Below the pieces are notes generated by a model, which saw only the letters and a list, made by a program, of their open reading frames with translations, was not told the origin of the DNA and searched no databases. From contig NZ_NOIU01000002.1 of assembly GCF_004136635.1 (NCBI RefSeq), positions 806,001 to 870,000 on the forward strand: DNA of 64,000 nt, read 5' to 3'. The stretch is from Rothia halotolerans. GTDB taxonomy: Bacteria; Actinomycetota; Actinomycetes; Actinomycetales; Micrococcaceae. Both the position numbers and the translations under genes were made by a program. Positions within the stretch are counted from its first letter, which is position 1. Every line of letters begins with the position of its first letter. Shown piece after piece: positions 1-64,000 of this stretch.

Positions 1-822
1 CCCCCACGTCACGGCGGTGTCCCCGATGACCCGGATCTGCAGGTCGGGGATGTCCCAGCGAAACTCGCCCGTCTGGTACTCCATCCCCGCCGCGCAGACC
101 GCGCGGACGGCGTCGATCCCTCGGCGCTCCTGGGGCGCCTCGTGCTCGTAGGAGACGATGCCCTCGGCGATCGGCTCCATCTGGGCGTCCACGTCCTTGC
201 GCTCGGATGCCTCGAACCACGCCTCGAACAGCTCGCGCAGCTCCCGCTCGGCCTCGGCGGGATCCGGGCGCCCGGCCTCGTCGCCGGATGGTTCGCTCTC
301 GCCGGATGCTGCGGGCCCGCCGGGCTCTGCGCTCTCCTCGGATGCCTCGAGGTCCCGCGCGAGGGCCGTGAGGCAGCCCCGCCAGCCCTGCTCGTTGTCC
401 TCGCGGAGCCGCCGGGAGTCGTATCCGGACTGCGTGAAGCGCATCCGGGTCCGCGGCGCCTCCGCGTCGCCGACCTCCTCGAGCAGCACCGTCACCACCG
501 TCAGGGGGTTGGCGGCCGCTCCGTCGACCTGGGTGAGGGTGAGCACCAGGCGGTCCCACGGCTCGACCTCCCGGTAGAGGCCCTGCTCGGAGTACTCGTG
601 CTCGCCGCTGTCCGAGCGGAAGTCCAGCCGCCACGCGCCGCCGGGGCGGGGGTCTGCCGCGGAGCGGAGGGTGACGTAGCCGGGAGGGGCGAACCAGCGC
701 GCCAGGGCCTCGGCGTCGGTCCACCGGCGGAAGACCCGCTCCCGGGAGGCGGCGAACTCGCGCTCGATCTCGATGACGAGCCCCTGCTCGCCCTGCCGGC
801 CGGTGTTCTCGGAGGTGTTCAT
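1..822 (-). CDS. SRPBCC (AHSA1-like) / SnoaL-like fusion protein, C-terminus cut off by the window
   Basis: ATG at 822; 274 codons are visible and the reading frame is still open at position 1, so the C-terminus lies outside. Residues about 14-135 look like an AHSA1/START-like SRPBCC ligand-binding domain (IEIEREFAASRERVFRRW, then WFAPPGY and a GGAWRLDF strand). A Ser/Glu/Pro linker at about 150-185 joins it to a second domain beginning ELRELFEAWFEASERKD, which resembles SnoaL/NTF2-like proteins. Small ligand-binding SRPBCC proteins are very often encoded behind an ArsR repressor, as here: the repressor stop is 9 bases upstream and GAGGAG overlapping that stop supplies the ribosome site. The fusion to a SnoaL domain is less common. 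Substrate unknown; no enzymatic function can be assigned. Confidence 0.75.
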   Translation of the reverse strand, partial: MNTSENTGRQGEQGLVIEIEREFAASRERVFRRWTDAEALARWFAPPGYVTLRSAADPRPGGAWRLDFRSDSGEHEYSEQGLYREVEPWDRLVLTLTQVDGAAANPLTVVTVLLEEVGDAEAPRTRMRFTQSGYDSRRLREDNEQGWRGCLTALARDLEASEESAEPGGPAASGESEPSGDEAGRPDPAEAERELRELFEAWFEASERKDVDAQMEPIAEGIVSYEHEAPQERRGIDAVRAVCAAGMEYQTGEFRWDIPDLQIRVIGDTAVTWG

Positions 823-831
823 GACGGCTCC

Positions 832-1158
832 TCAGGGTTGGTCCGACCCGAGGTCGGCTTCCAGTGCGACGAAGCGGTGCTCCCATACGGCCCTGTAGTC
901 GCCCAGCCACGCGTCGAGATCGATCAGCGGCTCCACGCGCAGACGGCTGGGACGACGCTGCGCGTCCCTGCCGCGCGAGACCAGCCCGGCGGACTCCAGC
1001 ACGCCGACGTGCTTGGAGATCGCCCGCGGGGTCAGCTCGAAGGGCTCGGCCAGCTCCGCCACGGATGCCTCCCCCCGCTCGCGCAGACAGGAGAGGATCG
1101 CGCGCCGGGTGGGGTCGGCGAGGGCGGCGAAGGTGCGGGAGAGCTGATCGACGGGCAT
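832..1158 (-). CDS. ArsR-family winged-helix transcriptional repressor
   Basis: 108 residues from ATG 1158 (MPVDQLSRTFAALADPTRR). The LADPTRRAIL motif, the ERGEASVAELAEPFELT helix and the recognition helix PRAISKHVGVLE are classical for the ArsR group that pairs with SRPBCC proteins. No Cys pair of the metal-sensing type is present, so a metal sensor is unlikely. A longer reading frame upstream exists, but it would run through the inverted repeat at 1161-1198, so the internal ATG is preferred. The gene is the first of a two-gene operon with the SRPBCC-SnoaL gene. Autoregulation through the adjacent inverted repeat is inferred. Confidence 0.82.
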   Translation of the reverse strand: MPVDQLSRTFAALADPTRRAILSCLRERGEASVAELAEPFELTPRAISKHVGVLESAGLVSRGRDAQRRPSRLRVEPLIDLDAWLGDYRAVWEHRFVALEADLGSDQP

Positions 1159-1160
1159 TT

Positions 1161-1224
1161 TATGGAACCTTTCGGTTCGGGAACTTATAGGTTCCATAGT
1201 GAGACCGCTCACAACAAATGTCAA
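1161..1224 (-). promoter_or_regulatory. Promoter and probable ArsR operator
   Basis: TATGGAACCT (1161-1170) and AGGTTCCATA (1189-1198) form a perfect 10-bp inverted repeat separated by 18 bp. Two further GGTTC/GAAC half-sites lie between them. On the minus strand a consensus -35 box TTGACA occurs at 1224-1219; a weak -10 follows near 1201-1196, overlapping the distal repeat arm. The repeat sits directly before the repressor ATG, so binding would block transcription. Function is inferred from position and symmetry. Confidence 0.55.
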
Positions 1225-1378
1225 GGGGTCGAATCTGCACTGATCGCGCCAGCCGCTGGACTCGCCAGCTCCGCCCGGAGACGGCCCATCGAGGCCGGTG
1301 CACCGCTCCCGCCCATTCTGAGGCGTGCCCTCGTCACGAAACCGGCAGATTCACCCCTTCTTCCGCTCTCCGAGCTGA

Positions 1379-1407
1379 CGTACAATTCTCTGTACAGGAA
1401 GAGGAGG
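1379..1407 (+). promoter_or_regulatory. yefM-yoeB promoter/operator and ribosome site
   Basis: Two hexamers, CGTACA (1379-1384) and TGTACA (1391-1396), are 12 bp apart centre to centre. TGTACA is the known core of the YefM-YoeB operator palindromes in E. coli, which as I recall have the same 12-bp geometry. TACAAT at 1381-1386 is a near-consensus -10 embedded in the first hexamer. GAGGAGG at 1401-1407 is the ribosome site. Confidence 0.6.
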
Positions 1408-1411
1408 TCTC

Positions 1412-1669
1412 GTGAAGACGATGAGCTACACGGAATCGCGGGCCCGCTACGCGGAGGTCCTCGATTCGGTGGTCAACGACCGTGAAGAAGTGGTGATCAC
1501 CCGGGCCGGGCATGAGTCGGTGGTCATCATGTCGCTGGACGAGTTCGAGTCCATGCGCGAGACCGCGCACCTCATGCGCTCCCCCGCCAACGCCCGACGC
1601 CTGCTGGAGGCCATGGAGCGGCTGGAGGCGGGCGCGGGAGAGCCCCACGACCTCGTCGACCCCGACTGA
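1412..1669 (+). CDS. yefM: YefM-type antitoxin
   Basis: 85 residues. MSYTESRARYAEVLDSVVNDREEVVITRAGHESVVIMSLDEFESMRETAHLMRSPANARRL is the full-length Phd/YefM fold: N-terminal DNA-binding/dimer part, VVIMSLDEFESM core, and an acidic C-terminal tail that would thread along the toxin. The reading frame begins at GTG 1412; ATG 1421 (MSYTES) is an alternative and is 13 bases from the AGGAGG, whereas GTG is only 4 bases away, so the true start may be 1421. It is followed after 2 bases by the YoeB toxin. As in other pairs it should neutralise YoeB and, with it, repress the operon. Confidence 0.92.
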   Translation: MKTMSYTESRARYAEVLDSVVNDREEVVITRAGHESVVIMSLDEFESMRETAHLMRSPANARRLLEAMERLEAGAGEPHDLVDPD

Positions 1670-1671
1670 CG

Positions 1672-1932
1672 ATGCGCCTGGTCTGGGACCGAGCGGCGTG
1701 GGAGGACTACCTGTGGTGGCAGTCCCAGGATCGCAAGATCCTGAAACGGATCAACCTGCTTGTCGAAGATGTGGTGCGCAACGGGAACGAGGGCCTCGGG
1801 AAGCCGGAGCCGCTCAGGCATGACTTCGCCGGGTACTGGTCGCGGCGCATCACCGGGGAGCATCGTCTCGTCTACAAGATGGGGGACGGCCAGATCCTCA
1901 TCGCCGCCTGCCGTTATCACTACGGCCGCTGA
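1672..1932 (+). CDS. yoeB: YoeB-type ribosome-dependent mRNA interferase toxin
   Basis: 86 residues, the usual YoeB length. The E. coli YoeB catalytic residues fall at the same numbers: Glu46 (in KPEPLRHDF), Arg65 (GEHRLVYK) and His83-Tyr84 (CRYHYGR, C-terminal). The family binds the ribosomal A site and cuts mRNA at the second/third codon position when released from the antitoxin. All catalytic positions are intact, so an active toxin is expected. The stop codon lies inside a 15-bp tandem repeat. Confidence 0.94.
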   Translation: MRLVWDRAAWEDYLWWQSQDRKILKRINLLVEDVVRNGNEGLGKPEPLRHDFAGYWSRRITGEHRLVYKMGDGQILIAACRYHYGR

Positions 1933-1957
1933 CCGCCGGCTAGCTGACCGCCGGCTA
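1928..1957. repeat. Two-copy tandem repeat, 15-bp unit
   Basis: GCTGACCGCCGGCTA occurs twice back to back (1928-1942, 1943-1957). The first copy contains the yoeB stop codon, so the duplication repeats the end of the toxin gene without changing the protein. Confidence 0.9.
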
Positions 1958-1971
1958 CGGGGCGGCGCGGC

Positions 1972-2973
1972 TCACTCGAACTCCCCCAGCACGGCCTCCG
2001 CGGCGCGGGCGACGAGGGCGTCGTCGTACTCCGCCTCGGGGTCATTGCGCTGCGTCAGCACGGTGATGACGATCGGCGCGCGGTCCGGCGGGGTGACGAT
2101 CGCGACGTCGTTCCTGATCCCGCCAGCGCCGCCGGACTTCTCCGCCACCGCCCAGTCCTCGGGGGCGCCGGCGCGGATCAGGGTGTCGCCGGTCGGGTTC
2201 CCGCTCATCCAGTCGATCAGGGTCTCCCGGTCCGCCGGATCGAGGACCTGCGGGGTGCGCTCGGGGTCGAACAGCGCGTCGAGGTCGGCGGTGAAGGCCG
2301 AGGGCGACGTCGTGTCGTCCGTCCCGCCGGGCTCCACGGCGTTGAGGGCTGGCTCCTCGTTCACGACCTCGGTGGTCGTATCGCCCAGCTCCTCCAGGGC
2401 CGCGTCCAGCCCGGCGGGACCGCCGATCCTGGCGAGCATCAGGTTCATGGCGGTGTTGTCGCTCTGCCGGACGGCCGCCTCGGCGAGCTCCGGGTAGGTG
2501 AGCCCCTCGTCGAGGTGCTCGGAGGTGACCGGCGAGTGGCCGGCTGCATCGACGTCCTCCTGCGTCCAGGTGACCCGCTCCTCGCGCTGATCGGCCGGGA
2601 CCTGCTGGAGCAGCTCCGCGGCGGCGAGGACCTTGAGCGAGGAGGCGTATCCGAAGCGCTCGTCGGCCCGGTGCTCGACGACGTCGCCGCTGCCCGTGTC
2701 GAGGGCGCTCACGCCGATGCGGGCGTCGAACTCGGCCTCGAGGGACTCCAGGCCGCTCGAGGAGTCCGCGCCCGCCGGGGAGGCCGCACCCGCGGTGGAG
2801 CCCGCACCGGCCGAGGAGGACGCGCCGGCTGATGGGTCCGTCCCGGCCGAGGATTCCGGGGAGGACGCGCTCGCGCTCGACGACGGTGCGTCCTCCCCGG
2901 AGCCGCAGGCGGCGAGGAACGGCAGTGCGATGAGCGCCAGGGCGGCGCCCCGGCGGATGTGACGGACTGACAT
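1972..2973 (-). CDS. Class A (serine) beta-lactamase, predicted lipoprotein
   Basis: 333 residues. A lipoprotein signal (RRGAALALIALPFLAAC, Cys23 as the lipidated residue) is followed by a Ser/Ala/Gly-rich linker to about residue 73, then a class A fold. Active-site motifs in order: SSLK at 111-114 (nucleophile and general base), SDN at 171-173, EPALN at 207-211 (Glu166 equivalent), and KSG at 279-281 in place of KTG, a known variant. All catalytic residues are present, so hydrolysis of beta-lactams at the outer face of the membrane is likely; the spectrum cannot be predicted. No BlaI/BlaR-type regulator is adjacent. The linker would hold the enzyme away from the membrane through the peptidoglycan. 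Confidence 0.92.
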   Translation of the reverse strand: MSVRHIRRGAALALIALPFLAACGSGEDAPSSSASASSPESSAGTDPSAGASSSAGAGSTAGAASPAGADSSSGLESLEAEFDARIGVSALDTGSGDVVEHRADERFGYASSLKVLAAAELLQQVPADQREERVTWTQEDVDAAGHSPVTSEHLDEGLTYPELAEAAVRQSDNTAMNLMLARIGGPAGLDAALEELGDTTTEVVNEEPALNAVEPGGTDDTTSPSAFTADLDALFDPERTPQVLDPADRETLIDWMSGNPTGDTLIRAGAPEDWAVAEKSGGAGGIRNDVAIVTPPDRAPIVITVLTQRNDPEAEYDDALVARAAEAVLGEFE

Positions 2974-3073
2974 GGCGGATGCTCCCTCTCAGGGGTCGGG
3001 ATCGCGGACAGTCACCAGGTTAGGGGTCTCCACGCCGGCGACGGCGCATCTGGCGGGGCCTGTGCGGCGGCCC

Positions 3074-3217
3074 CTACCACCGCGCCTCGAGCAGCTCGAG
3101 GAAGGCGAGCGCGGCCGGGCGGGGGTTGAAGCCACTCCAGGCCAGGTGCTCGACGCGGGTGGGGCCGCCGACGAGGCCGATGGTCCGCACGACATGAGCG
3201 GCCGCACCGAATCTCAC
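3074..3217 (-). CDS. Small unknown ORF or C-terminal gene remnant
   Basis: A 47-codon frame from GTG 3217 to TAG, 20 bases after the MatC-like permease stop. Codon third positions are almost all G/C and the peptide (GLVGGPTRVEHLAWSGFNP near the middle, FLELLEARW at the end) looks like genuine protein rather than a shadow. No family is recognised. It may be a small partner of the permease or the surviving end of a deleted gene. No clear ribosome site is visible. Confidence 0.3.
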   Translation of the reverse strand: MRFGAAAHVVRTIGLVGGPTRVEHLAWSGFNPRPAALAFLELLEARW

Positions 3218-3237
3218 CGAGCGCCGCCCCGCCCGCC

Positions 3238-4695
3238 TCAGAACGGCAGCAGGACGAACAGCCAGGCCAGCGCCGGTCCCGCCACCACGATGACGCCGGA
3301 GTAGATCAGCATCTGCTTGAAGTACCGGTCCCGCTCGGAGGCGTCGACGTTGGCCAGCACCATGGCGCCGTTGGTGGAGAAGGGGCTGACGTCCACCACG
3401 GTGGAGGCGATCGCGATGGCCGCGGCGAACCCGACGGCCGGGAGCTCGCCGGTCTGCAGCAGCGGCGCGGCGATCGAGAGCCCGACGCCGATGGTCGCGA
3501 TCGAGGACGCCAGCGCGGAGACGATCCCGGCCATGTAGCACAGCAACAGCGCCCCCAGCATGGCCGAGCCGATGGAGACCACCCCGCCCGAGACGAAGTC
3601 CACGGTCCCTGCCGTCTCCAGGACGTTGATGTAGGTGACGACGCCGCCGACCAGTACCACCGTCCCCCACGAGATGTTGACCATCGACTTCCTGGCCTCG
3701 GCCGGCTTGACCACCGCCAGCACGGTCCCGATGATGATGGACAGCACGCCGATGTCGACGCCGAAGCCGCCCGCGCCCACGACCAGCACCGCGAGCCCGG
3801 CCAGCGTCAGCAGCTGGTACGGGGTGACGCGCGCTCCCGAGGTCACCGCCGCCGTCACCGGCGAAGCCTCGGACGACGCCCCGTTCCCCGTCGCGGACCC
3901 CCCGGCCGGCCCCTCGTCCCCGAGGTCCTCGCCTGGCCGCGCGCTCTCCCCCGCCGGGCTCGCGCCGCCGGAGCCCCGGCTCGCGGAGGCGCCCTCGGGA
4001 GACCGGACGGCGGCCGCACCCTCGGACCCCTCGGCCGCGGCGCCGCCCGCCCCCGCCAACGCGAGCGAGGCCTCCCCCGCATCGGTCACCCGCCGCCCGA
4101 TCAGCGAGCGCCCGCCCATGGCGAGGTAGACGACCGCCCCGATGACGATATTGAACACCAGCGCGCACAGGAATAGGGACCACGGGCTCGCGCCCAGCCC
4201 CTGGCCGATCAGGAAGTTGTTCACGTAGATGCCGTAGACGCTCAGCGGCGAGAGCATCCCCGCCATCCCGCCGTGGACCACCATCATGCCCATCATGAGC
4301 TGGTTGATCCGGTACTTCCTGGCGAAGGGGACGGCGAGCGGGGCGACGACGCCGATCGCGAAGATCGCCCCGATCCCCATCAGCACCCCGGTCAGGGCGA
4401 AGAAGATCCACGGGGCCAGCGCGACCGTGCCCCGCACGGCCCGCAGGCTCCAGGAGAGCACCAGGTCGATGGTGCCGTTCTGCTGCGCGAAGCCGAACAT
4501 GAAGGTGAGGCCCATCAGCGCGAACATGAGGTCCAGCGGGAAGCCTGCGAAGACGTCCTCCAGGTCCATCCCGACGGCGAAGAGCCCGACGAGGAAGGCC
4601 GCGACGAGCCCCAGCAGCCCCATGTTGACGTTGCGGATCGTCCCGATGAGGAACATCACCGCCAGCACCAGGATCGTGACGACTTCCACGCTCAT
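3238..4695 (-). CDS. MatC-like (IT superfamily) dicarboxylate/malonate permease
   Basis: 485 residues with about 11-12 hydrophobic segments. The N-terminal part (MSVEVVTILVLAVMFLIGT, then NVNMGLLGLVAAFLVG and FPLDLMFALMGLTFMFG) matches the MatC N-terminal domain of dicarboxylate carriers; the C-terminal half again holds about five or six helices with VVDVSPFSTNGAMVLAN, the second re-entrant-loop motif of the IT superfamily (SPFSTNG). Between the halves, residues about 204-295 form an unusual Gly/Ala/Ser/Glu-rich cytoplasmic linker. The family moves malonate or other C3-C4 dicarboxylates; the substrate here is not known. No malonate or tartronate catabolic gene is adjacent. Confidence 0.75.
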   Translation of the reverse strand: MSVEVVTILVLAVMFLIGTIRNVNMGLLGLVAAFLVGLFAVGMDLEDVFAGFPLDLMFALMGLTFMFGFAQQNGTIDLVLSWSLRAVRGTVALAPWIFFALTGVLMGIGAIFAIGVVAPLAVPFARKYRINQLMMGMMVVHGGMAGMLSPLSVYGIYVNNFLIGQGLGASPWSLFLCALVFNIVIGAVVYLAMGGRSLIGRRVTDAGEASLALAGAGGAAAEGSEGAAAVRSPEGASASRGSGGASPAGESARPGEDLGDEGPAGGSATGNGASSEASPVTAAVTSGARVTPYQLLTLAGLAVLVVGAGGFGVDIGVLSIIIGTVLAVVKPAEARKSMVNISWGTVVLVGGVVTYINVLETAGTVDFVSGGVVSIGSAMLGALLLCYMAGIVSALASSIATIGVGLSIAAPLLQTGELPAVGFAAAIAIASTVVDVSPFSTNGAMVLANVDASERDRYFKQMLIYSGVIVVAGPALAWLFVLLPF

Positions 4696-4907
4696 CGTGT
4701 CTGCACCCTCCGAATCACTTCACGGCGTCGTCCGCTGCACTGCGAACCACATCACTGTAGCGAACGGGGCTGCGCCCCTCGCAGTCGAGTCCACATGCCA
4801 GTCAGGGCCGCGCAGAAGGGGCGAGGGGAAGGCGTCCTCAGGGTGGCGGGCCGGGCCACGGCAAGCCGGTGCTGACGCAGCGGGCGATATCGAGCCCGGA
4901 CCGTCCC

Positions 4908-5645
4908 CTACGCGCAGCGCAGCGCCCGGGCGGCCTCGACGCGCTCCGGCGTCGCCCCCAGGGACCAGCTGAGCCGGTGCTCCGGCGTCGGGCCGGCCTC
5001 CTGCACGGCCCGCCGGTGCGCCGCCGAGCCGTAGCCCTTGTTCGCGGCCCAGCCGTAGGCGGGGTGCCGCTCGGCCAGGCGCTCCATCTCCCGGTCCCGC
5101 TCCACCTTGGCCACCACGCTCGCGGCCGCCACGCTGGCGCACCGGAAGTCCGCCTTGACCTCGGTGCGGACCGGCCCCTCCCATGGCTCGCCGCCCTCGC
5201 GGCCGGCCAGCGGGTCCTCGGTCTCGGCGGCCAGGCTCAGCAGGTCCGCGGGCGGGGCGCTGAGCCAGTCGTGGCTGCCGTCCAGCAGCACGGCGGAGGG
5301 CACGACGTCGTCCTCCCGGGCCAGCCGGGCCAGGGCGCGCCGGCCCGCCAGGCGCAGCGCCAGGGTCATGCCCAGCGCGTCGATCTCCGCGGGCGATGCC
5401 GAGCCGGTGCGCACCGGGACCCACGCCCGGATCAGCGGCTCCATGACCCGGCGTCGGGCCGCCGTGAGCGCCTTGCTGTCCGTGAGCCCGGCGACCTCGG
5501 CCACGGTGCCGGGCAGCACCGCGGCGGCGCCCACGGTGACGGGGCCGGCGAGGGAGCCGCGGCCCACCTCGTCCATCCCCACCACGCAGCGCGCGCCGGC
5601 GGCGAAGAGCTCGGCCTCGACCGCGAGGTCGGCGGCAGCGGGCAT
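4908..5645 (-). CDS. rnhB: Ribonuclease HII
   Basis: 245 residues. [13 protein letters not shown] carries the first two metal ligands (Asp25, Glu26), LLDGS the third (Asp122), and [21 protein letters not shown] the fourth (Asp166); the [18 protein letters not shown] block near 197-214 is also typical. The enzyme removes RNA from RNA/DNA hybrids and single ribonucleotides from DNA. The start ATG overlaps the stop of lepB (TGATG), so it is translationally coupled and is the last gene of the rplS-lepB-lepB-rnhB group, as in most actinobacteria. No gene is seen in the 212 bases that follow. Confidence 0.95.
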
Positions 5646-6367
5646 CAGGATCCGCTCTGCTCGGAGGCCGCCGGGATGTCGGAGAAGACCTCGGCGTGGT
5701 CGTCGAGGACCTCCCACCGGCTGATCGGCCAGGCGATCACCGAGGCGTTGCCCACGACGTCGTCCTGGCTGACGAACTCGGTGCCCTGCTCGATGTGGTA
5801 GCGGGAGTCCGCCGAGGCGTTGCGGTGGTCGCCCATGACGAAGTACTCGCCGTCCGGGACGGTCACCTCGAAGGGCATGCCGCAGGCCTCGGCGCCGGGG
5901 AACAGGTACGGGGACTCGTCGAGTTCCTGCCCGTTGACCTGGACCTTCGCGTCCGGGGCGGTGCAGGTGACGGTGTCCCCGCCCTCGCCGATGACGCGCT
6001 TGATGAGGTAGTTCTGCGAGGCGTCGGGCATCACGCCGACGAAGGAGAGGGCCGAGCGGATCGGGTTGGTCGAGGTCTCGCCCTGGGGCACCCAGTCCTG
6101 GGTGTCCTCGAAGACGATGATGTCCCCGCGCTCCGGGTCGGAGAAGTAGCTGCCGGCGACGTTGACGAAGATCCTGTCGTTGAGCTGCAGGGTGTTCTCC
6201 ATCGATCCGGAGGGGATGTAGAAGCCCCGGAAGAGGAAGGTCTTCACGAGGAAGGCGATGATCAGCGCGTAGAGGACGATCAGCAGGACCTCTTTGACCT
6301 TGGGCCACAGGCCGGCCGGCTCGGGGCGCGCCGGGGACTCCTCGGAGTGCTGGTCTGCTCGTGCCAT
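5645..6367 (-). CDS. lepB: Signal peptidase I (first of two copies)
   Basis: 240 residues from ATG 6367, with GGAGG about 10 bases upstream. One N-terminal membrane helix ([19 protein letters not shown], residues 27-45) precedes the catalytic box [10 protein letters not shown] (nucleophile Ser55) and NYLIKRVIG (general base Lys123); the conserved [11 protein letters not shown] block follows. It cleaves Sec and Tat signal peptides on the outer face of the membrane. It lies 188 bases downstream of a second, only distantly similar copy, and overlaps rnhB. Between the copies (6368-6555) no gene is seen. Confidence 0.94.
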
Positions 6368-6555
6368 CGGGTGGTCCTCCACGGTTGGTCTGGGGCTCGA
6401 CGGGTGGTCGGGGCTCGCGTCCGCGCGGCCGGGGATCCGGTCCGCTCGGCGAGGACGCCGCGGCAGCCGGACCTGCCCGCCGGGGGGTCGGGTCCTCGGG
6501 GTCCGGGGCACGGGGCCTGGACCCGGGGACCAGTCTAGACCCCCGGGCTGACGAA

Positions 6556-7224
6556 CTAGTCCCCCACGCTGCCCATGCGGTCCAGGGGCCAGAGCACCGC
6601 CACGGGCCGTCCGATGATCGCGTCGGAGCGGATCATGCCGCCGCCCGGGGCGCCGAGCAGCTCCCGGGAGTCGTACGAGGCGGAGCGGTGGTCCCCCTGG
6701 ACCCACATCCGCCCCTCCGGCACGACGACGTCGAAGGAGACCTCCGAGGGCGCGTCCCCTGGCATCACGTACGGCTCATCCACCGGCTCGCCGTTGACGC
6801 TCAGGCGCCCGTCGGCCTCGCAGCAGGAGACCCGGTCCCCGGCGACGCCGATCACGCGCTTGACGAAGACGTCGTCGCGCGGGGCGACCCCCAGCCAGGC
6901 GCCCGCGACGCCGGCGGCCTCCGCCAGCACGCCCTTCCCCGACTCGTAGGGCGCGAGGGATCCCTTGCCGTCGAAGACCACGATCTCGCCCCGCTGCGGC
7001 TCCTCCTCCCCGAGCCGCCACACCGCCAGGCGGTCGCCGGGCATCAGGGTCGGCTCCATCGAGCCGGAGGGGATGTAGAAGACCTCCAGGACCAGCGAGC
7101 GGACCAGGACCGCGATGAGGACGGCGAGCAGGAGGGCCACCACGACCAAGCGCCGGCCCCCCGCGAGGGAGGACCGGCGCTCGGTGCGCGGAGACGCCTC
7201 GGCGGCCCGCGATGCTTCTGCCAT
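6556..7224 (-). CDS. lepB: Signal peptidase I (second copy)
   Basis: 222 residues. One membrane helix at about 25-44, catalytic Ser55 in [10 protein letters not shown], general base Lys122 in [11 protein letters not shown], then [16 protein letters not shown]. Same architecture as the neighbouring copy but with a shorter middle segment and low identity outside the boxes, so the two may differ in substrate preference. It starts 9 bases after the rplS stop, so co-transcription with rplS is likely. Tandem lepB genes in this position are usual in Micrococcales. Confidence 0.93.
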
Positions 7225-7233
7225 GCCGCGTGT

Positions 7234-7587
7234 TTACTTGGCGGGCACGCGCTTCTCGCGGATGCGAGCAGCCTTGCCGTGACGGTCGCGCATGTAGTAG
7301 AGCTTCGCGCGGCGGACGTCGCCGCGGGCAACGACCTCGATCTTGTCGATGATCGGGGAGTGCACCGGGAAGGTGCGCTCCACGCCCACGCCGAAGGAGA
7401 CCTTGCGGACGGTGAAGGTCTCGCGGACGCCGGCGCCCTGGCGGCCCATCACGAAGCCCTTGAAGACCTGCACACGCGAGCGGTTGCCCTCGACGATGTT
7501 GACGTGCACGTTGAGGGTGTCGCCCGCGCCGAACTCCGGGACGTCCGTGCGCAGCGACTTGTTGTCGATGAAATCGAGAGTCTGCAT
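7234..7587 (-). CDS. rplS: 50S ribosomal protein L19
   Basis: 117 residues from ATG 7587 ([17 protein letters not shown]), matching the usual L19 N-terminus; an in-frame ATG nine bases earlier is too close to the GAGGAG ribosome site. The body has [40 protein letters not shown] and [17 protein letters not shown], all diagnostic. L19 sits at the 30S-50S interface. It follows trmD after a 189-base leader containing two hairpins. Confidence 0.97.
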
Positions 7588-7689
7588 GACTTTCATTTCT
7601 CCTCGGTCGACGCCGCAGGCCATCCACCGATTGGTACGACGGCGGCTCCCGGTCCGCTGACCGGTGCCCCCGACAGGCTGAAGGGGTTC

Positions 7690-7712
7690 CCGGCGCATCG
7701 TCGATGCGCCGG
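7690..7712 (-). promoter_or_regulatory. Palindromic hairpin in the rplS leader
   Basis: An 11-bp perfect inverted repeat (CCGGCGCATCG / CGATGCGCCGG) around a single T, about 100 bases before the L19 start. It may be a leader-RNA structure for ribosomal-protein control or a DNA site; only the symmetry is seen. Confidence 0.4.
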
Positions 7713-7737
7713 CGCCGTGTCCGTGTGGTCGCTCTTC

Positions 7738-7752
7738 CCCCTGCGGCAGGGG
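7738..7752 (-). terminator. Weak hairpin after trmD
   Basis: CCCCTG-CGG-CAGGGG, a 6-bp stem 25 bases past the trmD stop. On the minus strand it is followed by a purine-rich stretch rather than a U tract, so it is at most a partial terminator. Confidence 0.3.
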
Positions 7753-7776
7753 CGTGCCCGGACAAGGCCCAGCGTA

Positions 7777-8643
7777 TTATTCTGCCACATCGTCCCCGGG
7801 GCCGCCAGCGTCGCGCAGGGTGTCGAGCACCTCGCGGTCCCGCCGGTCCAGGGCCTCCTCCGGCAGCGCCTCGATCAGGTCGGGACGACGCCGCGCCGTC
7901 CGCTCGAGCTGCCAGTCCCGGCGCTCCCGCGCGATCCGGGCGTGGTTGCCCGAGAGCAGGACCTCGGGCACGCACCGCTCGCGCCAGACGCCGGGCTTGG
8001 TGTAGACGGGGTACTCGAGCAGCCCCGCCGCGTGGGACTCCTCGACCAGGGACTCGGGATTGCCGATCACGCCGGGGATCAGGCGCGCCGTCGCCTCGAC
8101 CATCGCCATCACGGCGACCTCTCCTCCGTTGAGGACGTAGTCGCCCAGGCTGACCGGGAGCACCCTGAAGCGCTCCGCGGCCCAGTCCAGCACGCGCTCG
8201 TCGATGCCCTCGTACCGCCCGCAGGCGAAGACGATGTGCTCCTCCCGGGCGAAGGACTCGGCGGTGCGCTGGGTGAAGACGCGGCCGGCGGGCGAAGGGA
8301 CCACCAGGAGGGGCCTGCGGTCCTTCTCCTCGGAGGCCTGTGGAGCCTCTTCGGCCCACGGGACCTCCCCGGCCGAGGGGGCCTGCTCGTCCGGCTCGTG
8401 CCCCGGGGCCCCGGCCAGGGTCCGCTCGAGGGCCTGGGCCCACGGCTCGGGCTTCATGACCATGCCGGCGCCGCCGCCGTAGGGCGTGTCGTCCACGGTG
8501 CGGTGGCGGTCGGTCGCGAACTCGCGCAGGTCCTGGATCGTCAGCTCCAGCAGCCCGGCCCGGCGGGCCTTGCCGATGAGCGAGAGCTCCAGCGGGGCCA
8601 GGTACTCGGGGAAGATCGAGACGACGTCGTAGCGGGGGGTCAC
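7777..8643 (-). CDS. trmD: tRNA (guanine37-N1)-methyltransferase TrmD
   Basis: 288 residues. N-terminal [28 protein letters not shown], then [21 protein letters not shown] and the SAM-binding trefoil-knot region [17 protein letters not shown] ... [15 protein letters not shown], all TrmD hallmarks. It methylates G37 of tRNAs that read CNN codons, preventing frameshifts. A 50-residue acidic insertion (about 80-125) is longer than in enterobacterial TrmD. The GTG start overlaps the rimM stop by 4 bases, so the two are translationally coupled. Confidence 0.96.
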
Positions 8644-9251
8644 GCGCGGTCACCGCGGTCCGACGCGGCCTCGGAGCCGCCCTCCTCGCCTTCCGAGGAG
8701 CCTTCCTCCTCGTCCTTCTGCAGGCCCAGGAGCCCCGGAGGCGGGCAGATCACCACGCGACCCTCCTCCAGGTCCACCTCGGGGACGATCTCCTCGACGA
8801 AGGGGATCAGCGCGGGCGCGCCGTCGGCGAGCTCAAGGTGCAGCAGGTCCTGCGCGGCGCCGGTCTGCAGGGCGGCGACCCTGCCGACCGGCTCCCCCAG
8901 CTCCGCCTGCTCCGGGTCCTCGACGGCGTAGACCTCGAGCCCGACGAGCTCGTGCTCGTAGAACCCCTCCTCCGCCTCGGTGTCCTCGCTCTCCACCGAG
9001 AGGCGGTGGTTGCGCAGCGCCTCGGCGTCGTTGCGCGAGGACAGCTCGGCGAAGCGCACCACCAGGATGGACTTGTTCCAGCGGGAGCCGGCGACCGTGA
9101 GGACGCCGCGGGGCGCGAGCGGGGTGGCGGGCTCGACGCCGAGCGCAGCGCCCGCCGCGAACCGCTCCTCGGGCTCGTCGGTGAACAGCTGGACGGTGAC
9201 TTCCCCACGGATGCCGTGGGGCTTGCCGATGCGGGCGACCTGTACCTGCAC
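8640..9251 (-). CDS. rimM: 16S rRNA processing / 30S maturation factor RimM
   Basis: 203 residues from GTG 9251 with AGGAG seven bases upstream. [28 protein letters not shown] opens the RimM N-terminal domain; [16 protein letters not shown] and the PRC-barrel segment ([40 protein letters not shown]) follow. The last 28 residues are an acidic Glu/Ser tail. RimM binds S19 during maturation of the 30S head. Position between khpA and trmD is canonical. Confidence 0.96.
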
Positions 9252-9311
9252 TGCGGTCTCCTGGAGCTTCGGGGCCGAAGGACGGCCCGGCGGATGCGGA
9301 TGGTTAAGGAT

Positions 9312-9349
9312 ACGGGCCCGCCCCCGCCGTGCGGCGGGAACGGGCCCGT
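9312..9349 (-). terminator. Strong hairpin between khpA and rimM
   Basis: An outer 9-bp perfect stem (ACGGGCCCG 9312-9320 / CGGGCCCGT 9341-9349) encloses a second 6-bp stem (CCGCCG / CGGCGG) in the 139-base gap inside the rpsP-khpA-rimM-trmD operon. The run TATCCTTAACC follows on the minus strand. It could attenuate rimM-trmD relative to rpsP. Confidence 0.5.
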
Positions 9350-9390
9350 GGGAGCGAGAACGCTCGTCAGGAAGCGCCGGGGCGCCGAGG

Positions 9391-9633
9391 TCAGCGCTGG
9401 CGGTCGGTGTCGACGACGTCGACCCGGACCTGCTCGCCCTCGGCGAGCGCGCCGATCACGGTGCGCACCGAGGTGGCGGTGCGCCCGCCCCGGCCGATGA
9501 CGCGCCCGAGGTCGTCCGGGTGGACCCGGACCTCGAGGGTCTGGCCGCGGCGGCCGCTCCGCGAGCGGACGCTCACGTCGTCAGGGTGATCAACGATCCC
9601 CCGGACGAGGTGCTCCAGCGCTTCGGCGAGCAT
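9391..9633 (-). CDS. khpA: KH-domain RNA-binding protein KhpA
   Basis: 80 residues from ATG 9633. MLAEALEHLVRGIVDHPDDV leads into a single KH domain, with the nucleic-acid-binding loop VIGRGGRTATSVRTVI intact. KhpA proteins, usually with KhpB/Jag, bind many small and messenger RNAs and affect cell size. The start lies one base after the rpsP stop, the standard arrangement. Confidence 0.93.
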   Translation of the reverse strand: MLAEALEHLVRGIVDHPDDVSVRSRSGRRGQTLEVRVHPDDLGRVIGRGGRTATSVRTVIGALAEGEQVRVDVVDTDRQR

Positions 9634-9634
9634 G

Positions 9635-10033
9635 CTACTCGGCGTTCTCCGCCGAAGCCTCGGCGGCCTTCTCCTCACCCTTGGGGGTGATGGCCTCCAC
9701 GATCACGGAGCCCTTCTCGGGCGTCACGAACTCGGGCTTGCGCTCGACGGGCTTGACGGTCGACTCGGCGTCGCCCTCGCCCTTGAACTTGGCCCAGTCG
9801 CCGGTGAGCTTCAGCAGCGCGAGCACCTGCTCGGTCGGCTGCGCGCCGACGGAGAGCCAGTACTGGGCGCGCTCGGAGTCGATCTTGACGAACGAGGGGT
9901 TCTCGGTCGGCTGGTAGACGCCGATCTCCTCGATCGCGCGACCGTCCCGCTTGGTGCGGGAGTCGGCGACGACGACGCGGTACCGGGGATCGCGGATCTT
10001 GCCGAGACGCTTGAGACGAATCTTAACTGCCAC
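9635..10033 (-). CDS. rpsP: 30S ribosomal protein S16
   Basis: 132 residues beginning [38 protein letters not shown], the signature N-terminus of S16; [17 protein letters not shown] follows. The last 45 or so residues are a charged actinobacterial extension ([17 protein letters not shown] and an Ala/Glu tail). It is the first gene of the rpsP-khpA-rimM-trmD run; CAGGAGT about 8 bases upstream is the ribosome site. Confidence 0.97.
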
Positions 10034-10170
10034 TGGTGTGGACTCCTGTATCTATACACAGTGGACCGCTCGCTCGGTGCAGACCGTGGGGCGGGCCGCG
10101 GTGAGGAGGATCCGGAAGGGACGCAATGGACGCGCGGTGAGAGGGGCCGCGCGCATCGAGTACCTGTCAA

Positions 10171-10176
10171 GTATAC
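10171..10176 (-). promoter_or_regulatory. Candidate -10 box of the rpsP operon
   Basis: TATACT on the minus strand, 138 bases before rpsP, the best -10 match in the 355-base gap; no good -35 is seen at 17 bp. The surrounding TATACACAG is repeated nearer the gene at 10054-10062. The rest of 10034-10388 holds only the repeat and palindrome listed separately, and no gene. Confidence 0.35.
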
Positions 10177-10260
10177 ACAGGGGCCGGAGCCGGCGCAGTG
10201 TGCCGCGGGCCACGCACGACGACGCCGCGCCCCGCTCCCCGGCAAGGGTGCGGGGCGCGA

Positions 10261-10303
10261 CGGACATCAGCGCGGCGGACATCAGCGCGGCGGACATCAG
10301 CGG
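10261..10303. repeat. Tandem repeat, 15-bp unit, almost three copies
   Basis: CGGACATCAGCGCGG is repeated at 10261, 10276 and (13 bases) 10291. It lies in the gap between the ABC permease and rpsP. Read on the minus strand it would encode MSAAL units, but no credible gene surrounds it. Confidence 0.85.
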
Positions 10304-10326
10304 AGTGCAGCGCTTAGGGCGCGGGG

Positions 10327-10350
10327 CCGGCCCGGGCGCGCCCGGGCCGG
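10327..10350 (-). terminator. GC-rich palindromic terminator after the ABC permease
   Basis: A perfect 24-bp palindrome (left arm CCGGCCCGGGCG) begins 39 bases past the stop of the permease gene. No U tract is present, as is usual for terminators in high-GC actinobacteria. Confidence 0.5.
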
Positions 10351-10388
10351 GGCGAACCGGGCCGGGGTGAACCGCTCCGGACCGCGCC

Positions 10389-11609
10389 TCACACCTTCCG
10401 GCGCAGCACCTGGGCCCACGTGAAGGCCTGGCCGGTGCGCATCACCGCCCGGCGGTAGAGGCGCCCGCACCAGATCATCACCAGCACGACCGTGACCAGG
10501 GCGATCGCCGCGGCGATCAGCCCCTGCCACCACGAGGCCGTCCCCTCCACCAGCCGCATGGGCATGATGACCGAGGAGAACACGGGGAGGTAGGACAGCA
10601 CCGCCTGCAGGGTCCCCGAGGCCGCCGTGCCGCCCAGCAGCACCGCGACCAGCAGGAAGATCACCGGGCCGGTGCTGGCGTTGAGGTCCTCCGTGCGGTC
10701 GGCCATCGCCCCGACCACCGCCCAGATCGCGGCGAGGATCGCGAAGCCGACCACGAAGAAGCCGATGAACCAGCCCGTGCTGCCGAGGATCCAGCCGATG
10801 TTGATCCCGAGGTCCAGGAAGGTCGCCGCGGTGAGGCCTACGGCCGCGTAGACGATCAGCTGGGAGAAGGCGAGGACCATGTTGGCGACCAGCTTGCCCG
10901 TCAGCAGCTGCCCCACCGGGATCGAGGTCGCGATGATCTCGACCACCCGGTTCTGCTTCTCCTCCAGGATCGAGGCCGCGATGGCCATGCCGAAGGTGAT
11001 CGCGGCCATGTAGAAGACGAAGGCGAAGACCAGCCCCAGGATGCGCGCCTGGGCGCTGTCCGAGGAGCTCTCCACGCCCTCGACGGTGACGTCGGTGCCG
11101 CGGTTCAGCTCCTGGAGGTCCACCCCCAGCTGCGCCGCGTTCTCCGCCTGCGCCGCGGAGGAGACCGCCTGGACGAGGTAGTCGCCCGCGGTGCCGGTGG
11201 TTCCGTCCTCGGTGATCAGGACCCACCCGTCGTCGCCCTGGAGGAGGGCCAGGTCGGCGTCGCCCTCGGAGACCATCTCGCGGGCGGCGTCGGCGTCGGA
11301 GGCCTCCGCCGTCTCCAGGGCGGGGCCGTCCGCGCCGGATGACAGCTCGGAGGCTGCCTCCACCCTCTCCTGGGCGAGGGCGCCGGTCACGGCCACCGTG
11401 TCGGTGGAGTCGCGGCCGTTCATGAAGGACATGAAGGCGGCGCCTCCCACGATGATGAGGACCGTGATGAGCGAGGTGACGATGAAGGTCTTGTCGGTGG
11501 CCCGGACCACGATCTCGCGGGCCGCCACGGTGCGCCAGGCGCCTCGGGCCGGCGCGGGGGCGGGACGCTCTGCGGCGTCCGGGCGCTCTGCGGTGCTGTG
11601 CTGGTTCAT
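10389..11609 (-). CDS. ABC-2 type permease, NatB-like exporter subunit
   Basis: 406 residues from ATG 11609. One N-terminal helix (FIVTSLITVLIIVGGAAFMSF, about 44-64), a large extracytoplasmic loop of about 130 residues, then five or six helices from about residue 205 (LGLVFAFVFYMAAITFGMAIAASILEEKQNRVVEII). The segment EEKQNRVVEIIATSI is diagnostic of NatB/YhaP-type ABC-2 permeases. It overlaps the ATPase stop by 4 bases (ATGA), so the two make one exporter. The neighbouring two-component system suggests control by an envelope or drug signal. Substrate unknown. Confidence 0.88.
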   Translation of the reverse strand: MNQHSTAERPDAAERPAPAPARGAWRTVAAREIVVRATDKTFIVTSLITVLIIVGGAAFMSFMNGRDSTDTVAVTGALAQERVEAASELSSGADGPALETAEASDADAAREMVSEGDADLALLQGDDGWVLITEDGTTGTAGDYLVQAVSSAAQAENAAQLGVDLQELNRGTDVTVEGVESSSDSAQARILGLVFAFVFYMAAITFGMAIAASILEEKQNRVVEIIATSIPVGQLLTGKLVANMVLAFSQLIVYAAVGLTAATFLDLGINIGWILGSTGWFIGFFVVGFAILAAIWAVVGAMADRTEDLNASTGPVIFLLVAVLLGGTAASGTLQAVLSYLPVFSSVIMPMRLVEGTASWWQGLIAAAIALVTVVLVMIWCGRLYRRAVMRTGQAFTWAQVLRRKV

Positions 11610-12559
11610 CGGGTGACCTCCCGGTAGATCTCGGCCAGGCTCGGCTGGACGCGGGCGAACTCGGTCATGCCGCGCTCGAGCCCCTCGGCCATGAGGTTCC
11701 GGCGGATGGCGGCGGTCTCCCCCTCGCGGGGGAGGTCCACGAGCGCCGTCGGGCCGTCCACGTCGACGACCTCGACGCCGCGGACGCCCCGGACCCAGCC
11801 GGCGTCCTGCGTGGAGTCGAGGCGGTAGCGCAGCGGGCCGGCGTCGCGGAGCTCCTGCGCCGTCCCGGCGACGGCCAGGCGGCCCTCCTCCAGGATGACG
11901 ACGTCCTCGCAGAGCCGCTCGACCAGGTCCAGCTGGTGGCTCGAGAACAGGATGGAGACGCCACGGCGCAGGAAGGTGCCCAGCAGCGCGACCATCGAGT
12001 CGACGGCGACCGGGTCCAGCCCGGAGAACGGCTCGTCCAGCACCAGGCACTCGGGCTCGTGCACCAGCGCGGCGGCGATCTGGACGCGCTGCTGGTTGCC
12101 CAGCGAGAGCGACTCGAGCTTGTCCCCGGTCCGCTCCCCCAACCCGAACCGCTCCAGCAGCTCCCGGGCCTTCTCCCGGGCGGTCGCGGTGTCCAGCCCG
12201 CGCAGACGGCCCAGGTAGACCAGCTGGTCCAGGACCTTCTGCTTCGGGTAGAGGCCGCGCTCCTCGGGCATGTAGCCGAAGCGCGCCCGGTCCGCGCCGG
12301 TGATCGGCGCGCCGTTCCACAGCACCTCGCCTCGGCTGGGCTCCAGGACCCCCATGATCATCCGCATCGAGGTGGTCTTGCCGGCCCCGTTGGAGCCGAG
12401 GAAGCCCGTCATGACGCCGGGGCGCAGGCGGAAGGACAGGTCCTCCACCACCGTGCGGTCCCCGAAGTCCCTGCCGAGCCCCCGCACGCTAAGTCCTGCG
12501 TCGGGGGACGTGCCGTCCCTGGTCTCGTGCGCGCCGCGCGTCGCGGTGCCCTGTTCCAC
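11606..12559 (-). CDS. ABC transporter ATP-binding protein, NatA-like
   Basis: 317 residues from GTG 12559, chosen because a perfect AGGAGG lies 5 bases before it; an upstream ATG (12601) would put that site inside the gene. Walker A GSNGAGKTT at 55-63, Q-loop region PEERGLYPKQKV, signature LSLGNQQRV, Walker B CLVLDEPFSGLDP and the switch His in SSHQLDLVERL are all intact. The last 80 residues form the C-terminal domain seen in NatA-type subunits. It powers the adjacent permease. Confidence 0.92.
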   Translation of the reverse strand: MEQGTATRGAHETRDGTSPDAGLSVRGLGRDFGDRTVVEDLSFRLRPGVMTGFLGSNGAGKTTSMRMIMGVLEPSRGEVLWNGAPITGADRARFGYMPEERGLYPKQKVLDQLVYLGRLRGLDTATAREKARELLERFGLGERTGDKLESLSLGNQQRVQIAAALVHEPECLVLDEPFSGLDPVAVDSMVALLGTFLRRGVSILFSSHQLDLVERLCEDVVILEEGRLAVAGTAQELRDAGPLRYRLDSTQDAGWVRGVRGVEVVDVDGPTALVDLPREGETAAIRRNLMAEGLERGMTEFARVQPSLAEIYREVTR

Positions 12560-12691
12560 TGCTGCCTCCTGAGGCCTCGTCGTAGAGCCGGTGCCGTGCA
12601 CCGACCGTCGTGACGATCAGCCTAGTGAGGCGCGCGGGGCCGGGGATCAGCCCAGGGGGTGAACCTGCTCCGCTCCCCTCCCCGCCGGGTC

Positions 12692-13465
12692 CTACGGCAG
12701 GTCGACCAGCCCGGCGCGGTGGGCGAAGAGCACCGCCTGCACCCGGTCCCGGCTGAGGGTCTTGGCGAAGATGTGGGAGACGTGGGTCTTCACGGTGGCC
12801 TGGCCGAGGAACAGGTCAGCGGCGATCTCCTGGTTGGAGCGGCCGCGGGCGATGTGGGCCAGCACCTCGCGCTCCCTCTCCGAGAGGGCCTCGAGGGCCG
12901 CGGCGTCCTCCTCGGACAGCTCGCGACGGGCGCCCTGCCCGGGTGCCGCCGGGGCGTCGTCGTGCCCCCGCCCTCCGATGGGGCCGGCGGGGCTCTGCGC
13001 GCCGGCGGCTTCCGCCCCGGCCGCCGCCTCCGCCGCGCGGGCCTGGGTGATCCGCTGGATGACGGGCAGCGTCATCTCCGGGCTGAGCAGCGCGTGGCCG
13101 CCCGCCACCGCCTCGATGGCCGCCACGAGGTCCTCCGCGCTGGCCGTCTTGAGCAGGAAGCCGCTCGCCCCGGCCTGCAGCGCCCCGAAGAGGTAGTCGT
13201 GACGGTCGAAGGTGGTCAGGATGATCACCTTCCCCAGCCCCTCGGCGACCGCGATCCGCGTCGCCTCGATGCCGGACATGCCGGGCATCTGGATGTCCAT
13301 GAGCACGACGTCGGCCGCGGCCTCCCGCAGCCCGGCCAGCGCCGCGCGGGCGTTCGCCGCCTGCCCCACCACCTCGATCCCGGGCTCGGTGGAGAGCACC
13401 AGGGAGAAGCCGGAGCGGACCAGCTGCTGGTCGTCGACGAGGTAGACGCGGATGGGGGCGGTCAT
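12692..13465 (-). CDS. NarL/LuxR-family response regulator
   Basis: 257 residues. Receiver domain residues 1-125: acidic pair Asp11-Asp12, phospho-acceptor Asp57 (VVLMDIQMPGMSG), then ILTTFD and FLLKTAS (Thr and Lys switch residues). A long Ala/Gly/Pro-rich linker (about 140-185) joins it to a LuxR-type helix-turn-helix (LSEREREVLAHIARGRSNQEIAADLFLGQATVKTHVSHIFAK). The start overlaps the kinase stop by 4 bases. The ABC ATPase gene starts 132 bases downstream on the same strand, so it is the likely target. Confidence 0.93.
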   Translation of the reverse strand: MTAPIRVYLVDDQQLVRSGFSLVLSTEPGIEVVGQAANARAALAGLREAAADVVLMDIQMPGMSGIEATRIAVAEGLGKVIILTTFDRHDYLFGALQAGASGFLLKTASAEDLVAAIEAVAGGHALLSPEMTLPVIQRITQARAAEAAAGAEAAGAQSPAGPIGGRGHDDAPAAPGQGARRELSEEDAAALEALSEREREVLAHIARGRSNQEIAADLFLGQATVKTHVSHIFAKTLSRDRVQAVLFAHRAGLVDLP

Positions 13466-14880
13466 GAGCTGCCTTTCGATGAGCCGGCCAGCGGCAGGCC
13501 GAAGCGGGTGGTCCAGCCGGGACCGGGCACGCGGGGGCCGGCCAGGGCGTAGCCGCCGAAGGCCGCGGCCCGCTCCCGCAGGCCGGTCAGGCCGGTGCCG
13601 GTGCTGTGCACGGCGTCGGCGGGGTGCACGGCCGTGGCGCGGCCCGAGTCGGTGATCTCCGCCTCGAGCACGCGCGGGTCCTCGAGGTGGCGGACGGCCA
13701 GGCGGCAGGCCGTGGCGCTGGAGTGCTTGGCCACGTTGGTCAGCGCCTCCTGGGCCATCCGGTAGAAGGCCGCCTGCGCGGGCGGGGGCATCTCCGAGCA
13801 GGTCCGCTCCCACTCCTCGCCGAAGCCGGCGGCGTCCACCCGCTCGACCGTCACGCCCAGCCGCTCCATGCCCGCGATGAGGTCGTCGAGATCCGCCAGC
13901 CGGGGCTCGAGCCCGGTCTCCGCGGCGGGATCCTCGTCGTCCCCAGCGCGGCGCAGCACCCCCAGCAGGGACTGCAGGGCCGCGATCCCCTCCCGCGTGC
14001 TGCCCTCGACGTCCGCGAGCGAGTCCCGCACCCGGCCCGCCCTGGCCTCGTCCAGCTCCAAGCGCCCGCCCGAGGCCTCGGCCGCGGCGATCACCCGCCG
14101 CACCCCGCCCGCCAGGAGCCCGACGCCGGTGAAGTGATGCCCCACGGAGTCGTGCAGGTCCCGCGCGAGCCGCAGCCGCTCCTCGACCACCGCCTGGCGC
14201 GCGAGCCGCCGCGACTGGTCCTCGATGGTGCGCTTCTGCTCCAGGAGCCGGTGCCGGCGCAGGGTCGAGCGCCAGGTGACCGCACCGAAGGCGAGCGCGC
14301 CGCCGAAGTAGGCGAGGTTGAGCCCGAGGCTGTAGAGGAAGTAGGCGCTCGCCGCGCTGAGCGGGCCGGGGTTGCTCTCCAGGACCGGCCCGAGCAGCTG
14401 GGAGAGGTTCTCGGTGAACACCCAGGTCAGGAAGATCCAGCCGAACATGCCGACCACCACCAGGGCGCTCAGGACCACGAGCGCGGTCCGGTTGCGGGAC
14501 CACGCGGCGGCGGTGTAGATGGCCGCGAAGTAGCTGCCCTGATACACCACCGTCACCGTCGCCTCGGGCGAGACGTAGGTCAGCAGGGCGAAGGCGAGGC
14601 TCGTCACCGCGAGGGTGACCAGCGGGCGCCGGCGGCGCACCGCGAGGCAGGCGGGCATGGCCGCCGCGGCCGCGTAGTCCAGGAAGCCGGGCGGCTCGTC
14701 ATCGTAGGAGCCGAGGCTGTGCATGAGGACGACGGTGAGGAGCGCGGCGGCGGCCAGGACGGCGGCGATCAGCAGGTCGATGCGCTGCTGCCGGGCCGTG
14801 GGCAGGGGCCGCTTCCAGCCGCTGCCGGCCTCCTCCTCCCACAGCGCGCGCAGCCGCGGCAGCGCGCCCCGGGCGCCCAC
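13462..14880 (-). CDS. DesK/NarX-type sensor histidine kinase
   Basis: 472 residues from GTG 14880, two bases after the upstream stop. Five or six hydrophobic segments occupy about residues 35-205, with little extracytoplasmic sequence, suggesting a sensor of membrane state. The HisKA_3 box LARDLHDSVGHHFTGVG carries the phospho-acceptor His243, and the ATPase domain shows EALTNVAKHSSATACRLAV and STGTGLTGLRERAAAFGG. It pairs with the overlapping response regulator. LiaRS/DesKR-like systems next to NatAB exporters commonly answer cell-envelope stress; the ligand here is unknown. Confidence 0.92.
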   Translation of the reverse strand: MGARGALPRLRALWEEEAGSGWKRPLPTARQQRIDLLIAAVLAAAALLTVVLMHSLGSYDDEPPGFLDYAAAAAMPACLAVRRRRPLVTLAVTSLAFALLTYVSPEATVTVVYQGSYFAAIYTAAAWSRNRTALVVLSALVVVGMFGWIFLTWVFTENLSQLLGPVLESNPGPLSAASAYFLYSLGLNLAYFGGALAFGAVTWRSTLRRHRLLEQKRTIEDQSRRLARQAVVEERLRLARDLHDSVGHHFTGVGLLAGGVRRVIAAAEASGGRLELDEARAGRVRDSLADVEGSTREGIAALQSLLGVLRRAGDDEDPAAETGLEPRLADLDDLIAGMERLGVTVERVDAAGFGEEWERTCSEMPPPAQAAFYRMAQEALTNVAKHSSATACRLAVRHLEDPRVLEAEITDSGRATAVHPADAVHSTGTGLTGLRERAAAFGGYALAGPRVPGPGWTTRFGLPLAGSSKGSS

Positions 14881-14882
14881 CC

Positions 14883-15989
14883 CTACCTCTTCCGGCGCGC
14901 GATCCACGCGCCGACGCCGAGCCCCGCGGCCGCCACGACCGTCCAGGGGTTCCTGCGGGCGGCGTCGAGGGCCCGCCCGGCGGCCTCGCGCACGGTGGGC
15001 AGGGCCTCGCCGGCCGCGCCCGGGCCCCGCGGGGCGAAGGCCAGGCGCTCGTGGCCGGGCTGGTCCGCGAAGAGCTTCCGGCCGTCGATGACCTTCGCCG
15101 CGATGTCCGGCACGCCGAGCAGCTGCAGCGCCGACTCCGGGGCGTAGCGGCCGCTCGCGTCCCGGGCGTAGCGCTCCAGGCGGCGGGAGCCGACGGCGTC
15201 GAGCCCGAAGGCGTCCGTGAGCGCGGCGACGCCGGCCACCCGGGCGGCGTCGCGCAGCCTGCTCGGGGACTGGCCGCCGACCTGTGCCTGCAGCACGTCG
15301 GCCGGGGAGTCGGCGGGATAGGAGCTCACGGCGTCGCGGGTCGGGCCCCACTCCAGGGAGACGGGCTCGCCCTCGGCGGGGCAGTAGGTCACCGCCCGGT
15401 GCTCGCCGTCGGTGTCCAGGACGACGGCGCGGGCGGCCGCGGCGTCGACCACCTCGAGCAGGGCGGGGTACGTCTCGGCGCTGACCAGGGTCCAGCCGGA
15501 GCCGGCGTCGGCCACCTCGATCTGGCCGGAGAAGTCGGCGCGGGAGAGCCAGCGCGCCAGCCGGGCCCGGTCCGCCTCGATCGTCGCGACCGCGGTGGGG
15601 TTTTCCGGGACGCCGGGACCGGTCTGCCACGAGGCGTACTCCAGGCCCGGGTAGGCCAGGATGGCCTCCATGACGTCGTTGAGCTCACTACCCAGGCTCA
15701 GCTGGCCGTCGAGGCTCGCGCGGGCCACCAGGGTCAGCTCGCCCTGGACGTGGACCGGCAGCATGAGCTGGAGGTTCTGGTCCCCCGAGCTGTACAGCGC
15801 GGGCACCGACTCCTCCCGGAGCAGCCGCAGGATGTGCTCCCGCTCGGCCGCCGGGTCCTGTCCGGCCGCCGTGACCTCTCCCTCGGCGGACTCCGTCAGC
15901 CGCTGGTGCAGGTCCAGGCGCACGGGAACCCACTGCCAGGCGATGCCGGAGGGCATCCGCCGGTCCGTGGTGTGGTCCTCGGGCGTCAC
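14883..15989 (-). CDS. Unknown protein with C-terminal membrane helix
   Basis: 368 residues from GTG 15989 (GAGGAAG upstream). No family recognised. The protein is acidic and soluble-looking through residue about 340, with a duplicated feel: VHVQGELTLVARASLDGQLS and ADFSGQIEVADAGSGWTLVSAE. It ends in one short hydrophobic helix and a basic tail (NPWTVVAAAGLGVGAWIARRKR), so it is probably tail-anchored with the bulk in the cytoplasm. Its stop is two bases before the histidine kinase start, which ties it to the two-component/ABC operon; it may be an accessory regulator of that system. Confidence 0.6.
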   Translation of the reverse strand: MTPEDHTTDRRMPSGIAWQWVPVRLDLHQRLTESAEGEVTAAGQDPAAEREHILRLLREESVPALYSSGDQNLQLMLPVHVQGELTLVARASLDGQLSLGSELNDVMEAILAYPGLEYASWQTGPGVPENPTAVATIEADRARLARWLSRADFSGQIEVADAGSGWTLVSAETYPALLEVVDAAAARAVVLDTDGEHRAVTYCPAEGEPVSLEWGPTRDAVSSYPADSPADVLQAQVGGQSPSRLRDAARVAGVAALTDAFGLDAVGSRRLERYARDASGRYAPESALQLLGVPDIAAKVIDGRKLFADQPGHERLAFAPRGPGAAGEALPTVREAAGRALDAARRNPWTVVAAAGLGVGAWIARRKR

Positions 15990-16042
15990 GTCACTTCCTC
16001 GCTGGTCGGGTGGTTCGGGTCTTCTAGCTGGGGCGGCCGCGC

Positions 16043-16534
16043 TCAGTTCCAGCGGTGGGAGCTGAGCTCGATGACCGCCTCGCCCCCGCGGACCGAGAGC
16101 GCCTGGCGCAGCCGGTCCGCGAAGCCCGGGCCGAGGTAGTCGTCCAGCTCCGCCGGGGCGACGAAGCGGTACTCGAGCAGCTCCTCCTCCTGCAGGATGA
16201 TCGGGGCGTCGGAGGGGATGGTCCCGCCGTCGTAGACGTAGTAGGCCGAGTCGCCCCACTCCCCCATGCTCAGGCCGTGGAAGATGAGCAGCAGGCGGCC
16301 CGGGGCGAGCTCGAGCCCGACCTCCTCCAGGACCTCGCGGAAGCAGCCCTCCTGCGGGGCCTCGCCGGCCTCGACCGTGCCGCCCGGCAGGGTCCAGCCG
16401 TCCTTGTAGTTGGGCTTGGCCACCAGGATGCCGCCGTGCTCGTCGGTGATCAGGGCGCCGGCGGCCATCCGGCGGCGCGGCAGCGACGCGACGAATGCTC
16501 GGAAGTCCTCGGGGGAGAGATAGGTATGAGCCAT
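16043..16534 (-). CDS. Nudix hydrolase
   Basis: 163 residues from ATG 16534. Full Nudix box GGTVEAGEAPQEGCFREVLEEVGLEL with all metal-binding Glu residues; LVAKPNYKDGWTLPGG precedes it. Substrate cannot be told from sequence. It begins 10 bases after the ffh stop, so it may be read through from ffh, and it ends 53 bases before the next gene of the kinase operon. Confidence 0.9.
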   Translation of the reverse strand: MAHTYLSPEDFRAFVASLPRRRMAAGALITDEHGGILVAKPNYKDGWTLPGGTVEAGEAPQEGCFREVLEEVGLELAPGRLLLIFHGLSMGEWGDSAYYVYDGGTIPSDAPIILQEEELLEYRFVAPAELDDYLGPGFADRLRQALSVRGGEAVIELSSHRWN

Positions 16535-16544
16535 ATGTACAGGT

Positions 16545-18134
<1,590 letters not shown>

Positions 18135-18222
18135 GTGCCGTGGTCTACTTTCGCTGCTGAGATTCTCGGGGCGTGCCCCGCCGGCGGGATGCGCCTGCGG
18201 GAAGCGGTCGACTTACAAGAGT

Positions 18223-18265
18223 AGCACCGGTGCCCCCGCTCGGACTGAACGGGGGCACCGGTGCT
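18223..18265 (-). terminator. Strong terminator after amtB
   Basis: A 16-bp perfect stem (18223-18238 with 18250-18265, left arm AGCACCGGTGCCCCCG) and an 11-base loop, 19 bases after the amtB stop; CTCTTGT follows on the minus strand. It separates amtB from ffh. Confidence 0.85.
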
Positions 18266-18283
18266 GTGGACGGGACGGGCGGA

Positions 18284-19663
18284 TCAGGCTCGGTGGGCGG
18301 GGGCGCGGGCGCCCGCCTCCTCCCGGACCTGCTCCGGCGAGGCGTCCGGGACGCTCGCCTCCTCCACGGAGATCCTCTGGTCGCTGAGCCCGCCCGAGGC
18401 GGTGGGGCGCAGCAGGTGCAGCTGGCCGGCGTCGTCCGCGGCGAAGAGGTAGGCCGACTCTGCGTGGGCCGTCATGTCGATGCCGCGGTCCTCCTCGCTC
18501 TCGGAGACCCGGAAGCCGATGGTCTTGTGGATCGCGAACCCGATGATCAGCGTCATCACCGCGGTGAAGGCCACCGAGACGACGGTCGCCACCGACTGGG
18601 TCAGCAGCAGGCCGAAGCCGCCGCCGTAGAACAGGCCCGGGGTGCCGGTGCTGCCGGTCGCGATGAAGCCCAGCGCCACGGTGCCGATCACGCCGGAGAC
18701 CAGGTGGACGCCGACGACGTCGAGCGAGTCGTCGTACCCCCAGCGGTACTTCAGCCCCACGGCCAGCGCCGAGGCGGCGCCGGAGACCGCGCCGAGCACG
18801 ATCGCCCAGCCGGGGTCCACGTTGGCGCAGGCCGGGGTGATGGCGACCAGGCCGGCCACGATGCCCGACGCTGCGCCGAGGCTCGTGGCGTGGCCGTTGC
18901 GCAGCCGCTCGACCAGCAGCCAGCCGAGCATCGCCGCGGCGGGGCTGACCAGGGTGTTGACCCAGATCAGGCCGGCCTGCGCGCCGTCGGCGGCGGCGCC
19001 GACGTTGAAGCCGAACCAGCCGAACCACAGCAGGGCCGCGCCGAGCATCACGAAGGGCAGGTTGTGCGGGCGGTGCTCCGGGTCCTTGCCGAAGCCGCGG
19101 CGGACGCCGAGGATCAGGCACAGCACCAGGGCGGCGACGCCGGCGTTGATGTGGACCACCAGGCCGCCGGCGAAGTCGATGGCCTCGCCGAGCACCGAGC
19201 CGATGGCGCCGTCCTCGGTGAACAGACCGCCGTCGGCCCAGACCATGAAGGCCAGGGGCGCGTAGACCAGGGTGACCCAGACGGGGACGAAGAGGCACCA
19301 GGCGCCGAACTTGGCGCGGTCGGCGATCGAGCCGGAGATCAGGGCCACGGTGATGATCGCGAAGGTCGCGGAGAAGCCGATGCCCAGCATGTCCGGGGTG
19401 CCGTTGGAGTTCACCAGCGCCATGTCCGCGAAGGGGTTGCCGACGACACCGGGGATCGCGCCGGGCGCGGTGGCCATCGAGGAGCCCCACAGGGCCCAGA
19501 CCACGGCGACGAACCCGATGGAGACGAAGCTCATCATCATCATGTTCAGCGCCGTCTTGGCCCGGGTCATGCCCCCGTAGAAGAAGGCCAGGCCCGGGGT
19601 CATGAGCAGGACGAGCGCTGCGGCCACGACCGTCCACACCTCCTGAGCGGTGATTGTTTCCAC
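18284..19663 (-). CDS. amtB: Ammonium transporter, Amt family
   Basis: 459 residues from GTG 19663. Eleven hydrophobic segments; PGLAFFYGGMTRAKTALNMMMMSF and the twin pore histidines His171 (VVHINAG) and His319 (GVHLVSG) are intact. The C-terminal cytoplasmic tail is long (about 65 residues after the last helix). In many actinobacteria amtB is followed by glnK and glnD before ffh; here a terminator and then ffh follow, so the PII pair is missing. Two GlnR-type boxes upstream indicate nitrogen control. Confidence 0.96.
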   Translation of the reverse strand: METITAQEVWTVVAAALVLLMTPGLAFFYGGMTRAKTALNMMMMSFVSIGFVAVVWALWGSSMATAPGAIPGVVGNPFADMALVNSNGTPDMLGIGFSATFAIITVALISGSIADRAKFGAWCLFVPVWVTLVYAPLAFMVWADGGLFTEDGAIGSVLGEAIDFAGGLVVHINAGVAALVLCLILGVRRGFGKDPEHRPHNLPFVMLGAALLWFGWFGFNVGAAADGAQAGLIWVNTLVSPAAAMLGWLLVERLRNGHATSLGAASGIVAGLVAITPACANVDPGWAIVLGAVSGAASALAVGLKYRWGYDDSLDVVGVHLVSGVIGTVALGFIATGSTGTPGLFYGGGFGLLLTQSVATVVSVAFTAVMTLIIGFAIHKTIGFRVSESEEDRGIDMTAHAESAYLFAADDAGQLHLLRPTASGGLSDQRISVEEASVPDASPEQVREEAGARAPAHRA

Positions 19664-19779
19664 GGCCGTCTCCCTTCCACGAGTGCTGCGCCCGAAGGCT
19701 CGGACGGCCCGACGTCGCCAGGCGCCGGGTCTTGCCGTCCATCCTCCGGCGCGGGTGTTTCGCGGGGCGGCCCGGTTGC

Positions 19780-19825
19780 GTTTCAGGGCGGTAACGCTTC
19801 TGGGCGGGTGTTTCGGGAGTGTGAC
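19780..19825 (-). promoter_or_regulatory. Two GlnR-type boxes upstream of amtB
   Basis: Read on the minus strand, GTCAC-n6-GAAAC (19825-19810) and GTTAC-n6-GAAAC (19795-19780) both match the actinobacterial GlnR consensus gTnAc-n6-GaAAc exactly. They are 30 bp apart and 118-162 bases before the amtB start; a further lone GAAAC lies at 19761-19757. Direct observation of sequence; regulation by a GlnR homologue elsewhere in the genome is inferred. Confidence 0.75.
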
Positions 19826-19828
19826 GCG

Positions 19829-19860
19829 GGAGGGGCCCGCCGGATCCGGCGGGCCCCTCC
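19829..19860 (-). terminator. Perfect 32-bp palindromic terminator after ftsY
   Basis: Sixteen-bp perfect arms (left arm GGAGGGGCCCGCCGGA) 57 bases beyond the ftsY stop. It would end ftsY transcription just before the amtB regulatory region. Confidence 0.75.
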
Positions 19861-19916
19861 TCTTCGGGGTTCGATCTGGTGCGGGAGGTCGCGTCCCGGG
19901 CCGGGACGTGCGGCCC

Positions 19917-21038
19917 TCAGTCGAGCAGCGCGTCCACGAAGCCCTCGGGGTCGAAGGGCGCGAGGTCGTCCGGCCCCTCCCCGAGGCCCACGAGCTTGAC
20001 CGGCACGCCCAGCTCGTCCTGGATCGCGACGACGATGCCGCCCTTGGCGGTCCCGTCCAGCTTGGTCAGCACGATGCCGGTGATGTCCACGACCTCGGCG
20101 AAGACCTTGGCCTGGACCATGCCGTTCTGCCCCGTGGTCGCGTCGATGACCAGCAGCACCTCGGTCACGGGGGCGACCTTCTCGGTGACCCGCTTGACCT
20201 TGCCGAGCTGGTCCATCAGCCCGGCCTTGTTCTGCAGCCGGCCGGCGGTGTCGATCATCACCGTGTCCGCGCCCTCCTCCTTGGCCGCGGCGGCGGCCTC
20301 GTAGGCCACCGAGGCCGGGTCAGCGCCCTCCTGCTCGGAGCGCACGGTCCGCACCCCGACCCGGTTTCCCCAGGTCTGGAGCTGGTCCGCGGCGGCGGCG
20401 CGGAAGGTATCCGCGGCCCCCAGGATCAGCGTCTTCTCCTCGGCCACCATGACCCGGGCGAGCTTGCCCACGGTGGTGGTCTTGCCGACGCCGTTGACGC
20501 CGACCACCAGCACGACGCCGGGGTCCTCCCCCGCGCCGTCCAGTGCGAGCTCGCGGTCCATCTGCGGGTCCACCAGGCGGATCAGCTCCTCGCGGAGCAT
20601 CTGCTTGACGTGCACCGGGTCCTCGGTGCCCTCGACGCGCACGCGGGTCTGCAGGCTCTCGACCAGCCGCTGCGAGGGCCCCGCTCCGAGGTCCGCCATG
20701 AGCAGCGTCTCCTCGATCTCGTCCCAGACGTCCTGGTCGATCCTCTCGCGGGAGAGCAGCGCGAGCAGGCCCTTGCCGAGCATCGAGTTCGAGCGCGAGA
20801 GCCGGGCGCGCAGGCGCACCAGACGCCCGGCCACGGGGGCGGGCCGCTCGGGGCGCGGCGGGGCCGGCGCCTCGGCCGTCCCCGCGGGCTCGGGAGGGGC
20901 CTGGACGTCGTCGGCGTCCCGGGTCCCGGGGTACTTGCCCTTGGGGGGCCGGGGGCCGCGCAGCAGCACGAAGGCGAGGCCGCCCAGCACGATCACGCCC
21001 AGGGCGATGAAGAGGATGAGGATGAGGGAGTCGTTCAC
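19917..21038 (-). CDS. ftsY: Signal recognition particle receptor FtsY
   Basis: 373 residues from GTG 21038 (NDSLILILFIALGVIVLGG); a GTG 18 bases earlier is an alternative. Unlike E. coli FtsY it begins with a true membrane helix (about 4-24), typical of actinobacteria, followed by a Pro-rich linker and the NG domain: GVNGVGKTTTVGKLA (G1), ADTFRAAAADQL, DTAGRLQNK (G3), TKLDGTAKGG (G4). It docks the SRP-ribosome complex at the membrane. A plus-strand MFS gene separates it from smc, its usual upstream neighbour. Confidence 0.95.
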   Translation of the reverse strand: MNDSLILILFIALGVIVLGGLAFVLLRGPRPPKGKYPGTRDADDVQAPPEPAGTAEAPAPPRPERPAPVAGRLVRLRARLSRSNSMLGKGLLALLSRERIDQDVWDEIEETLLMADLGAGPSQRLVESLQTRVRVEGTEDPVHVKQMLREELIRLVDPQMDRELALDGAGEDPGVVLVVGVNGVGKTTTVGKLARVMVAEEKTLILGAADTFRAAAADQLQTWGNRVGVRTVRSEQEGADPASVAYEAAAAAKEEGADTVMIDTAGRLQNKAGLMDQLGKVKRVTEKVAPVTEVLLVIDATTGQNGMVQAKVFAEVVDITGIVLTKLDGTAKGGIVVAIQDELGVPVKLVGLGEGPDDLAPFDPEGFVDALLD

Positions 21039-21132
21039 CCTTCCAGCTTGCCACACGGCCCCGCGGCGCGTCCCTCCGGGGCGGCCCGCCGGGACAGGGG
21101 TGAGGCCGGGCCTGGAGCCCGACGCCGGGTAG

Positions 21133-21138
21133 TAGGGT
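21133..21138 (+). promoter_or_regulatory. -10 element of a probable leaderless MFS transcript
   Basis: TAGGGT fits the actinobacterial TANNNT -10 and ends 8 bases before GTG 21147. No Shine-Dalgarno sequence lies between, so transcription probably starts at or next to the start codon. No -35 consensus is visible. Confidence 0.5.
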
Positions 21139-21146
21139 TCTCTGAC

Positions 21147-22385
21147 GTGGCTCGTTTCAATCTCTCCGCATTCCGCCGGCGTCGCCCCGCGGACGGCTCC
21201 GCGGCGGCCGGGCGGCCCGCCATCCCCACCGACCTGAAGGTGCTCATCGTCGCCGCCTTCGTGATCGCCGTCGGCTACGGCATCGTCGCGCCGGTGCTGC
21301 CGCAGTTCGCCTCCTCCTTCGGGGTCGGCGCGGCCGCCGCCGGCGTCGTGATCAGCGCCTTCGCCGTGATGCGCGTGGCCTGGGCTCCGGCCGCGGGGCC
21401 CATCATGTCCCGGATCGGCGAGCGGCGGACCTATCTGTGGGGGCTGGGCATCGTCGCGGCCTCCTCGGCCGCCACCGCCTTCGCGGGCAGCTACGTCTGG
21501 CTCATCGTGCTCCGCGGCCTCGGCGGCATCGGCTCCGTGATGTTCACCGTCTCCGCGATGGGGCTCATCGCCCGGCTCGCCCCGATCTCCATCCGGGGGC
21601 GGGTCTCGGGGTACTACGCGACGGCGTTCCTGCTGGGCAACATCATGGGGCCGGTGCTCGGCAGCCTCACCGCGCAGTGGGGCCTGCAGGCCCCTTTCAT
21701 CATCTACGCCGCCGCGCTGGCGGTGGCGATCGCCGTCGCCGCGTGGAAGCTGCGCCCGGTGGCGCCCTCCACGGACACCGGCTCAGTGATGCTGCCGATG
21801 CGCCTGTCCGAGGCGTGGCGGACGCCGGGCTACCGCGCCCTGCTCTCCTCGAGCTTCGCGCACGGCTGGACCAACATGGGGGCGCGGGTCGCGCTCATCC
21901 CGCTGCTGGCCTCGGCGATCGTGGGCGGCTCGGGCGCCGGGGTCGCCGGCATCGCGCTGGCGGCGCTGGCCGGCGGGGCCGCGGTCGCCCAGGTGCTGCT
22001 GAGCGGGCTCTCGGACCGGATCGGGCGCCGGCCGGTGATGCTGGCGGGCCTCGCCGCGAGCGCCGTGCTGACCGGCGCGCTGGGCTTCTCCCCCAACGAG
22101 TGGACGCTGTGGGCCCTCTGCCTCACGGCGGGCTTCACCACCGGCCTCTACGCGCCCGCCCAGCAGGCCGCGCTGGCGGACATCGTCGGCTCCAAGCGCT
22201 CGGGCGGCAACGTCATGTCCGCCTACCAGGCCGCGGCCGACGCCGGGACCATCGTCGCGCCGGTGCTGCTCGGCGCCGTCGTGGACACGGTCGGCTTCGG
22301 CACCGCGTTCCTCATCTGCGCGGCGCTGTTCGCGCTCGCGACGCTGGCGTGGACGGTCACCCGCCTGCCGCGGCGCATGGACTGA
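21147..22385 (+). CDS. Major facilitator superfamily exporter (12 TM)
   Basis: 412 residues with 12 hydrophobic segments. The loop motif GLSDRIGRRPVMLAG (between helices 8 and 9) is the MFS signature repeat; the N-terminal equivalent is SRIGERRTYL. The first half resembles drug/H+ antiporters of the 12-helix type (VLPQFASSFGVGAAAAGVVISAFAVMRVAWAPAAGPIMSRIG). Substrate unknown. It is transcribed against its neighbours and converges with smc with only 16 bases between stops. Confidence 0.85.
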   Translation: MARFNLSAFRRRRPADGSAAAGRPAIPTDLKVLIVAAFVIAVGYGIVAPVLPQFASSFGVGAAAAGVVISAFAVMRVAWAPAAGPIMSRIGERRTYLWGLGIVAASSAATAFAGSYVWLIVLRGLGGIGSVMFTVSAMGLIARLAPISIRGRVSGYYATAFLLGNIMGPVLGSLTAQWGLQAPFIIYAAALAVAIAVAAWKLRPVAPSTDTGSVMLPMRLSEAWRTPGYRALLSSSFAHGWTNMGARVALIPLLASAIVGGSGAGVAGIALAALAGGAAVAQVLLSGLSDRIGRRPVMLAGLAASAVLTGALGFSPNEWTLWALCLTAGFTTGLYAPAQQAALADIVGSKRSGGNVMSAYQAAADAGTIVAPVLLGAVVDTVGFGTAFLICAALFALATLAWTVTRLPRRMD

Positions 22386-22401
22386 GACCCGGAGCTCCGC
22401 C

Positions 22402-25400
22402 TCAGCGCAGCTCGGCCAGCCGCTGCGAGATCACCTGGGTGATCCCGTCGCCCCGCATGGACACCCCGTAGAGCGCGTCCGCGATCTCCATGGTCCGCTT
22501 CTGGTGCGTGATGACGATCAGCTGCGAGCTCTCCTGCAGCTCCTGGAGGATCGTCAGCAGGCGGCCCAGGTTCCGGTCGTCCAGGGCCGCCTCCACCTCG
22601 TCCATGACGTAGAACGGCGAGGGCCGGGCCTTGAAGATGGCCACCAGCAGCGCGATGGCCGTGAGCGAGCGCTCGCCGCCGGAGAGCAGCGAGAGGCGCT
22701 TGACCTTCTTGCCCGCCGGCTTGGCGTGGACGTCGATGCCGGTGGCGAGCATGTCGCTCGGGTCGGTGAGCACCAGCTTGCCCTCTCCGCCCGGGAACAG
22801 CGTCGAGAACACCCGGACGAACTGCTCCTGGGTGTCGTGGAAGGCCTGGGCGAAGACCTCGCGGACGTGCCGGTCGACGTCGCGGATGATCTCCTCGAGG
22901 TCCGCCCGCGAGCGCCGCAGGTCCTCGAGCTGCTGCACGAGGTAGGTGTGCCGCTCCTCCAGCGCCGCGAACTCCTCCAGGGCCAGCGGGTTGACCTTCC
23001 CCAGGGCGCGCAGGTCCTTGCGGGCGCGCTGGAGCCGCCGCTCCTGCTCCGCGCGCACATAGGGGCGCTCGCCCGCGGGCTCCCCCGCCTCGTCGAGCTC
23101 CGGGATCGGCAGGTGCGGGCCGTAGTCCTCCACCAGCGCGCCGGTGCTCAGGCTCAGCTCCTCGAGGATGCTCGTGCGCAGCGAGTCCAGGGTGGCCTCC
23201 CGGCCCGCGCGCTCGAGCTCGCCGGCGTGGGCGGTGGAGCGCAGCCGCTCCAGCTCGCCGCGCTGCGCCCGCTCCGCCTCGCGCGCGCCGCGCAGCCGGG
23301 TCTCGACGCCGGCCCGGCGGGTCTGCGCCTGCTCGTGCGCCTGGTGGGCCCGGGCCAGGTCGGCCTCGATGCTCTCCCGGACCCGCTCGACCATGGCCCG
23401 CGCCCCCTGCGCCGCCCGCAGCCGCAGGTCCCGGCGGCGCTCCTGCCGCTCGACCTCCGCGTGCGCGGCCCGCTCCGCGGCGAGCCCGCGCCGGGCGGCA
23501 TCGATGCGCTGCCGCAGCGACTCGGTCTCCGACTCGACGCCGCGCACCCCGATCAGCGCCTGGGTCTCCTCCTGCCGGGCCTGCGCGACCGCCGCCGAGG
23601 CCTCGTCCCGGCCCCGGGCGGCGGCCTCGAGCGCCTCGGTCCCCTCGCCCTCGCTCAGCTCCACCGCGGCGGAGACCGACGCCGCGGCGTCCTCCACCCG
23701 CCGGGCGAGCCCGGGCTCCCGCTCGCGCAGCTCGGCGAGCCGGCGGCGCGCGGCCTCCAGCTCCTCGGTGGTCGAGTCGATCAGCGCGCGCAGCCGGGAG
23801 TGCTCCGCGGCGTGCGTCGAGGCCTCGCGGCTGATCCGCGCGAACTCGGTGCGGGCCTCCTCCGCCCTCTCGCGCGCCTGCGCCTGGGTCCGGGAGGCCT
23901 CCTCGCGCTCCTCCTCGGCCCGCCGCCGGGCCTCCTCCAGGCCGGCGAGCTCGCGCTGGGCCTGCTCGTGGCGGGCCGCGACCTCCAGGCCGGAGACCGC
24001 GCCCGCGGTGCCGCCGTCGGCCCGGTGCCGGCTCAGGCGCGTGCCGTCCGCGGCCGCGACCGTCCAGTCCCCGGCCCGGCCGGTCCCTTCCCGCTTGTCC
24101 TCCGCTTCCCGCTCCTCCCTCGCGGCGAGCAGGGCCGCCCGGAGCCGCGCGGCGGCGTCGGCGTCCTCGACCAGGGCGGTCCGGGTCAGGAGGGTGCGCA
24201 CCAGCGGGGCGAGGCGGCCGCCGGTCACGACGTCGGGCGCCCAGCGAGCGCTCACGCCCGCGCGGGCGACGGCCCGCTCCAGCTCCTCCCGCTCGGCGGT
24301 TCCGGCGGGTCCGCTCCCCTCCCCCGGGGAAGGCTCATCCGTGGCCGCCGGGCCCTCTCCGTCATCGGCGGCTCCGACCACACCGGAAGTGTCCTCCGCG
24401 CCTGCAGCGACGGCCGCACCGGGCCTCTCCCCCGCCCCGGCGTCCTCCAGCAGGAGCGCGGCCCGGCCGAGGCCGTCCTCGCGCAGCGTGGCCAGGAGCT
24501 CGGTCAGCCGGCCCGGGTCCGCGAGCGCGAGGCCCTCGGCGAAGCGCTCCAGCGCCGCGGCGGCCGCGGCGGCGAAGGCGGGCTCGATCTCCACGGCGTC
24601 GCGCACCCTCTCCACCAGGCCGGGGTGCCGGGCCAGCAGGGCCTCGGTCGCGTCGGGGGCGGGCAGGGAGTCGCGCAGGGCCTCCACGCGGGCGCGGGCG
24701 GCGTCGAGCCGGCGGGTCGCCTCGTGGAGGCGGGCGGCGGCGGCCTCCAGGACGGTGCCGGACCGCTGGGCGGCCTCGTGCGCCTCGTCGCTGGCCTCCG
24801 AGGCGGCCCGCTGGTCCTCGGCGGTCGGTCCCCGCTGCCCGGAGAGGCGCTCCAGCTCGGTCTCGTGGCGGGCCAGCCGCTCCTCGACGGCGGCGACGTC
24901 CCGCTCCTGCTCCCCCGCGCGGGCCTGGAGGGACTCGTGCTCGGAGCGGGCCGTGGCCAGGCGCCCGCGCAGGGAGGCGAGGTTCTCGCGGCGCTCGGCC
25001 ATCGCCTCCCGCAGAGCAGTGTGGTGCCGCTCCCGCTCGGCCAGCTCCCCCTCGCGCTCCTCCAGGCGCTCGCCCGCCTCGGCGTGCTCGGACCGGCGCC
25101 GCTCGGCGCGGCCCAGCGCCTCCTCCAGCTCGCCCTCCAGGCGCTCGGCGGAGGCCCGCATGGCCTCGGGGTCCCGCAGGTGGGCCCGGCCGGTGGGGAC
25201 GGAGGCGGAGCGGATGCGCTCGTCGGCGAGCTGGGCCAGCGAGGCGAAGCGCTCACGGGCCTGCGAGAGCCCGTACCAGGTGTCCCTGGCGCGGGCGACG
25301 CCGGGGCCCAGCCGGGCGGCGTCGGCCTCCAGCTCGGCGATCTCCGCGGTGAGCCGCTCGTTCTCCCGCTCCGCCCGGCTCAGCTCCGCGCGGCGCCGCT

Positions 25401-26145
25401 CGAGCTCGGCGGAGTCGCTCTCCAGGGCCGTGGAGGCCTGGACCCAGTCGTCGGCGAACAGCCGCGCCCGGGCGTCGCGCACGTCGTGCTGGATGCGCTG
25501 GGCGCGGCGGGCCACCTTCGCCTGCCGGCCCAGGGGCGTCAGCTGGCGTCCCACCTCGGCGGTCAGGTCCTCCAGCCGGGAGACGTTGGCCTGCATCGAC
25601 TCCAGCTTGCGCAGGGTCTTCTCCTTGCGACGGCGGTGCTTGAGCACTCCCGCGGCCTCCTCGATGAAGCCGCGCCGCTCCTCCGGCGTCGCCTGCAGGA
25701 TGCGGTCCAGCTGGCCCTGCCCCACGATGACGTGCATCTCCCGGCCCAGCCCCGAGTCGGAGAGCAGCTCCTGGATGTCCAGCAGCCGGCAGGACGCGCC
25801 GTTGATCGCGTACTCCGAGCCGCCGGAGCGGAAGAGCGTGCGGGAGATCGTCACCTCGGAGTACTCGATGGGCAGCACGCCGTCGGCGTTGTCGATCGTC
25901 AGGGAGACGTGCGCCCGGCCCAGCGCCGCGCGCCCGGAGGTCCCGGCGAAGATCACGTCCTCCATCTTGCCGCCGCGCAGCGACTTGGCGCCCTGCTCGC
26001 CCATCACCCAGGCCAGGGCGTCCACGACGTTGGACTTCCCGGAGCCGTTGGGACCCACGACGGCGGTCACCCCGGGCTCGAACTCGAAGGACGTGGACGA
26101 GGCGAAGGACTTGAAGCCCCGCACGGTCAGCGTCTTGAGGTGCAC
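22402..26145 (-). CDS. smc: Chromosome segregation ATPase SMC
   Basis: 1247 residues from GTG 26145 (AAAGGAAG upstream). Head half 1 has Walker A GPNGSGKSN at 31-39; long Glu/Arg/Ala-rich coiled coils flank a hinge; head half 2 has the ABC signature LSGGE at 1154-1158 and Walker B VMDEVEAALDD at about 1180. Within or beside the hinge, residues about 570-620, is a Gly/Ala/Glu/Asp/Pro-rich low-complexity insertion not seen in model SMCs. With ScpA/ScpB (not in this window) it forms condensin. A TAGAAT box at 26184-26189 on the minus strand is a plausible -10. Confidence 0.96.
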   Translation of the reverse strand: MHLKTLTVRGFKSFASSTSFEFEPGVTAVVGPNGSGKSNVVDALAWVMGEQGAKSLRGGKMEDVIFAGTSGRAALGRAHVSLTIDNADGVLPIEYSEVTISRTLFRSGGSEYAINGASCRLLDIQELLSDSGLGREMHVIVGQGQLDRILQATPEERRGFIEEAAGVLKHRRRKEKTLRKLESMQANVSRLEDLTAEVGRQLTPLGRQAKVARRAQRIQHDVRDARARLFADDWVQASTALESDSAELERRRAELSRAERENERLTAEIAELEADAARLGPGVARARDTWYGLSQARERFASLAQLADERIRSASVPTGRAHLRDPEAMRASAERLEGELEEALGRAERRRSEHAEAGERLEEREGELAERERHHTALREAMAERRENLASLRGRLATARSEHESLQARAGEQERDVAAVEERLARHETELERLSGQRGPTAEDQRAASEASDEAHEAAQRSGTVLEAAAARLHEATRRLDAARARVEALRDSLPAPDATEALLARHPGLVERVRDAVEIEPAFAAAAAAALERFAEGLALADPGRLTELLATLREDGLGRAALLLEDAGAGERPGAAVAAGAEDTSGVVGAADDGEGPAATDEPSPGEGSGPAGTAEREELERAVARAGVSARWAPDVVTGGRLAPLVRTLLTRTALVEDADAAARLRAALLAAREEREAEDKREGTGRAGDWTVAAADGTRLSRHRADGGTAGAVSGLEVAARHEQAQRELAGLEEARRRAEEEREEASRTQAQARERAEEARTEFARISREASTHAAEHSRLRALIDSTTEELEAARRRLAELREREPGLARRVEDAAASVSAAVELSEGEGTEALEAAARGRDEASAAVAQARQEETQALIGVRGVESETESLRQRIDAARRGLAAERAAHAEVERQERRRDLRLRAAQGARAMVERVRESIEADLARAHQAHEQAQTRRAGVETRLRGAREAERAQRGELERLRSTAHAGELERAGREATLDSLRTSILEELSLSTGALVEDYGPHLPIPELDEAGEPAGERPYVRAEQERRLQRARKDLRALGKVNPLALEEFAALEERHTYLVQQLEDLRRSRADLEEIIRDVDRHVREVFAQAFHDTQEQFVRVFSTLFPGGEGKLVLTDPSDMLATGIDVHAKPAGKKVKRLSLLSGGERSLTAIALLVAIFKARPSPFYVMDEVEAALDDRNLGRLLTILQELQESSQLIVITHQKRTMEIADALYGVSMRGDGITQVISQRLAELR

Positions 26146-26294
26146 GTCACTTCCTTTCGGGACGGCCTGGCGGACGAGCCCCGATTCTACGCGAGGTCCC
26201 CCTCCCGCCCCTCGCTCATCCCCGGGATGCCGCGGATCACATGAGCGGGAGCACAAGGCGGCGCCGGGAATTGAGCCCCCGATGAAATCGGAGG

Positions 26295-26317
26295 TTGCAT
26301 CTCGTGCAAGTTGTAGA
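26295..26317 (+). promoter_or_regulatory. Possible ole operon control region
   Basis: TTGCA-n5-TGCAA inverted repeat at 26295-26309, immediately before TAGAGT (26312-26317), a possible -10 about 70 bases upstream of oleA. No good -35 is visible. Position suggests a repressor site, but this is only inferred. Confidence 0.35.
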
Positions 26318-26384
26318 GTTGCCCTGTGGGTGCTCGCTGGCACCCCCGGCAGCACAGCACTAGTCCAGGCAGAAGGCTCGTTCA

Positions 26385-27416
26385 TTGACCGCAAATTCGT
26401 CCATACGCCATCGCAACTCTGCGCTCCTCTCGGTGACCAGGGTCGAGGCCGAGGAGGTCGTCCCCTCCTCGCATTTCGATGAGCGGCTGAAGCAGACCTA
26501 CAAGCGCCTCCGGATGCCCAAGGGCCTGCTGGAGCGCCTGGCCGGCATCCGCGAGCGTCGCTACTGGGGCCCGGAGAGCTCCTTCGACGACGGCGCGACC
26601 CGTGCGGGCCGCGCGGCGATGGAGCAGGCGGGGGTGGCCCCGGACCAGATCGGGCTGATGATCAACGCCTCGGTGACCCGCGACAACTTCGAGCCGGCGG
26701 TCGCCGTCGGCATCCACCACAGCCTCGGCCTGCCGCGGCACGCCCTGAACTTCGACATCACCAACGCCTGCCTCGGCTTCGTCAACGGCATCACCGTGGC
26801 ATCGAGCATGATCGACGCCGGGGCCATCGACTACGCCCTCATCGTCTGCGGCGAGGACCCCTCCCCCTGGCACGAGACCGCCCTGCGGATGCTGGACGAC
26901 CCCGAGGCCACCCGCGAGGACGTCATGACCCAGTTCGCGACCCTGACGCTGGGCAGCGGCGCGGCCGCCGCCGTGATCGGCCGCGCGGACCGCCACCCCG
27001 AGGGCCACCGCATCATGGGCTCGGTCTCCCGCGCCGGCACGGAGCACAAGGACCTGTGCGTCGGCGGCGACGCCGGCGAGGGCATGAGCACGGACGCCAC
27101 CGGGCTGCTCAAGCACGGCCTCCAGCTCGTCACCGACGCCTGGGACCAGGCCCACGAGGACGGCTGGGACTGGGCCGAGATGGACAGCTACGTCACCCAC
27201 CAGATCTCCACCTCGCACACCAACGCGATCGTCGACGCGCTCGGCATCGATCCCCAGCGCATCCCGGTGACCTTCCCCTACTGGGGCAACGTGGCGGCCG
27301 CGGCGCTTCCCATGACGCTGGCCCTCGAGGCGGAGCGCCTCCGCCCCGGCAAGCGCGTGCTGTGCATGGGCGTCGGCTCCGGCCTGAACACGGCCCTGAT
27401 GGAGATCGCCTGGTAG
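26385..27416 (+). CDS. oleA: OleA, thiolase-fold acyl-CoA condensing enzyme
   Basis: 343 residues from TTG 26385 with AAGG 8 bases upstream; this start aligns with the N-terminus of characterised OleA proteins, whereas a later GTG would remove a strand. OleA joins two fatty acyl-CoAs head to head into a beta-keto acid. The active-site set is in place with spacing like the Xanthomonas enzyme (Cys143, Glu117, His285, Asn315, as I recall it): Cys129 in TNACLGFVNG, Glu103 in RDNFEPAVA (26 residues earlier), His272 in VTHQIS, Asn302 in YWGNVAAAA. First gene of oleA-oleBC-oleD. Confidence 0.93.
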   Translation: MTANSSIRHRNSALLSVTRVEAEEVVPSSHFDERLKQTYKRLRMPKGLLERLAGIRERRYWGPESSFDDGATRAGRAAMEQAGVAPDQIGLMINASVTRDNFEPAVAVGIHHSLGLPRHALNFDITNACLGFVNGITVASSMIDAGAIDYALIVCGEDPSPWHETALRMLDDPEATREDVMTQFATLTLGSGAAAAVIGRADRHPEGHRIMGSVSRAGTEHKDLCVGGDAGEGMSTDATGLLKHGLQLVTDAWDQAHEDGWDWAEMDSYVTHQISTSHTNAIVDALGIDPQRIPVTFPYWGNVAAAALPMTLALEAERLRPGKRVLCMGVGSGLNTALMEIAW

Positions 27417-27461
27417 CGCGCCACCCGTAGAACACCGCCCAGCCCGCCGGAGAGGAACCCC

Positions 27462-30245
27462 ATGGCCCACACCCCATCGAGTCCGGAGCGTCCCGCCGAG
27501 CGGTCCGCGCCGCGCACCCCGTCCCCGGCCATGCCGCTGCGGGGGTGGCCCGGCGTCGCGCGCGAGCACAGCCGCAGCGTCCGGGTCGTCTCCACCGCGG
27601 AGGTCGACGCCGGCGCCGAGCGGACCTGGAGCTACCTCGACAACCTGGGCGAGCTCGAGCGCCGGGGCCTCACCCCGGCGGGCACGCTGCTGTGCGTGCA
27701 CGGCAACCCCACCTGGTCCTACCTGTGGCGCCGCGTGGTCGCGGCCGGGGCGGACGCGGGGAACAGGCCCTGGCGCGTCGTCGCCGTCGACCAGCTCGAG
27801 ATGGGCTTCTCGGAGCGGACCGGGCTGCAGCGCGGCCTGGCCGACCGGATCGCCGACCTCGGCGACTTCACCGCCGCGATCGGGCTGGACGAGCAGGCCG
27901 GGGAGCACGGCGTCGTGACCCTCGCCCACGACTGGGGCGGCCTGATCTCCCAGGGCTGGGGCGCTGCGCACCCCGCGCTGCACGCCGGGCGGGTGCTGAC
28001 CAACACCGCCCTGTTCCAGCCGGAGGACGCCGAGGTGCCCGGCGCCCTGAAGCTCGCCCTCGCGCCCGCCGTGCACGGTCCCGGCACCCGCGGCACCACC
28101 GCCTTCCTGGACGTGACCCTCGGCCTGCACCGGCACCGCTGGGACCCGGAGGTCCGCGCGACCTACCGCAGCCCCTACCTGACCGCCGAGCGGCGGGACG
28201 GCATCCGCGGCTTCGTCGCGGACATCCCCGCCGACGCCGAGCACCCCTCCCACCCGGAGATGCGGCGGATCGCCGCGGCGGTCGCGACAGACGGGCTGCC
28301 GGCGCTGGTGCTCTGGGGCCCGCACGACCCGGTCTTCCAGCAGCGCTACTTCGACGACATCCTGCGCCGCCTGCCCGGCGCCACGGTGCACCGCTTCGAG
28401 AAGGCCGGGCACCTGGTCGCGGAGGACGAGGACATCGCCGCGCCGGTCTTCGCCTGGCTCTCCGAGCGCTTCACGGGGGCGCGCGACGTCGTCGCCGAGC
28501 ACCTCGCCCGCCGGGAGGCCGACGAGAGCGAGGCGCCCGTCTCCCTGGGGGACCGGCCGATGCTGGCCGAGCTCGACGAGCGCTCCGAGGACGACTCCCC
28601 GGCGGTCGTGGACATGGGGCGGCCGGACCGCCGCGGCGTCTCGCCGGTGGCACGCTCGCTCTCTTGGCGCGAGCTCGCCGCCGAGGTGGAGCGGACCGCG
28701 GCGGTGCTGCGGGAGGCCGGCGTCGCCCGCGGGACCCGGGTCAGCCTCATGGTCCCGCCCGGCGCCCGGCTCACGACGCTGATCTACGCGTGCCTGCGCG
28801 TCGGAGCGATCATCGTGGTCGCCGACACCGGGCTGGGCCTCAAGGGGCTCACCACGGCCCTGCGCGGCGCCTCGCCCGAGTTCCTGGTCGGCATCCCCCG
28901 CGCCCTGCTGGCCGCCCGCGCGATGCGCTGGCCCGGCCGCAGGATCCTCGCCGGGGGCGCCGAGCGCTCCCGCCTCGCGCTCTTCGGCGCCGTCGCCGCG
29001 ACCGACGCGCTCCCCTCCCGCCCCGCGGCCGAGCCGGAGCTCATCGCCTCGAACGACCCGGCGGCGATCCTCTACACCTCGGGCTCGACCGGCCCCGCCA
29101 AGGGCGTGGCCTACACGCACCGGCAGCTCGCCTCGATGCGCGACGCCATCCAGAGCACCTACCGAATCGAGAGCGGCTCGGCGCTGGTCGCGGGCTTCGC
29201 GCCCTTCGCCCTGCTGGGCCCGGCCCTGGGCGCGACGTCGGTGACCCCGGCGATGGACGTCACCCAGCCGAAGACCCTGAGCGCCCGGGCCCTGGCCCAG
29301 GCGGCGCGGGCCATCGACGCGACCGTGGTCTTCGCCTCCCCCGCCGCGCTGGTCAACGTGGTCGCCACGGCGGAGGAGCTCACCGCGGAAGAGCGCGCGG
29401 CGCTGGGACGCGTGCGCGGCCTGCTCTCGGCCGGCGCGCCGCTGACCGAGCCGCTCCTGCGGAAGGTGGCGGAGCTCGCCCCCGCGGCCTCGATCCACAC
29501 CCCCTACGGGATGACCGAGGCCCTGCCGGTCTCCGACGTCAGCCTCGAGCAGATCCTCGAGGCCTCCGACGACGCCGGCCAGGGCGTGGAGGGCAGCGGC
29601 AACGGCGTCTGCGTCGGCACCCCGGTCTACGGCGCGCAGATCGCCGTGACGCCGCTGGACGAGTACGGTGCGCCGGGCTCCGAGCCGACCCACCGGCCCG
29701 CCCTGACCGGCGAGATCCTCGTCCGCGCGCCCCACATGAAGGACCACTACGACAGGCTCTGGTGGACCGAGCGCACCTCGGTGAGCGTGCCGGGGTGGCA
29801 CCGGACCGGGGACATCGGCCACTTCGACGCCTCGGGCCGGCTCTGGGTCGAGGGGCGGCTGGCCCACGTGATCCTGACCGCCGGCGGCGTCCTCTCCCCG
29901 GTCGCCGCGGAGAGCGCGGCCGAGACCGTGGAGTCGGTGCGCCGTGCCGCGGTGGTCGGCGTCGGGCCGGCCGGGGCGCAGGTGCCGGTCGCCGTGATCG
30001 AGCCCGCGGAGGGGGCGGAAGGCCGTCGGGGGCCCGGACGCCGGCCCCGCGCCGGCGTCGTGGGCCACGACCTGCTGGAGCGGGTCCGGGCCGCGGTCCG
30101 CGAGGCCACCGGCGTCGAGCTCGCCGCCGTCCTGCAGGTGCCCGAGCATCCCACCGACATCCGTCACAACTCGAAGATCGACCGTCCCCGGCTCGCCGCC
30201 TGGGCCGGCCGGGTGCTCTCCGGAGGGAAGGTGCGCACGCCGTGA
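27462..30245 (+). CDS. oleBC: OleBC fusion: beta-lactone decarboxylase + beta-lactone synthetase
   Basis: 927 residues. Residues about 25-345 are an alpha/beta hydrolase of the haloalkane-dehalogenase type: oxyanion motif HGNPTWSYLWR (80-90), nucleophile Asp157 in AHDWGG, Asp289 in GPHDPVF and His317 in KAGHLVAED. Known OleB uses this fold to decarboxylate a beta-lactone to the cis-olefin. Residues about 350-927 are OleC, an ANL-superfamily enzyme: YTSGSTGPAKG (538-548), PYGMTE (681-686), RTGD (781-784) and the C-terminal Lys905 in NSKIDR; known OleC closes the beta-hydroxy acid to the lactone with ATP. The natural fusion is known in Micrococcus and related actinobacteria. It begins 45 bases after oleA and overlaps oleD by 4 bases. 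Confidence 0.94.
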   Translation: MAHTPSSPERPAERSAPRTPSPAMPLRGWPGVAREHSRSVRVVSTAEVDAGAERTWSYLDNLGELERRGLTPAGTLLCVHGNPTWSYLWRRVVAAGADAGNRPWRVVAVDQLEMGFSERTGLQRGLADRIADLGDFTAAIGLDEQAGEHGVVTLAHDWGGLISQGWGAAHPALHAGRVLTNTALFQPEDAEVPGALKLALAPAVHGPGTRGTTAFLDVTLGLHRHRWDPEVRATYRSPYLTAERRDGIRGFVADIPADAEHPSHPEMRRIAAAVATDGLPALVLWGPHDPVFQQRYFDDILRRLPGATVHRFEKAGHLVAEDEDIAAPVFAWLSERFTGARDVVAEHLARREADESEAPVSLGDRPMLAELDERSEDDSPAVVDMGRPDRRGVSPVARSLSWRELAAEVERTAAVLREAGVARGTRVSLMVPPGARLTTLIYACLRVGAIIVVADTGLGLKGLTTALRGASPEFLVGIPRALLAARAMRWPGRRILAGGAERSRLALFGAVAATDALPSRPAAEPELIASNDPAAILYTSGSTGPAKGVAYTHRQLASMRDAIQSTYRIESGSALVAGFAPFALLGPALGATSVTPAMDVTQPKTLSARALAQAARAIDATVVFASPAALVNVVATAEELTAEERAALGRVRGLLSAGAPLTEPLLRKVAELAPAASIHTPYGMTEALPVSDVSLEQILEASDDAGQGVEGSGNGVCVGTPVYGAQIAVTPLDEYGAPGSEPTHRPALTGEILVRAPHMKDHYDRLWWTERTSVSVPGWHRTGDIGHFDASGRLWVEGRLAHVILTAGGVLSPVAAESAAETVESVRRAAVVGVGPAGAQVPVAVIEPAEGAEGRRGPGRRPRAGVVGHDLLERVRAAVREATGVELAAVLQVPEHPTDIRHNSKIDRPRLAAWAGRVLSGGKVRTP

Positions 30246-31513
30246 ACAGCACAGGACAGCAGCACAGCATGCCGTGGAACCGGGGCTCGCACGCCGCGGA
30301 CGGGAACGGGGCCGAGGGGCCGACGACGCCGGGCGGTTCCCCCGCGGCCGCGCCCGGGCCGTCCGGCGAGGCCGGAGCGCCCTCCGCCGTGGCGGCCGTT
30401 CCGCGCCCCGCGGCGGCCGCCGAGGCCCCTCCCCGCGAGACCGCCTGGCGCGCCCCCGACCCCGCCACCCGCCGCAGGGTCCTCCCCGACGCCGAGGCCC
30501 CCGAGGAGACCGGCCGGACCGTCCTGGTCACCGGCGCCTCCGGGATGCTGGGGCGCGAGGTCGCGCTCGGGCTGATCCGCGGCGGCCACCGCGTCACCGC
30601 CTTCCAGCGCAGCGACGCGAAGGCGCTCAAGGCGAGCCTGGGCGAGAGGGGCCGGGAGCGGCTGCACCAGCACCGCGGCACGCTGACCGACCCCGACGCC
30701 GTCGAGCGCGCCCTGGACGGCGCCGACGCCGTGATCCACCTGGCCGCCAAGGTCTCCGTCTCCGGCCCCTGGGAGGAGTACGAGGAGGCCAACGTCCGCG
30801 GCACCCGCGTGCTGCTGCAGCTGGCCCGCTGGGCGGGGGTGCGCGACGTCGTGTACGTCTCCTCCCCCTCGGTCTCCCACGCCGGCTCCTCCTTCATGGG
30901 CCAGGCCAACGAGCCCGCCGATCCCTGCGCCGCCCGCGGCAACTACGCCCGTTCCAAGGCCTACGGCGAGCGGCTGGCCCTGGAGGCCGACGGCGAGGAC
31001 CTCCGGGTCGGCGTCGTGCGCCCGCACCTGGTGTGGGGGCCCGGGGACACCCAGCTGGTCGAGCGGATCCTGGAGCGCGCCTCCCGCGGCGGCCTGCCGC
31101 TGCTGGACCAGGGCGCGGCGCTGATCGACTCGACCTACGTGACCAACGCGGCCGACGCCATCGTGCGCTGCCTCGAGAGGATCGACGCCGCGCACGGCCG
31201 CCCGCTGGTGGTCACCAACGGCGAGCCGCGCACCGTGGGCGAGCTGCTGACCGGCATGTGCCGGGCCGCCGGCGTCCCCGAGCCCGTCCGGCGCATCCCC
31301 TCCCCGCTCGCGCGGCTGGCGGGCCGGGTCATCGAGAAGGTGTGGGAGAGGCGCCCCGGCGAGGACGAGCCGCCGATGACGGAGTTCCTCGCCGAGCAGC
31401 TCTCCACCGCGCACTGGTTCGACCAGCGGGAGACCCGCGAGGTCCTGGACTGGATGCCGGCGGTCTCGATCGACGCCGGGATGGAGCGGCTGCGGGAGTA
31501 CTACCGGGGCTGA
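30242..31513 (+). CDS. oleD: OleD, NADPH-dependent beta-keto acid reductase
   Basis: 423 residues from GTG 30242, whose GTGA overlaps the oleBC stop. An extended SDR / NAD-epimerase fold: TGASGMLG at 97-104 binds the dinucleotide, and YARSK (Tyr235, Lys239) with the Ser of YVSSPS is the catalytic set. It reduces the OleA product to the beta-hydroxy acid used by OleC. The first 85 or so residues are a Gly/Ala/Pro-rich, probably disordered extension, much longer than in proteobacterial OleD; a later start is possible, but no better ribosome site is seen. Last gene of the operon; no clear terminator follows. Confidence 0.9.
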   Translation: MNSTGQQHSMPWNRGSHAADGNGAEGPTTPGGSPAAAPGPSGEAGAPSAVAAVPRPAAAAEAPPRETAWRAPDPATRRRVLPDAEAPEETGRTVLVTGASGMLGREVALGLIRGGHRVTAFQRSDAKALKASLGERGRERLHQHRGTLTDPDAVERALDGADAVIHLAAKVSVSGPWEEYEEANVRGTRVLLQLARWAGVRDVVYVSSPSVSHAGSSFMGQANEPADPCAARGNYARSKAYGERLALEADGEDLRVGVVRPHLVWGPGDTQLVERILERASRGGLPLLDQGAALIDSTYVTNAADAIVRCLERIDAAHGRPLVVTNGEPRTVGELLTGMCRAAGVPEPVRRIPSPLARLAGRVIEKVWERRPGEDEPPMTEFLAEQLSTAHWFDQRETREVLDWMPAVSIDAGMERLREYYRG

Positions 31514-31547
31514 GCGGGGCGCCGGCGGCGGACGTCGAGCTCCCGCC

Positions 31548-31682
31548 TCAGGCCCCCTCGACGCTCCGCACCAGGATCCGCTCCAGCGCGGACTGCTCGA
31601 GCACCGCGTCGCTCGCGATGAGCGCGAGCCCGGTGACGCCGTCCAGGGCGCCGAGGGCGGAGCGGGCCGTGCTGGCGAACAT
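31548..31682 (-). pseudogene. C-terminal remnant of a probable ROK-family regulator/kinase
   Basis: Only the last 44 codons remain. ARSALGALDGVTGLALIASDAVL resembles the C-terminal helix of ROK repressors/sugar kinases (LG..AGV.GAALLA..AVL pattern). The frame is GC-rich at third positions. Its 5' end runs head-on into the 5' end of the sugar-porter fragment on the opposite strand, so both look truncated by one deletion. Family call is tentative. Confidence 0.45.
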
Positions 31683-32178
31683 CTCCTTCGGCGTCGTCGC
31701 GGTGATCGGCGGGATCATCGCGCTGCGGAACATGGACCGGCTGAACCGCCGCACGACCTTCCTCCTCGGCCTGGCGCTCACGACGTCGTGCCACATCCTC
31801 ATCAGCATCGCCGCCGTGGTCTTCCCCGAGGGGAACCCCGCCCGGCCGTTCGTGGTGCTGGTGCTGGTGGTCGCCTTCGTCCTGTCGATGCAGACCTTCC
31901 TCAACATCGCGGTGTGGGTCTGGCTCGCGGAGATCTTCCCCCTGCACATGCGGGGGCTGGGGATGGGGATCGCCGCGGTCGGCGGCTGGGTGGTCCAGGG
32001 GGTGCTGGCGATCCTCATGCCGACGCTGCTGGCCTCGATCGGGATCGTGGGAGCGTTCCTGATGTTCGCCGCCATCGGCGTGCTCTCGCTGCTGTACGTG
32101 TGGCGACTCGTGCCGGAGACGCGCGGCCGGACCCTCGAGTCGCTGGAGGAGGACGTCACGACGGGGCGATCCACGTGA
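31669..32178 (+). pseudogene. C-terminal remnant of an MFS sugar porter
   Basis: About 169 codons of a family normally 450-500 long. What remains runs from helix 7 (LANISFGVVAVIGGIIALRNMDRLNRR) through helix 12, with the hallmarks WVWLAEIFPLHMRGLGMG and the C-terminal signature PETRGRTLESLEED. The first six helices are gone and no ribosome site or start region is present, so it cannot transport. The partner fragment on the minus strand suggests that a divergent regulator/transporter pair lost its middle. Confidence 0.8.
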
Positions 32179-32363
32179 TCGCGAGGTCGCGGCGGGCGCG
32201 CGCTCGGCGATGAGGCTGCGGCCCCGGCGATGGCCCGGCTGCCCCGGCCGGGGACGATAGCGCGGAGGTGAGCAAGTCAATCCGGCTCCATCCGGCCGCC
32301 GCAGCTTCCATCCAGCGGGACGAGCCCCGAACGCACCGGCGGCATCGGGCAGGAAGGCCGTAC

Positions 32364-32400
32364 GGCCGGAGGGAGGACGCACGACGTCGTCCCTCCGGCC
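32364..32400 (+). terminator. Hairpin downstream of the sugar-porter remnant
   Basis: GGCCGGAGGGA (32364-32374) pairs with TCCCTCCGGCC (32390-32400), an 11-bp stem. Apart from this and the next hairpin, 32179-32501 shows no gene. Confidence 0.5.
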
Positions 32401-32467
32401 GCTGGTGTCTCCTTCAGATGGCCACTCGACCGGCCATTCAACGGCGCAGTCCCAGCTTGGATTCCTT

Positions 32468-32495
32468 GCTCCGCCCGATGATGTCGGGGCGGAGC
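32468..32495. terminator. Hairpin insulating the Phd-VapC promoter
   Basis: GCTCCGCCC pairs with GGGCGGAGC (inner GA/TC pairs extend it with one bulge). It ends 6 bases before the TATACT box of the toxin-antitoxin operon and would block read-through. Confidence 0.5.
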
Positions 32496-32501
32496 ATCGA
32501 G

Positions 32502-32519
32502 TATACTACCTACTGTAGG
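32502..32519 (+). promoter_or_regulatory. Promoter/operator of the Phd-VapC pair
   Basis: TATACT (32502-32507) is a good -10 and CCTAC-T-GTAGG (32509-32519) is an inverted repeat directly over the expected transcription start. An autoregulatory site bound by antitoxin-toxin complex is the natural reading. AAGGAGGAGAGG upstream of the ATG is the ribosome site. Confidence 0.5.
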
Positions 32520-32550
32520 CACAATTTGCAGAGACAAGGAGGAGAGGACC

Positions 32551-32802
32551 ATGAGCACCACCATCACCAGCCGCGACTTCAATCGCGACGTATCTGCCGC
32601 CAAGCGGGCTGCCGAGCAGGGACCGGTCACGATCACCGATCACGGACGGCGCTCGCACGTGCTGCTCACAGCCGAAGAGTTCGATCGGCTCACCAGCGGA
32701 CAGGAGCCGATGGGTGATCGTCTCTGGAAGGACCAGGACCCGAGCATCGAGTTCGACCTGCCCGAGCGCCGCGTCGAGCCCGCGAGAGAGCTTGATCTAT
32801 GA
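32551..32802 (+). CDS. Phd/YefM-family antitoxin paired with VapC
   Basis: 83 residues. MSTTITSRDFNRDVSAAKRAAEQGPVTITDHGRRSHVLLTAEEFDRL is the N-terminal Phd/YefM DNA-binding fold; the tail (about 50-83, charged, with RLWKDQDPSIEFDLPERR) would wrap the toxin. The stop overlaps the toxin ATG by 4 bases. Phd-type antitoxins with PIN-domain toxins are common in actinobacteria. Codon usage is less GC-biased than in neighbouring housekeeping genes, in keeping with acquisition by transfer. Confidence 0.92.
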   Translation: MSTTITSRDFNRDVSAAKRAAEQGPVTITDHGRRSHVLLTAEEFDRLTSGQEPMGDRLWKDQDPSIEFDLPERRVEPARELDL

Positions 32803-33209
32803 AGTACCTGCTCGACACCAACGTCCTCAGCGACGCACGCAGACAGGCACACCCCGCGCTCAACTCGTGGCTGGCTGCGCAGCCGCGGGCTGACCTCGCG
32901 ATCAGCGTCATCGCGCTGCTGGAACTCGAGCGCGGCGTCCTGCGCTTGGAGCGACGAGACAGGACAGCTGGCGCACACCTGCGCACATGGCTGACCATGG
33001 ACGTCCCCGCCGCCTTCGCCGGCTCGATCCTCGCCATAGACGAGCGCGTCGCGCGCCGCACGGCAGACCTGCACGTGCCCGACCCGATGCCCGAGATGGA
33101 CGCTCTCGTCGCCGCCACGGCCCTGGAGCACAACCTCACGCTCGTCACCCGTAACACCAAGGACTTCCAGCGCGCGGGCGTCGACCTGCTCGACCCGTGG
33201 GAGCTGTGA
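32799..33209 (+). CDS. vapC: VapC-type PIN-domain ribonuclease toxin
   Basis: 136 residues. The PIN acidic set is complete: Asp6 (LLDTNVLSD), Glu42 (ALLELERG), Asp101 (MPEMDALVAATA) and Asp122 (TRNTKDF), with Asn119 of the TRN motif. VapC toxins cut specific tRNAs or rRNA; the target here is unknown. The 273 bases after it, up to mutM, have a fairly relaxed composition and no gene that I can support. Confidence 0.94.
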   Translation: MKYLLDTNVLSDARRQAHPALNSWLAAQPRADLAISVIALLELERGVLRLERRDRTAGAHLRTWLTMDVPAAFAGSILAIDERVARRTADLHVPDPMPEMDALVAATALEHNLTLVTRNTKDFQRAGVDLLDPWEL

Positions 33210-33482
33210 CCAGCGCATCGCCCTGTCGTGCACGACAGCGGCGAGGACATCACAGCATCCTTCGGATTGCACGTCATCTCCGCGATCAGCCCGTCGAAGC
33301 CGCTGACGAGCGCTTGGGGGCCGGAGGCGTCGCGCAGGAGGCCGGCTGCGCGCCGCGTGCTGTGGTTCAACCCGAGCTTCGGCAGGTTGCACTCGACCTC
33401 TGCGAGGATCCTGTCCGATCACAGCGGCCGACTCGTCGTCAGAGGCCATACAGGACCCGTCTTCAGCCGGCCGGACGCCCGC

Positions 33483-34484
33483 TCAGCCCGCCGCGCGCCC
33501 CGCCCTGAACCCCCGCGGCGCCCGCTGGCACCGCGGGCACCGGTAGGAGGACCGGTTCATAAAAGGCTCGCGCACGATGATCCCGTCCCGCCCCTCGGCC
33601 TCGCACCGCCTGCACGGCTCCCCGGCCCGGCCGTACACGTTCAGGCCGCGCTCGAAGTATCCGGATTGGCCGTTGACGTCGATGTACAGCGCATCGAAGC
33701 TCGTCCCGCCGGCCTGCAGCGCCTCGGCCATCACCTCGGAGCTCGCGCGCAGGATCGCGTCCGCCTGCGGTCCCGTCAGCGTGTCGGCGGGCTTCGCGTA
33801 GTGCAGGCGGGCGCGCCAGAGCGACTCGTCGGCGTAGATGTTGCCGATCCCGGAGAGCACCGTCTGGTCCAGCAGCACCCGCTTGATGCCGCTGGAGGTG
33901 CGCTTGAGGCGCCGGCGGAAGGCGGCGGCGTCGAAGTGGGGGTCCAGCGGGTCGCGGCCGATGTGGGCGACGCTGGCCGGCAGCAGCGGCAGCCCGAGCG
34001 CGCTGGCGGAGGCGGCCGGGGCGCCGTCGGGCTCGGGGATCAGCGGGTCCAGGAACATCCCGCCGAAGATCCGCTGGTCGACGAAGCGCAGCTCGCGGCT
34101 CGCGCCGTCGGGGGTGAGCAGGCCCATGCGGATGCGCAGGTGCCGCTCACGGGCGGCGTCGGGATCCTTGATGAGGGCCTGGCCGCTCATGCCGAGGTGG
34201 ACGACGACGCCGCGCTCCCCCACCGCGCCCGGCGCCGGTGCGACGCCACGCTCCCCCGCGGCCGGTGAGGCGCCGGGCTCGGCTAGCAGCAGCCAGACGT
34301 ACTTGCCGCGGCGGGCGACGTCGGCCAGGACCGTCCCCGTCAGCGCGGCGGCGAACCGCTCGGGGCCCTGCGCGTCGCGGCGCACCGAGCGGGGGTCGAG
34401 GACCTCGACGGATCGGATGAGCGAGCCCCGCAGGTGCCGCTCCAGCCCGGAGCGGACGACCTCGACCTCGGGGAGCTCAGGCAC
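33483..34484 (-). CDS. mutM: Formamidopyrimidine-DNA glycosylase
   Basis: 333 residues. Starts MPELPEVEVV with the catalytic Pro2 and Glu3; Lys61 (GKYVW) is the third active-site residue; the H2TH region shows LLDQTVLSGIGNIYADESLW; the zinc finger uses Cys291, Cys294, Cys316 and Cys319. Removes 8-oxoguanine and FaPy lesions and nicks the strand. Two inserts (about 72-90 and 150-165) make it longer than the usual 270-290. The start overlaps the rnc stop by 8 bases. Confidence 0.96.
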   Translation of the reverse strand: MPELPEVEVVRSGLERHLRGSLIRSVEVLDPRSVRRDAQGPERFAAALTGTVLADVARRGKYVWLLLAEPGASPAAGERGVAPAPGAVGERGVVVHLGMSGQALIKDPDAARERHLRIRMGLLTPDGASRELRFVDQRIFGGMFLDPLIPEPDGAPAASASALGLPLLPASVAHIGRDPLDPHFDAAAFRRRLKRTSSGIKRVLLDQTVLSGIGNIYADESLWRARLHYAKPADTLTGPQADAILRASSEVMAEALQAGGTSFDALYIDVNGQSGYFERGLNVYGRAGEPCRRCEAEGRDGIIVREPFMNRSSYRCPRCQRAPRGFRAGRAAG

Positions 34485-35181
34485 CGGCGGCCCGGGTAGG
34501 CTCCGCCATGCGGTGGTAGGCCTGCTCCGCGGCGGCGCGCTCGGCCTGCTTCTTGGCCGAGCCGATCCCGACGCCGCGCACCTCGCCCCCGATGAGGATC
34601 GAGGACTCGTACTCGCGCGCGTGCGCCGGCCCGGTGGCCGTGACCTCGTAGCGGATCTCGCCGGCGCCCTGGGCGGCGGCGAGCTCCTGGATCTCGGTCT
34701 TCCAATCCCGTCCAGCGCCCAGCACGTAGGCGTCGTCGAGCAGGTCGGCGGTGAAGCGGAGCACGAGGTCGCGGGCGACCTCCGGGCCGCAGACCATGAA
34801 GGTCGCGCCGAACAGCGCCTCCATCGTGTCGGAGAGGATCGAGTCCTTCTCCGCCCCGCGGTTCAGCTCCTCGCCGTGGCCGAGCCGGATGTGCTCGCCC
34901 ACGCCGAGTGCGCGCGCGATCCGGGCCAGCGACCGCTCGGAGACGACGGCGGCCCGCCGCTTGGCGAGGCTGCCCTCCGTCTCCTCGGGGAAGCGGACGT
35001 AGAGCTCGTGGGTCACCGCGAGACCGAGCACCGAGTCCCCGAGGAACTCGAGGCGTTCGTTGTGCGGCGTGCCCGGGTGCTCGTGGGCGTAGGAGCGATG
35101 GGTGAGCGCAAGCTGAAGCGTCTCGGCGTCGATATCGACCCCGAGACGCTTCAACAGCTCTCCGTAGTGAACGGACGTCAT
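34477..35181 (-). CDS. rnc: Ribonuclease III
   Basis: 234 residues. The catalytic signature NERLEFLGDSVLG lies at 41-53, the second acidic pair in DSILSDTMEALFGA, and a dsRNA-binding domain spans about 160-228 (DWKTEIQELAAAQG ... SAKKQAERAAAEQAYHRM). Processes rRNA precursors and structured mRNAs. It follows rpmF after 11 bases and overlaps mutM: the canonical yceD-rpmF-rnc-mutM operon. Confidence 0.96.
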   Translation of the reverse strand: MTSVHYGELLKRLGVDIDAETLQLALTHRSYAHEHPGTPHNERLEFLGDSVLGLAVTHELYVRFPEETEGSLAKRRAAVVSERSLARIARALGVGEHIRLGHGEELNRGAEKDSILSDTMEALFGATFMVCGPEVARDLVLRFTADLLDDAYVLGAGRDWKTEIQELAAAQGAGEIRYEVTATGPAHAREYESSILIGGEVRGVGIGSAKKQAERAAAEQAYHRMAEPTRAAGA

Positions 35182-35192
35182 GCTGACACCTC

Positions 35193-35396
35193 TTAGGCGT
35201 CGGCCACCTTGCGACCCTTGTACTCGAAGTACAGCGGGGTCCCGGCGGAGTCGGTGACGACCTTCGCCTGGTGCGGCAGGCTGTAGGTCACCTTGCCGTT
35301 TTCAACGGTCTTGACCAGCTCAGGCGCGGTTGCCTTCCACTGGGACCGGCGTGCGCGGGTGTTGGCACGGGACATTTTCCGCTTGGGAACAGCCAC
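35193..35396 (-). CDS. rpmF: 50S ribosomal protein L32
   Basis: 67 residues from GTG 35396 ([19 protein letters not shown]), the L32 hallmark N-terminus. No Cys pair for zinc is present, so this is the zinc-independent form. It starts two bases after the yceD stop. Confidence 0.96.
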
Positions 35397-35398
35397 GG

Positions 35399-36010
35399 CT
35401 ATCTCTCTTCTCTCGTCTCGGTTGTCTGGTGTGCGGCATCGGAGCCGAACAGCCCGGAGAGGGCCGACCAACGGGGGTCGAGCACCTCGTGGTGATGATC
35501 CAGGTCCTCCTCCAGGCGCGCCCCGCATTCGGAGCACAGGCCCTGGCAGTCTTCCCGGCACACGGGTTGGAACGGCAACTGGGTGATGACCGCATCCCGC
35601 AGAACTGACTCGAGGTCGATCAGATCGTTCTCGAGGACGTACTGCTCGTCTACTTCGTCTTGCGACTGGCCTTCGGGCATCGGCTCGAAGGCGTACAGCT
35701 CCTGGACATCGACCGTCACCGGGAAATCGATGGGATCGAGGCAGCGGCTGCACTCCCCGCGGGCTTCCGCGGAGACGACACCGCTGACCAGGATACCATC
35801 ATGAACGGATTCGAGCCGGAGGTCCAGGCCGATGTCGGAGCCCTCGGGCACGCCCACGACGGCGTTGCCGAAGTTCGCCGGGGCAGGCCTGATCTCGTCC
35901 AGGGTATCCATGGTCCCCGGCCTCTTGGCCAGTTCCCTGACGGAAACCGCGAGGGGCGATGAGCTGTCCTTCTTGATGATGAACTCCTGTAACGAAATCG
36001 TGACCGACAT
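35399..36010 (-). CDS. yceD: YceD/DUF177 family protein
   Basis: 203 residues. [26 protein letters not shown] and the [19 protein letters not shown] block match DUF177; four of the Cys may bind zinc. The family is nearly always encoded before rpmF and in plants is needed for 23S rRNA processing. Two bases separate it from rpmF. The 230 bases upstream (36011-36240) hold no recognisable gene. Confidence 0.9.
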
Positions 36011-36240
36011 ATCAGGTTACTGCCGCAGGCCACGGCCCGGCAACCCTCGGGACGCCGCCTGCCGTCGACGTGCCCAAGATCACCGGGGCCACGGGCGACG
36101 TCGGGCGCGTCGGGCCATCCTCGCCGGGCCGCCAAGCTCGCCAGCTCGCTGACTTCCCTGGGTTCGCCCGACCCCACCGACTCGCCGAGTCCGCTGAGGC
36201 CCCCGGACCCGCCACCCCCGCCATGAGACGGCCCGTCCCG

Positions 36241-36714
36241 CTAGCCCCCCGCCAGCCGGCGCGCCACGCTGCGCGGCACGAAGTCGGAGACGTCCCCGCC
36301 CAGCGAGTCCACCTCCTTGATCAGGGAGGAGGAGAGCTGGGTGTAGCGCGGGTCCCCCGCCAGGAAGATGGTCTCGACGCCGGTGAGGTTCCGGTTCATG
36401 GCCGCCATCGGCGACTCGTAGTCGAAGTCCCGGGAGCTCCGCAGCCCCTTGAGGATGGTCGCCGAGCCACGGCCGCGGGCGTACTCGGCCAGCAGCCCGT
36501 CCCCCATCGCCTCGACACTGACGCCGTCCAGGAGGCTGAAGACCTCCCGCACCATCTCCAGCCGCTCCTCGATGCCGAAGCGGTAGGTCTTGGCCGGGTT
36601 GTTGGAGACCGCGACGATGACCCCGTCCGCGAAGATCTTCGCGGCGCGCGCGATCACCTCGACGTGGCCGTTGTGGATGGGGTCGAAGGATCCGGGGCAC
36701 ACAGCAAGCTTCAT
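36241..36714 (-). CDS. coaD: Phosphopantetheine adenylyltransferase
   Basis: 157 residues. CPGSFDPIHNGHVEVIARA carries the nucleotidyltransferase (T/H)xGH motif, and ILKGLRSSRDFDYE and the SSSLIKEV end are typical of CoaD. Catalyses the fourth step of coenzyme A synthesis. It has only an 8-base gap between a GATAAT -10 (minus strand) and the ATG, so its message is likely leaderless, and it is divergent from the aminotransferase with only 36 bases between. Confidence 0.96.
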   Translation of the reverse strand: MKLAVCPGSFDPIHNGHVEVIARAAKIFADGVIVAVSNNPAKTYRFGIEERLEMVREVFSLLDGVSVEAMGDGLLAEYARGRGSATILKGLRSSRDFDYESPMAAMNRNLTGVETIFLAGDPRYTQLSSSLIKEVDSLGGDVSDFVPRSVARRLAGG

Positions 36715-36722
36715 GCCCCCAA

Positions 36723-36744
36723 ATTATCAGGGCGCCTCTACCAT
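36723..36744. promoter_or_regulatory. Face-to-face -10 elements of coaD and the aminotransferase
   Basis: On the minus strand GATAAT (36728-36723) ends 8 bases before the coaD ATG. On the plus strand TACCAT (36739-36744) ends 6 bases before ATG 36751. Each promoter would need the DNA of the other, so polymerase should occupy only one at a time. Confidence 0.45.
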
Positions 36745-36750
36745 GTGCGT

Positions 36751-38025
36751 ATGCCCCAGAACTCCTCAGCACCCCGCATCCCCCTGTCCGCGAGCTCCCT
36801 CGCGGCCCCGCCCCGAGCCCCCTGGGAGGCCTGCGCCCGGGGAGCCGGCCTCCTCGGGCCCGAGGGCGGGCTCTCATCGACCATCTTCGAGGAGATGAGC
36901 GCGCTGGCCTCCGCGCACGGGGCGATCAACCTCGGCCAGGGCTTCCCGGACACCGACGGCCCCGCCGTGCTGGCGGAGTCCCTCGGCGCGGCCGTGGCCG
37001 AGGGACGCAACCAGTACGCGACCATCGTCGGCGACGCCGCCCTGCGCGAGGAGATCTCGCTGCACGAGTCCCTCGCCGGCCGTCGCGCCCCGGACCCCGG
37101 CACGGAGGTGACGGTCACGGCCGGCGCCACCGAGGGGCTGACCGCGGCCATGCTCTCCTTCCTCTCCCCCGGGGACGAGGTCGTCGTCTTCGAGCCCTCC
37201 TACGACCTCTACCCGGCGATCGCGGCGCTGGCCGGGGCCGACGTCGTCGCCGTGCCGATGCTTCCGCCCGCCTTCGGCGTGGACCCGGAGCGGCTGCGCG
37301 AGGCGTTCTCCCCGCGGACCCGCATGGTCGTGGTCAACGATCCCCACAACCCCACCGGCACCGTGCTCGGTGAGGAGCTGCTGCGGCAGGTCGCCCTGCT
37401 GGCCGAGGAGTTCGACGCCCTGATCCTCACCGACTCCGTCTACGAGCACCTGGTCTTCGAGGGCGCCCCCGTGGACCTCGCCTCGCTGCCCGGCGCGCAG
37501 GGACGCACCATCTGGATCTCCTCGGCCTCGAAGACCTTCTCCGTGACGGGCTGGCGGGTCGGCTGGGTCATCGCGCCCGAGGAGCTCAGCCGGGGCGTCC
37601 GGGTGACCAAGGGGTACCTCTCGCACTCCGCGGCGGCCCCGCTCCAGGCCGCGGTCGCGGCGACGATGCGTTGGGCCCGCACCGAGGGCTTCTACGCCGA
37701 ATGGCTCGCCGGCTACCGGCGGCAACGGCGGATCCTCCTGGACGGGCTGGCCGGGACGTGCCTCTCCCCGGTGGTCCCGGCGGGCACGTTCTTCGCCGTG
37801 GCGAGGCTCGACGCCGAGGCGGTGGACTGGGCGCACGACGGCGAGTCGCTCGCCCGGGCGCTGCCGGAGCGGGCCGGCGTCGCCGTCGTGCCTCTGACGG
37901 CCTTCGCGGGCGCCGAGCGGCGGGACCCCTACCGGGACTGGGTGCGCCTGGCCTTCTGCAAGCGACCCGAGGTGCTGCGGGCGGCGGGCGAGAGGATCGC
38001 GGCGGCGGGGCGGACGGTCCGCTGA
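36751..38025 (+). CDS. Class I/II PLP-dependent aminotransferase (kynurenine/methionine aminotransferase type)
   Basis: 424 residues. NLGQGFPDTDGP near 60-71 is the start typical of kynurenine-oxoglutarate/cysteine-S-conjugate aminotransferases. PLP ligands: Asn200 in DPHNPTG, Asp228 and Tyr231 in TDSVYEH, Schiff-base Lys261 in SSASKTFSVTGWRVGW, and an Arg near WVRLAFCK. It takes an amino group from an aromatic or sulfur amino acid or from glutamine; the exact donor is uncertain. It is a single plus-strand gene set between coaD and rsmD. An in-frame N-terminal extension of about 35 residues precedes the fold. Confidence 0.88.
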   Translation: MPQNSSAPRIPLSASSLAAPPRAPWEACARGAGLLGPEGGLSSTIFEEMSALASAHGAINLGQGFPDTDGPAVLAESLGAAVAEGRNQYATIVGDAALREEISLHESLAGRRAPDPGTEVTVTAGATEGLTAAMLSFLSPGDEVVVFEPSYDLYPAIAALAGADVVAVPMLPPAFGVDPERLREAFSPRTRMVVVNDPHNPTGTVLGEELLRQVALLAEEFDALILTDSVYEHLVFEGAPVDLASLPGAQGRTIWISSASKTFSVTGWRVGWVIAPEELSRGVRVTKGYLSHSAAAPLQAAVAATMRWARTEGFYAEWLAGYRRQRRILLDGLAGTCLSPVVPAGTFFAVARLDAEAVDWAHDGESLARALPERAGVAVVPLTAFAGAERRDPYRDWVRLAFCKRPEVLRAAGERIAAAGRTVR

Positions 38026-38094
38026 GGCGAGGGGCCGCGACAGCCCGCTGAGGCGAGAGGCTGCGACAGTCCGCCGAGGCGAGGGGCCGCGACG
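38017..38094. repeat. Tandem repeat, 26-bp unit, three copies
   Basis: Three imperfect copies at 38017-38042, 38043-38068 and 38069-38094, sharing the core GAGGCGAGGGGCCGCGAC (a few substitutions in copy 2), with a 10-base partial fourth. The first copy contains the aminotransferase stop codon. Confidence 0.85.
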
Positions 38095-38142
38095 GTCCGC
38101 CGCCGGAGGGCCGGGGTCCGAGGGTGAGGTGCGGGCCGGACG

Positions 38143-38736
38143 CTACCCCTCTCCCGGGACCCCCTTACCCTCGGCCGGCTCCGCGAACCACAGCGCGGTC
38201 TCCCCATAGGCGCGGTGGGCGAAGCGCTCCAGCCCCGCGCCCCAGCCGGGCTCGGGGCTGCGCGCGGAGCGCTCCGCGACCAGCACGGCCCCTTCGGCGA
38301 GTGCCCCGGCCAGGACCTCCAGCAGCTCGGTCAGCTCGGCCTCGGGCAGGTCGTAGGGCGGGTCGAGGAAGACCAGGTCCCAGGGCCCGGACCCGGCCGG
38401 CGAGCGCAGGTAGGGCATGACCGGCGAGGCCGCGATCCCCACCCGCGCCCCGACGCCGGCGCGCTCCAGCATCGCCCGGTTGGCCTCGCAGGAGCGCAGG
38501 GCCGCGCGGTCCCGGTCCACCAGCGTCACCTCGCGGGCGCCGCGGCTCGCCGCCTCCAGCCCCAGTGCCCCGGAGCCCGCGAACAGGTCCAGGACCCGCG
38601 CGCCGGCGAGCACGCCGTAGGTCTCCAGGCGCGAGAAGAGGGCCTCCTTGACCCGGTCGGTCGTGGGCCGCGTGTTCTGCCCCTTGACCGGCGCGAGGCG
38701 GGCCCCTCCCGCCGCTCCGGCGATGATCCTGCTCAT
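38143..38736 (-). CDS. rsmD: 16S rRNA (guanine966-N2)-methyltransferase RsmD
   Basis: 197 residues. MSRIIAGAAGGARLAPVKGQNTRPTTDRVKEALFSRL, then the SAM motif VLDLFAGSGALGLEAASRGA and the catalytic DPPY in LVFLDPPYD. Methylates G966 of 16S rRNA. It follows recG after 40 bases on the same strand; in many actinobacteria coaD comes next, here displaced by the aminotransferase gene. Confidence 0.95.
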   Translation of the reverse strand: MSRIIAGAAGGARLAPVKGQNTRPTTDRVKEALFSRLETYGVLAGARVLDLFAGSGALGLEAASRGAREVTLVDRDRAALRSCEANRAMLERAGVGARVGIAASPVMPYLRSPAGSGPWDLVFLDPPYDLPEAELTELLEVLAGALAEGAVLVAERSARSPEPGWGAGLERFAHRAYGETALWFAEPAEGKGVPGEG

Positions 38737-38776
38737 GGGTGGGGCTCCCTTCCGCTGCCCGGGGCGTCCCCGGGCG

Positions 38777-41119
38777 CTAGCTCTGGTAGAGGTACTCGGT
38801 CTGCTCCTCGGAGCCGGTCCGGGAAGCGGCTCGCGCCAGGTCCGGGCAGCCCGCGAGCTTCGGGTCCGCGGCGATGAGGCTCCGCGCGTCCTGGCGCGCC
38901 GCCTCGATGACCTCGGGGTGCTTGAGCACCGAGAGGTTCTTCAGCGTCGAGCGGTGCCCCGACTGGCTCGCGCCGAGGATGTCCCCCTCCCGCCGCTGCT
39001 CCAGGTCCACCCGGGAGAGCTCGAACCCGTCCCGGGTGGCGGCGACGGCGTCGAGCCGGGGGCGCGAGGCGCCCTGCGCGTCCTGCTCGGTGACCAGCAG
39101 GCAGGTGCCGGGCAGCGAGCCGCGCCCGATGCGGCCCCGGAGCTGGTGCAGGGTGGAGATCCCGAGCCGGTCGGCGTCCATGACGATCATCAGCGTCGCG
39201 CTCGGCACGTCCACGCCCACCTCGATGACCGTGGTGGCCACGAGCAGGCGGAGCTCGCCGGAGACCATCCGGTCCATGACCCGGGCCTTGGCCTCGGCGT
39301 CCATCCTCCCGTGCAGCTCCCCGATCTCAACGCCGCTCAGGGCCGGCTGGGCCGCCAGCGCCCGGCTGAGCCCCTCGACCGACTGCAGCTGTCCCGCCTC
39401 GCCGCGCTGCCGCGAGCCGCCGCCCTCGCCCCGCTGCCGGGACCCGCCGCTGCCGTTGCCCTCGCCGATCGAGGGGACCACGACGAAGACCGCGTGGCCG
39501 GCGTCGACCTCCTCCCGGGCCCGCTGCCAGAGCCGCCGCTCCCAGGCGGGGTGCTCGGCCAGCGCGACGACGTGCGTGGAGACCTCCTGGCGCCCGGGTG
39601 GCATCTCGTCCAGCACGGAGACCGAGAGGTCGCCGAAGACGGTCATCGCCACCGAGCGCGGGATCGGCGTCGCGGTCATGACGAGCTGGTGCGGCACGGT
39701 GCCTTCCGAGGCCCCCAGCGCGTGCCGCTGGTTCACCCCGAAGCGGTGCTGCTCGTCCACCACGGAGAGCCCCAGGTCCGCGAAGCTCACCTTCTCCCCC
39801 AGCAGGGCGTGGGTCCCGATGACGATCTGCGCCGCCCCGCTGGCGATCCGCGCGAGGGCCTCCCGGCGCCGGGCCGCGGGCATCGAGGCGGTGAGCAGCA
39901 CGACGCCGACCCCCTCCGCCTCGAACAGCCCGCCCCCGCCGGCGGGCGCGGCGAGGTCCCCCAGCGCCGCGAGGATGGAGCGGTGGTGCTGGCTCGCCAG
40001 GACCTCGGTGGGGGCCAGCAGGGCGGACTGGCCGCCGCCGTCGGCCACCTGGAGCATCGCCCGCAGGGCCACCAGGGTCTTGCCGGAGCCGACGTCGCCC
40101 TGCAGCAGCCGGTTCATGGGCCGGGTGGCGGAGAGGTCGGCGGAGATCTCCTCGCCGACCCGCCGCTGGCCGCCGGTCAGGACGTAGGGCAGGGCGGCGT
40201 CGAACCGGGCCAGCCAGCCGCCCTCCCGCGGCGCGAAGCGCTGGGCGTGCAGCAGGTCCAGCGCGGCCGCCCGGCGCGCCAGCACCGTCTGCAGGACCAG
40301 GGCCTCCCGGTAGCGGAAGTACCGCAGGGCCCGGAGGTGGTCCTCCTCGTCCCGGGGCCGGTGGATCGCCTCGTAGGCGCGGGAGGCCGGCATCAGCCGG
40401 TGCTTGCGGCGCAGCTCGGCGGGGACCGGGTCCTCGCACTGGCCCAGGTCGACCTTCGAGAGCATAGTCGCCACGGCCGCGCTGATCCGGTCGGTCATGA
40501 ACTTGGCGCTCGCCGGGTAGACCGGGATGGGCGGGGGCACCTCGTCGGGCTCCCCCGCGGCGGCGAGGTCCGAGAGCACCGCGTAGTGGGGGTTGGTCAG
40601 GGTCGGCCGGCCCCGGAACTCGGAGACGCGGCCGGAGAACAGGACGTGGTCGCCCGGGGCGAGGTCCTTGGCCGCGGTGTAGGCGTTGAAGAAGGTCAGC
40701 GACATGGTCGTCCCCGGCGCAGGGGGCGCGGCCGCCGGGTCCCGCTCCTGTGCGAGCGCGTCCAGCCGCGGGCCGCCCGGCGAGGGGGCCCGCTCGGGGA
40801 CGGGGAGCAGGGGCTGGGAGCCCGGCTCGAGCTGGTCGGTCACCAGGACCTCGGCGATCGACCCCCGGCGGGTGTGCATGGAGCGGGTGCTGACCGAGAC
40901 GACCCGGGAGATGATCGAGGCCTCCTGGCCGAGCTCGAGCTCGTCGAAGCTGGTCAGCTGGCCCCTGCTCAGGTAGCGCCGGGGGAAGAGGTCCAGCAGC
41001 TCCCCCACGGTGTGCAGGCCCAGGTGCTTGGCCACCGCCTGCGCCGTGCGGGGGTGCAGCACGGTGGAGAGATCGCGGTCCTCGAGGCGCTCCGCGCCCG
41101 GTTCCTTCTGCGCGCCCAC
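38777..41119 (-). CDS. recG: ATP-dependent DNA helicase RecG
   Basis: 780 residues from GTG 41119, three bases after the preceding stop. An N-terminal wedge/OB domain (about 60-215) with a Pro-rich insert is followed by two helicase lobes: GDVGSGKT (motif I), TEVLASQH, VVDEQHRFGV (DEQH box II), MTATPIPRS (III), IEVGVDVPSATLM and QLRGRIGRG (V-VI). The second lobe carries a small two-fold repeat GGSRQRGE at about residue 560. Reverses stalled forks and branch-migrates Holliday junctions. Confidence 0.96.
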   Translation of the reverse strand: MGAQKEPGAERLEDRDLSTVLHPRTAQAVAKHLGLHTVGELLDLFPRRYLSRGQLTSFDELELGQEASIISRVVSVSTRSMHTRRGSIAEVLVTDQLEPGSQPLLPVPERAPSPGGPRLDALAQERDPAAAPPAPGTTMSLTFFNAYTAAKDLAPGDHVLFSGRVSEFRGRPTLTNPHYAVLSDLAAAGEPDEVPPPIPVYPASAKFMTDRISAAVATMLSKVDLGQCEDPVPAELRRKHRLMPASRAYEAIHRPRDEEDHLRALRYFRYREALVLQTVLARRAAALDLLHAQRFAPREGGWLARFDAALPYVLTGGQRRVGEEISADLSATRPMNRLLQGDVGSGKTLVALRAMLQVADGGGQSALLAPTEVLASQHHRSILAALGDLAAPAGGGGLFEAEGVGVVLLTASMPAARRREALARIASGAAQIVIGTHALLGEKVSFADLGLSVVDEQHRFGVNQRHALGASEGTVPHQLVMTATPIPRSVAMTVFGDLSVSVLDEMPPGRQEVSTHVVALAEHPAWERRLWQRAREEVDAGHAVFVVVPSIGEGNGSGGSRQRGEGGGSRQRGEAGQLQSVEGLSRALAAQPALSGVEIGELHGRMDAEAKARVMDRMVSGELRLLVATTVIEVGVDVPSATLMIVMDADRLGISTLHQLRGRIGRGSLPGTCLLVTEQDAQGASRPRLDAVAATRDGFELSRVDLEQRREGDILGASQSGHRSTLKNLSVLKHPEVIEAARQDARSLIAADPKLAGCPDLARAASRTGSEEQTEYLYQS

Positions 41120-41122
41120 GGC

Positions 41123-42100
41123 TCAGCCGCGTCCCGCCGTGAGCGGCTCGGTGGTGATGCCCGCCGGCTTGCCGTGCTCGCTGAGCACCGACATGGCGGT
41201 CGCGGCCTCGGGGACGTGGACGTGGACCTTCCAGCGGATGGTCTCCGCGGCCGGGGTCATCGCCGTCATGATCACCGACTCCCCCACGCGGGCGAGCTCG
41301 TGGCGCACGCGCGCGGCGGTCAGGGCGTCCAGCTCGATGCTGCACATGAACTCGACGCCACCCTCGGAGAGGTCCGACTCGGGCAGCCGCCTTCCGCGCG
41401 GCGCCCGGAAGGGGGGCGCGGCCGTGCCGAGCCATTCGCCGTAGGGGCGGTTCTCCGCCCCGGGGTAGTGCCGTCCCCGGACGGTGTGGGCGAGGCAGTC
41501 GATGATGATGAGGCAGCCCAGCGCCCCGGCGTCGACCTGGCCCGTGCCCCGCAGCACGGGGAGCACCTCGCCGCTGCGGCCCACCTCCTCGGTCGCGGCG
41601 TCCACCAGGTGCACCAGCAGCTCCGCCAGGTTGCGGTTGGAGTCCTCCGGGTCCTGCCACTGCCGGGCGGCGGAGGTGATCGCGTCGACCACCGAGAGGA
41701 TGGTGCCGTCCACAGGGTCGTTGAGGGCGCTGCGCACCCGCACCCTGCCGTGCTCGAGCGCCTGGGTCAGGCCGAGGACGGTGAGCCGCTGCTGGTCCGC
41801 CAGGGGGTCCGCCATGCCGGCGAGCATGACGGCGAAGAGGGTCCCGGAGTTCCCCTTGGCCTCCTCGAGGCAGTGGTGCGCGCAGATCTGGAAGAGCTCG
41901 CCGATGAGGCTGGTGTTGATCATGGTCGCGGCGGTGGCGCCGGCGTCGAGCGTGAGGGCGAGGTTGGTGCCGGTGTCCGAGTCCGCGACGGGGAAGACGT
42001 TGAGGCAGTTGAGCTGGTCCTCGTGGCGGTGCAGCGCGGCCGCCGACGATGCGAGCCACCGCCGCATGACGGCGGTGCTAGAGCCTATCCTCTGCTGCAA
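41123..42100 (-). CDS. FakA-like DAK2/DhaL-domain protein, short form
   Basis: 325 residues from TTG 42100; starting at ATG 42067 would cut the conserved region before RRWL. An N-terminal DhaL domain (Asp40, Asp42 and Thr44 in VFPVADSDTGTNLALTL bind Mg-ATP; KGNSGTLFAVMLAGMA follows; about 1-200) and a middle domain (GGVEFMCSIELDALTAARVRHELARVGES ... VHVHVPEAATA). FakA fatty-acid kinases are usually 500-560 residues, with a C-terminal third that is absent here. No frameshift is visible before recG. Its position between thiL and recG is canonical. Whether it still acts in fatty-acid phosphorylation is open. Confidence 0.85.
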   Translation of the reverse strand: MQQRIGSSTAVMRRWLASSAAALHRHEDQLNCLNVFPVADSDTGTNLALTLDAGATAATMINTSLIGELFQICAHHCLEEAKGNSGTLFAVMLAGMADPLADQQRLTVLGLTQALEHGRVRVRSALNDPVDGTILSVVDAITSAARQWQDPEDSNRNLAELLVHLVDAATEEVGRSGEVLPVLRGTGQVDAGALGCLIIIDCLAHTVRGRHYPGAENRPYGEWLGTAAPPFRAPRGRRLPESDLSEGGVEFMCSIELDALTAARVRHELARVGESVIMTAMTPAAETIRWKVHVHVPEAATAMSVLSEHGKPAGITTEPLTAGRG

Positions 42101-43154
42101 AATGATCCCATCCCAGGTCCTCGCGAGCTCTCCCCTCGATGCTCACGGGTGGGGCGCCCTGCTTCAACGTACGACACGAGCCTATCGCAACCACCCCTTC
42201 GGGCAGCTCGATTCCCTGTGGAAAACACGCCAGGAGGCCGTGGTCCTCGCCGCCACCCAGGACCCATTCCCAGGCGTCCGCGCCGACCCGCCGGGCGGCC
42301 TCCTCCAAAGGCTCGACGAGGGCCCGCAGCGGCTCCCGGTCCAGGTCGATCGCGACGCCGGAGGCCCTCGCGATCCGGCCGGCGTCGCGCAGGAGGCCGT
42401 CGGAGACGTCGATCATCGCGCTCGCACCGGCCGCGGCCATCGCCGGGCCGAGCGGGAGCGGCGGGCAGGGGCGCAACTGGCAGGCGGCGAGGTCCGCGAA
42501 GCCCGGCCCCGTCCGGTGCCCGGTACCCGTCCCCTCGGCCGGGACCGGGATGGGCCCCTCGGCGAGGAGGAGGCCCAGGCCGGCGGCGGCCCGGCCCACG
42601 GTGCCGGCGAGCCCGACGACGTCGCCCTCCGCCGCGCCCGAGCGCCTCACCGGCTCGCCGGGCATCAGGCCGAGGGCCGAGACGGTGGCCGAGAGCTCCC
42701 GCCCGGAGCCGAGGTCGCCCCCGGCGATCGTGCAGCCGGGCGCCCCCAGCGCGACGATCGCCGCGGCGTAGCCCCGGGCCATCCGTCCGACGAACGCCAC
42801 GGGCGTCTCGGGCGGCAGCGTCAGGCTGATCACGAGGCTCACGGGCTCGGCGCCCATCGCGGCGACGTCGGCGAGGTTCTGGGCGGCGGACTTCCAGCCG
42901 AGGTCGAACCCCCGGGTGAGGTGCCCGCTCGGCCACTCCAGCAGGTAGTCCTGGCCGCTGGTCTGGGTGTCGGTGGTCAGCACGGTGCGGCCGCCCGAGA
43001 GGTCCAGGACGGCGCAGTCGTCGCCCGGTCCCAGCAGCAGCCGGTCCGCGCCGCGCGCGGCGGCGTTGTGCTCGTCGATGACGGCGCGGATCTCTGCCAG
43101 CAGCTCCTCCTCGGACGCCTGGCCGACGGTCCGCACGGCGCTCCCTCCGGTCAT
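42078..43154 (-). CDS. thiL: Thiamine-monophosphate kinase
   Basis: 358 residues. LLLGPGDDCAVLDLSGGRTVLTTD, the AQNLADVAAMGAEPVSLVISL segment, TIAGGDLGSGRELS and MIDVSDGLLRDAGRI are ThiL/PurM-fold hallmarks. Phosphorylates thiamine phosphate to the diphosphate. The start overlaps the surface-protein stop by 4 bases (ATGA), and its end overlaps the TTG start of the FakA-like gene. No TPP riboswitch is seen. Confidence 0.95.
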   Translation of the reverse strand: MTGGSAVRTVGQASEEELLAEIRAVIDEHNAAARGADRLLLGPGDDCAVLDLSGGRTVLTTDTQTSGQDYLLEWPSGHLTRGFDLGWKSAAQNLADVAAMGAEPVSLVISLTLPPETPVAFVGRMARGYAAAIVALGAPGCTIAGGDLGSGRELSATVSALGLMPGEPVRRSGAAEGDVVGLAGTVGRAAAGLGLLLAEGPIPVPAEGTGTGHRTGPGFADLAACQLRPCPPLPLGPAMAAAGASAMIDVSDGLLRDAGRIARASGVAIDLDREPLRALVEPLEEAARRVGADAWEWVLGGGEDHGLLACFPQGIELPEGVVAIGSCRTLKQGAPPVSIEGRAREDLGWDHFAAEDRL

Positions 43155-44491
43155 TCGGAGGACTCGCGGCGGCGCCGGGCCAGGGCGCGGGAGGAGCGCG
43201 CCAGGATGGCCGCGATGCCGCCGATGGCCACCAGGGAGAAGATCAGCATCGGGAGAGGGCCGCGCAGGGCCGTGAGGTAGCCCGCGGCGTCGTCCTGGGC
43301 GCCCGCGCCGGTGATCTGGCCCTCGCGGCCGTCGACGTTGCTCACCCCGGCGTTGGCGTTGGAGTCCACCGGGCGCACCGGGGCGTCGTCCCGCTCGGTC
43401 TCCAGGTAGTGGCCCACCCAGCTGGAGACGCCGGAGAGGTCGAGGGCGCCCTCCTGGGCCTGGGCGGGCTCGCCCGGGGCGGGGGCGGCGTAGGGGGCGT
43501 CTGCGTCCGAGCCTTCCGGGGCCGTTCCGCTCGGCCAGCTCGGGCTGGGGGACGACGTCGTGCCGGGCAGGGCCAGGGAGGGCCGGGGGTCCGCGGTCGG
43601 CTGGTCCCCGGCAGCCTCCGAGCCGGTGCCGGGAGCGGCCGGGCCGGGGTCGACGGCGTCCGGATCGTCCTGGGACGCCCATCCCTCGTCGCCGGGGGCC
43701 TCGACGCCGTCAGAGGGCCGGGAATCGCCGGGTGCGGCGGGACGGCCCGGGTCGGCGGGGGCGGTCGGCTCAGCGGGCTCGGCCGGGTCGCCGGGCTCCG
43801 CCGGGGCCGTCGGCTCGGGGGCGGGCTCAGTCGGCTCGGGCACCGGCTCCGTGGTCCCGGGGTCCGGGGCGCTCGGCTCGGACGATGGCGTGCTCCCGCT
43901 CGGCTCGGAGCTTCCCCCGGAGGAGCCACCCCCGGAGGGGCCGGTCTGGGGCGGGGTCGACGGCGCGGGCTCGGAGGGAGCCGCCGGTTCCGTGGACTCG
44001 CTCGGGGCGGCAGGCTCCGTGGGCCCGGCCGGGGAGCTCGGCTCGACCGGCGCGGCGGGCTCGAGGGTCTGGGCCGGGACGGTGGGCTCTGCCGGGGTCT
44101 CCGGCTCCGCGGGCCCGGACGGCGCAGCCGGCTCGCTCGGCTCGGCGGAGGGCTCCGAGCCGCCCTCCTCCGAGGAGCTCGGGGTCTCGGCGAGGTCGGC
44201 CGGGGCCGGCTCCTCGGCTCCGGCCTCTTCCGAGCCGTCGTCGGGCGCCGGGGCGACGGTAGCGCCCGCCGCCTCCTCGCTCGGGGGCGAGGTCTGCGGG
44301 ACGGGTGAGGCGGTCCCGGACTCCGCGGGCGGCGTGACGGTGACGTATCCGTTCGCGGCGGAGCTGGAGGACGCCGGCTCCTCCGCCGCGTGCGCGGCGG
44401 AGAGGACCCCGAGGCTCAGAGCGCACGCGGCCGTGGCGACCGCGGCCGCGCGGCGCGGCGCGCGTCCGGGTTCCGGGGCTCTGCGGGGCAT
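43151..44491 (-). CDS. Secreted Pro/Ser/Glu/Ala-rich, membrane-anchored surface protein
   Basis: 446 residues. A signal peptide (RRAAAVATAACALSLGVLSAAHAAEE, cut about residue 36) is followed by about 320 residues of low-complexity Pro/Ala/Glu/Ser/Thr sequence with many PAEPTEPA-like units, a short folded-looking segment (LDLSGVSSWVGHYLETERDD), and a C-terminal membrane helix (LPMLIFSLVAIGGIAAILA) with a basic tail. No LPXTG motif precedes the helix, so a membrane-anchored stalk crossing the wall is more likely than sortase anchoring. It overlaps thiL by 4 bases, a surprising partner. Function unknown. Confidence 0.8.
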   Translation of the reverse strand: MPRRAPEPGRAPRRAAAVATAACALSLGVLSAAHAAEEPASSSSAANGYVTVTPPAESGTASPVPQTSPPSEEAAGATVAPAPDDGSEEAGAEEPAPADLAETPSSSEEGGSEPSAEPSEPAAPSGPAEPETPAEPTVPAQTLEPAAPVEPSSPAGPTEPAAPSESTEPAAPSEPAPSTPPQTGPSGGGSSGGSSEPSGSTPSSEPSAPDPGTTEPVPEPTEPAPEPTAPAEPGDPAEPAEPTAPADPGRPAAPGDSRPSDGVEAPGDEGWASQDDPDAVDPGPAAPGTGSEAAGDQPTADPRPSLALPGTTSSPSPSWPSGTAPEGSDADAPYAAPAPGEPAQAQEGALDLSGVSSWVGHYLETERDDAPVRPVDSNANAGVSNVDGREGQITGAGAQDDAAGYLTALRGPLPMLIFSLVAIGGIAAILARSSRALARRRRESSE

Positions 44492-44566
44492 CCAAGGGCC
44501 TTTCTGCTGCTCTGCTCACGGGGGTCGCATGGCCGGGACGATGCGGAGGGCGGCCGTCGCGTCGGA

Positions 44567-44572
44567 TACCCT
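44567..44572 (+). promoter_or_regulatory. -10 element of the DUF3515 gene
   Basis: TACCCT ends 7 bases before GTG 44580. The GGAGG between them is only two bases from the GTG, too close for a normal ribosome site, so a leaderless message is likely. Confidence 0.4.
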
Positions 44573-44579
44573 GGAGGGC

Positions 44580-45221
44580 GTGCGCAACGTATCCCACCAA
44601 CCTGCATCCCCCGGCGCGTCCAGTCTAGGGTCGGACGGGGAAAACGTACAGGCCCCCCCGTATCGTCCCACGCCCCGCCGTCTCTGGCGCCGTCTTCCGG
44701 GCGCCGCGGCGGTGGTGGGGCTCACGCTGCTGGTCAGCTCCTGCGCCGGAGCCGTGACGGTGACCCCCGCCCCGGACGCGGCGAACCCCGACTGCGCCCC
44801 CGCCATGGTGGCCATGCCGGGCACCCTCGCCGGTCTCGACCAGCGCGAGACCACCGCCCAGGCGACCTCGGCCTGGGGGGACCCCTCCGGCGTCATCCTC
44901 AAGTGCGGCGTCACCGTGGAGCGCCCCGTCGTGGACCCCTGCGTGAACGTCAACGGCGTGGACTGGGTCGTCACCCGCCAGGACGAGGACGAGGACTCCG
45001 CATCCGGGGAGGCCTCGGACGAGGTCTCCCGCGCCAGCGGCACGTGGACCGCCACGACCTTCGGCCGCTCCCCCGCCCTGCAGGTCACCTTCGACGCCGA
45101 CCGCGTCTCCTCGTCCTCCCTGCTGGTCGACCTCGAGTCGGCCGCCCAGCGGATCCCCCAGACCCAGCAGTGCCTCTCCGTGGACCAGACCCTGGAGGAC
45201 CTGCCCGACAGCGGCGCCTGA
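44580..45221 (+). CDS. DUF3515 family lipoprotein
   Basis: 213 residues. A long cytoplasmic start (about 45 residues, RPTPRRLWRRLPG at its end) leads to a lipoprotein signal VVGLTLLVSSC with the lipidated Cys near residue 66. The outer domain has NPDCAPAMVAMPGTLAGLDQR, ILKCGVTVERP and VDPCVNVNGVDWVV, the DUF3515 pattern with conserved Cys pairs. The family is found next to ddl/gpsA/murA in actinobacteria; function unknown. It diverges from the surface-protein gene across an 88-base gap and converges with ddl. Confidence 0.85.
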   Translation: MRNVSHQPASPGASSLGSDGENVQAPPYRPTPRRLWRRLPGAAAVVGLTLLVSSCAGAVTVTPAPDAANPDCAPAMVAMPGTLAGLDQRETTAQATSAWGDPSGVILKCGVTVERPVVDPCVNVNGVDWVVTRQDEDEDSASGEASDEVSRASGTWTATTFGRSPALQVTFDADRVSSSSLLVDLESAAQRIPQTQQCLSVDQTLEDLPDSGA

Positions 45222-45235
45222 TCGCGGGCGCGGCG

Positions 45236-45249
45236 GCCCCGGCCGGGGC
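45236..45249. terminator. Short palindrome between convergent genes
   Basis: GCCCCGGCCGGGGC lies between the DUF3515 stop and the ddl stop. A weak shared terminator at best. Confidence 0.3.
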
Positions 45250-45304
45250 GCACCGTCCGGGGCTCATGCGTCCCGAGCGCGGCGCGGCCCTGCCGCAGGC
45301 CGAC

Positions 45305-46429
45305 CTACCGCAGCCCGATCGGGCGCTCGAGGGCCAGCTCGAGCAGCTCGTCCACCAGCTCCCCGTACTCCAGCCCGGAGGCCCCCCACATCACCCGGTA
45401 CATCGAGCTCGGGGTGAAGCCCGGCAGGGTGTTGATCTCGTTGATGAGCACCCGGCCGTCGTCGGTGTAGAAGAAGTCGGCGCGGGCCAGCCCCTCGCCG
45501 CCGATCGCCAGGAAGGCGCGCACGGCCTCCCGGCGGATCTCCTCGGTGACCTCCTCCGACAGGTCCGCGGGGCAGCGCAGCCGCGAGGACTCCGTCTCCA
45601 CGTACTTGGCCTCGAAGTCGTAGAAGGCGTGGTCGCGGCCGAGGACCTCGATCTCGCCGGGCAGCGAGGCCCGCGGCCGGGCGTGGGAGCGCCCGTCCAG
45701 CACGGCGCACTCGATCTCCCGGCCCGAGATGCCCGCCTCGACCACGACCTTCGGGTCGCAGGCCTGCGCGACGGCGATCGCGGCGTCGAGCTCGGACCAG
45801 TCGTCGATCCGGGTGATCCCCTGCGAGGACCCGGCCCGGGCGGGCTTGACGAACACCGGCAGCTCGAGCTCCCGCACCCGGGCGATGCTCTCCTCCCGCT
45901 CGCGGTCCCAGTCCCTGGCCGTGATGACCCGGTAGGGCCCGACCGCCAGCCCGGCGGACTCGAAGGCCATCTTCATGAAGTGCTTGTCCATCCCGATCGC
46001 CGAGGCCGCGACGCCGGCCCCCACGTAGGGGAGGTCGGCCATCTCCAGCAGGCCCTGGACGGTCCCGTCCTCGCCGAAGGATCCGTGCAGCAACGGCAGG
46101 ACGACGTCGAGCGCGGGCCCTTCCCGGAGCCCCGCCCGGGGGTCCTGGAGGATGATGCCGCGCCCGGCGCCCATCGGTAGGGTCACCCGCGGCCCCTCCC
46201 CGGGGAAGTGCGCGAGCGCCTCGGTGGAGATCAGCCCCTCGAGCTCCTCCAGCGAGCTCAGGTGCCACGAGCCGTCCTCGGTGATCCCGATCAGCACGGG
46301 CTCGTAGCGCGTGCGGTCCAGGACCCCGAGCACGCCGTGCGCCGTGATCAGGGAGATCGAGTGCTCCGGGGAACGGCCTCCGAAGAGGATTCCGACGGTC
46401 GTCCGGTCGGCGGTGGCGGTGGAAGTCAT
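45305..46429 (-). CDS. ddl: D-alanine--D-alanine ligase
   Basis: 374 residues from ATG 46429. ILFGGRSPEHSISLITA, then LLHGSFGEDGTVQGLLEMADLPYVGAG, the ATP-grasp lysines in DKHFMKMAF and VFVKPARAGSSQGI, and the metal site ADFFYTDDGRVLINEINTLPGFTP. Makes the D-Ala-D-Ala end of peptidoglycan precursors. It is 65 bases downstream of gpsA on the same strand, a common actinobacterial pair. Confidence 0.96.
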   Translation of the reverse strand: MTSTATADRTTVGILFGGRSPEHSISLITAHGVLGVLDRTRYEPVLIGITEDGSWHLSSLEELEGLISTEALAHFPGEGPRVTLPMGAGRGIILQDPRAGLREGPALDVVLPLLHGSFGEDGTVQGLLEMADLPYVGAGVAASAIGMDKHFMKMAFESAGLAVGPYRVITARDWDREREESIARVRELELPVFVKPARAGSSQGITRIDDWSELDAAIAVAQACDPKVVVEAGISGREIECAVLDGRSHARPRASLPGEIEVLGRDHAFYDFEAKYVETESSRLRCPADLSEEVTEEIRREAVRAFLAIGGEGLARADFFYTDDGRVLINEINTLPGFTPSSMYRVMWGASGLEYGELVDELLELALERPIGLR

Positions 46430-46494
46430 GGGGCCTCTCTGTGAGGGTCTGGGGTCTGCGGTCGTGCGGGGACGGCGCGGGGCGGGGTGGACGC

Positions 46495-47610
46495 CTAGGA
46501 GCCGTGCGGGGTCTCGGCCTTGAGGCTGCGGCCCAGCAGCATCGGCTGCAGCTGGTCGACGCTGACCGCGCCGTCCAGCACGGCCACGACGCCGGCCACG
46601 ATGGGCATCTCCACGCCGTGCGTGCGCGCCAGCTCGAGCACCACCGGCGCGGACTTGATGCCTTCGGCGGTCTGGGTCATCCGGGAGGCCACCTCGGCCT
46701 CGCTGAGCCCGGTGCCCAGCAGCCGTCCGGCGGTGTGGTTGCGGGAGAGCGGCGAGGAGCAGGTCGCGATGAGGTCGCCCATGCCGGCGAGCCCCGCCAT
46801 CGTCTCGTGCCGGCCGCCGAGGGCCAGCGCCAGCCGGGAGGTCTCGGCCAGGCCGCGGGTCATGATGGAGGCCTTGGAGTTGTCCCCGAGGTCCCGCCCC
46901 TCGCACATGCCCACGCACAGCGCGATGACGTTCTTGACCAGCCCGCCGATCTCGACGCCGACCACGTCGGAGGAGGTGTACGGCCGGAAGTAGCCGGTCG
47001 CGCAGACTCGGCTCACCATGCCCGCCACCTCGGCCGAGGGCGCCGCCACGACCGAGGCCGTGGGCTGCTCCTGGATGATCTCCCGCGCCAGGTTCGGCCC
47101 GGAGACCACGGCGACGCGGTCCTGGGAGCCGGGCAGCGCCTGGGCGATGACCTCGGACATCCGCAGGCCGGTGCCCCGCTCCAGCCCCTTGGCCAGCGAG
47201 ACGAGCACGGCCCCGGGCGGGACGGCGTCGGCCAGCCCGCCCAGCTGCTCGCGCAGCGCCTGGGCCGGGATGGCCAGCACGACGACGTCGGCCCCCTCCA
47301 GCGCCCGGCGCGCGTCCGAGGCGTAGGAGAGGTTCTCGGGCAGCCGGACGGTGGGGAAGTAACGGTCGTTGACCCCGGTCTCCTCGAGGTGGGCGATCAG
47401 CTCCGGGTCCCTGCCCCACAGGGTCACGGACCAGCCGGGGCCACCCTCGCGCTCCGCCCGGGCGGCGGCGTCGGCGGCGATCTTGGCGAAGACCGTGCCC
47501 CAGCTGCCGGCCCCCAGGACCACGACCCGGCGCGGGGTCGCCGAGGGTGCGGGCGCGCCCGGCGCTCCGGCCGGCTGGTTCGTCTCGGACTCGCGGTGCG
47601 TCTCGCTCAC
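46495..47610 (-). CDS. gpsA: NAD(P)-dependent glycerol-3-phosphate dehydrogenase
   Basis: 371 residues from GTG 47610. VVVLGAGSWGTVFAKI is the dinucleotide loop; VSLAKGLE, SGPNLAREI, IGGLVKNVIALCVGM (catalytic Lys) and AGMGDLIATCSSPLSRNHTAG are GpsA signatures. Supplies sn-glycerol-3-phosphate for phospholipids, next to the acyltransferase gene upstream. The first 25 or so residues are a Pro/Ala-rich extension. Confidence 0.96.
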   Translation of the reverse strand: MSETHRESETNQPAGAPGAPAPSATPRRVVVLGAGSWGTVFAKIAADAAARAEREGGPGWSVTLWGRDPELIAHLEETGVNDRYFPTVRLPENLSYASDARRALEGADVVVLAIPAQALREQLGGLADAVPPGAVLVSLAKGLERGTGLRMSEVIAQALPGSQDRVAVVSGPNLAREIIQEQPTASVVAAPSAEVAGMVSRVCATGYFRPYTSSDVVGVEIGGLVKNVIALCVGMCEGRDLGDNSKASIMTRGLAETSRLALALGGRHETMAGLAGMGDLIATCSSPLSRNHTAGRLLGTGLSEAEVASRMTQTAEGIKSAPVVLELARTHGVEMPIVAGVVAVLDGAVSVDQLQPMLLGRSLKAETPHGS

Positions 47611-47686
47611 TCGTGCTCCTGGGGTCGGCGTGGACGGTGCGGTGCGGCGGGGCCGCGGGCTCCCGCGGCGCTCGGGAGGGATGGGA

Positions 47687-48487
47687 TCAGGACGAGGGGG
47701 CCGCGGGGTCTCCCCCGGCGCCGACGCGCGCCCCGACCCGGGGGTCCCAGCGCCCGGCGGGCGCCCGCTCGCCGCGCAGCTGCTCGAGGAGGGAGGTGAT
47801 CTCGGCCATCATCCGCTCGGTTACCTGCTCGAGGACCCGGCGGCTGACGTGCCCGCCCTCCTCCGGGTCCAGCAGGTCGGAGAAGTCGATGGGCTCGCCC
47901 ACCAGGACCTTCGCCCGCTTGCGCGGGAAGGGGCGCGGCCGGGTGGCCTTGGGCGGCAGCAGCTCCTGGTCGCCCCAGTGGGCCACCGGGATCACCGGGG
48001 CGCCGGTCTCCAGCGCCAGCCGGGCGGCCCCGGTGCGGCCGGTCATGGGCCACAGCTCGGGGTCGCGGGTCAGCGTCCCCTCGGGGTAGATGATGACGGC
48101 GCTGCCCGCCTCGACCGCGGCGCGGGCCGCGGCCAGGGACTTGCGCGCGTCCATCGAGCCGCGCGGCACGGGGATCTGCGAGATCTGCCGCAGCAGCCAG
48201 CCCAGCCCCGGGGCCCGGAACAGCGAGTCCTTGGCCAGGAAGCGCGGCATCGTGCCGTGGGCGTAGACGGGATAGCCGATCGTCAGCGGATCCATCTCCG
48301 TCATGTGGTTGGCCACCACGATGTAGCCGCCCTCGCGGCGCAGGCGCTCGGCGCCCCGCCACTCCTTGGAGAGGACCAGCGAGTAGAGGACCCGCGTCAG
48401 CGTCGCGGCGACGTGGAGGATGGCGTCCCCCGAGCGCGTGGGGGCGAAGGGCCGCTCCTCCCGCTCGCTGCGTGCATCCGATCCCAC
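47687..48487 (-). CDS. plsC: 1-acyl-sn-glycerol-3-phosphate acyltransferase
   Basis: 266 residues from GTG 48487, two bases after the murA stop. The acyltransferase motif NHMTEMD (NHX4D, with H and D catalytic), FLAKDSLFRAPGLGWLLR, PRGSMDARKSL and the substrate motif YPEGTLTR are all present. Makes phosphatidic acid at the membrane. The order murA-plsC-gpsA-ddl links cell-wall and lipid precursor steps and is conserved in actinobacteria. Confidence 0.93.
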   Translation of the reverse strand: MGSDARSEREERPFAPTRSGDAILHVAATLTRVLYSLVLSKEWRGAERLRREGGYIVVANHMTEMDPLTIGYPVYAHGTMPRFLAKDSLFRAPGLGWLLRQISQIPVPRGSMDARKSLAAARAAVEAGSAVIIYPEGTLTRDPELWPMTGRTGAARLALETGAPVIPVAHWGDQELLPPKATRPRPFPRKRAKVLVGEPIDFSDLLDPEEGGHVSRRVLEQVTERMMAEITSLLEQLRGERAPAGRWDPRVGARVGAGGDPAAPSS

Positions 48488-48489
48488 GG

Positions 48490-49821
48490 CTACTCCGCCA
48501 CCTCCGCGACGACCTCGAAGCGGGCGCCGAGCCCCTCCAGCTTCTGGACGAAGCGCTCGTAGCCGCGGTTGATGAGCTCGACGCCGGAGACCAGCGAGTC
48601 CCCCTGGGCCGCGAGCGCGGCGATCAGGTGGCTGAAGCCTCCGCGCAGGTCGGGGATGTTGATGTCGGCGCCGTGCAGCGGCGTCGGGCCGGAGATCACG
48701 GCCGAGTGCAGGAAGTTGCGCTGCCCGAAGCGGCACGGGACCGAGCCCAGGCACTCGCGGTGCAGCTGGATGCTGGCGCCCATCTCGTTGAGCGCGCCGG
48801 TGAAGCCGAAGCGGTTCTCGTACACGGTCTCGTGGACGATCGAGACGCCGTCGGCCTGGGTCAGCGCCACCACGAGGGGCTGCTGCCAGTCCGTCATGAA
48901 GCCGGGGTGCACGTTGGTCTCCACGATGAGCGAGTTGAGCTTGCCGCCCGGATGGTAGAAGCGGATGCCCTCGTCGGTGATGTCCAGGCCGCCGCCGATC
49001 TTCCGGAACGTGTTGAGGTAGGCCATCATGTCCGCCTGCTGGGCGCCGCGGACGAAGATGTCTCCCCCGGTGGCCAGCGCCGCCGAACCCCAGGAGGCCG
49101 CCTCGATGCGGTCCGGCAGCGCGCGGTGGTTGTAGCCGCTCAGCTCGGGGACGCCCTCGATGTGGATCACGCGGTCGGTCTGGACCGTGATGATCGCGCC
49201 CATCTTCTGCAGGATCGCGATGAGGTCCATGATCTCGGGCTCGGTAGCGGCGCCGCGCAGCTCGGTGTTGCCCTCGGCGCGGGTCGCGGTGAGCAGCACC
49301 TGCTCGGTCGCGCCCACCGAGGGGTAGGGCAGGTCGATCTTGGCGCCGTGCAGCCCCTTGGGCGCGGTCATCCGGATGCCGGAGGGGAGCTTGTCCACCT
49401 CGGCCCCGAACTCGCGCAGCACCTTGAGGTGGAAGTCGATGGGGCGGTCGCCGATCTTGCAGCCGCCCAGGTCCGGGATGAAGGCCTCGCCGATGGCGTG
49501 CAGCAGCGGCCCGCAGAGCAGGATCGGGATGCGGGAGTCGCCGGAGTGCGCGTCGATGTCCGCGTGCAGGGCGGCGGCGGCGTTGGTCGGATCGAGCTCG
49601 AGGTCGCCCGTCTCCGGGGCCTTGCTCACGGTCACGCCGTGGAGGGAGAGGAGGTCGGTGACGACCTTGACGTCCTTGATCTCGGGGACACTCCGCAGGG
49701 TCGAGGGGGTCGAGCCCAGCAGGGCGGCGACCATCGCCTTGGGAACGAGGTTCTTGGCCCCACGGACCGTGACCTCGCCGCGAAGGGGCTCCCCGCCCTG
49801 GATACGCAGTGTGCCGATCAT
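48490..49821 (-). CDS. murA: UDP-N-acetylglucosamine 1-carboxyvinyltransferase
   Basis: 443 residues. GAKNLVPKAMVAALL (catalytic Lys23 and Asn24), then the loop GGCKIGDRPIDFH with Cys121, the PEP-binding cysteine that fosfomycin attacks (Asp in mycobacteria), and RGGFSHLIAALAA near the end. First committed step of peptidoglycan synthesis. Cys121 implies a fosfomycin-sensitive enzyme; resistance by other means cannot be excluded. Confidence 0.96.
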   Translation of the reverse strand: MIGTLRIQGGEPLRGEVTVRGAKNLVPKAMVAALLGSTPSTLRSVPEIKDVKVVTDLLSLHGVTVSKAPETGDLELDPTNAAAALHADIDAHSGDSRIPILLCGPLLHAIGEAFIPDLGGCKIGDRPIDFHLKVLREFGAEVDKLPSGIRMTAPKGLHGAKIDLPYPSVGATEQVLLTATRAEGNTELRGAATEPEIMDLIAILQKMGAIITVQTDRVIHIEGVPELSGYNHRALPDRIEAASWGSAALATGGDIFVRGAQQADMMAYLNTFRKIGGGLDITDEGIRFYHPGGKLNSLIVETNVHPGFMTDWQQPLVVALTQADGVSIVHETVYENRFGFTGALNEMGASIQLHRECLGSVPCRFGQRNFLHSAVISGPTPLHGADINIPDLRGGFSHLIAALAAQGDSLVSGVELINRGYERFVQKLEGLGARFEVVAEVAE

Positions 49822-49872
49822 AGACGTTCCAATCCTTGTGAGTTCGCCGCGGCGGATGCGCGACGATCTAGC

Positions 49873-49920
49873 ATTCTACAGACCCTGACGAGGACCCAGG
49901 GTCCTAGGAACATCCTAGGA
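49873..49920 (-). promoter_or_regulatory. murA promoter with two tandem palindromes
   Basis: Minus-strand TAGAAT (49878-49873) is a good -10, 51 bases before the murA ATG. TCCTAGGA occurs twice upstream (49902-49909 and 49913-49920), 11 bp apart, one helical turn: a plausible site for a dimeric regulator. Confidence 0.45.
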
Positions 49921-49923
49921 CGC

Positions 49924-49955
49924 ACGCCGCCGCGCCGGATGCGGCGCGGCGGCGT
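49924..49955 (-). terminator. Strong terminator after leuD
   Basis: A 14-bp perfect stem (ACGCCGCCGCGCCG with its complement at 49942-49955) around a GATG loop, 6 bases after the leuD stop. Confidence 0.75.
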
Positions 49956-49961
49956 GGCGGT

Positions 49962-50561
49962 TCAGCTCTGAGCGGGAAGCGTCTTCGGCTTGAAGGTGGG
50001 CCGGCCGCCCTCGAACTCGGAGATGCTCTCCTCGTGGGCGAGTGTGAGGGAGATATCGTCCAGCCCCTCCATCAGGCGCCACCGGGTGTACTCGTCCAGG
50101 TGCATCGGGACGGTCAGGGAACCGCAGCTCACCGACATCGCCTCGAGGTCCACCGTGATCTGCGTCCCGGGGTTCTCCTCGATGGACTTCCACAGCAGCT
50201 CCACGTCCTGCTGGTCCACCTGCGCGGCCACCAGGCCCTGCTTGCCCGAGTTGCCCCGGAAGATGTCGGCGAAGCGGGCGGAGATGACGACGCGGAACCC
50301 GTAGTCCTTGAGCGCCCAGACGGCGTGCTCGCGCGAGGAGCCGGTGCCGAAGTCGGGTCCTGCCACCAGGACGGAGGCGTTCCGGTAGGGCTCCTGGTTC
50401 AGCACGAACTCGGGATCCTTGCGCCAGGCTGAGAAGAGGGCGTCGTCGAACCCCGTCTTGGTGATCCGCTTGAGGTAGACGGCGGGGATGATCTGATCGG
50501 TGTCGACGTTCGACGCGCGCAGCGGCGCGGCGACGCCGGTGTGGGTGGTGATGGGTTCCAT
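49962..50561 (-). CDS. leuD: 3-isopropylmalate dehydratase small subunit
   Basis: 199 residues. [49 protein letters not shown] (swivel-domain substrate loop) and [18 protein letters not shown]. With LeuC it isomerises 2- to 3-isopropylmalate in leucine synthesis. It starts 14 bases after leuC. Confidence 0.97.
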
Positions 50562-50575
50562 GGCGTGCTCCTCGG

Positions 50576-52003
50576 TCAGGATTCGATCAGGTCGGAGGGC
50601 GAGCTCAGCGTGCCGCGCACCGCGGTGGCGGCAGCGACCAGGGGGGACACCAGGTGGGTGCGCCCGCCCTTGCCCTGCCGGCCCTCGAAGTTGCGGTTGG
50701 AGGTCGAGGCGCAGCGCTCGCCGGGGGACAGCTGGTCCGGGTTCATGCCCAGGCACATCGAGCAGCCCGCGAACCGCCAGTCGGCGCCGAAGTCCTTGAA
50801 GACCTTGTCCAGGCCCTCCTCCTCGGCCTGCTGGCGCACCCGCGCCGAGCCGGGGACCACCATCATGCGCACGTTCTCCGCCATGGTGCGGCCCTCGATG
50901 ATCGCCGCGGCCGCGCGCAGGTCCTCGATCCGCGAGTTGGTGCAGGAGCCCAGGAAGACGGTGTCGACCCTGATCTCCTTCATCGGGGTGCCGGCCTCCA
51001 GGTCCATGTAGGCCAGGGCCTTCTCCGCGTTGGCGCGGGCGTTCTCGTCGCCGGCGTCGGCGGGGTCGGGGACGTCCTCGGACAGGGGCACGCCCTGGCC
51101 CGGGTTGGTCCCCCAGGTCACGAAGGGCTCGAGCCGGTCCGCGTCCAGCACCACCTCGTTGTCGAAGCGCGCGCCCTCGTCGGTCTTCAGGGAGCGCCAG
51201 TACTCGACGGCGCGGTCCCACTCCTCGCCCTTCGGGGCGTGGGGGCGGTCCCGCAGGTACTCGAAGGTGGTCTCGTCCGGGGCGACCATGCCCGCGCGGG
51301 CGCCGGCCTCGATGGACATGTTGCAGATCGTCATGCGGCCCTCCATGGAGAGCTCCTCGATCGCCGAGCCGCGGTACTCCAGGACGTAGCCCTGTCCCCC
51401 GCCGGTGCCGATCTTGGCGATCACGGCGAGGATGATGTCCTTGGCGGTCACCCCCGGCTTGAGGTGGCCGTTGACGGTGATCGCCATCGTCTTGAACGGC
51501 GCCAGGGAGAGCGTCTGGGTCGCCATCACGTGCTCGACCTCGCTGGTGCCGATGCCGAAGGCGAGCGCGCCGAAGGCGCCGTGCGTGGAGGTGTGGGAGT
51601 CGCCGCAGACCACCGTGGTGCCCGGCTGGGTCAGGCCCAGCTGGGGTCCGACGACGTGCACGATCCCCTGCTCGGAGTCGCCCAGCGAGTGGATGCGGAC
51701 GCCGAACTCCTCGGCGTTGGCGCGCAGGGTCTCGATCTGCTTGCGCGAGGTCTCGTCCGCGATGCGGGCGAAGATGTCCTGCGTCGGGGTGTTGTGGTCC
51801 TCGGTCGCGATGGTCAGGTCGGGGCGGCGCAGCCGGCGCCCCGCCAGCCGGAGGCCCTCGAAGGCCTGCGGCGAGGTGACCTCGTGCAGGAGGTGCAGGT
51901 CGATGTACATCAGGTCGGGTTTGCCGTCCTGACCCTCCACGACGCGGTGCTCGTTCCAGACCTTCTCGGCCAGGGTCGTGGGCTTAGCCGGTGCATCAGC
52001 CAT
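50576..52003 (-). CDS. leuC: 3-isopropylmalate dehydratase large subunit
   Basis: 475 residues from ATG 52003. [12 protein letters not shown] at the start; [27 protein letters not shown]; iron-sulfur cysteines in [14 protein letters not shown] and [12 protein letters not shown]. It carries the 4Fe-4S cluster of the isomerase. It diverges from the IclR-family gene, with a palindrome between them. Confidence 0.97.
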
Positions 52004-52064
52004 AGGGGTGTCCTCCGATGTCCAGGTGTGTGTGGATCCATTCTGCCCCGTCGTCCCACCGGCT

Positions 52065-52107
52065 TCCATTAAATGGACTTGCTTTCCAGAATATGAGATT
52101 GCATCAT
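52065..52107. promoter_or_regulatory. leuC / IclR-family intergenic operator and ndgR promoter
   Basis: TCCATT-A-AATGGA (52065-52077) is a 13-bp palindrome with TGGA/TCCA half-sites like those of IclR-type operators. Next to it on the plus strand, TTGCTT (52079-52084), 17 bp and CATCAT (52102-52107) make a promoter whose -10 ends 6 bases before ATG 52114. A regulator bound here could control both leuCD and itself. Confidence 0.55.
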
Positions 52108-52113
52108 GGAGCC

Positions 52114-52923
52114 ATGACATCGACCACAGAGACGACCGCCGGGGCGACCCCTCACGCCTCCGAACAGATCCTCGGCGGGATGGGCAACGCCGACCCGATG
52201 GCGGAGGGCAGCCGCTCGAGCGGGGTGGGCGTGCTGGACAAGGCCACCCACATCCTCGACTGCCTCGAGGCGGGCCCGGCGTCGCTCTCCCAGCTGGTCG
52301 AGGCCACCGGCCTCGCTCGGCCCACGGCGCACCGGCTCGCCGTCGCGCTGACCCACCACCGCCTGGTGGCCCGGGACGTCCAGGGCAGGTTCGTCCTGGG
52401 CCCGCGGCTCGGGGAGCTGGCCTCGGCCGCCGGCGAGGACCGCCTCATCGCGGCGGCCGGCCCCGTGCTCAACCACCTGCGCAACGTGACCGGCGAGTCC
52501 GCCCAGGTCTACCGGCGGCAGGGCGAGTGGCGGATCTGCGTCGCCTCGGCCGAGCGCCCCATCGGCCTGCGGGACACCATCCCGGTGGGCACGCAGCTGT
52601 CCATGAAGGCGGGCTCCGCAGCCCAGGTCCTCATCGCCTGGGAGGACCACAACCGGCTGCTGGAGGGGCTGCGTCAGGCGCGCTTCTCCGCCACGGTGCT
52701 CGCGGCCGTGCGCCGCCGCGGCTGGGCCCAGTCGGTCGGCGAGCGCGAGCGCGGCATCGCCTCCGTCTCGGCTCCCGTGCGGAACCCCTCGGGCAAGGTG
52801 ATCGCCGCGGTCTCCATCTCCGGGCCCATCGAGCGGCTGACCCGGCAGCCGGGCCGGCTCCACGCCGACGTCGTCAGCCAGGCCGCCCGTCAGCTCACCG
52901 AGGCGCTGCGCACCGGCGCCTAG
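52114..52923 (+). CDS. ndgR: IclR-family regulator, NdgR/LtbR-like
   Basis: 269 residues from ATG 52114. The winged helix ([42 protein letters not shown], about 38-80) is followed by an IclR effector domain ([37 protein letters not shown]). IclR proteins divergent from leuCD in Streptomyces (NdgR) and Corynebacterium (LtbR) control leucine genes in response to amino acids; the same arrangement here supports that role. The first 35 residues are an extension. Convergent with the GTPase gene. Confidence 0.88.
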
Positions 52924-52963
52924 GGGCCGCGTTCCGGCCCAGGGCCCGGCGCACGGAGGCGCA

Positions 52964-52978
52964 CGGGCCTCAGGCCCG
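52964..52978. terminator. Short hairpin between convergent ndgR and GTPase genes
   Basis: CGGGCC-TCA-GGCCCG, 41 bases past the ndgR stop and overlapping the end of the GTPase gene. Confidence 0.35.
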
Positions 52979-54661
52979 CGCCGCGCGCAGGGCCCGCCGC
53001 AGCCGGGTCTGCGCGGCGACCAGCCGGCGCACGGGCGTTCCCACCAGCTCCTCGGCCGTCTCCCGGCAGCCCCGGAGCATCGCGGCGCGCACGCGCGCGA
53101 TGTGCCGCCGCGCGGAGAGCCGCGCGGCCCACCGCCCCGCGAGCCCGAGCACGAGCGCCATCAGCGCGCCCCAGACGAGCAGCGCGGTCGGGGCGGGGAT
53201 GCCCGTTCCCCGTAACGTGGGCGGCTCCGGCAGCCCGAGCCGGAGGTAGTCGGCGGCGAAGAGCGCGGTGAGCCATCCCAGGCCCGCCACCAGCCCGGCC
53301 AGGCCGAGCCACTGCAACGCCGCCAGCGGGCGCCACCACCAGCGGCGCCGGCCCCGCTCGAAGTCAACGCCGGCCACGGCCCGCTCGAGCGCCTCGGGGA
53401 GCTCATCGGCGCGCGAGCGCGCCGCCTCGCGGACCGCGTGGTGCCAGGGCTCCCCCGCGTCCTCGCCGGCGGCGGCCGCGCAGCGTCGCACGGCGGTGGA
53501 GACCCCGGACCGGGCCGCGGGCCCCATCGGTGGGAGGTCCAGGCGGCTGACCGAGGCCGCCGGCCCCGTGGGGCGGGTGACCCCGAGGCGCTCCAGGGGG
53601 TCCCTGCGCAGCCGGCCGACCCAGCGCAGCGGCGGCCAGCCGGTGCCGGCCAGCGCCTCGCGGCGCCGGGCCTCGCCGGAGGCCTCCGCGAGGCGGGGTC
53701 CCTCGATCGCCTCGTACAGGCCCTCGGCGAGGTCCTCGAGGGCGGCGTCGGTCATCCCCGCCATGCCGGGGCCGTCGTCGAGGGTTCCGAGGGTCTCGGT
53801 CAGCGCGTCCAGCTCGGCGGCGAGCCGGCGGTTGGCGGCGTCCCGGCCCGCCGCGACCTGCGCCAGGGCGGAGGCGACGGCGTCGAGCCCCTCCCCCGTC
53901 GCGGCGGAGACGGCCAGCGGCTGCCGGTGCAGCAGGCGGGCGACGCCGTCGGCCCGCAGCTGCCGGCCGAGGTCCTCCAGCACGATCCCGCGCTCCTCCT
54001 CGGACAGCCGGTCGGCCTGGTTCAGCACGGCGAGCATCGTCCCGCCGTGACGGGCCAGCGGCTCCACGAACTCGGCGTGGGCCACGTGGTCCGCGTACTT
54101 CTGCGGGTCGAAGACCCAGATCATGACGTCGACGCGCGCCCTGAACCGCTCGACGACGGCCCGGTGCTCCGTCCGGACCGAGTCGAAGTCCGGCAGGTCC
54201 ACCAGCAGCAGGCCGCCGTGCCCGGCCTCGCCCCTGCCCTCGCGGCCGGATCCCAGCAGCCTGCGCCATCCGCCCCGCGGGGCGCCGTCGCGGTCCTCGA
54301 GCGCGGCGGTCACGGGCCCCCGGCCCGGCCGGTGCCGCTCGCCGATCCCGAGCCACTCCGGCGGCTCCTCGCCCCACAGCACGGCGCGGGGGTCGCGGGT
54401 GGTGGGACGGGTGGCCGCGACGCGCGCCAGATCCCGCCCGGCCAGGGCGTTGAACAGGCTCGACTTGCCCGAGCCGGTCGCCCCGAACAGCCCGACGACC
54501 GTGTGCTCGACGCCGATGCCCGCGCGCTGCTCGACCCGGTGCCAGCGCTGCCGGGCGGCCTCGAGCTCGGCCGGCTCGAGGACGGCCGAGGCCGCGTCCA
54601 GCGCCTCGTCGAGGGCGGCCAGCCGCGCGGTGATGCCGCGGTCCTGCGTGGACGCGCTCAT
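52970..54661 (-). CDS. Dynamin-like/YfjP-type membrane GTPase (second of tandem pair)
   Basis: 563 residues from ATG 54661. P-loop GATGSGKSS at 60-68, switch-II region LLVDLPDFDS, and the G4 motif NQAD (LAVLNQADRL). After a helical middle, two hydrophobic helices at about 455-525 (LAALQWLGLAGLVAGLGWLTALF and LLVWGALMALVLGLAG) anchor it, with a basic C-terminal helix bundle. It overlaps the partner gene by 4 bases (ATGA). Tandem bacterial dynamin-like proteins such as Streptomyces DynA/DynB or mycobacterial IniA/IniC remodel or stabilise membranes; this pair is probably analogous, but the exact role is unknown. Confidence 0.8.
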   Translation of the reverse strand: MSASTQDRGITARLAALDEALDAASAVLEPAELEAARQRWHRVEQRAGIGVEHTVVGLFGATGSGKSSLFNALAGRDLARVAATRPTTRDPRAVLWGEEPPEWLGIGERHRPGRGPVTAALEDRDGAPRGGWRRLLGSGREGRGEAGHGGLLLVDLPDFDSVRTEHRAVVERFRARVDVMIWVFDPQKYADHVAHAEFVEPLARHGGTMLAVLNQADRLSEEERGIVLEDLGRQLRADGVARLLHRQPLAVSAATGEGLDAVASALAQVAAGRDAANRRLAAELDALTETLGTLDDGPGMAGMTDAALEDLAEGLYEAIEGPRLAEASGEARRREALAGTGWPPLRWVGRLRRDPLERLGVTRPTGPAASVSRLDLPPMGPAARSGVSTAVRRCAAAAGEDAGEPWHHAVREAARSRADELPEALERAVAGVDFERGRRRWWWRPLAALQWLGLAGLVAGLGWLTALFAADYLRLGLPEPPTLRGTGIPAPTALLVWGALMALVLGLAGRWAARLSARRHIARVRAAMLRGCRETAEELVGTPVRRLVAAQTRLRRALRAARA

Positions 54662-56601
54662 CGCCGGTCCTCCCGGGCCCACGGCAGCGCGCCTCCCGCC
54701 TCCGGGTCCCCGGATCCCCCGGGGGCGGAGGAGGGGGCGCGGGGCGTGGGCTCAGCGTTCGGGGTCTCGTCCTCAGCCCCGTTCCCGGAGGAGGGGAGAC
54801 CGCGCGGAGCCTCAACGACCGGGGCGTCGGCGGCCGGGGCCCGGCGCGAGACCTCGACGGCCGGGGCGTCGGCGGAGGCCGCGTCGAGGGTCCGCCCGGC
54901 CTCCAACAGCGTCTCGAGGGCTCCCGAGCGGTCCTGCGGGAGCCGGGCCAGGAACGGCTCGGCCCGCCCCTCCATCAGGGACCCCACCCGGCCCAGCAGG
55001 TCCTCGCGGGCGCGGACCGCCATGCGGCGCACCGCCTCCTCCCCGAAGACCGCCTCCAGCAGCTTCCAGCCGAGCGCCCCCGCCCCGCCGGCGATGCCGA
55101 CCTCGATCCCCGTCAGCCCCCCGGTCATGGAGAAGACCACGATCATCAGCACGACGGCGCCGGCGTTGAGCCCCGCGGAGAGGAAGCGGGCCCGCTGGCG
55201 CTTCTCCGCGCCCTCCTCCGCCATCGTCTCCATGATGCCGCGCTGCCACTCGCGCAGCTCGCGCTGGACGCGGTCCGGGAAGTCATCCGGCAGGTGGCCC
55301 AGGTCCTCGCCGGCCAGCAGGCTCCGGCCGGCGGGGTCGCGGTGCCAGGCGCGCTGGGCGGCCTCGGCGGCCTCGGCCGCCTGCTCGACGATCACCCGGT
55401 ACAGCCCGGTCTCCAGCTCGGCCTCCAGGCTCGCGGCCTGCCGGCGGCCGCCCCGCAGGTAGTCCCCGACCCGGTCGCGCAGGCGCCCGATCGAGGACTC
55501 GAGCCGGCGGAAGAGCTTCCCCGTGCCCACGAAGTCCTGCCAGCGGGAGAGGACCTCGCCCCGCAGGAGGGCGCCGTCGCTGATGGCCTCCTCGACCCTC
55601 GCCCGGGCCGCGGAGCAGGGCCGGGTCGCCTCCTCCGCGAGCCAGGCGCGATGCTCGACCTGCTCGCGCAGGGCGGCGGCGAGCAGGCCCACCTGCGGGC
55701 CGAGGGAGGCGACGGTGCCGCGCAGGCTCTCGGCGGCGAGCCGGGCGCGCTCCCCGGCGTCGGCGCCCAGGGAGTCGATCCAGGCGCGCAGCGGGGCGAC
55801 GGCGGGCTCCGGCAGCCTCCCATCCTCTCCGCGGCGCTGCTCCCGGACGGTGATCAGCGGGTCGGGGGCGAGGCCGCGCTCGCCCAGCAGGCGGGAGAGG
55901 TCCTCGAGGATCTCCCCCTCCTCCCCCGCGGGCACCCGGTTCAGGGCCACGGCGATCCGGATCCGGCGAGCCGCGGCGCGCTCGAGGATCTCCCACGGGA
56001 CGGCGTCGGCGTAGCGGTTGGCGGTGGTGACGAAGAGCCAGACGTCGGCGGCGTCCAGCAGCTGCCGGGACAGGGCGCGGTTGGCGTCCGAGACGGAGTC
56101 GATGTCCGGGGCGTCGATGAGCAGGACGCCGCGCGGGACGGCGTCGGAGGGCACCGGGCGCAGTGCCGGGGGCTCGCCGGGGGCTGAGCCCTCGTGGGAC
56201 CCCGGGGCCGCGGCGGCGCCAGCCCCGGCGCGGGCCAGGCTCGGCAGGAGGCGCTCGGCGGTGACGCGCGCGGCGTCGTCGGGGTGGTGGAGCAGCAGGG
56301 GCGTGACGGTGGTCGGGCGGACGACGCCGGCGCGGCTGACCGCGCGCCCCAGCAGCGAGTTGACCAGCGTGGACTTCCCGGCCCCGGTCGAGCCGCCGAC
56401 GACGATGCACAGCGGTGCCTCGAGGTCCCGCGCGCGGGGCAGCAGGTAGTCGTTCAGCTGGCGGCGCATCCTCGCGGCCAGCTCGGAGCCCCGCTCCCGC
56501 TCCGCGACGGGCAGGTCGAACCCCAGGGCCGAGACCGCCTCCTCCAGCCGGCGCAGGCCGGCGAGGAGGTCGGTGCCGCCTGCCGGGACCGTGGGGCGCA
56601 T
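54658..56601 (-). CDS. Dynamin-like/YfjP-type membrane GTPase (first of tandem pair)
   Basis: 647 residues with GGAG 7 bases before the ATG. P-loop GGSTGAGKSTL at 69-79, switch region VLLIDAPDIDSVSD, and an ALNRVP segment where NKxD would be (degenerate G4). A long helical region (about 280-480) is followed by a hydrophobic pair (LNAGAVVLMIVVFSMTGGLTGIEVGIAGGAGALGWKLLEAVFG, about 500-545), like the paddle of dynamins, and a disordered acidic tail of about 70 residues. It is translationally coupled to the second GTPase. The degenerate G4 suggests it may work as a heterodimer with the partner. Confidence 0.8.
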   Translation of the reverse strand: MRPTVPAGGTDLLAGLRRLEEAVSALGFDLPVAERERGSELAARMRRQLNDYLLPRARDLEAPLCIVVGGSTGAGKSTLVNSLLGRAVSRAGVVRPTTVTPLLLHHPDDAARVTAERLLPSLARAGAGAAAAPGSHEGSAPGEPPALRPVPSDAVPRGVLLIDAPDIDSVSDANRALSRQLLDAADVWLFVTTANRYADAVPWEILERAAARRIRIAVALNRVPAGEEGEILEDLSRLLGERGLAPDPLITVREQRRGEDGRLPEPAVAPLRAWIDSLGADAGERARLAAESLRGTVASLGPQVGLLAAALREQVEHRAWLAEEATRPCSAARARVEEAISDGALLRGEVLSRWQDFVGTGKLFRRLESSIGRLRDRVGDYLRGGRRQAASLEAELETGLYRVIVEQAAEAAEAAQRAWHRDPAGRSLLAGEDLGHLPDDFPDRVQRELREWQRGIMETMAEEGAEKRQRARFLSAGLNAGAVVLMIVVFSMTGGLTGIEVGIAGGAGALGWKLLEAVFGEEAVRRMAVRAREDLLGRVGSLMEGRAEPFLARLPQDRSGALETLLEAGRTLDAASADAPAVEVSRRAPAADAPVVEAPRGLPSSGNGAEDETPNAEPTPRAPSSAPGGSGDPEAGGALPWAREDRR

Positions 56602-56686
56602 GCGAGCTCCAGACTGCCGAGGGCCTCGTGGACGCCGCCGGGTCCGACGGCGCAGACGGCGGGGCCGTCTCGATGAGAATACAATA

Positions 56687-56715
56687 AAAGCCCGGTGATA
56701 AAATCACCGGGCTTT
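56687..56715 (-). terminator. Rho-independent terminator after tRNA-Glu
   Basis: A 13-bp perfect stem (AAAGCCCGGTGAT, AAA loop, complement at 56703-56715), read on the minus strand and followed by TTATTG. The most classical intrinsic terminator in the window; it ends the tRNA transcript before the GTPase genes. Confidence 0.9.
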
Positions 56716-56726
56716 CATTCCTAGCG

Positions 56727-56799
56727 TGACCCCAACCGGATTCGAACCGGTGTTGCCGCCGTGAGAGGGCGGAGTACTAGGCCGCTATACGATGGGGCC
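56727..56799 (-). tRNA. tRNA-Glu (anticodon CTC)
   Basis: 73 nt with a full cloverleaf: acceptor GGCCCCA/TGGGGTC, D arm with GTATAGCGGCCTAGTAC, anticodon stem CCGCC/GGCGG around CTCTCAC (anticodon CTC), and a T arm with TTCGAAT. No encoded CCA. Co-transcribed with tRNA-Gln upstream; gltX, whose enzyme charges both, lies just beyond. Confidence 0.97.
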
Positions 56800-56916
56800 G
56801 TGTCAGCAAGGAATGTTCCTCTGAGCTGCCCGCACGATTCCGCACTGCGATCAATGCGAGAGTCATCCGGGCGAGGTGAAGCGCTTCGCATTCAGTGCTG
56901 AATGCTCCGCTCTTCG

Positions 56917-56988
56917 CTGGGATACCAGGACTCGAACCTAGAATGACGGTACCAGAAACCGTTGTGTTGCCAATTACACCATATCCCA
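56917..56988 (-). tRNA. tRNA-Gln (anticodon CTG)
   Basis: 72 nt: acceptor TGGGATA/TATCCCA, anticodon stem ACGGT/ACCGT around TTCTGGT (anticodon CTG), T loop TTCGAGT, no encoded CCA. In actinobacteria lacking GlnRS it is first charged with Glu by GluRS and then amidated by GatCAB. Confidence 0.96.
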
Positions 56989-57039
56989 TTGGGAGCGAAT
57001 CGGCCCTGCCGGGCTTTTTCATCTCCGCAACGAGAGAAT

Positions 57040-57068
57040 ACTCTACCGAAGCTCCCCCGACCTCGCAA
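57040..57068 (-). promoter_or_regulatory. Promoter of the tRNA-Gln/tRNA-Glu transcript
   Basis: Minus-strand TTGCGA (57068-57063), 17 bp, TAGAGT (57045-57040): a good promoter about 52 bases before the tRNA-Gln 5' end. Confidence 0.7.
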
Positions 57069-57130
57069 CTCGGATCGATGTGTGCTCGACCACGCCGCGG
57101 GAGGCCCCCGCGACGCGGCCGAGCCGGCCG

Positions 57131-58651
57131 CTATCCCGCGGCCGCCAGCTCGCGCCGCAGCGCCCCGATCCGGGCCAGCGTCGACTCGCGCCCGAGGATC
57201 TCGAGCGACTCGAACAGCGGCGGCGAGATCCGCTCTCCCGAGACCGCGATGCGCACCGGGCCGAAGGCCAGCCGCGGCTTGATGCCCAGACCGTCCACGA
57301 TGGCCTCTCGCAGCGCCGTTTCGATCTCGGCGGCCTCCCACCCCTGGAGCGCCTCCAAGGCCGTCTGAGCGGCCTCCAGGACCTGCGGAGCGGACTCCTT
57401 GAGCTGCTTGCGGGCGTCCGCGGCGATCTCGATCTCATCGTCGGCGCGGAAGAGGAAGCCCAGCAGGCCCGGGGCCTCCCCCAGCAGCTGCATGCGCTCC
57501 TGGACCAGGGGCGCCGCCTCGTGGAGGATCGCGCGCTCCCGCTCGTCGGGGCCCTCGCCGCGGAGGATCCCGGCGTCGCGCAGGTACGGGACCAGGCGCT
57601 CCTCGAAGACCTCCGGCTCGAGCATCCGGATATGGGAGCCGTTGATCGCCTCGGCCTTCTTGACGTCGAAGCGGGCCGGGTTGGCCAGCACGTCGTGGAC
57701 GTCGAAATGCTCCACGAGCTGCTCGACCGTGAAGACGTCCTCGTCGGCGGACAGGGACCAGCCCAGCAGGGAGAGGTAGTTCAGCAGCCCCTCCTTGATG
57801 AACCCGGCGTCGCGCAGCAGGAACAGGTTGGACTCGGGGTCGCGCTTGGAGAGCTTCTTGTTGCCCGCCCCCATCACGTAGGGCAGGTGGCCGAACTCGG
57901 GGATGAACTCGGCGACGCCGATGCCCGTCAGCGCCCGGTACAGGGCGATCTGGCGCGGGGTCGAGGAGAGCAGGTCCTCGCCGCGCAGCACGTGGGTGAT
58001 GCCCATCAGCGCGTCGTCCACCGGGTTGACCAGCGTGTAGAGCGGCTTGCCGTTGGCGCGGACCACCACGAAGTCGGGGACCGTGCCGGCCTTGAAGGTG
58101 ATCTCGCCGCGGACCAGGTCCCGGAAGGTGATGTCCTCGTCCGGCATCCGCAGGCGCAGCACCGGCTCCCGGCCCTCGGCGCGGAAGGCCTCCCGCTGCT
58201 CCTCGGTGAGATCCCGGTCGTAGTTGTCGTAGCCGAGCTTGGGGTCCTCGCCCTTGGCCCGGTGCCGCTCCTCGACCTCGGCCGGCGTCGAGAAGTCCTC
58301 GTAGACGTACCCGCCGGCCTTGAGCTTCTCGATCACCTCGGCGTACAGGTCCCCGCGCTGGGACTGCCGGTAGGGCTCGTGCGGGCCGCCGACGCCGACG
58401 CCCTCGTCCCACTCGATGCCCAGCCAGTGCAGGGACTCCAGCACCTGCTCGAAGGACTCCTCGGAGTCGCGGCTGGCGTCGGTGTCCTCGATGCGGAACA
58501 CCAGCTTCCCGCCGGTGTGCCGGGCGTAGGCCCAGTTGAACAGGGCGGTGCGGATGAGCCCCACGTGGGGGGTGCCGGTGGGCGAGGGGCAGAAGCGGAC
58601 GCGCACGGGGCGGTCATCGCTGACGGTGGGGGTGATGGCTTCAGGGGTCAT
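57131..58651 (-). CDS. gltX: Glutamyl-tRNA synthetase
   Basis: 506 residues. [25 protein letters not shown] holds the HIGH-like motif (HVGL), and NKKLSKRD the KMSKS-like loop; [15 protein letters not shown] and [17 protein letters not shown] are GluRS-specific. Class I aminoacyl-tRNA synthetase, probably non-discriminating, as no GlnRS is expected. The tRNA genes for its two substrates lie just downstream on the same strand. Confidence 0.96.
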
Positions 58652-58708
58652 GCTGGTTGCCGGGTATCGCTTTCGTCTCGGTGGGGGTGGAGTGGGTGGG
58701 TGAAGCGC

Positions 58709-59485
58709 TCAGGCGCGCCGCATGCGGTTGGTCAGGGCGCCGATGCCCTCGATCTCGATCTCGACCTCCTCGCCGTCCCGCACCAGGCCGACGCCGGCGG
58801 GGGTCCCGGTCAGGATCACGTCGCCGGGCAGCAGGGTGAAGGCCTCGGACACGAAGGAGACCAGCTCGGCGACGCCGAAGATCATGTCCCCGGTCGTCCC
58901 GTCCTGCCTGAGGTCGCCGTCGAGCCAGGTGCGGATGGACAGGTCCTCGGTCTCCAGCTCGGTCTGGATCCAGGGGCCGAGCGGGCACGCGCCGTCGAAC
59001 CCCTTGGCCCGGGCCCACTGCAGGTCCGACTTCTGGAGGTCGCGGGCGGTGAGGTCGTTGGCGCAGGTGTAGCCGAAGACGACCTCCGGGACCCGCTCGA
59101 CCGGGACGGACTTGCACATCCGCCCGATCACCACCGCCAGCTCGCCCTCGAAGGAGACCGACTCGCTGGTCTCCGGGAGGGTCACCGGGTCGCCGGGGCC
59201 GGCGACGGAGGTGTTCGGCTTGAGGAACAGCTGGGGCGAGGTCGGCGTCTCGTTGCCCAGCTCCGCCGCGTGGTCGTGCCAGTTCCGCGCCACGCCCACG
59301 ATCTTGGACCGCGGGATGATGGGGGCGACCAGGCGCACGTCCTCGAGCGCGAAGCTCTTCTGCGTGGGGGTGATGCCGGTGTAGAACGGGTCGCCGGCCA
59401 GCACGGTGAGGCGCTCCTCGCCGGGCTCGCCGTCCACGCGTCCGAAGTACAGTTCGTTCTCTGCCGTGAATCTCGCAATGCGCAT
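58709..59485 (-). CDS. Fumarylacetoacetate hydrolase (FAH) family protein
   Basis: 258 residues. [45 protein letters not shown] (metal-binding Glu residues), [13 protein letters not shown] and TGTPAGVG are the FAH C-terminal domain signatures. Members hydrolyse or decarboxylate acylpyruvates or 2-hydroxyhepta-dienedioate-type compounds; the substrate here is unknown. Such a gene commonly sits between ilvE and gltX in Micrococcales; the stop is 57 bases before gltX. Confidence 0.88.
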
Positions 59486-59558
59486 GTCTCCCAGGGTAGC
59501 GCGCCGGCCGCGCCCGAGGAGCGCGGCCGGCGCGGCCGGCGGACGGGAGAGGCCTGCG

Positions 59559-60656
59559 TTACAGCACGCGGGTGAGCCAGCCGAAGCGGTCCTCGACCCG
59601 GCCGGTCTGGATGCCGGTCAGCTGCTCCCGCAGCCAGGTGGTGACCTCGCCGTTGGGCTCGGCCGGGGCCGGGATCTCCTCGTGGGCGGAGCGCAGCCGG
59701 CCCATCGGGCTGATCACGGCGGCGGTCCCGCACGCGAAGATCTCGCTGATCCGGTCCTCGGCGACGCCGCGGCGCCACTCCTCGAGGGTGATCCGGCGCT
59801 CCTCGACGGTCAGGCCACGCTCGCGGGCCAGCTCGATCACCGAGTCGCGGGTGACGCCCTCGAGGATGGTCCCGGTCAGCTCCGGGGTCACCAGCGTGCC
59901 GTCGCGGTAGACGAAGAACACGTTCATCCCGCCGAGCTCCTCGATCGCGTCCTCGCGGGCCGGATCGGTGAAGATGACCTGCTTGCAGCCCTGGGCCTCG
60001 CCCTCGAGCTGCGGGAGCAGGCTCGCGGCGTAGTTGCCGCCGCACTTGGCGTCCCCCGTGCCGCCCTGGGCCGCCCGGGAGTACGTCTCGGAGAGCCAGA
60101 TGTCCACCGGCTCCGGCGTCCCGAAGTAGTTGCCGGCGGGCGAGGCGATGACCTCGAAGAGGGCCTCGCGGGTCGGCCGCACCCCCAGGAACTTCTCGGT
60201 CGCGATCATGAACGGCCGGAGGTACAGCGAGGTGCCCTCGCCCTCGGGGATCCAGTGGGCGTCCTGGCGCACGAGCGCCTTGACCGCCTCCACGAACATC
60301 CCCTCGGGCAGCTGCGGCAGCGCCAGCCGGCGGGCCGAGCGGTTCATCCGCGCCGCGTTGGCCTCGGGGCGGAAGAGCCAGACGGAGCCGTCGGCGTGCC
60401 GGTAGGCCTTGAGGCCCTCGAAGACCTCCTGGCCGTAGTGGAGCACCGCGGTGGCCGGGTCCAGCGAGAGCGGCGCGTAGGGCTCGATCCGCGCGTCGTG
60501 CCAGGTGCCCCCCGTGGAGTAGTCGCCCTCCCACTCGACCTTGGCGACGTGGTCGGTGGTGAAGTTGCCGAATCCGGGATCCGCGAGGATCTCGGCCCGG
60601 CGGTCCGGGTGCATGGGCTGGGGGGTGGCGGTGACGGTGAACTCCGGGGTGTTCAA
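59559..60656 (-). CDS. ilvE: Branched-chain amino acid aminotransferase
   Basis: 365 residues from TTG 60656 with GAAGGGA upstream. VLHYGQEVFEGLKAYRHADGSVWLFRPEANAARMNRSA, the PLP Lys in GDAKCGGNYAASLLPQ, and IFACGTAAVISP are diagnostic of class IV BCATs. Last step of leucine, isoleucine and valine synthesis. It lies 50 bases after leuB. Confidence 0.96.
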   Translation of the reverse strand: MNTPEFTVTATPQPMHPDRRAEILADPGFGNFTTDHVAKVEWEGDYSTGGTWHDARIEPYAPLSLDPATAVLHYGQEVFEGLKAYRHADGSVWLFRPEANAARMNRSARRLALPQLPEGMFVEAVKALVRQDAHWIPEGEGTSLYLRPFMIATEKFLGVRPTREALFEVIASPAGNYFGTPEPVDIWLSETYSRAAQGGTGDAKCGGNYAASLLPQLEGEAQGCKQVIFTDPAREDAIEELGGMNVFFVYRDGTLVTPELTGTILEGVTRDSVIELARERGLTVEERRITLEEWRRGVAEDRISEIFACGTAAVISPMGRLRSAHEEIPAPAEPNGEVTTWLREQLTGIQTGRVEDRFGWLTRVL

Positions 60657-60706
60657 CTCGGGATCCCTTCGAGACGGGTGTGTGATGAGACGTGCGGCGC
60701 GGGCGG

Positions 60707-61774
60707 TCAGCCCAGTTCCGCGAGGATCGCCTCGCCGACCTGGTGGGTCGTGCGGGGAGCGGTCCCCTTGCCGGCCATGTCGCGCTCGACGGCGGCCTCG
60801 ACGTTCAGCGCGGCGGCCTCGTGGCCGAGGTGGCGCAGCAGCAGCGCGGCGGCCAGCACGGCGGCCGTCGGGTCGGCGACGCCGCGCCCGGCGATGTCCG
60901 GCGCCGAGCCGTGCACGGGCTCGAACATCGAGGGAGCGGTGCCCTCGGCGTTGATGTTCCCGCAGGCCGCGTAGCCGATGCCGCCGGTGACGGCGCCCGC
61001 CTGGTCGGTCAGGATGTCGCCGAAGAGGTTGTCGGTCACGATCACATCGAAACGAGCAGGGTCCGTGGTCATGAAGATGGTGGCCGCGTCCACGTGCAGG
61101 TAATCGGTGCTGACCTCAGGATACTCCTTCGCGACCCGGTCGAAGGTCCGCGCGTAGAGCCCGCCGGCGTTGACCAGCACGTTGTTCTTGTGGATCAGGG
61201 TCAGCCTGCGGCGCTCGCGCGATTGCGCCTTCTCGAAGGCGAAGCGGATCAGCCGCTCGACGCCGTGCGCGGTGTTGATCGAGACCTCGGTCGCGATCTC
61301 CTGCGGCGTGTCCTGGCGGATCACCCCGCCGTTGCCCACGTACGGCCCCTCGGTGCCCTCGCGCACCACGACGAAGTCGATCTCTCCCGGGTCGCTCAGC
61401 GGCGAGACCGCGCCGGGGTAGAGCCGGGAGGGCCGGAGGTTGATGAAGTGGTCGAACGCGAAGCGCAGGCGCAGCAGGATCTCTCGTTCGATGAGCCCGG
61501 AGGGCACCTGGGCCGACTTCGGGTCGGCCCCGACGGCGCCGAACAGGATGGCGTCGTGGGCCCGCAGCCGGGTCAGCGTCTCCTCCGAGAGGGTCTCCCC
61601 CGTCTCGAGCCAGGCCTCGGCGCCCAGCCGGTACTCGGTGGGGCTGACCGCCACGCCCACCGCCTCCGCCGCGCGCGTGAGGACCCTGAGGGCCTGTTCC
61701 GTGACCTCGGGGCCGATGCCGTCGCCGGGGATGACCGCGAGGTCGATGGTGCCGTTTCGCTGAGAGTCGTTCAT
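60707..61774 (-). CDS. leuB: 3-isopropylmalate dehydrogenase
   Basis: 355 residues. [60 protein letters not shown] and [22 protein letters not shown] form the complete decarboxylating dehydrogenase set (NAD-specific type). Third step of the leucine pathway; with ilvE it makes a leuB-ilvE unit separate from leuCD. Confidence 0.96.
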
Positions 61775-61780
61775 GAGTAC

Positions 61781-61786
61781 AAACTA
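61781..61786 (-). promoter_or_regulatory. -10 element of leuB, probably leaderless
   Basis: Minus-strand TAGTTT ends 6 bases before the leuB ATG, with no ribosome site between. No -35 consensus. Confidence 0.45.
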
Positions 61787-61858
61787 GCCGCCCGGGCCGC
61801 CGGCGACCACATGTCGGAACCGTGTCTCAGGATGCGACCCCGGCCTAGGCCCCTCGCA

Positions 61859-62440
61859 TCACGCGAGGAGCATCAGGGTGACCCCAGCCCAGGCCGCCGC
61901 CCACAGCGTCGAGGCCAGGGTGCCCAGGATGAAGCGCTCCACGGCGTCGGCGTCCTTGAGCTCCGAGAACCGCCCGAGGGCCTTGATCGCGGCCAGGACT
62001 GTGAGGCCGGTGGGCCATCCCAGCAGCAGGCAGACGACGATGGCCAGGCGTTCCAGGACCCCGATCCACAGGCCGCCGTGCAGCGTCGACTCGCGTTCGG
62101 GGTCGGAGGGCTCCGGGGCTCCGGTCACCTGCTCGCCGGAGGGCCTCCTTCCGGCCCTGCGGGAGATCTCGAGGATCGACGTCGTGACCGGGGCGCCCCC
62201 GCAGGCGGCCGCGAGGCATCCGGCAACGGTCACCGCGGCCGCTCCGGCTGGGCCCCATCCCGCGGATTCGTCGGGCAGCTGCAGGAGAAGGTACCCGGAG
62301 AGGGCCGCGGACCCGAGCAGCACCAGCTGGACCAGCGCCCATGCCCGGCGCCGGACGACGGACTGGGAGGGGACCCGGAAACAGGTGAGCGCGGCGAGCA
62401 CCGCCGCCAGGCACACCAGCGTCAGGCAGAGGATGCTCAT
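61859..62440 (-). CDS. Small membrane protein associated with SatD
   Basis: 193 residues with about five hydrophobic segments. The C-terminal half, GVLERLAIVVCLLLGWPTGLTVLAAIKALGRFSELKDADAVERFILGTLASTLWAAA, resembles the end of membrane proteins (DUF3307-type) often encoded beside SatD proteins. A charged loop lies at about 95-125. Its start overlaps the SatD stop by 4 bases, so the two act together. Function unknown. Confidence 0.65.
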   Translation of the reverse strand: MSILCLTLVCLAAVLAALTCFRVPSQSVVRRRAWALVQLVLLGSAALSGYLLLQLPDESAGWGPAGAAAVTVAGCLAAACGGAPVTTSILEISRRAGRRPSGEQVTGAPEPSDPERESTLHGGLWIGVLERLAIVVCLLLGWPTGLTVLAAIKALGRFSELKDADAVERFILGTLASTLWAAAWAGVTLMLLA

Positions 62441-63048
62441 GCCGCCGCGACCCCCGGCGAGTCCTCCCCGGAGAGGCGCTCGGAGACCCGGCCGGCCAGG
62501 AGGGCGGCCTGCGCCATCAGGCCCTCGAGCTCCCGGAACAAGCCCGTGCCCAGCCGATCGGAGACCGCCTGCTGGCTGATGCCCAGCCGCTCGGCGATCT
62601 CGGACTGGCTCGCGCCGCCCAGTGCCAGGCCGTAGGCCTCACGGGTCGTGGCACGCTGCCGCCCCCTCACGCTGACCAGCACCCTCAGCGAGGCCTCGAG
62701 CATCTCGCCGTCCGCCTCCCCGGATCGCACCGAGAGGTGGGAAGGGGTCCCCTTGGCCGCTTCGACGGCCTCGCGAGCATGGACGAAGGCCGCTCCTCGG
62801 GCTCTGCGGACGTCGTCGGGCAGCGCCCCCTCGATGCCGCCGATCCCCAGCCCGCCGTGCCAGCAGCCCGTCAGCACGAGGTCCACCAGGCAGCGGACGG
62901 CCGGCCCGGCGCGGTCGAAGACGGCCTGCGCCTCGTCGCCCACGGTCCGGGTGAACCCGACGAGAGCCCCGGGGGCCGCCCCGCCCAGGCTCGGCACCGC
63001 GTCCTCGGCGGTGCGGGAGGATCTCTGGTCGACGGTCAGGACGAACAT
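62437..63048 (-). CDS. satD: SatD-family protein with C-terminal helix-turn-helix
   Basis: 203 residues. VDQRSSR near the start, GFTRTVGDEAQAVF, and LGIGGIEGALPDDVRRARGAAFVHAREAVEAAK follow the SatD pattern (S-R near the N-terminus, GDE-Q, GIG-IE, ARGxAFxxAREA). The last 70 residues hold ALGGASQSEIAERLGISQQAVSDRLGTGLF, a clear helix-turn-helix, so it may also bind DNA. SatD was named from an acid-tolerance operon of Streptococcus mutans. A GGTTTAAACC palindrome lies 65 bases upstream. Confidence 0.75.
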   Translation of the reverse strand: MFVLTVDQRSSRTAEDAVPSLGGAAPGALVGFTRTVGDEAQAVFDRAGPAVRCLVDLVLTGCWHGGLGIGGIEGALPDDVRRARGAAFVHAREAVEAAKGTPSHLSVRSGEADGEMLEASLRVLVSVRGRQRATTREAYGLALGGASQSEIAERLGISQQAVSDRLGTGLFRELEGLMAQAALLAGRVSERLSGEDSPGVAAA

Positions 63049-63112
63049 GCTTCCCAGCCTCTCAGAGAAGCTCTCAGCTCACAAGACTCCAACCCGGTAT
63101 CCATAAAAACAA

Positions 63113-63122
63113 GGTTTAAACC
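63113..63122. promoter_or_regulatory. Palindrome upstream of satD
   Basis: GGTTTAAACC in the 97-base, unusually AT-rich gap between metG and satD. A possible operator for the adjacent helix-turn-helix protein; no strong -10/-35 pair was identified. Confidence 0.35.
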
Positions 63123-63145
63123 CTGTGAGTTCGGTTCTGCGGGAT

Positions 63146-64000
63146 TCAGGCCTCCTCCGGCGCCTCGTAGCGAGGGAAGACCCCCTCCGGCTTCGGCAGC
63201 GCGACGCCGGGCTCGATCCGCCGTCCCAGCGCCGCGAACATCCGGGCCTCGCCCTCGGGCTGACCGAGCTGGTCCAGCAGCCGGCCCATCGAGCTGGGCA
63301 TGACCGGCTGGACCAGGATCGCGACGACGCGCAGCACCTCGAGCGTCACGTACAGCACCGTGGCCATGCGCTCGGGGTCGGTCTTGCGCAGCTTCCACGG
63401 CTCCTGCGCGGTGAAGTAGCGGTTGGTCTCGCCGACCACCCGCCAGATGCGTTCCAGGGCCCGGTGGAAGTCCAGGCGGTCGACGTCCTCCAGGACCGGG
63501 CCGCGCAGGCCGCGGGCGGCGTCGAGCATGGCGGAGTCCTCGGCGGAGAGCTCGCCGGGCGAGGGGACCTCTCCCCCGCAGTTCTTGGCGACCATGGACA
63601 GCGAGCGCTGGGCCAGGTTGCCGAGGTCGTTGGAGAGGTCGGAGTTGATCCGGGAGATGATCGCGGCGGCGCTGTAGGAGCCGTCCTGGCCGAAGGTCAC
63701 CTCGCGCAGCAGGAAGAAGCGCAGGGGGTCGACGCCGAAGCTGTCCACCAGCTGCGCCGGGTCCAGCACGTTGCCCACGGACTTGGACATCTTGGCCCCG
63801 TCCACGAGGAGGAAGCCGTGGGCGAAGACCTTCTCCGGCAGCTCCAGGCCGGCGGACCAGAGGAAGGCCGGCCAGTAGACGGTGTGGAAGCGGGTGATGT
63901 CCTTGCCGATCACGTGGACGTCGGCCGGCCAGTAGCGCCGGAACAGCTCCCCCGAGGTGTCCGGGAAGCCGAGCCCGGTGAGGTAGTTGGTCAGCGCGTC
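63146..64000 (-). CDS. metG: Methionyl-tRNA synthetase, C-terminal part (start lies outside the window)
   Basis: 285 codons, in frame to the window edge (DALTNYLTGLGFPDTSGELF). VIGKDITRFHTVYWPAFLWSAGLELPEKVFAHGFLLVDGAKMSKSVGN includes the KMSKS loop; the helical anticodon-binding domain follows (FNLANRV-like NDLGNLAQRSLSMV, WRVVGETNRYFTAQEPWKL) and ends without a Trbp111 tail. Charges initiator and elongator tRNA-Met. Confidence 0.96.
   Translation of the reverse strand, partial: DALTNYLTGLGFPDTSGELFRRYWPADVHVIGKDITRFHTVYWPAFLWSAGLELPEKVFAHGFLLVDGAKMSKSVGNVLDPAQLVDSFGVDPLRFFLLREVTFGQDGSYSAAAIISRINSDLSNDLGNLAQRSLSMVAKNCGGEVPSPGELSAEDSAMLDAARGLRGPVLEDVDRLDFHRALERIWRVVGETNRYFTAQEPWKLRKTDPERMATVLYVTLEVLRVVAILVQPVMPSSMGRLLDQLGQPEGEARMFAALGRRIEPGVALPKPEGVFPRYEAPEEA

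Follow-up and report, generated by a model that had tools for sequence, protein, structure and literature searches.

Nitrogen control of amtB in actinobacteria

The closest described counterpart of the locus reported here is the amtB-glnK-glnD operon of Streptomyces coelicolor (PMC5826061, PMC10704036, both accessible in part). Its amtB promoter is described, in the available part of PMC5826061, as carrying three GlnR boxes (a3-b3, a1-b1 and a2-b2), of which the a2 half-site is atypical and non-essential. The available portion of a review (PMC4285133) regards glnD as ubiquitous in actinobacteria and as part of this operon. Going by the accessible sections of PMC10704036, GlnE acts without GlnK and GlnD in S. 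coelicolor and Saccharopolyspora erythraea possesses GlnR without glnD, and some of the pathway is thus able to work in their absence. On the channel side, the C-terminal region (CTR) of Amt is the region bound by PII in a mycobacterial pull-down (PMC11001197, in the part at hand).

The genome of Rothia halotolerans studied here shares GlnR and a three-box promoter with an atypical a2 with S. coelicolor, but has neither glnK nor glnD, and ffh follows directly after amtB. It likewise resembles S. erythraea in having GlnR without glnD; unlike that species, which retains GlnK according to the accessible text of PMC10704036, it appears to have lost glnK too. The variant is a modest departure from known nitrogen control, namely the loss of GlnK in a GlnD-less family with GlnR control kept. 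Members of a single genus that share this promoter and channel but either carry or lack glnK constitute a natural series, in which the worth of GlnK gating could be tested directly under retained GlnR transcriptional control. In the CC-licensed literature in PMC, we found nothing relevant on GlnR in Rothia or on glnK in Micrococcaceae.

The amtB locus and its promoter

We analysed a window of 64,000 nucleotides (C4:806001-870000) from a genome (G000) of 3.04 Mb in 10 contigs with an estimated completeness of 99.9%. A genome-wide search returned amtB (Table 1) as the sole Amt gene, and the nearest named AmtB among the best 80 matches is that of Rothia santali AR01 (92% identical). Another genome, G165, has the boxes and the AmtB tail of R. 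santali and probably is R. santali. On the same contig, ffh begins about 150 bp after amtB. The 81-nt stretch with the hairpin between them folds at -45.3 kcal/mol (z -6.0), and the hairpin is followed 3' of amtB by ACUCUUGUAA instead of a T-run; a similar hairpin sequence is found after amtB in G165. Of the strong terminator that had been proposed to close amtB, the very stable hairpin is present, but it has no T-run and was passed over by the terminator scan, so that termination of amtB transcription at this site is best regarded as likely.

Table 1. Features of the amtB region (positions within the window) and the PII-family gene on contig C3
Feature	Position	Strand	Basis or remark
ftsY, neighbour upstream of amtB	19917-21056	minus	TIGR00064, 326 bits; synteny
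GlnR box 1, GTCAC-ACTCCC-GAAAC	19810-19825	minus	Taken as the a3-b3 position; identical box, equally spaced, in R. santali
GlnR box 2, GTTAC-CGCCCT-GAAAC	19780-19795	minus	Taken as the a1-b1 position; in R. santali with altered n6
Third b half-site, GAAAC	19757-19761	minus	Taken as b2; a2 half-site degenerate; offset 64 also in G165 and G166
amtB, ammonium channel, 459 aa, GTG start	18284-19663	minus	TIGR00836, 394 bits, over cut-off
Stable hairpin between amtB and ffh, 19 pairs	18223-18265	minus	Without T-run
ffh, neighbour downstream of amtB	16545-18134	minus	TIGR00959, 570 bits; synteny
NifI1-like PII protein, 109 aa	C3:909965-910267		PII-family match, 64 bits; only one in the genome

The original prediction of two perfect GlnR boxes 30 bp apart before amtB agrees with our search: both are exact, with 14 nt between them, and the joint pattern (GTNAC-n6-GAAAC-n14-GTNAC-n6-GAAAC, with at most three mismatches allowed) has one match in the window, on the minus strand at 19780-19825 with 0 mismatches, while 0 of 100 shuffles contained a match. 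Single boxes at up to one mismatch are about as frequent in the window as chance predicts (3 matches vs 3.07 expected, not significant alone) and the signal is therefore carried by pairing and position. The whole genome holds five exact single boxes, two of which are the amtB pair, against one for a reversed-pattern control and about 4.7 expected from mononucleotide composition alone. Of the three others, two were rejected as GlnR sites as, by reading, they lie inside coding frames (L175 in that of a response regulator, L177 in that of an acetyltransferase-like ORF); the third (L176, G000:C7:181316-181331), a possible GlnR site, is found some 215 bp ahead of an ORF resembling a peptide-binding lipoprotein.

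Half-sites of the form G[TA]NAC have offsets of 0, 11, 30, 41 and 64 in the studied genome and G165, and of 0, 11, 31, 42 and 64 in G166. In R. santali, the half-sites of both boxes keep identical spacing with changed n6 spacers and linker. Streptomyces loci have GTAAC 20 nt before a GTCAC and GAAAC 11 and 33 nt after it (10 of 11 loci; in the eleventh, L083, the first three positions are present and the last is beyond the stretch examined). Relative to GTCAC, half-sites are thus at -20, 0, +11 and +33 in Streptomyces and at -30, -19, 0, +11 and +34 in the studied genome; the b site of the third box has an equal offset in G165, and in G166 and Streptomyces its distance from a1 differs by no more than 1 bp. 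The array fits the Streptomyces three-box plan, missing a2 included; naming the boxes a3-b3, a1-b1 and b2 is our own choice, made without the published sequence figure of PMC5826061. The interval first proposed had ended at 19757, where the third GAAAC half-site lies.

GlnR boxes themselves are standard. In 400 bp upstream of amtB, with near-identical species all counted, 18 of 22 loci of the genus have an exact box (0.20 expected from shuffles), as do all 11 Streptomyces loci; in the other Micrococcaceae it occurs at 12 of 43 loci (at up to one mismatch, at 37 of 43, with 2.35 expected), and in glnK-less Microbacteriaceae it was found at 6 of 10 loci (10 of 10 at up to one mismatch). Two exact boxes are confined, among the 22 genus loci, to the studied genome and G165, and no box at up to one mismatch was found in the 400 bp upstream of amtB in L148 (G157, glnK-less) and L149 (G081, glnK-bearing).

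The regulator is encoded at C3:238935-239585 as one of six Trans_reg_C proteins of the genome and has both domains, the N-terminal PF21695 (118 bits, cut-off 27) and Trans_reg_C (100 bits). Its best PDB sequence matches are 8hih_O (2.5e-68) and 8hig_A (1.3e-65), which we take to be GlnR complexes, compared with 8.1e-31 for RegX3; 4o1h, named GlnR, matches its receiver. A GlnR over cut-off is present in 129 of 149 Micrococcaceae genomes. A clear GlnR homologue is thus present, and since it is encoded and the promoter array conserved, nitrogen control of amtB does look preserved, as had been proposed. Apart from amtB, the region upstream of glnA1, which adjoins glnE and a second glnA, shows TTAAC, GAAAC, GATAC and GCAAC at 11-nt steps (L130 9363-9400, G000:C4) when read by eye; by this reading it appears to be a GlnR-like element, degenerate and with a period of 11 nt.

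Absence of GlnK and GlnD

As predicted, neither glnK nor glnD lies between amtB and ffh, and tblastn found no glnK remnant there. Genome-wide, the PF00543 search returned no GlnK, its single PII-family match being the NifI1-like protein of Table 1, and TIGR01693 returned no GlnD: the best match (40 bits) is the HD region of CCA tRNA nucleotidyltransferase and the next (23 bits) a 782-aa frame. A 478-aa open frame considered as GlnD is the CCA tRNA nucleotidyltransferase (TIGR02692, 718 bits). A Corynebacterium GlnD from a named locus scored 352 bits on the same model, below the curated cut-off of 519 bits, for which reason the score served as the test and the cut-off was not used. GlnE is present. 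The organisation of the amtB-glnK-glnD operon is thus absent, with glnK not directly after amtB and glnD nowhere in the genome; no glnK-glnD was found elsewhere. The proposal that AmtB may work without classical PII gating is consistent with this lack of GlnK and GlnD in a nearly complete genome. The claim that PII is absent holds for GlnK but not for the PII family, of which the NifI1-like gene is a member.

The missing glnD is real and yet not peculiar to the strain. When 149 genomes of Micrococcaceae were searched, with up to five candidates scored per genome, no GlnD was detected among the matches listed (best 49.6 bits, at HD positions), so its absence is a family trait, at odds with the view of ubiquitous glnD in the accessible part of PMC4285133. 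Named loci were compared where the sequence extends 2.5 kb or more beyond amtB (5 of 80 dropped: L052, L068, L102, L118 and L119; families assigned by record title). GlnD follows amtB at none of the 14 Micrococcaceae loci, at none of the 10 from Microbacteriaceae and at 43 of the 51 remaining ones, and glnK at 12 of 14, 0 of 10 and 49 of 51, respectively. A 52-bit ‘GlnD’ match in L048 (Micrococcaceae) is an artefact, as it matches query residues 1-85 and the GlnD domain starts at 97. The ten Microbacteriaceae amtB loci resemble the studied one in having GlnR-like boxes and no glnK or glnD in the approximately 8 kb examined downstream (10 of 10), but they are separate on the AmtB tree and have AmtB tails of only 2-14 aa.

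Distribution of amtB and glnK

Among 35 genomes of the genus, amtB is intact in 22, in pieces in two (G151, G169) and not found in 11, in which no PII match was found either. Canonical glnK stands beside amtB in 16 of the 22 genomes with an intact channel gene; the six glnK-less ones are G000, G165, G156, G157, G166 and G171, the last being 65% complete, with no glnK in the 1.4 kb examined after amtB. The order ftsY-amtB-glnK-ffh occurs in G118, G168, G081 and G172. In G000, G165, G166, G157 and G156 it is ftsY-amtB-ffh, the distance from amtB to ffh is 150-255 bp and tblastn found no glnK remnant. On an AmtB gene tree with 34 rows, nine of them glnK-less (six from the genus, three Microbacteriaceae), the glnK-less label needs five changes, four of which are forced by well-supported branches. 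The tree implies that glnK was lost more than once in the genus, and we infer losses rather than regains.

Across the 149 Micrococcaceae genomes, 104 have Amt and a PII match (including six with a divergent or partial PII match only, the studied genome among them), 28 have Amt without PII, 17 have neither, and none has PII without Amt. Five of the 28, all from one genus, have a weak Amt only (2e-34 to 9e-32), and G087 is 85% complete. Of the 132 genomes with Amt, 28 hence lack any PII match; without the five weak-Amt genomes, the figure is 23 of 127.

Some genomes of the genus carry broken genes. In G170, one of the 16 counted as having glnK, a glnK with an in-frame TAG (G170:C2:717029-717346) lies beside an intact amtB and may represent glnK decay in progress. 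The amtB pieces are at G151:C76:51097-52157 and G169:C4:949985-950785, and G151 also contains a glnK fragment.

The AmtB C-terminal region and tail

The CTR was taken as 23 aa and compared in pairs with a core identity below 0.85. GlnK-bearing AmtBs of the genus have a CTR identity of 0.844 vs 0.731 in the core (74 non-independent pairs), and GlnK-less ones 0.612 vs 0.751 (14 non-independent pairs). Measured against the GlnK-bearing members of the other clade of the genus, five GlnK-less tips have a CTR/core ratio of 1.18-1.63, and three tips of their own clade that bear GlnK have 0.60-0.76; the sixth GlnK-less tip, G171, has 0.86 and its sisters 0.56, while glnK-bearing G172 has 0.98. Label permutation gave only 1 of 15, which is the lowest value attainable. 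With three outgroup AmtBs as the reference, no such difference is seen (1.12-1.38 vs 1.04-1.35). We read the putative drift of the docking segment in five of the six GlnK-less AmtBs as suggestive only.

The long C-terminal tail of AmtB, which it had been suggested may matter, turned out to be ordinary. It measures 54 aa after the CTR in the studied genome, and at 42 loci with glnK from other Micrococcaceae the range is 27-54 aa (near-identical species all counted), so a long tail was dismissed as a mark of PII-free AmtB. Within the genus, tails are 12-19 aa with glnK and 14-58 aa without.

A NifI1-like PII protein

The only PII-family protein of the genome has a four-residue gap in the T-loop compared with the GlnK of G059 and no YRGxEY motif (Tyr51). 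It has the short T-loop GRGxQxGI and the GDGR loop in common with NifI1, and its best PDB sequence match is 9p1x_H (72 bits), presumably the NifI1 chain of a nitrogenase-NifI complex, vs 51 bits for 1pil, which we take to be E. coli PII. On these grounds the gene was rejected as a moved glnK; it has neither the full T-loop nor the amtB linkage of GlnK. Ahead of it, and sharing its strand, lie genes for an Amidohydro_3 protein and a GltS-like symporter (L001; L123 9939-13565); these neighbours set it apart from NifI1. Since the 19-kb stretch around it contains, by reading, no nitrogenase genes, and no second PII (a NifI2 partner) was found genome-wide, we call it NifI1-like rather than NifI1. 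Together with its neighbours it might form a nitrogen-catabolism sensor outside nitrogen fixation; nothing linking NifI1-type PII with an amidohydrolase was found in the CC-licensed literature in PMC. PII-family matches that are weak and divergent (roughly 1e-4 to 1e-11) also occur in G004, G035, G089, G020, G048, G092, G062, G105 and G122, which belong to other Micrococcaceae genera, some of them being second copies.

Proposed regulation and alternatives

Judging from the sequence evidence, AmtB is most likely controlled by GlnR transcription alone, without GlnK plugging. We give a probability of about 0.77 to the reading that a GlnR-activated three-box promoter drives an amtB whose glnK was deleted, glnD having been lost earlier. 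GlnR would bind the array under nitrogen limitation and turn amtB on, and ammonium excess would turn its transcription off; after an ammonium shock, GlnK would be missing as a plug for the channel, and GlnD as the modifier of a PII protein. AmtB activity would, for lack of both, be set by transcription, turnover and any action of its own C-terminal region, and fast post-translational gating would be missing. The loss of glnD would have preceded that of glnK; no sampled family member has glnD. We count against this reading that the PII-family protein elsewhere in the genome could in principle act on AmtB, as well as the box-less loci L148 and L149, the CTR ratios of G171 and G172, and the null result with the outgroups.

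An unlikely alternative is that GlnR is inactive at amtB and that the array is a relic or the site of another regulator such as PhoP, which competes with GlnR at the Streptomyces amtB promoter according to the available parts of PMC10704036 and PMC5826061. The genome-wide number of exact boxes, close to that expected from composition, would fit a relic, but the half-sites stay in place relative to R. santali where spacers and linker differ, GlnR has both of its domains, and the GlnR-like array read at glnA1 may also point to a working regulator. That glnK and glnD are present and were missed, through incomplete assembly or divergence, we hold to be very improbable: the assembly is in 10 contigs, yet it is 99.9% complete by estimate, a gap of about 150 bp within one contig separates amtB from ffh, R. 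santali and G165 have the same amtB-ffh structure, and the PF00543 and TIGR01693 searches gave only the NifI1-like PII and domain look-alikes.

It is improbable that the NifI1-like protein took over AmtB gating in the studied species and R. santali by way of a changed CTR and tail. G000 and G165 each have this protein as their sole PII match, with copies 87% identical, and the 23-aa CTRs of the two genomes are mutually identical and differ from GlnK-bearing CTRs. Against such a takeover stand the symporter and amidohydrolase neighbours, the 19-kb stretch around the gene with no GlnR box at up to one mismatch, the T-loop without four residues and the YRGxEY motif, and four other glnK-less members of the genus (G156, G157, G166 and the 65%-complete G171) that have amtB and no PII match. 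A true functional replacement of the lost GlnK by this symporter- and amidohydrolase-linked protein, through a re-shaped CTR and tail in the two species, is a longer shot still. NifI1-type PII has so far been tied to nitrogenase, and such a replacement would have this class acting on an ammonium channel or on nitrogen catabolism, in an organism that probably does not fix nitrogen.

A putative ole cluster in the window

Elsewhere in the window (26385-31513, plus strand), an olefin-type (ole) cluster seems to be encoded, comprising an OleA-like ketosynthase, an OleB-OleC fusion frame (haloalkane-dehalogenase-like and beta-lactone-synthetase-like) and an OleD-like reductase. Of the models matched, PRK09258 (ketosynthase) alone exceeds its cut-off; the other matches are weaker, and the ole gene names are tentative.
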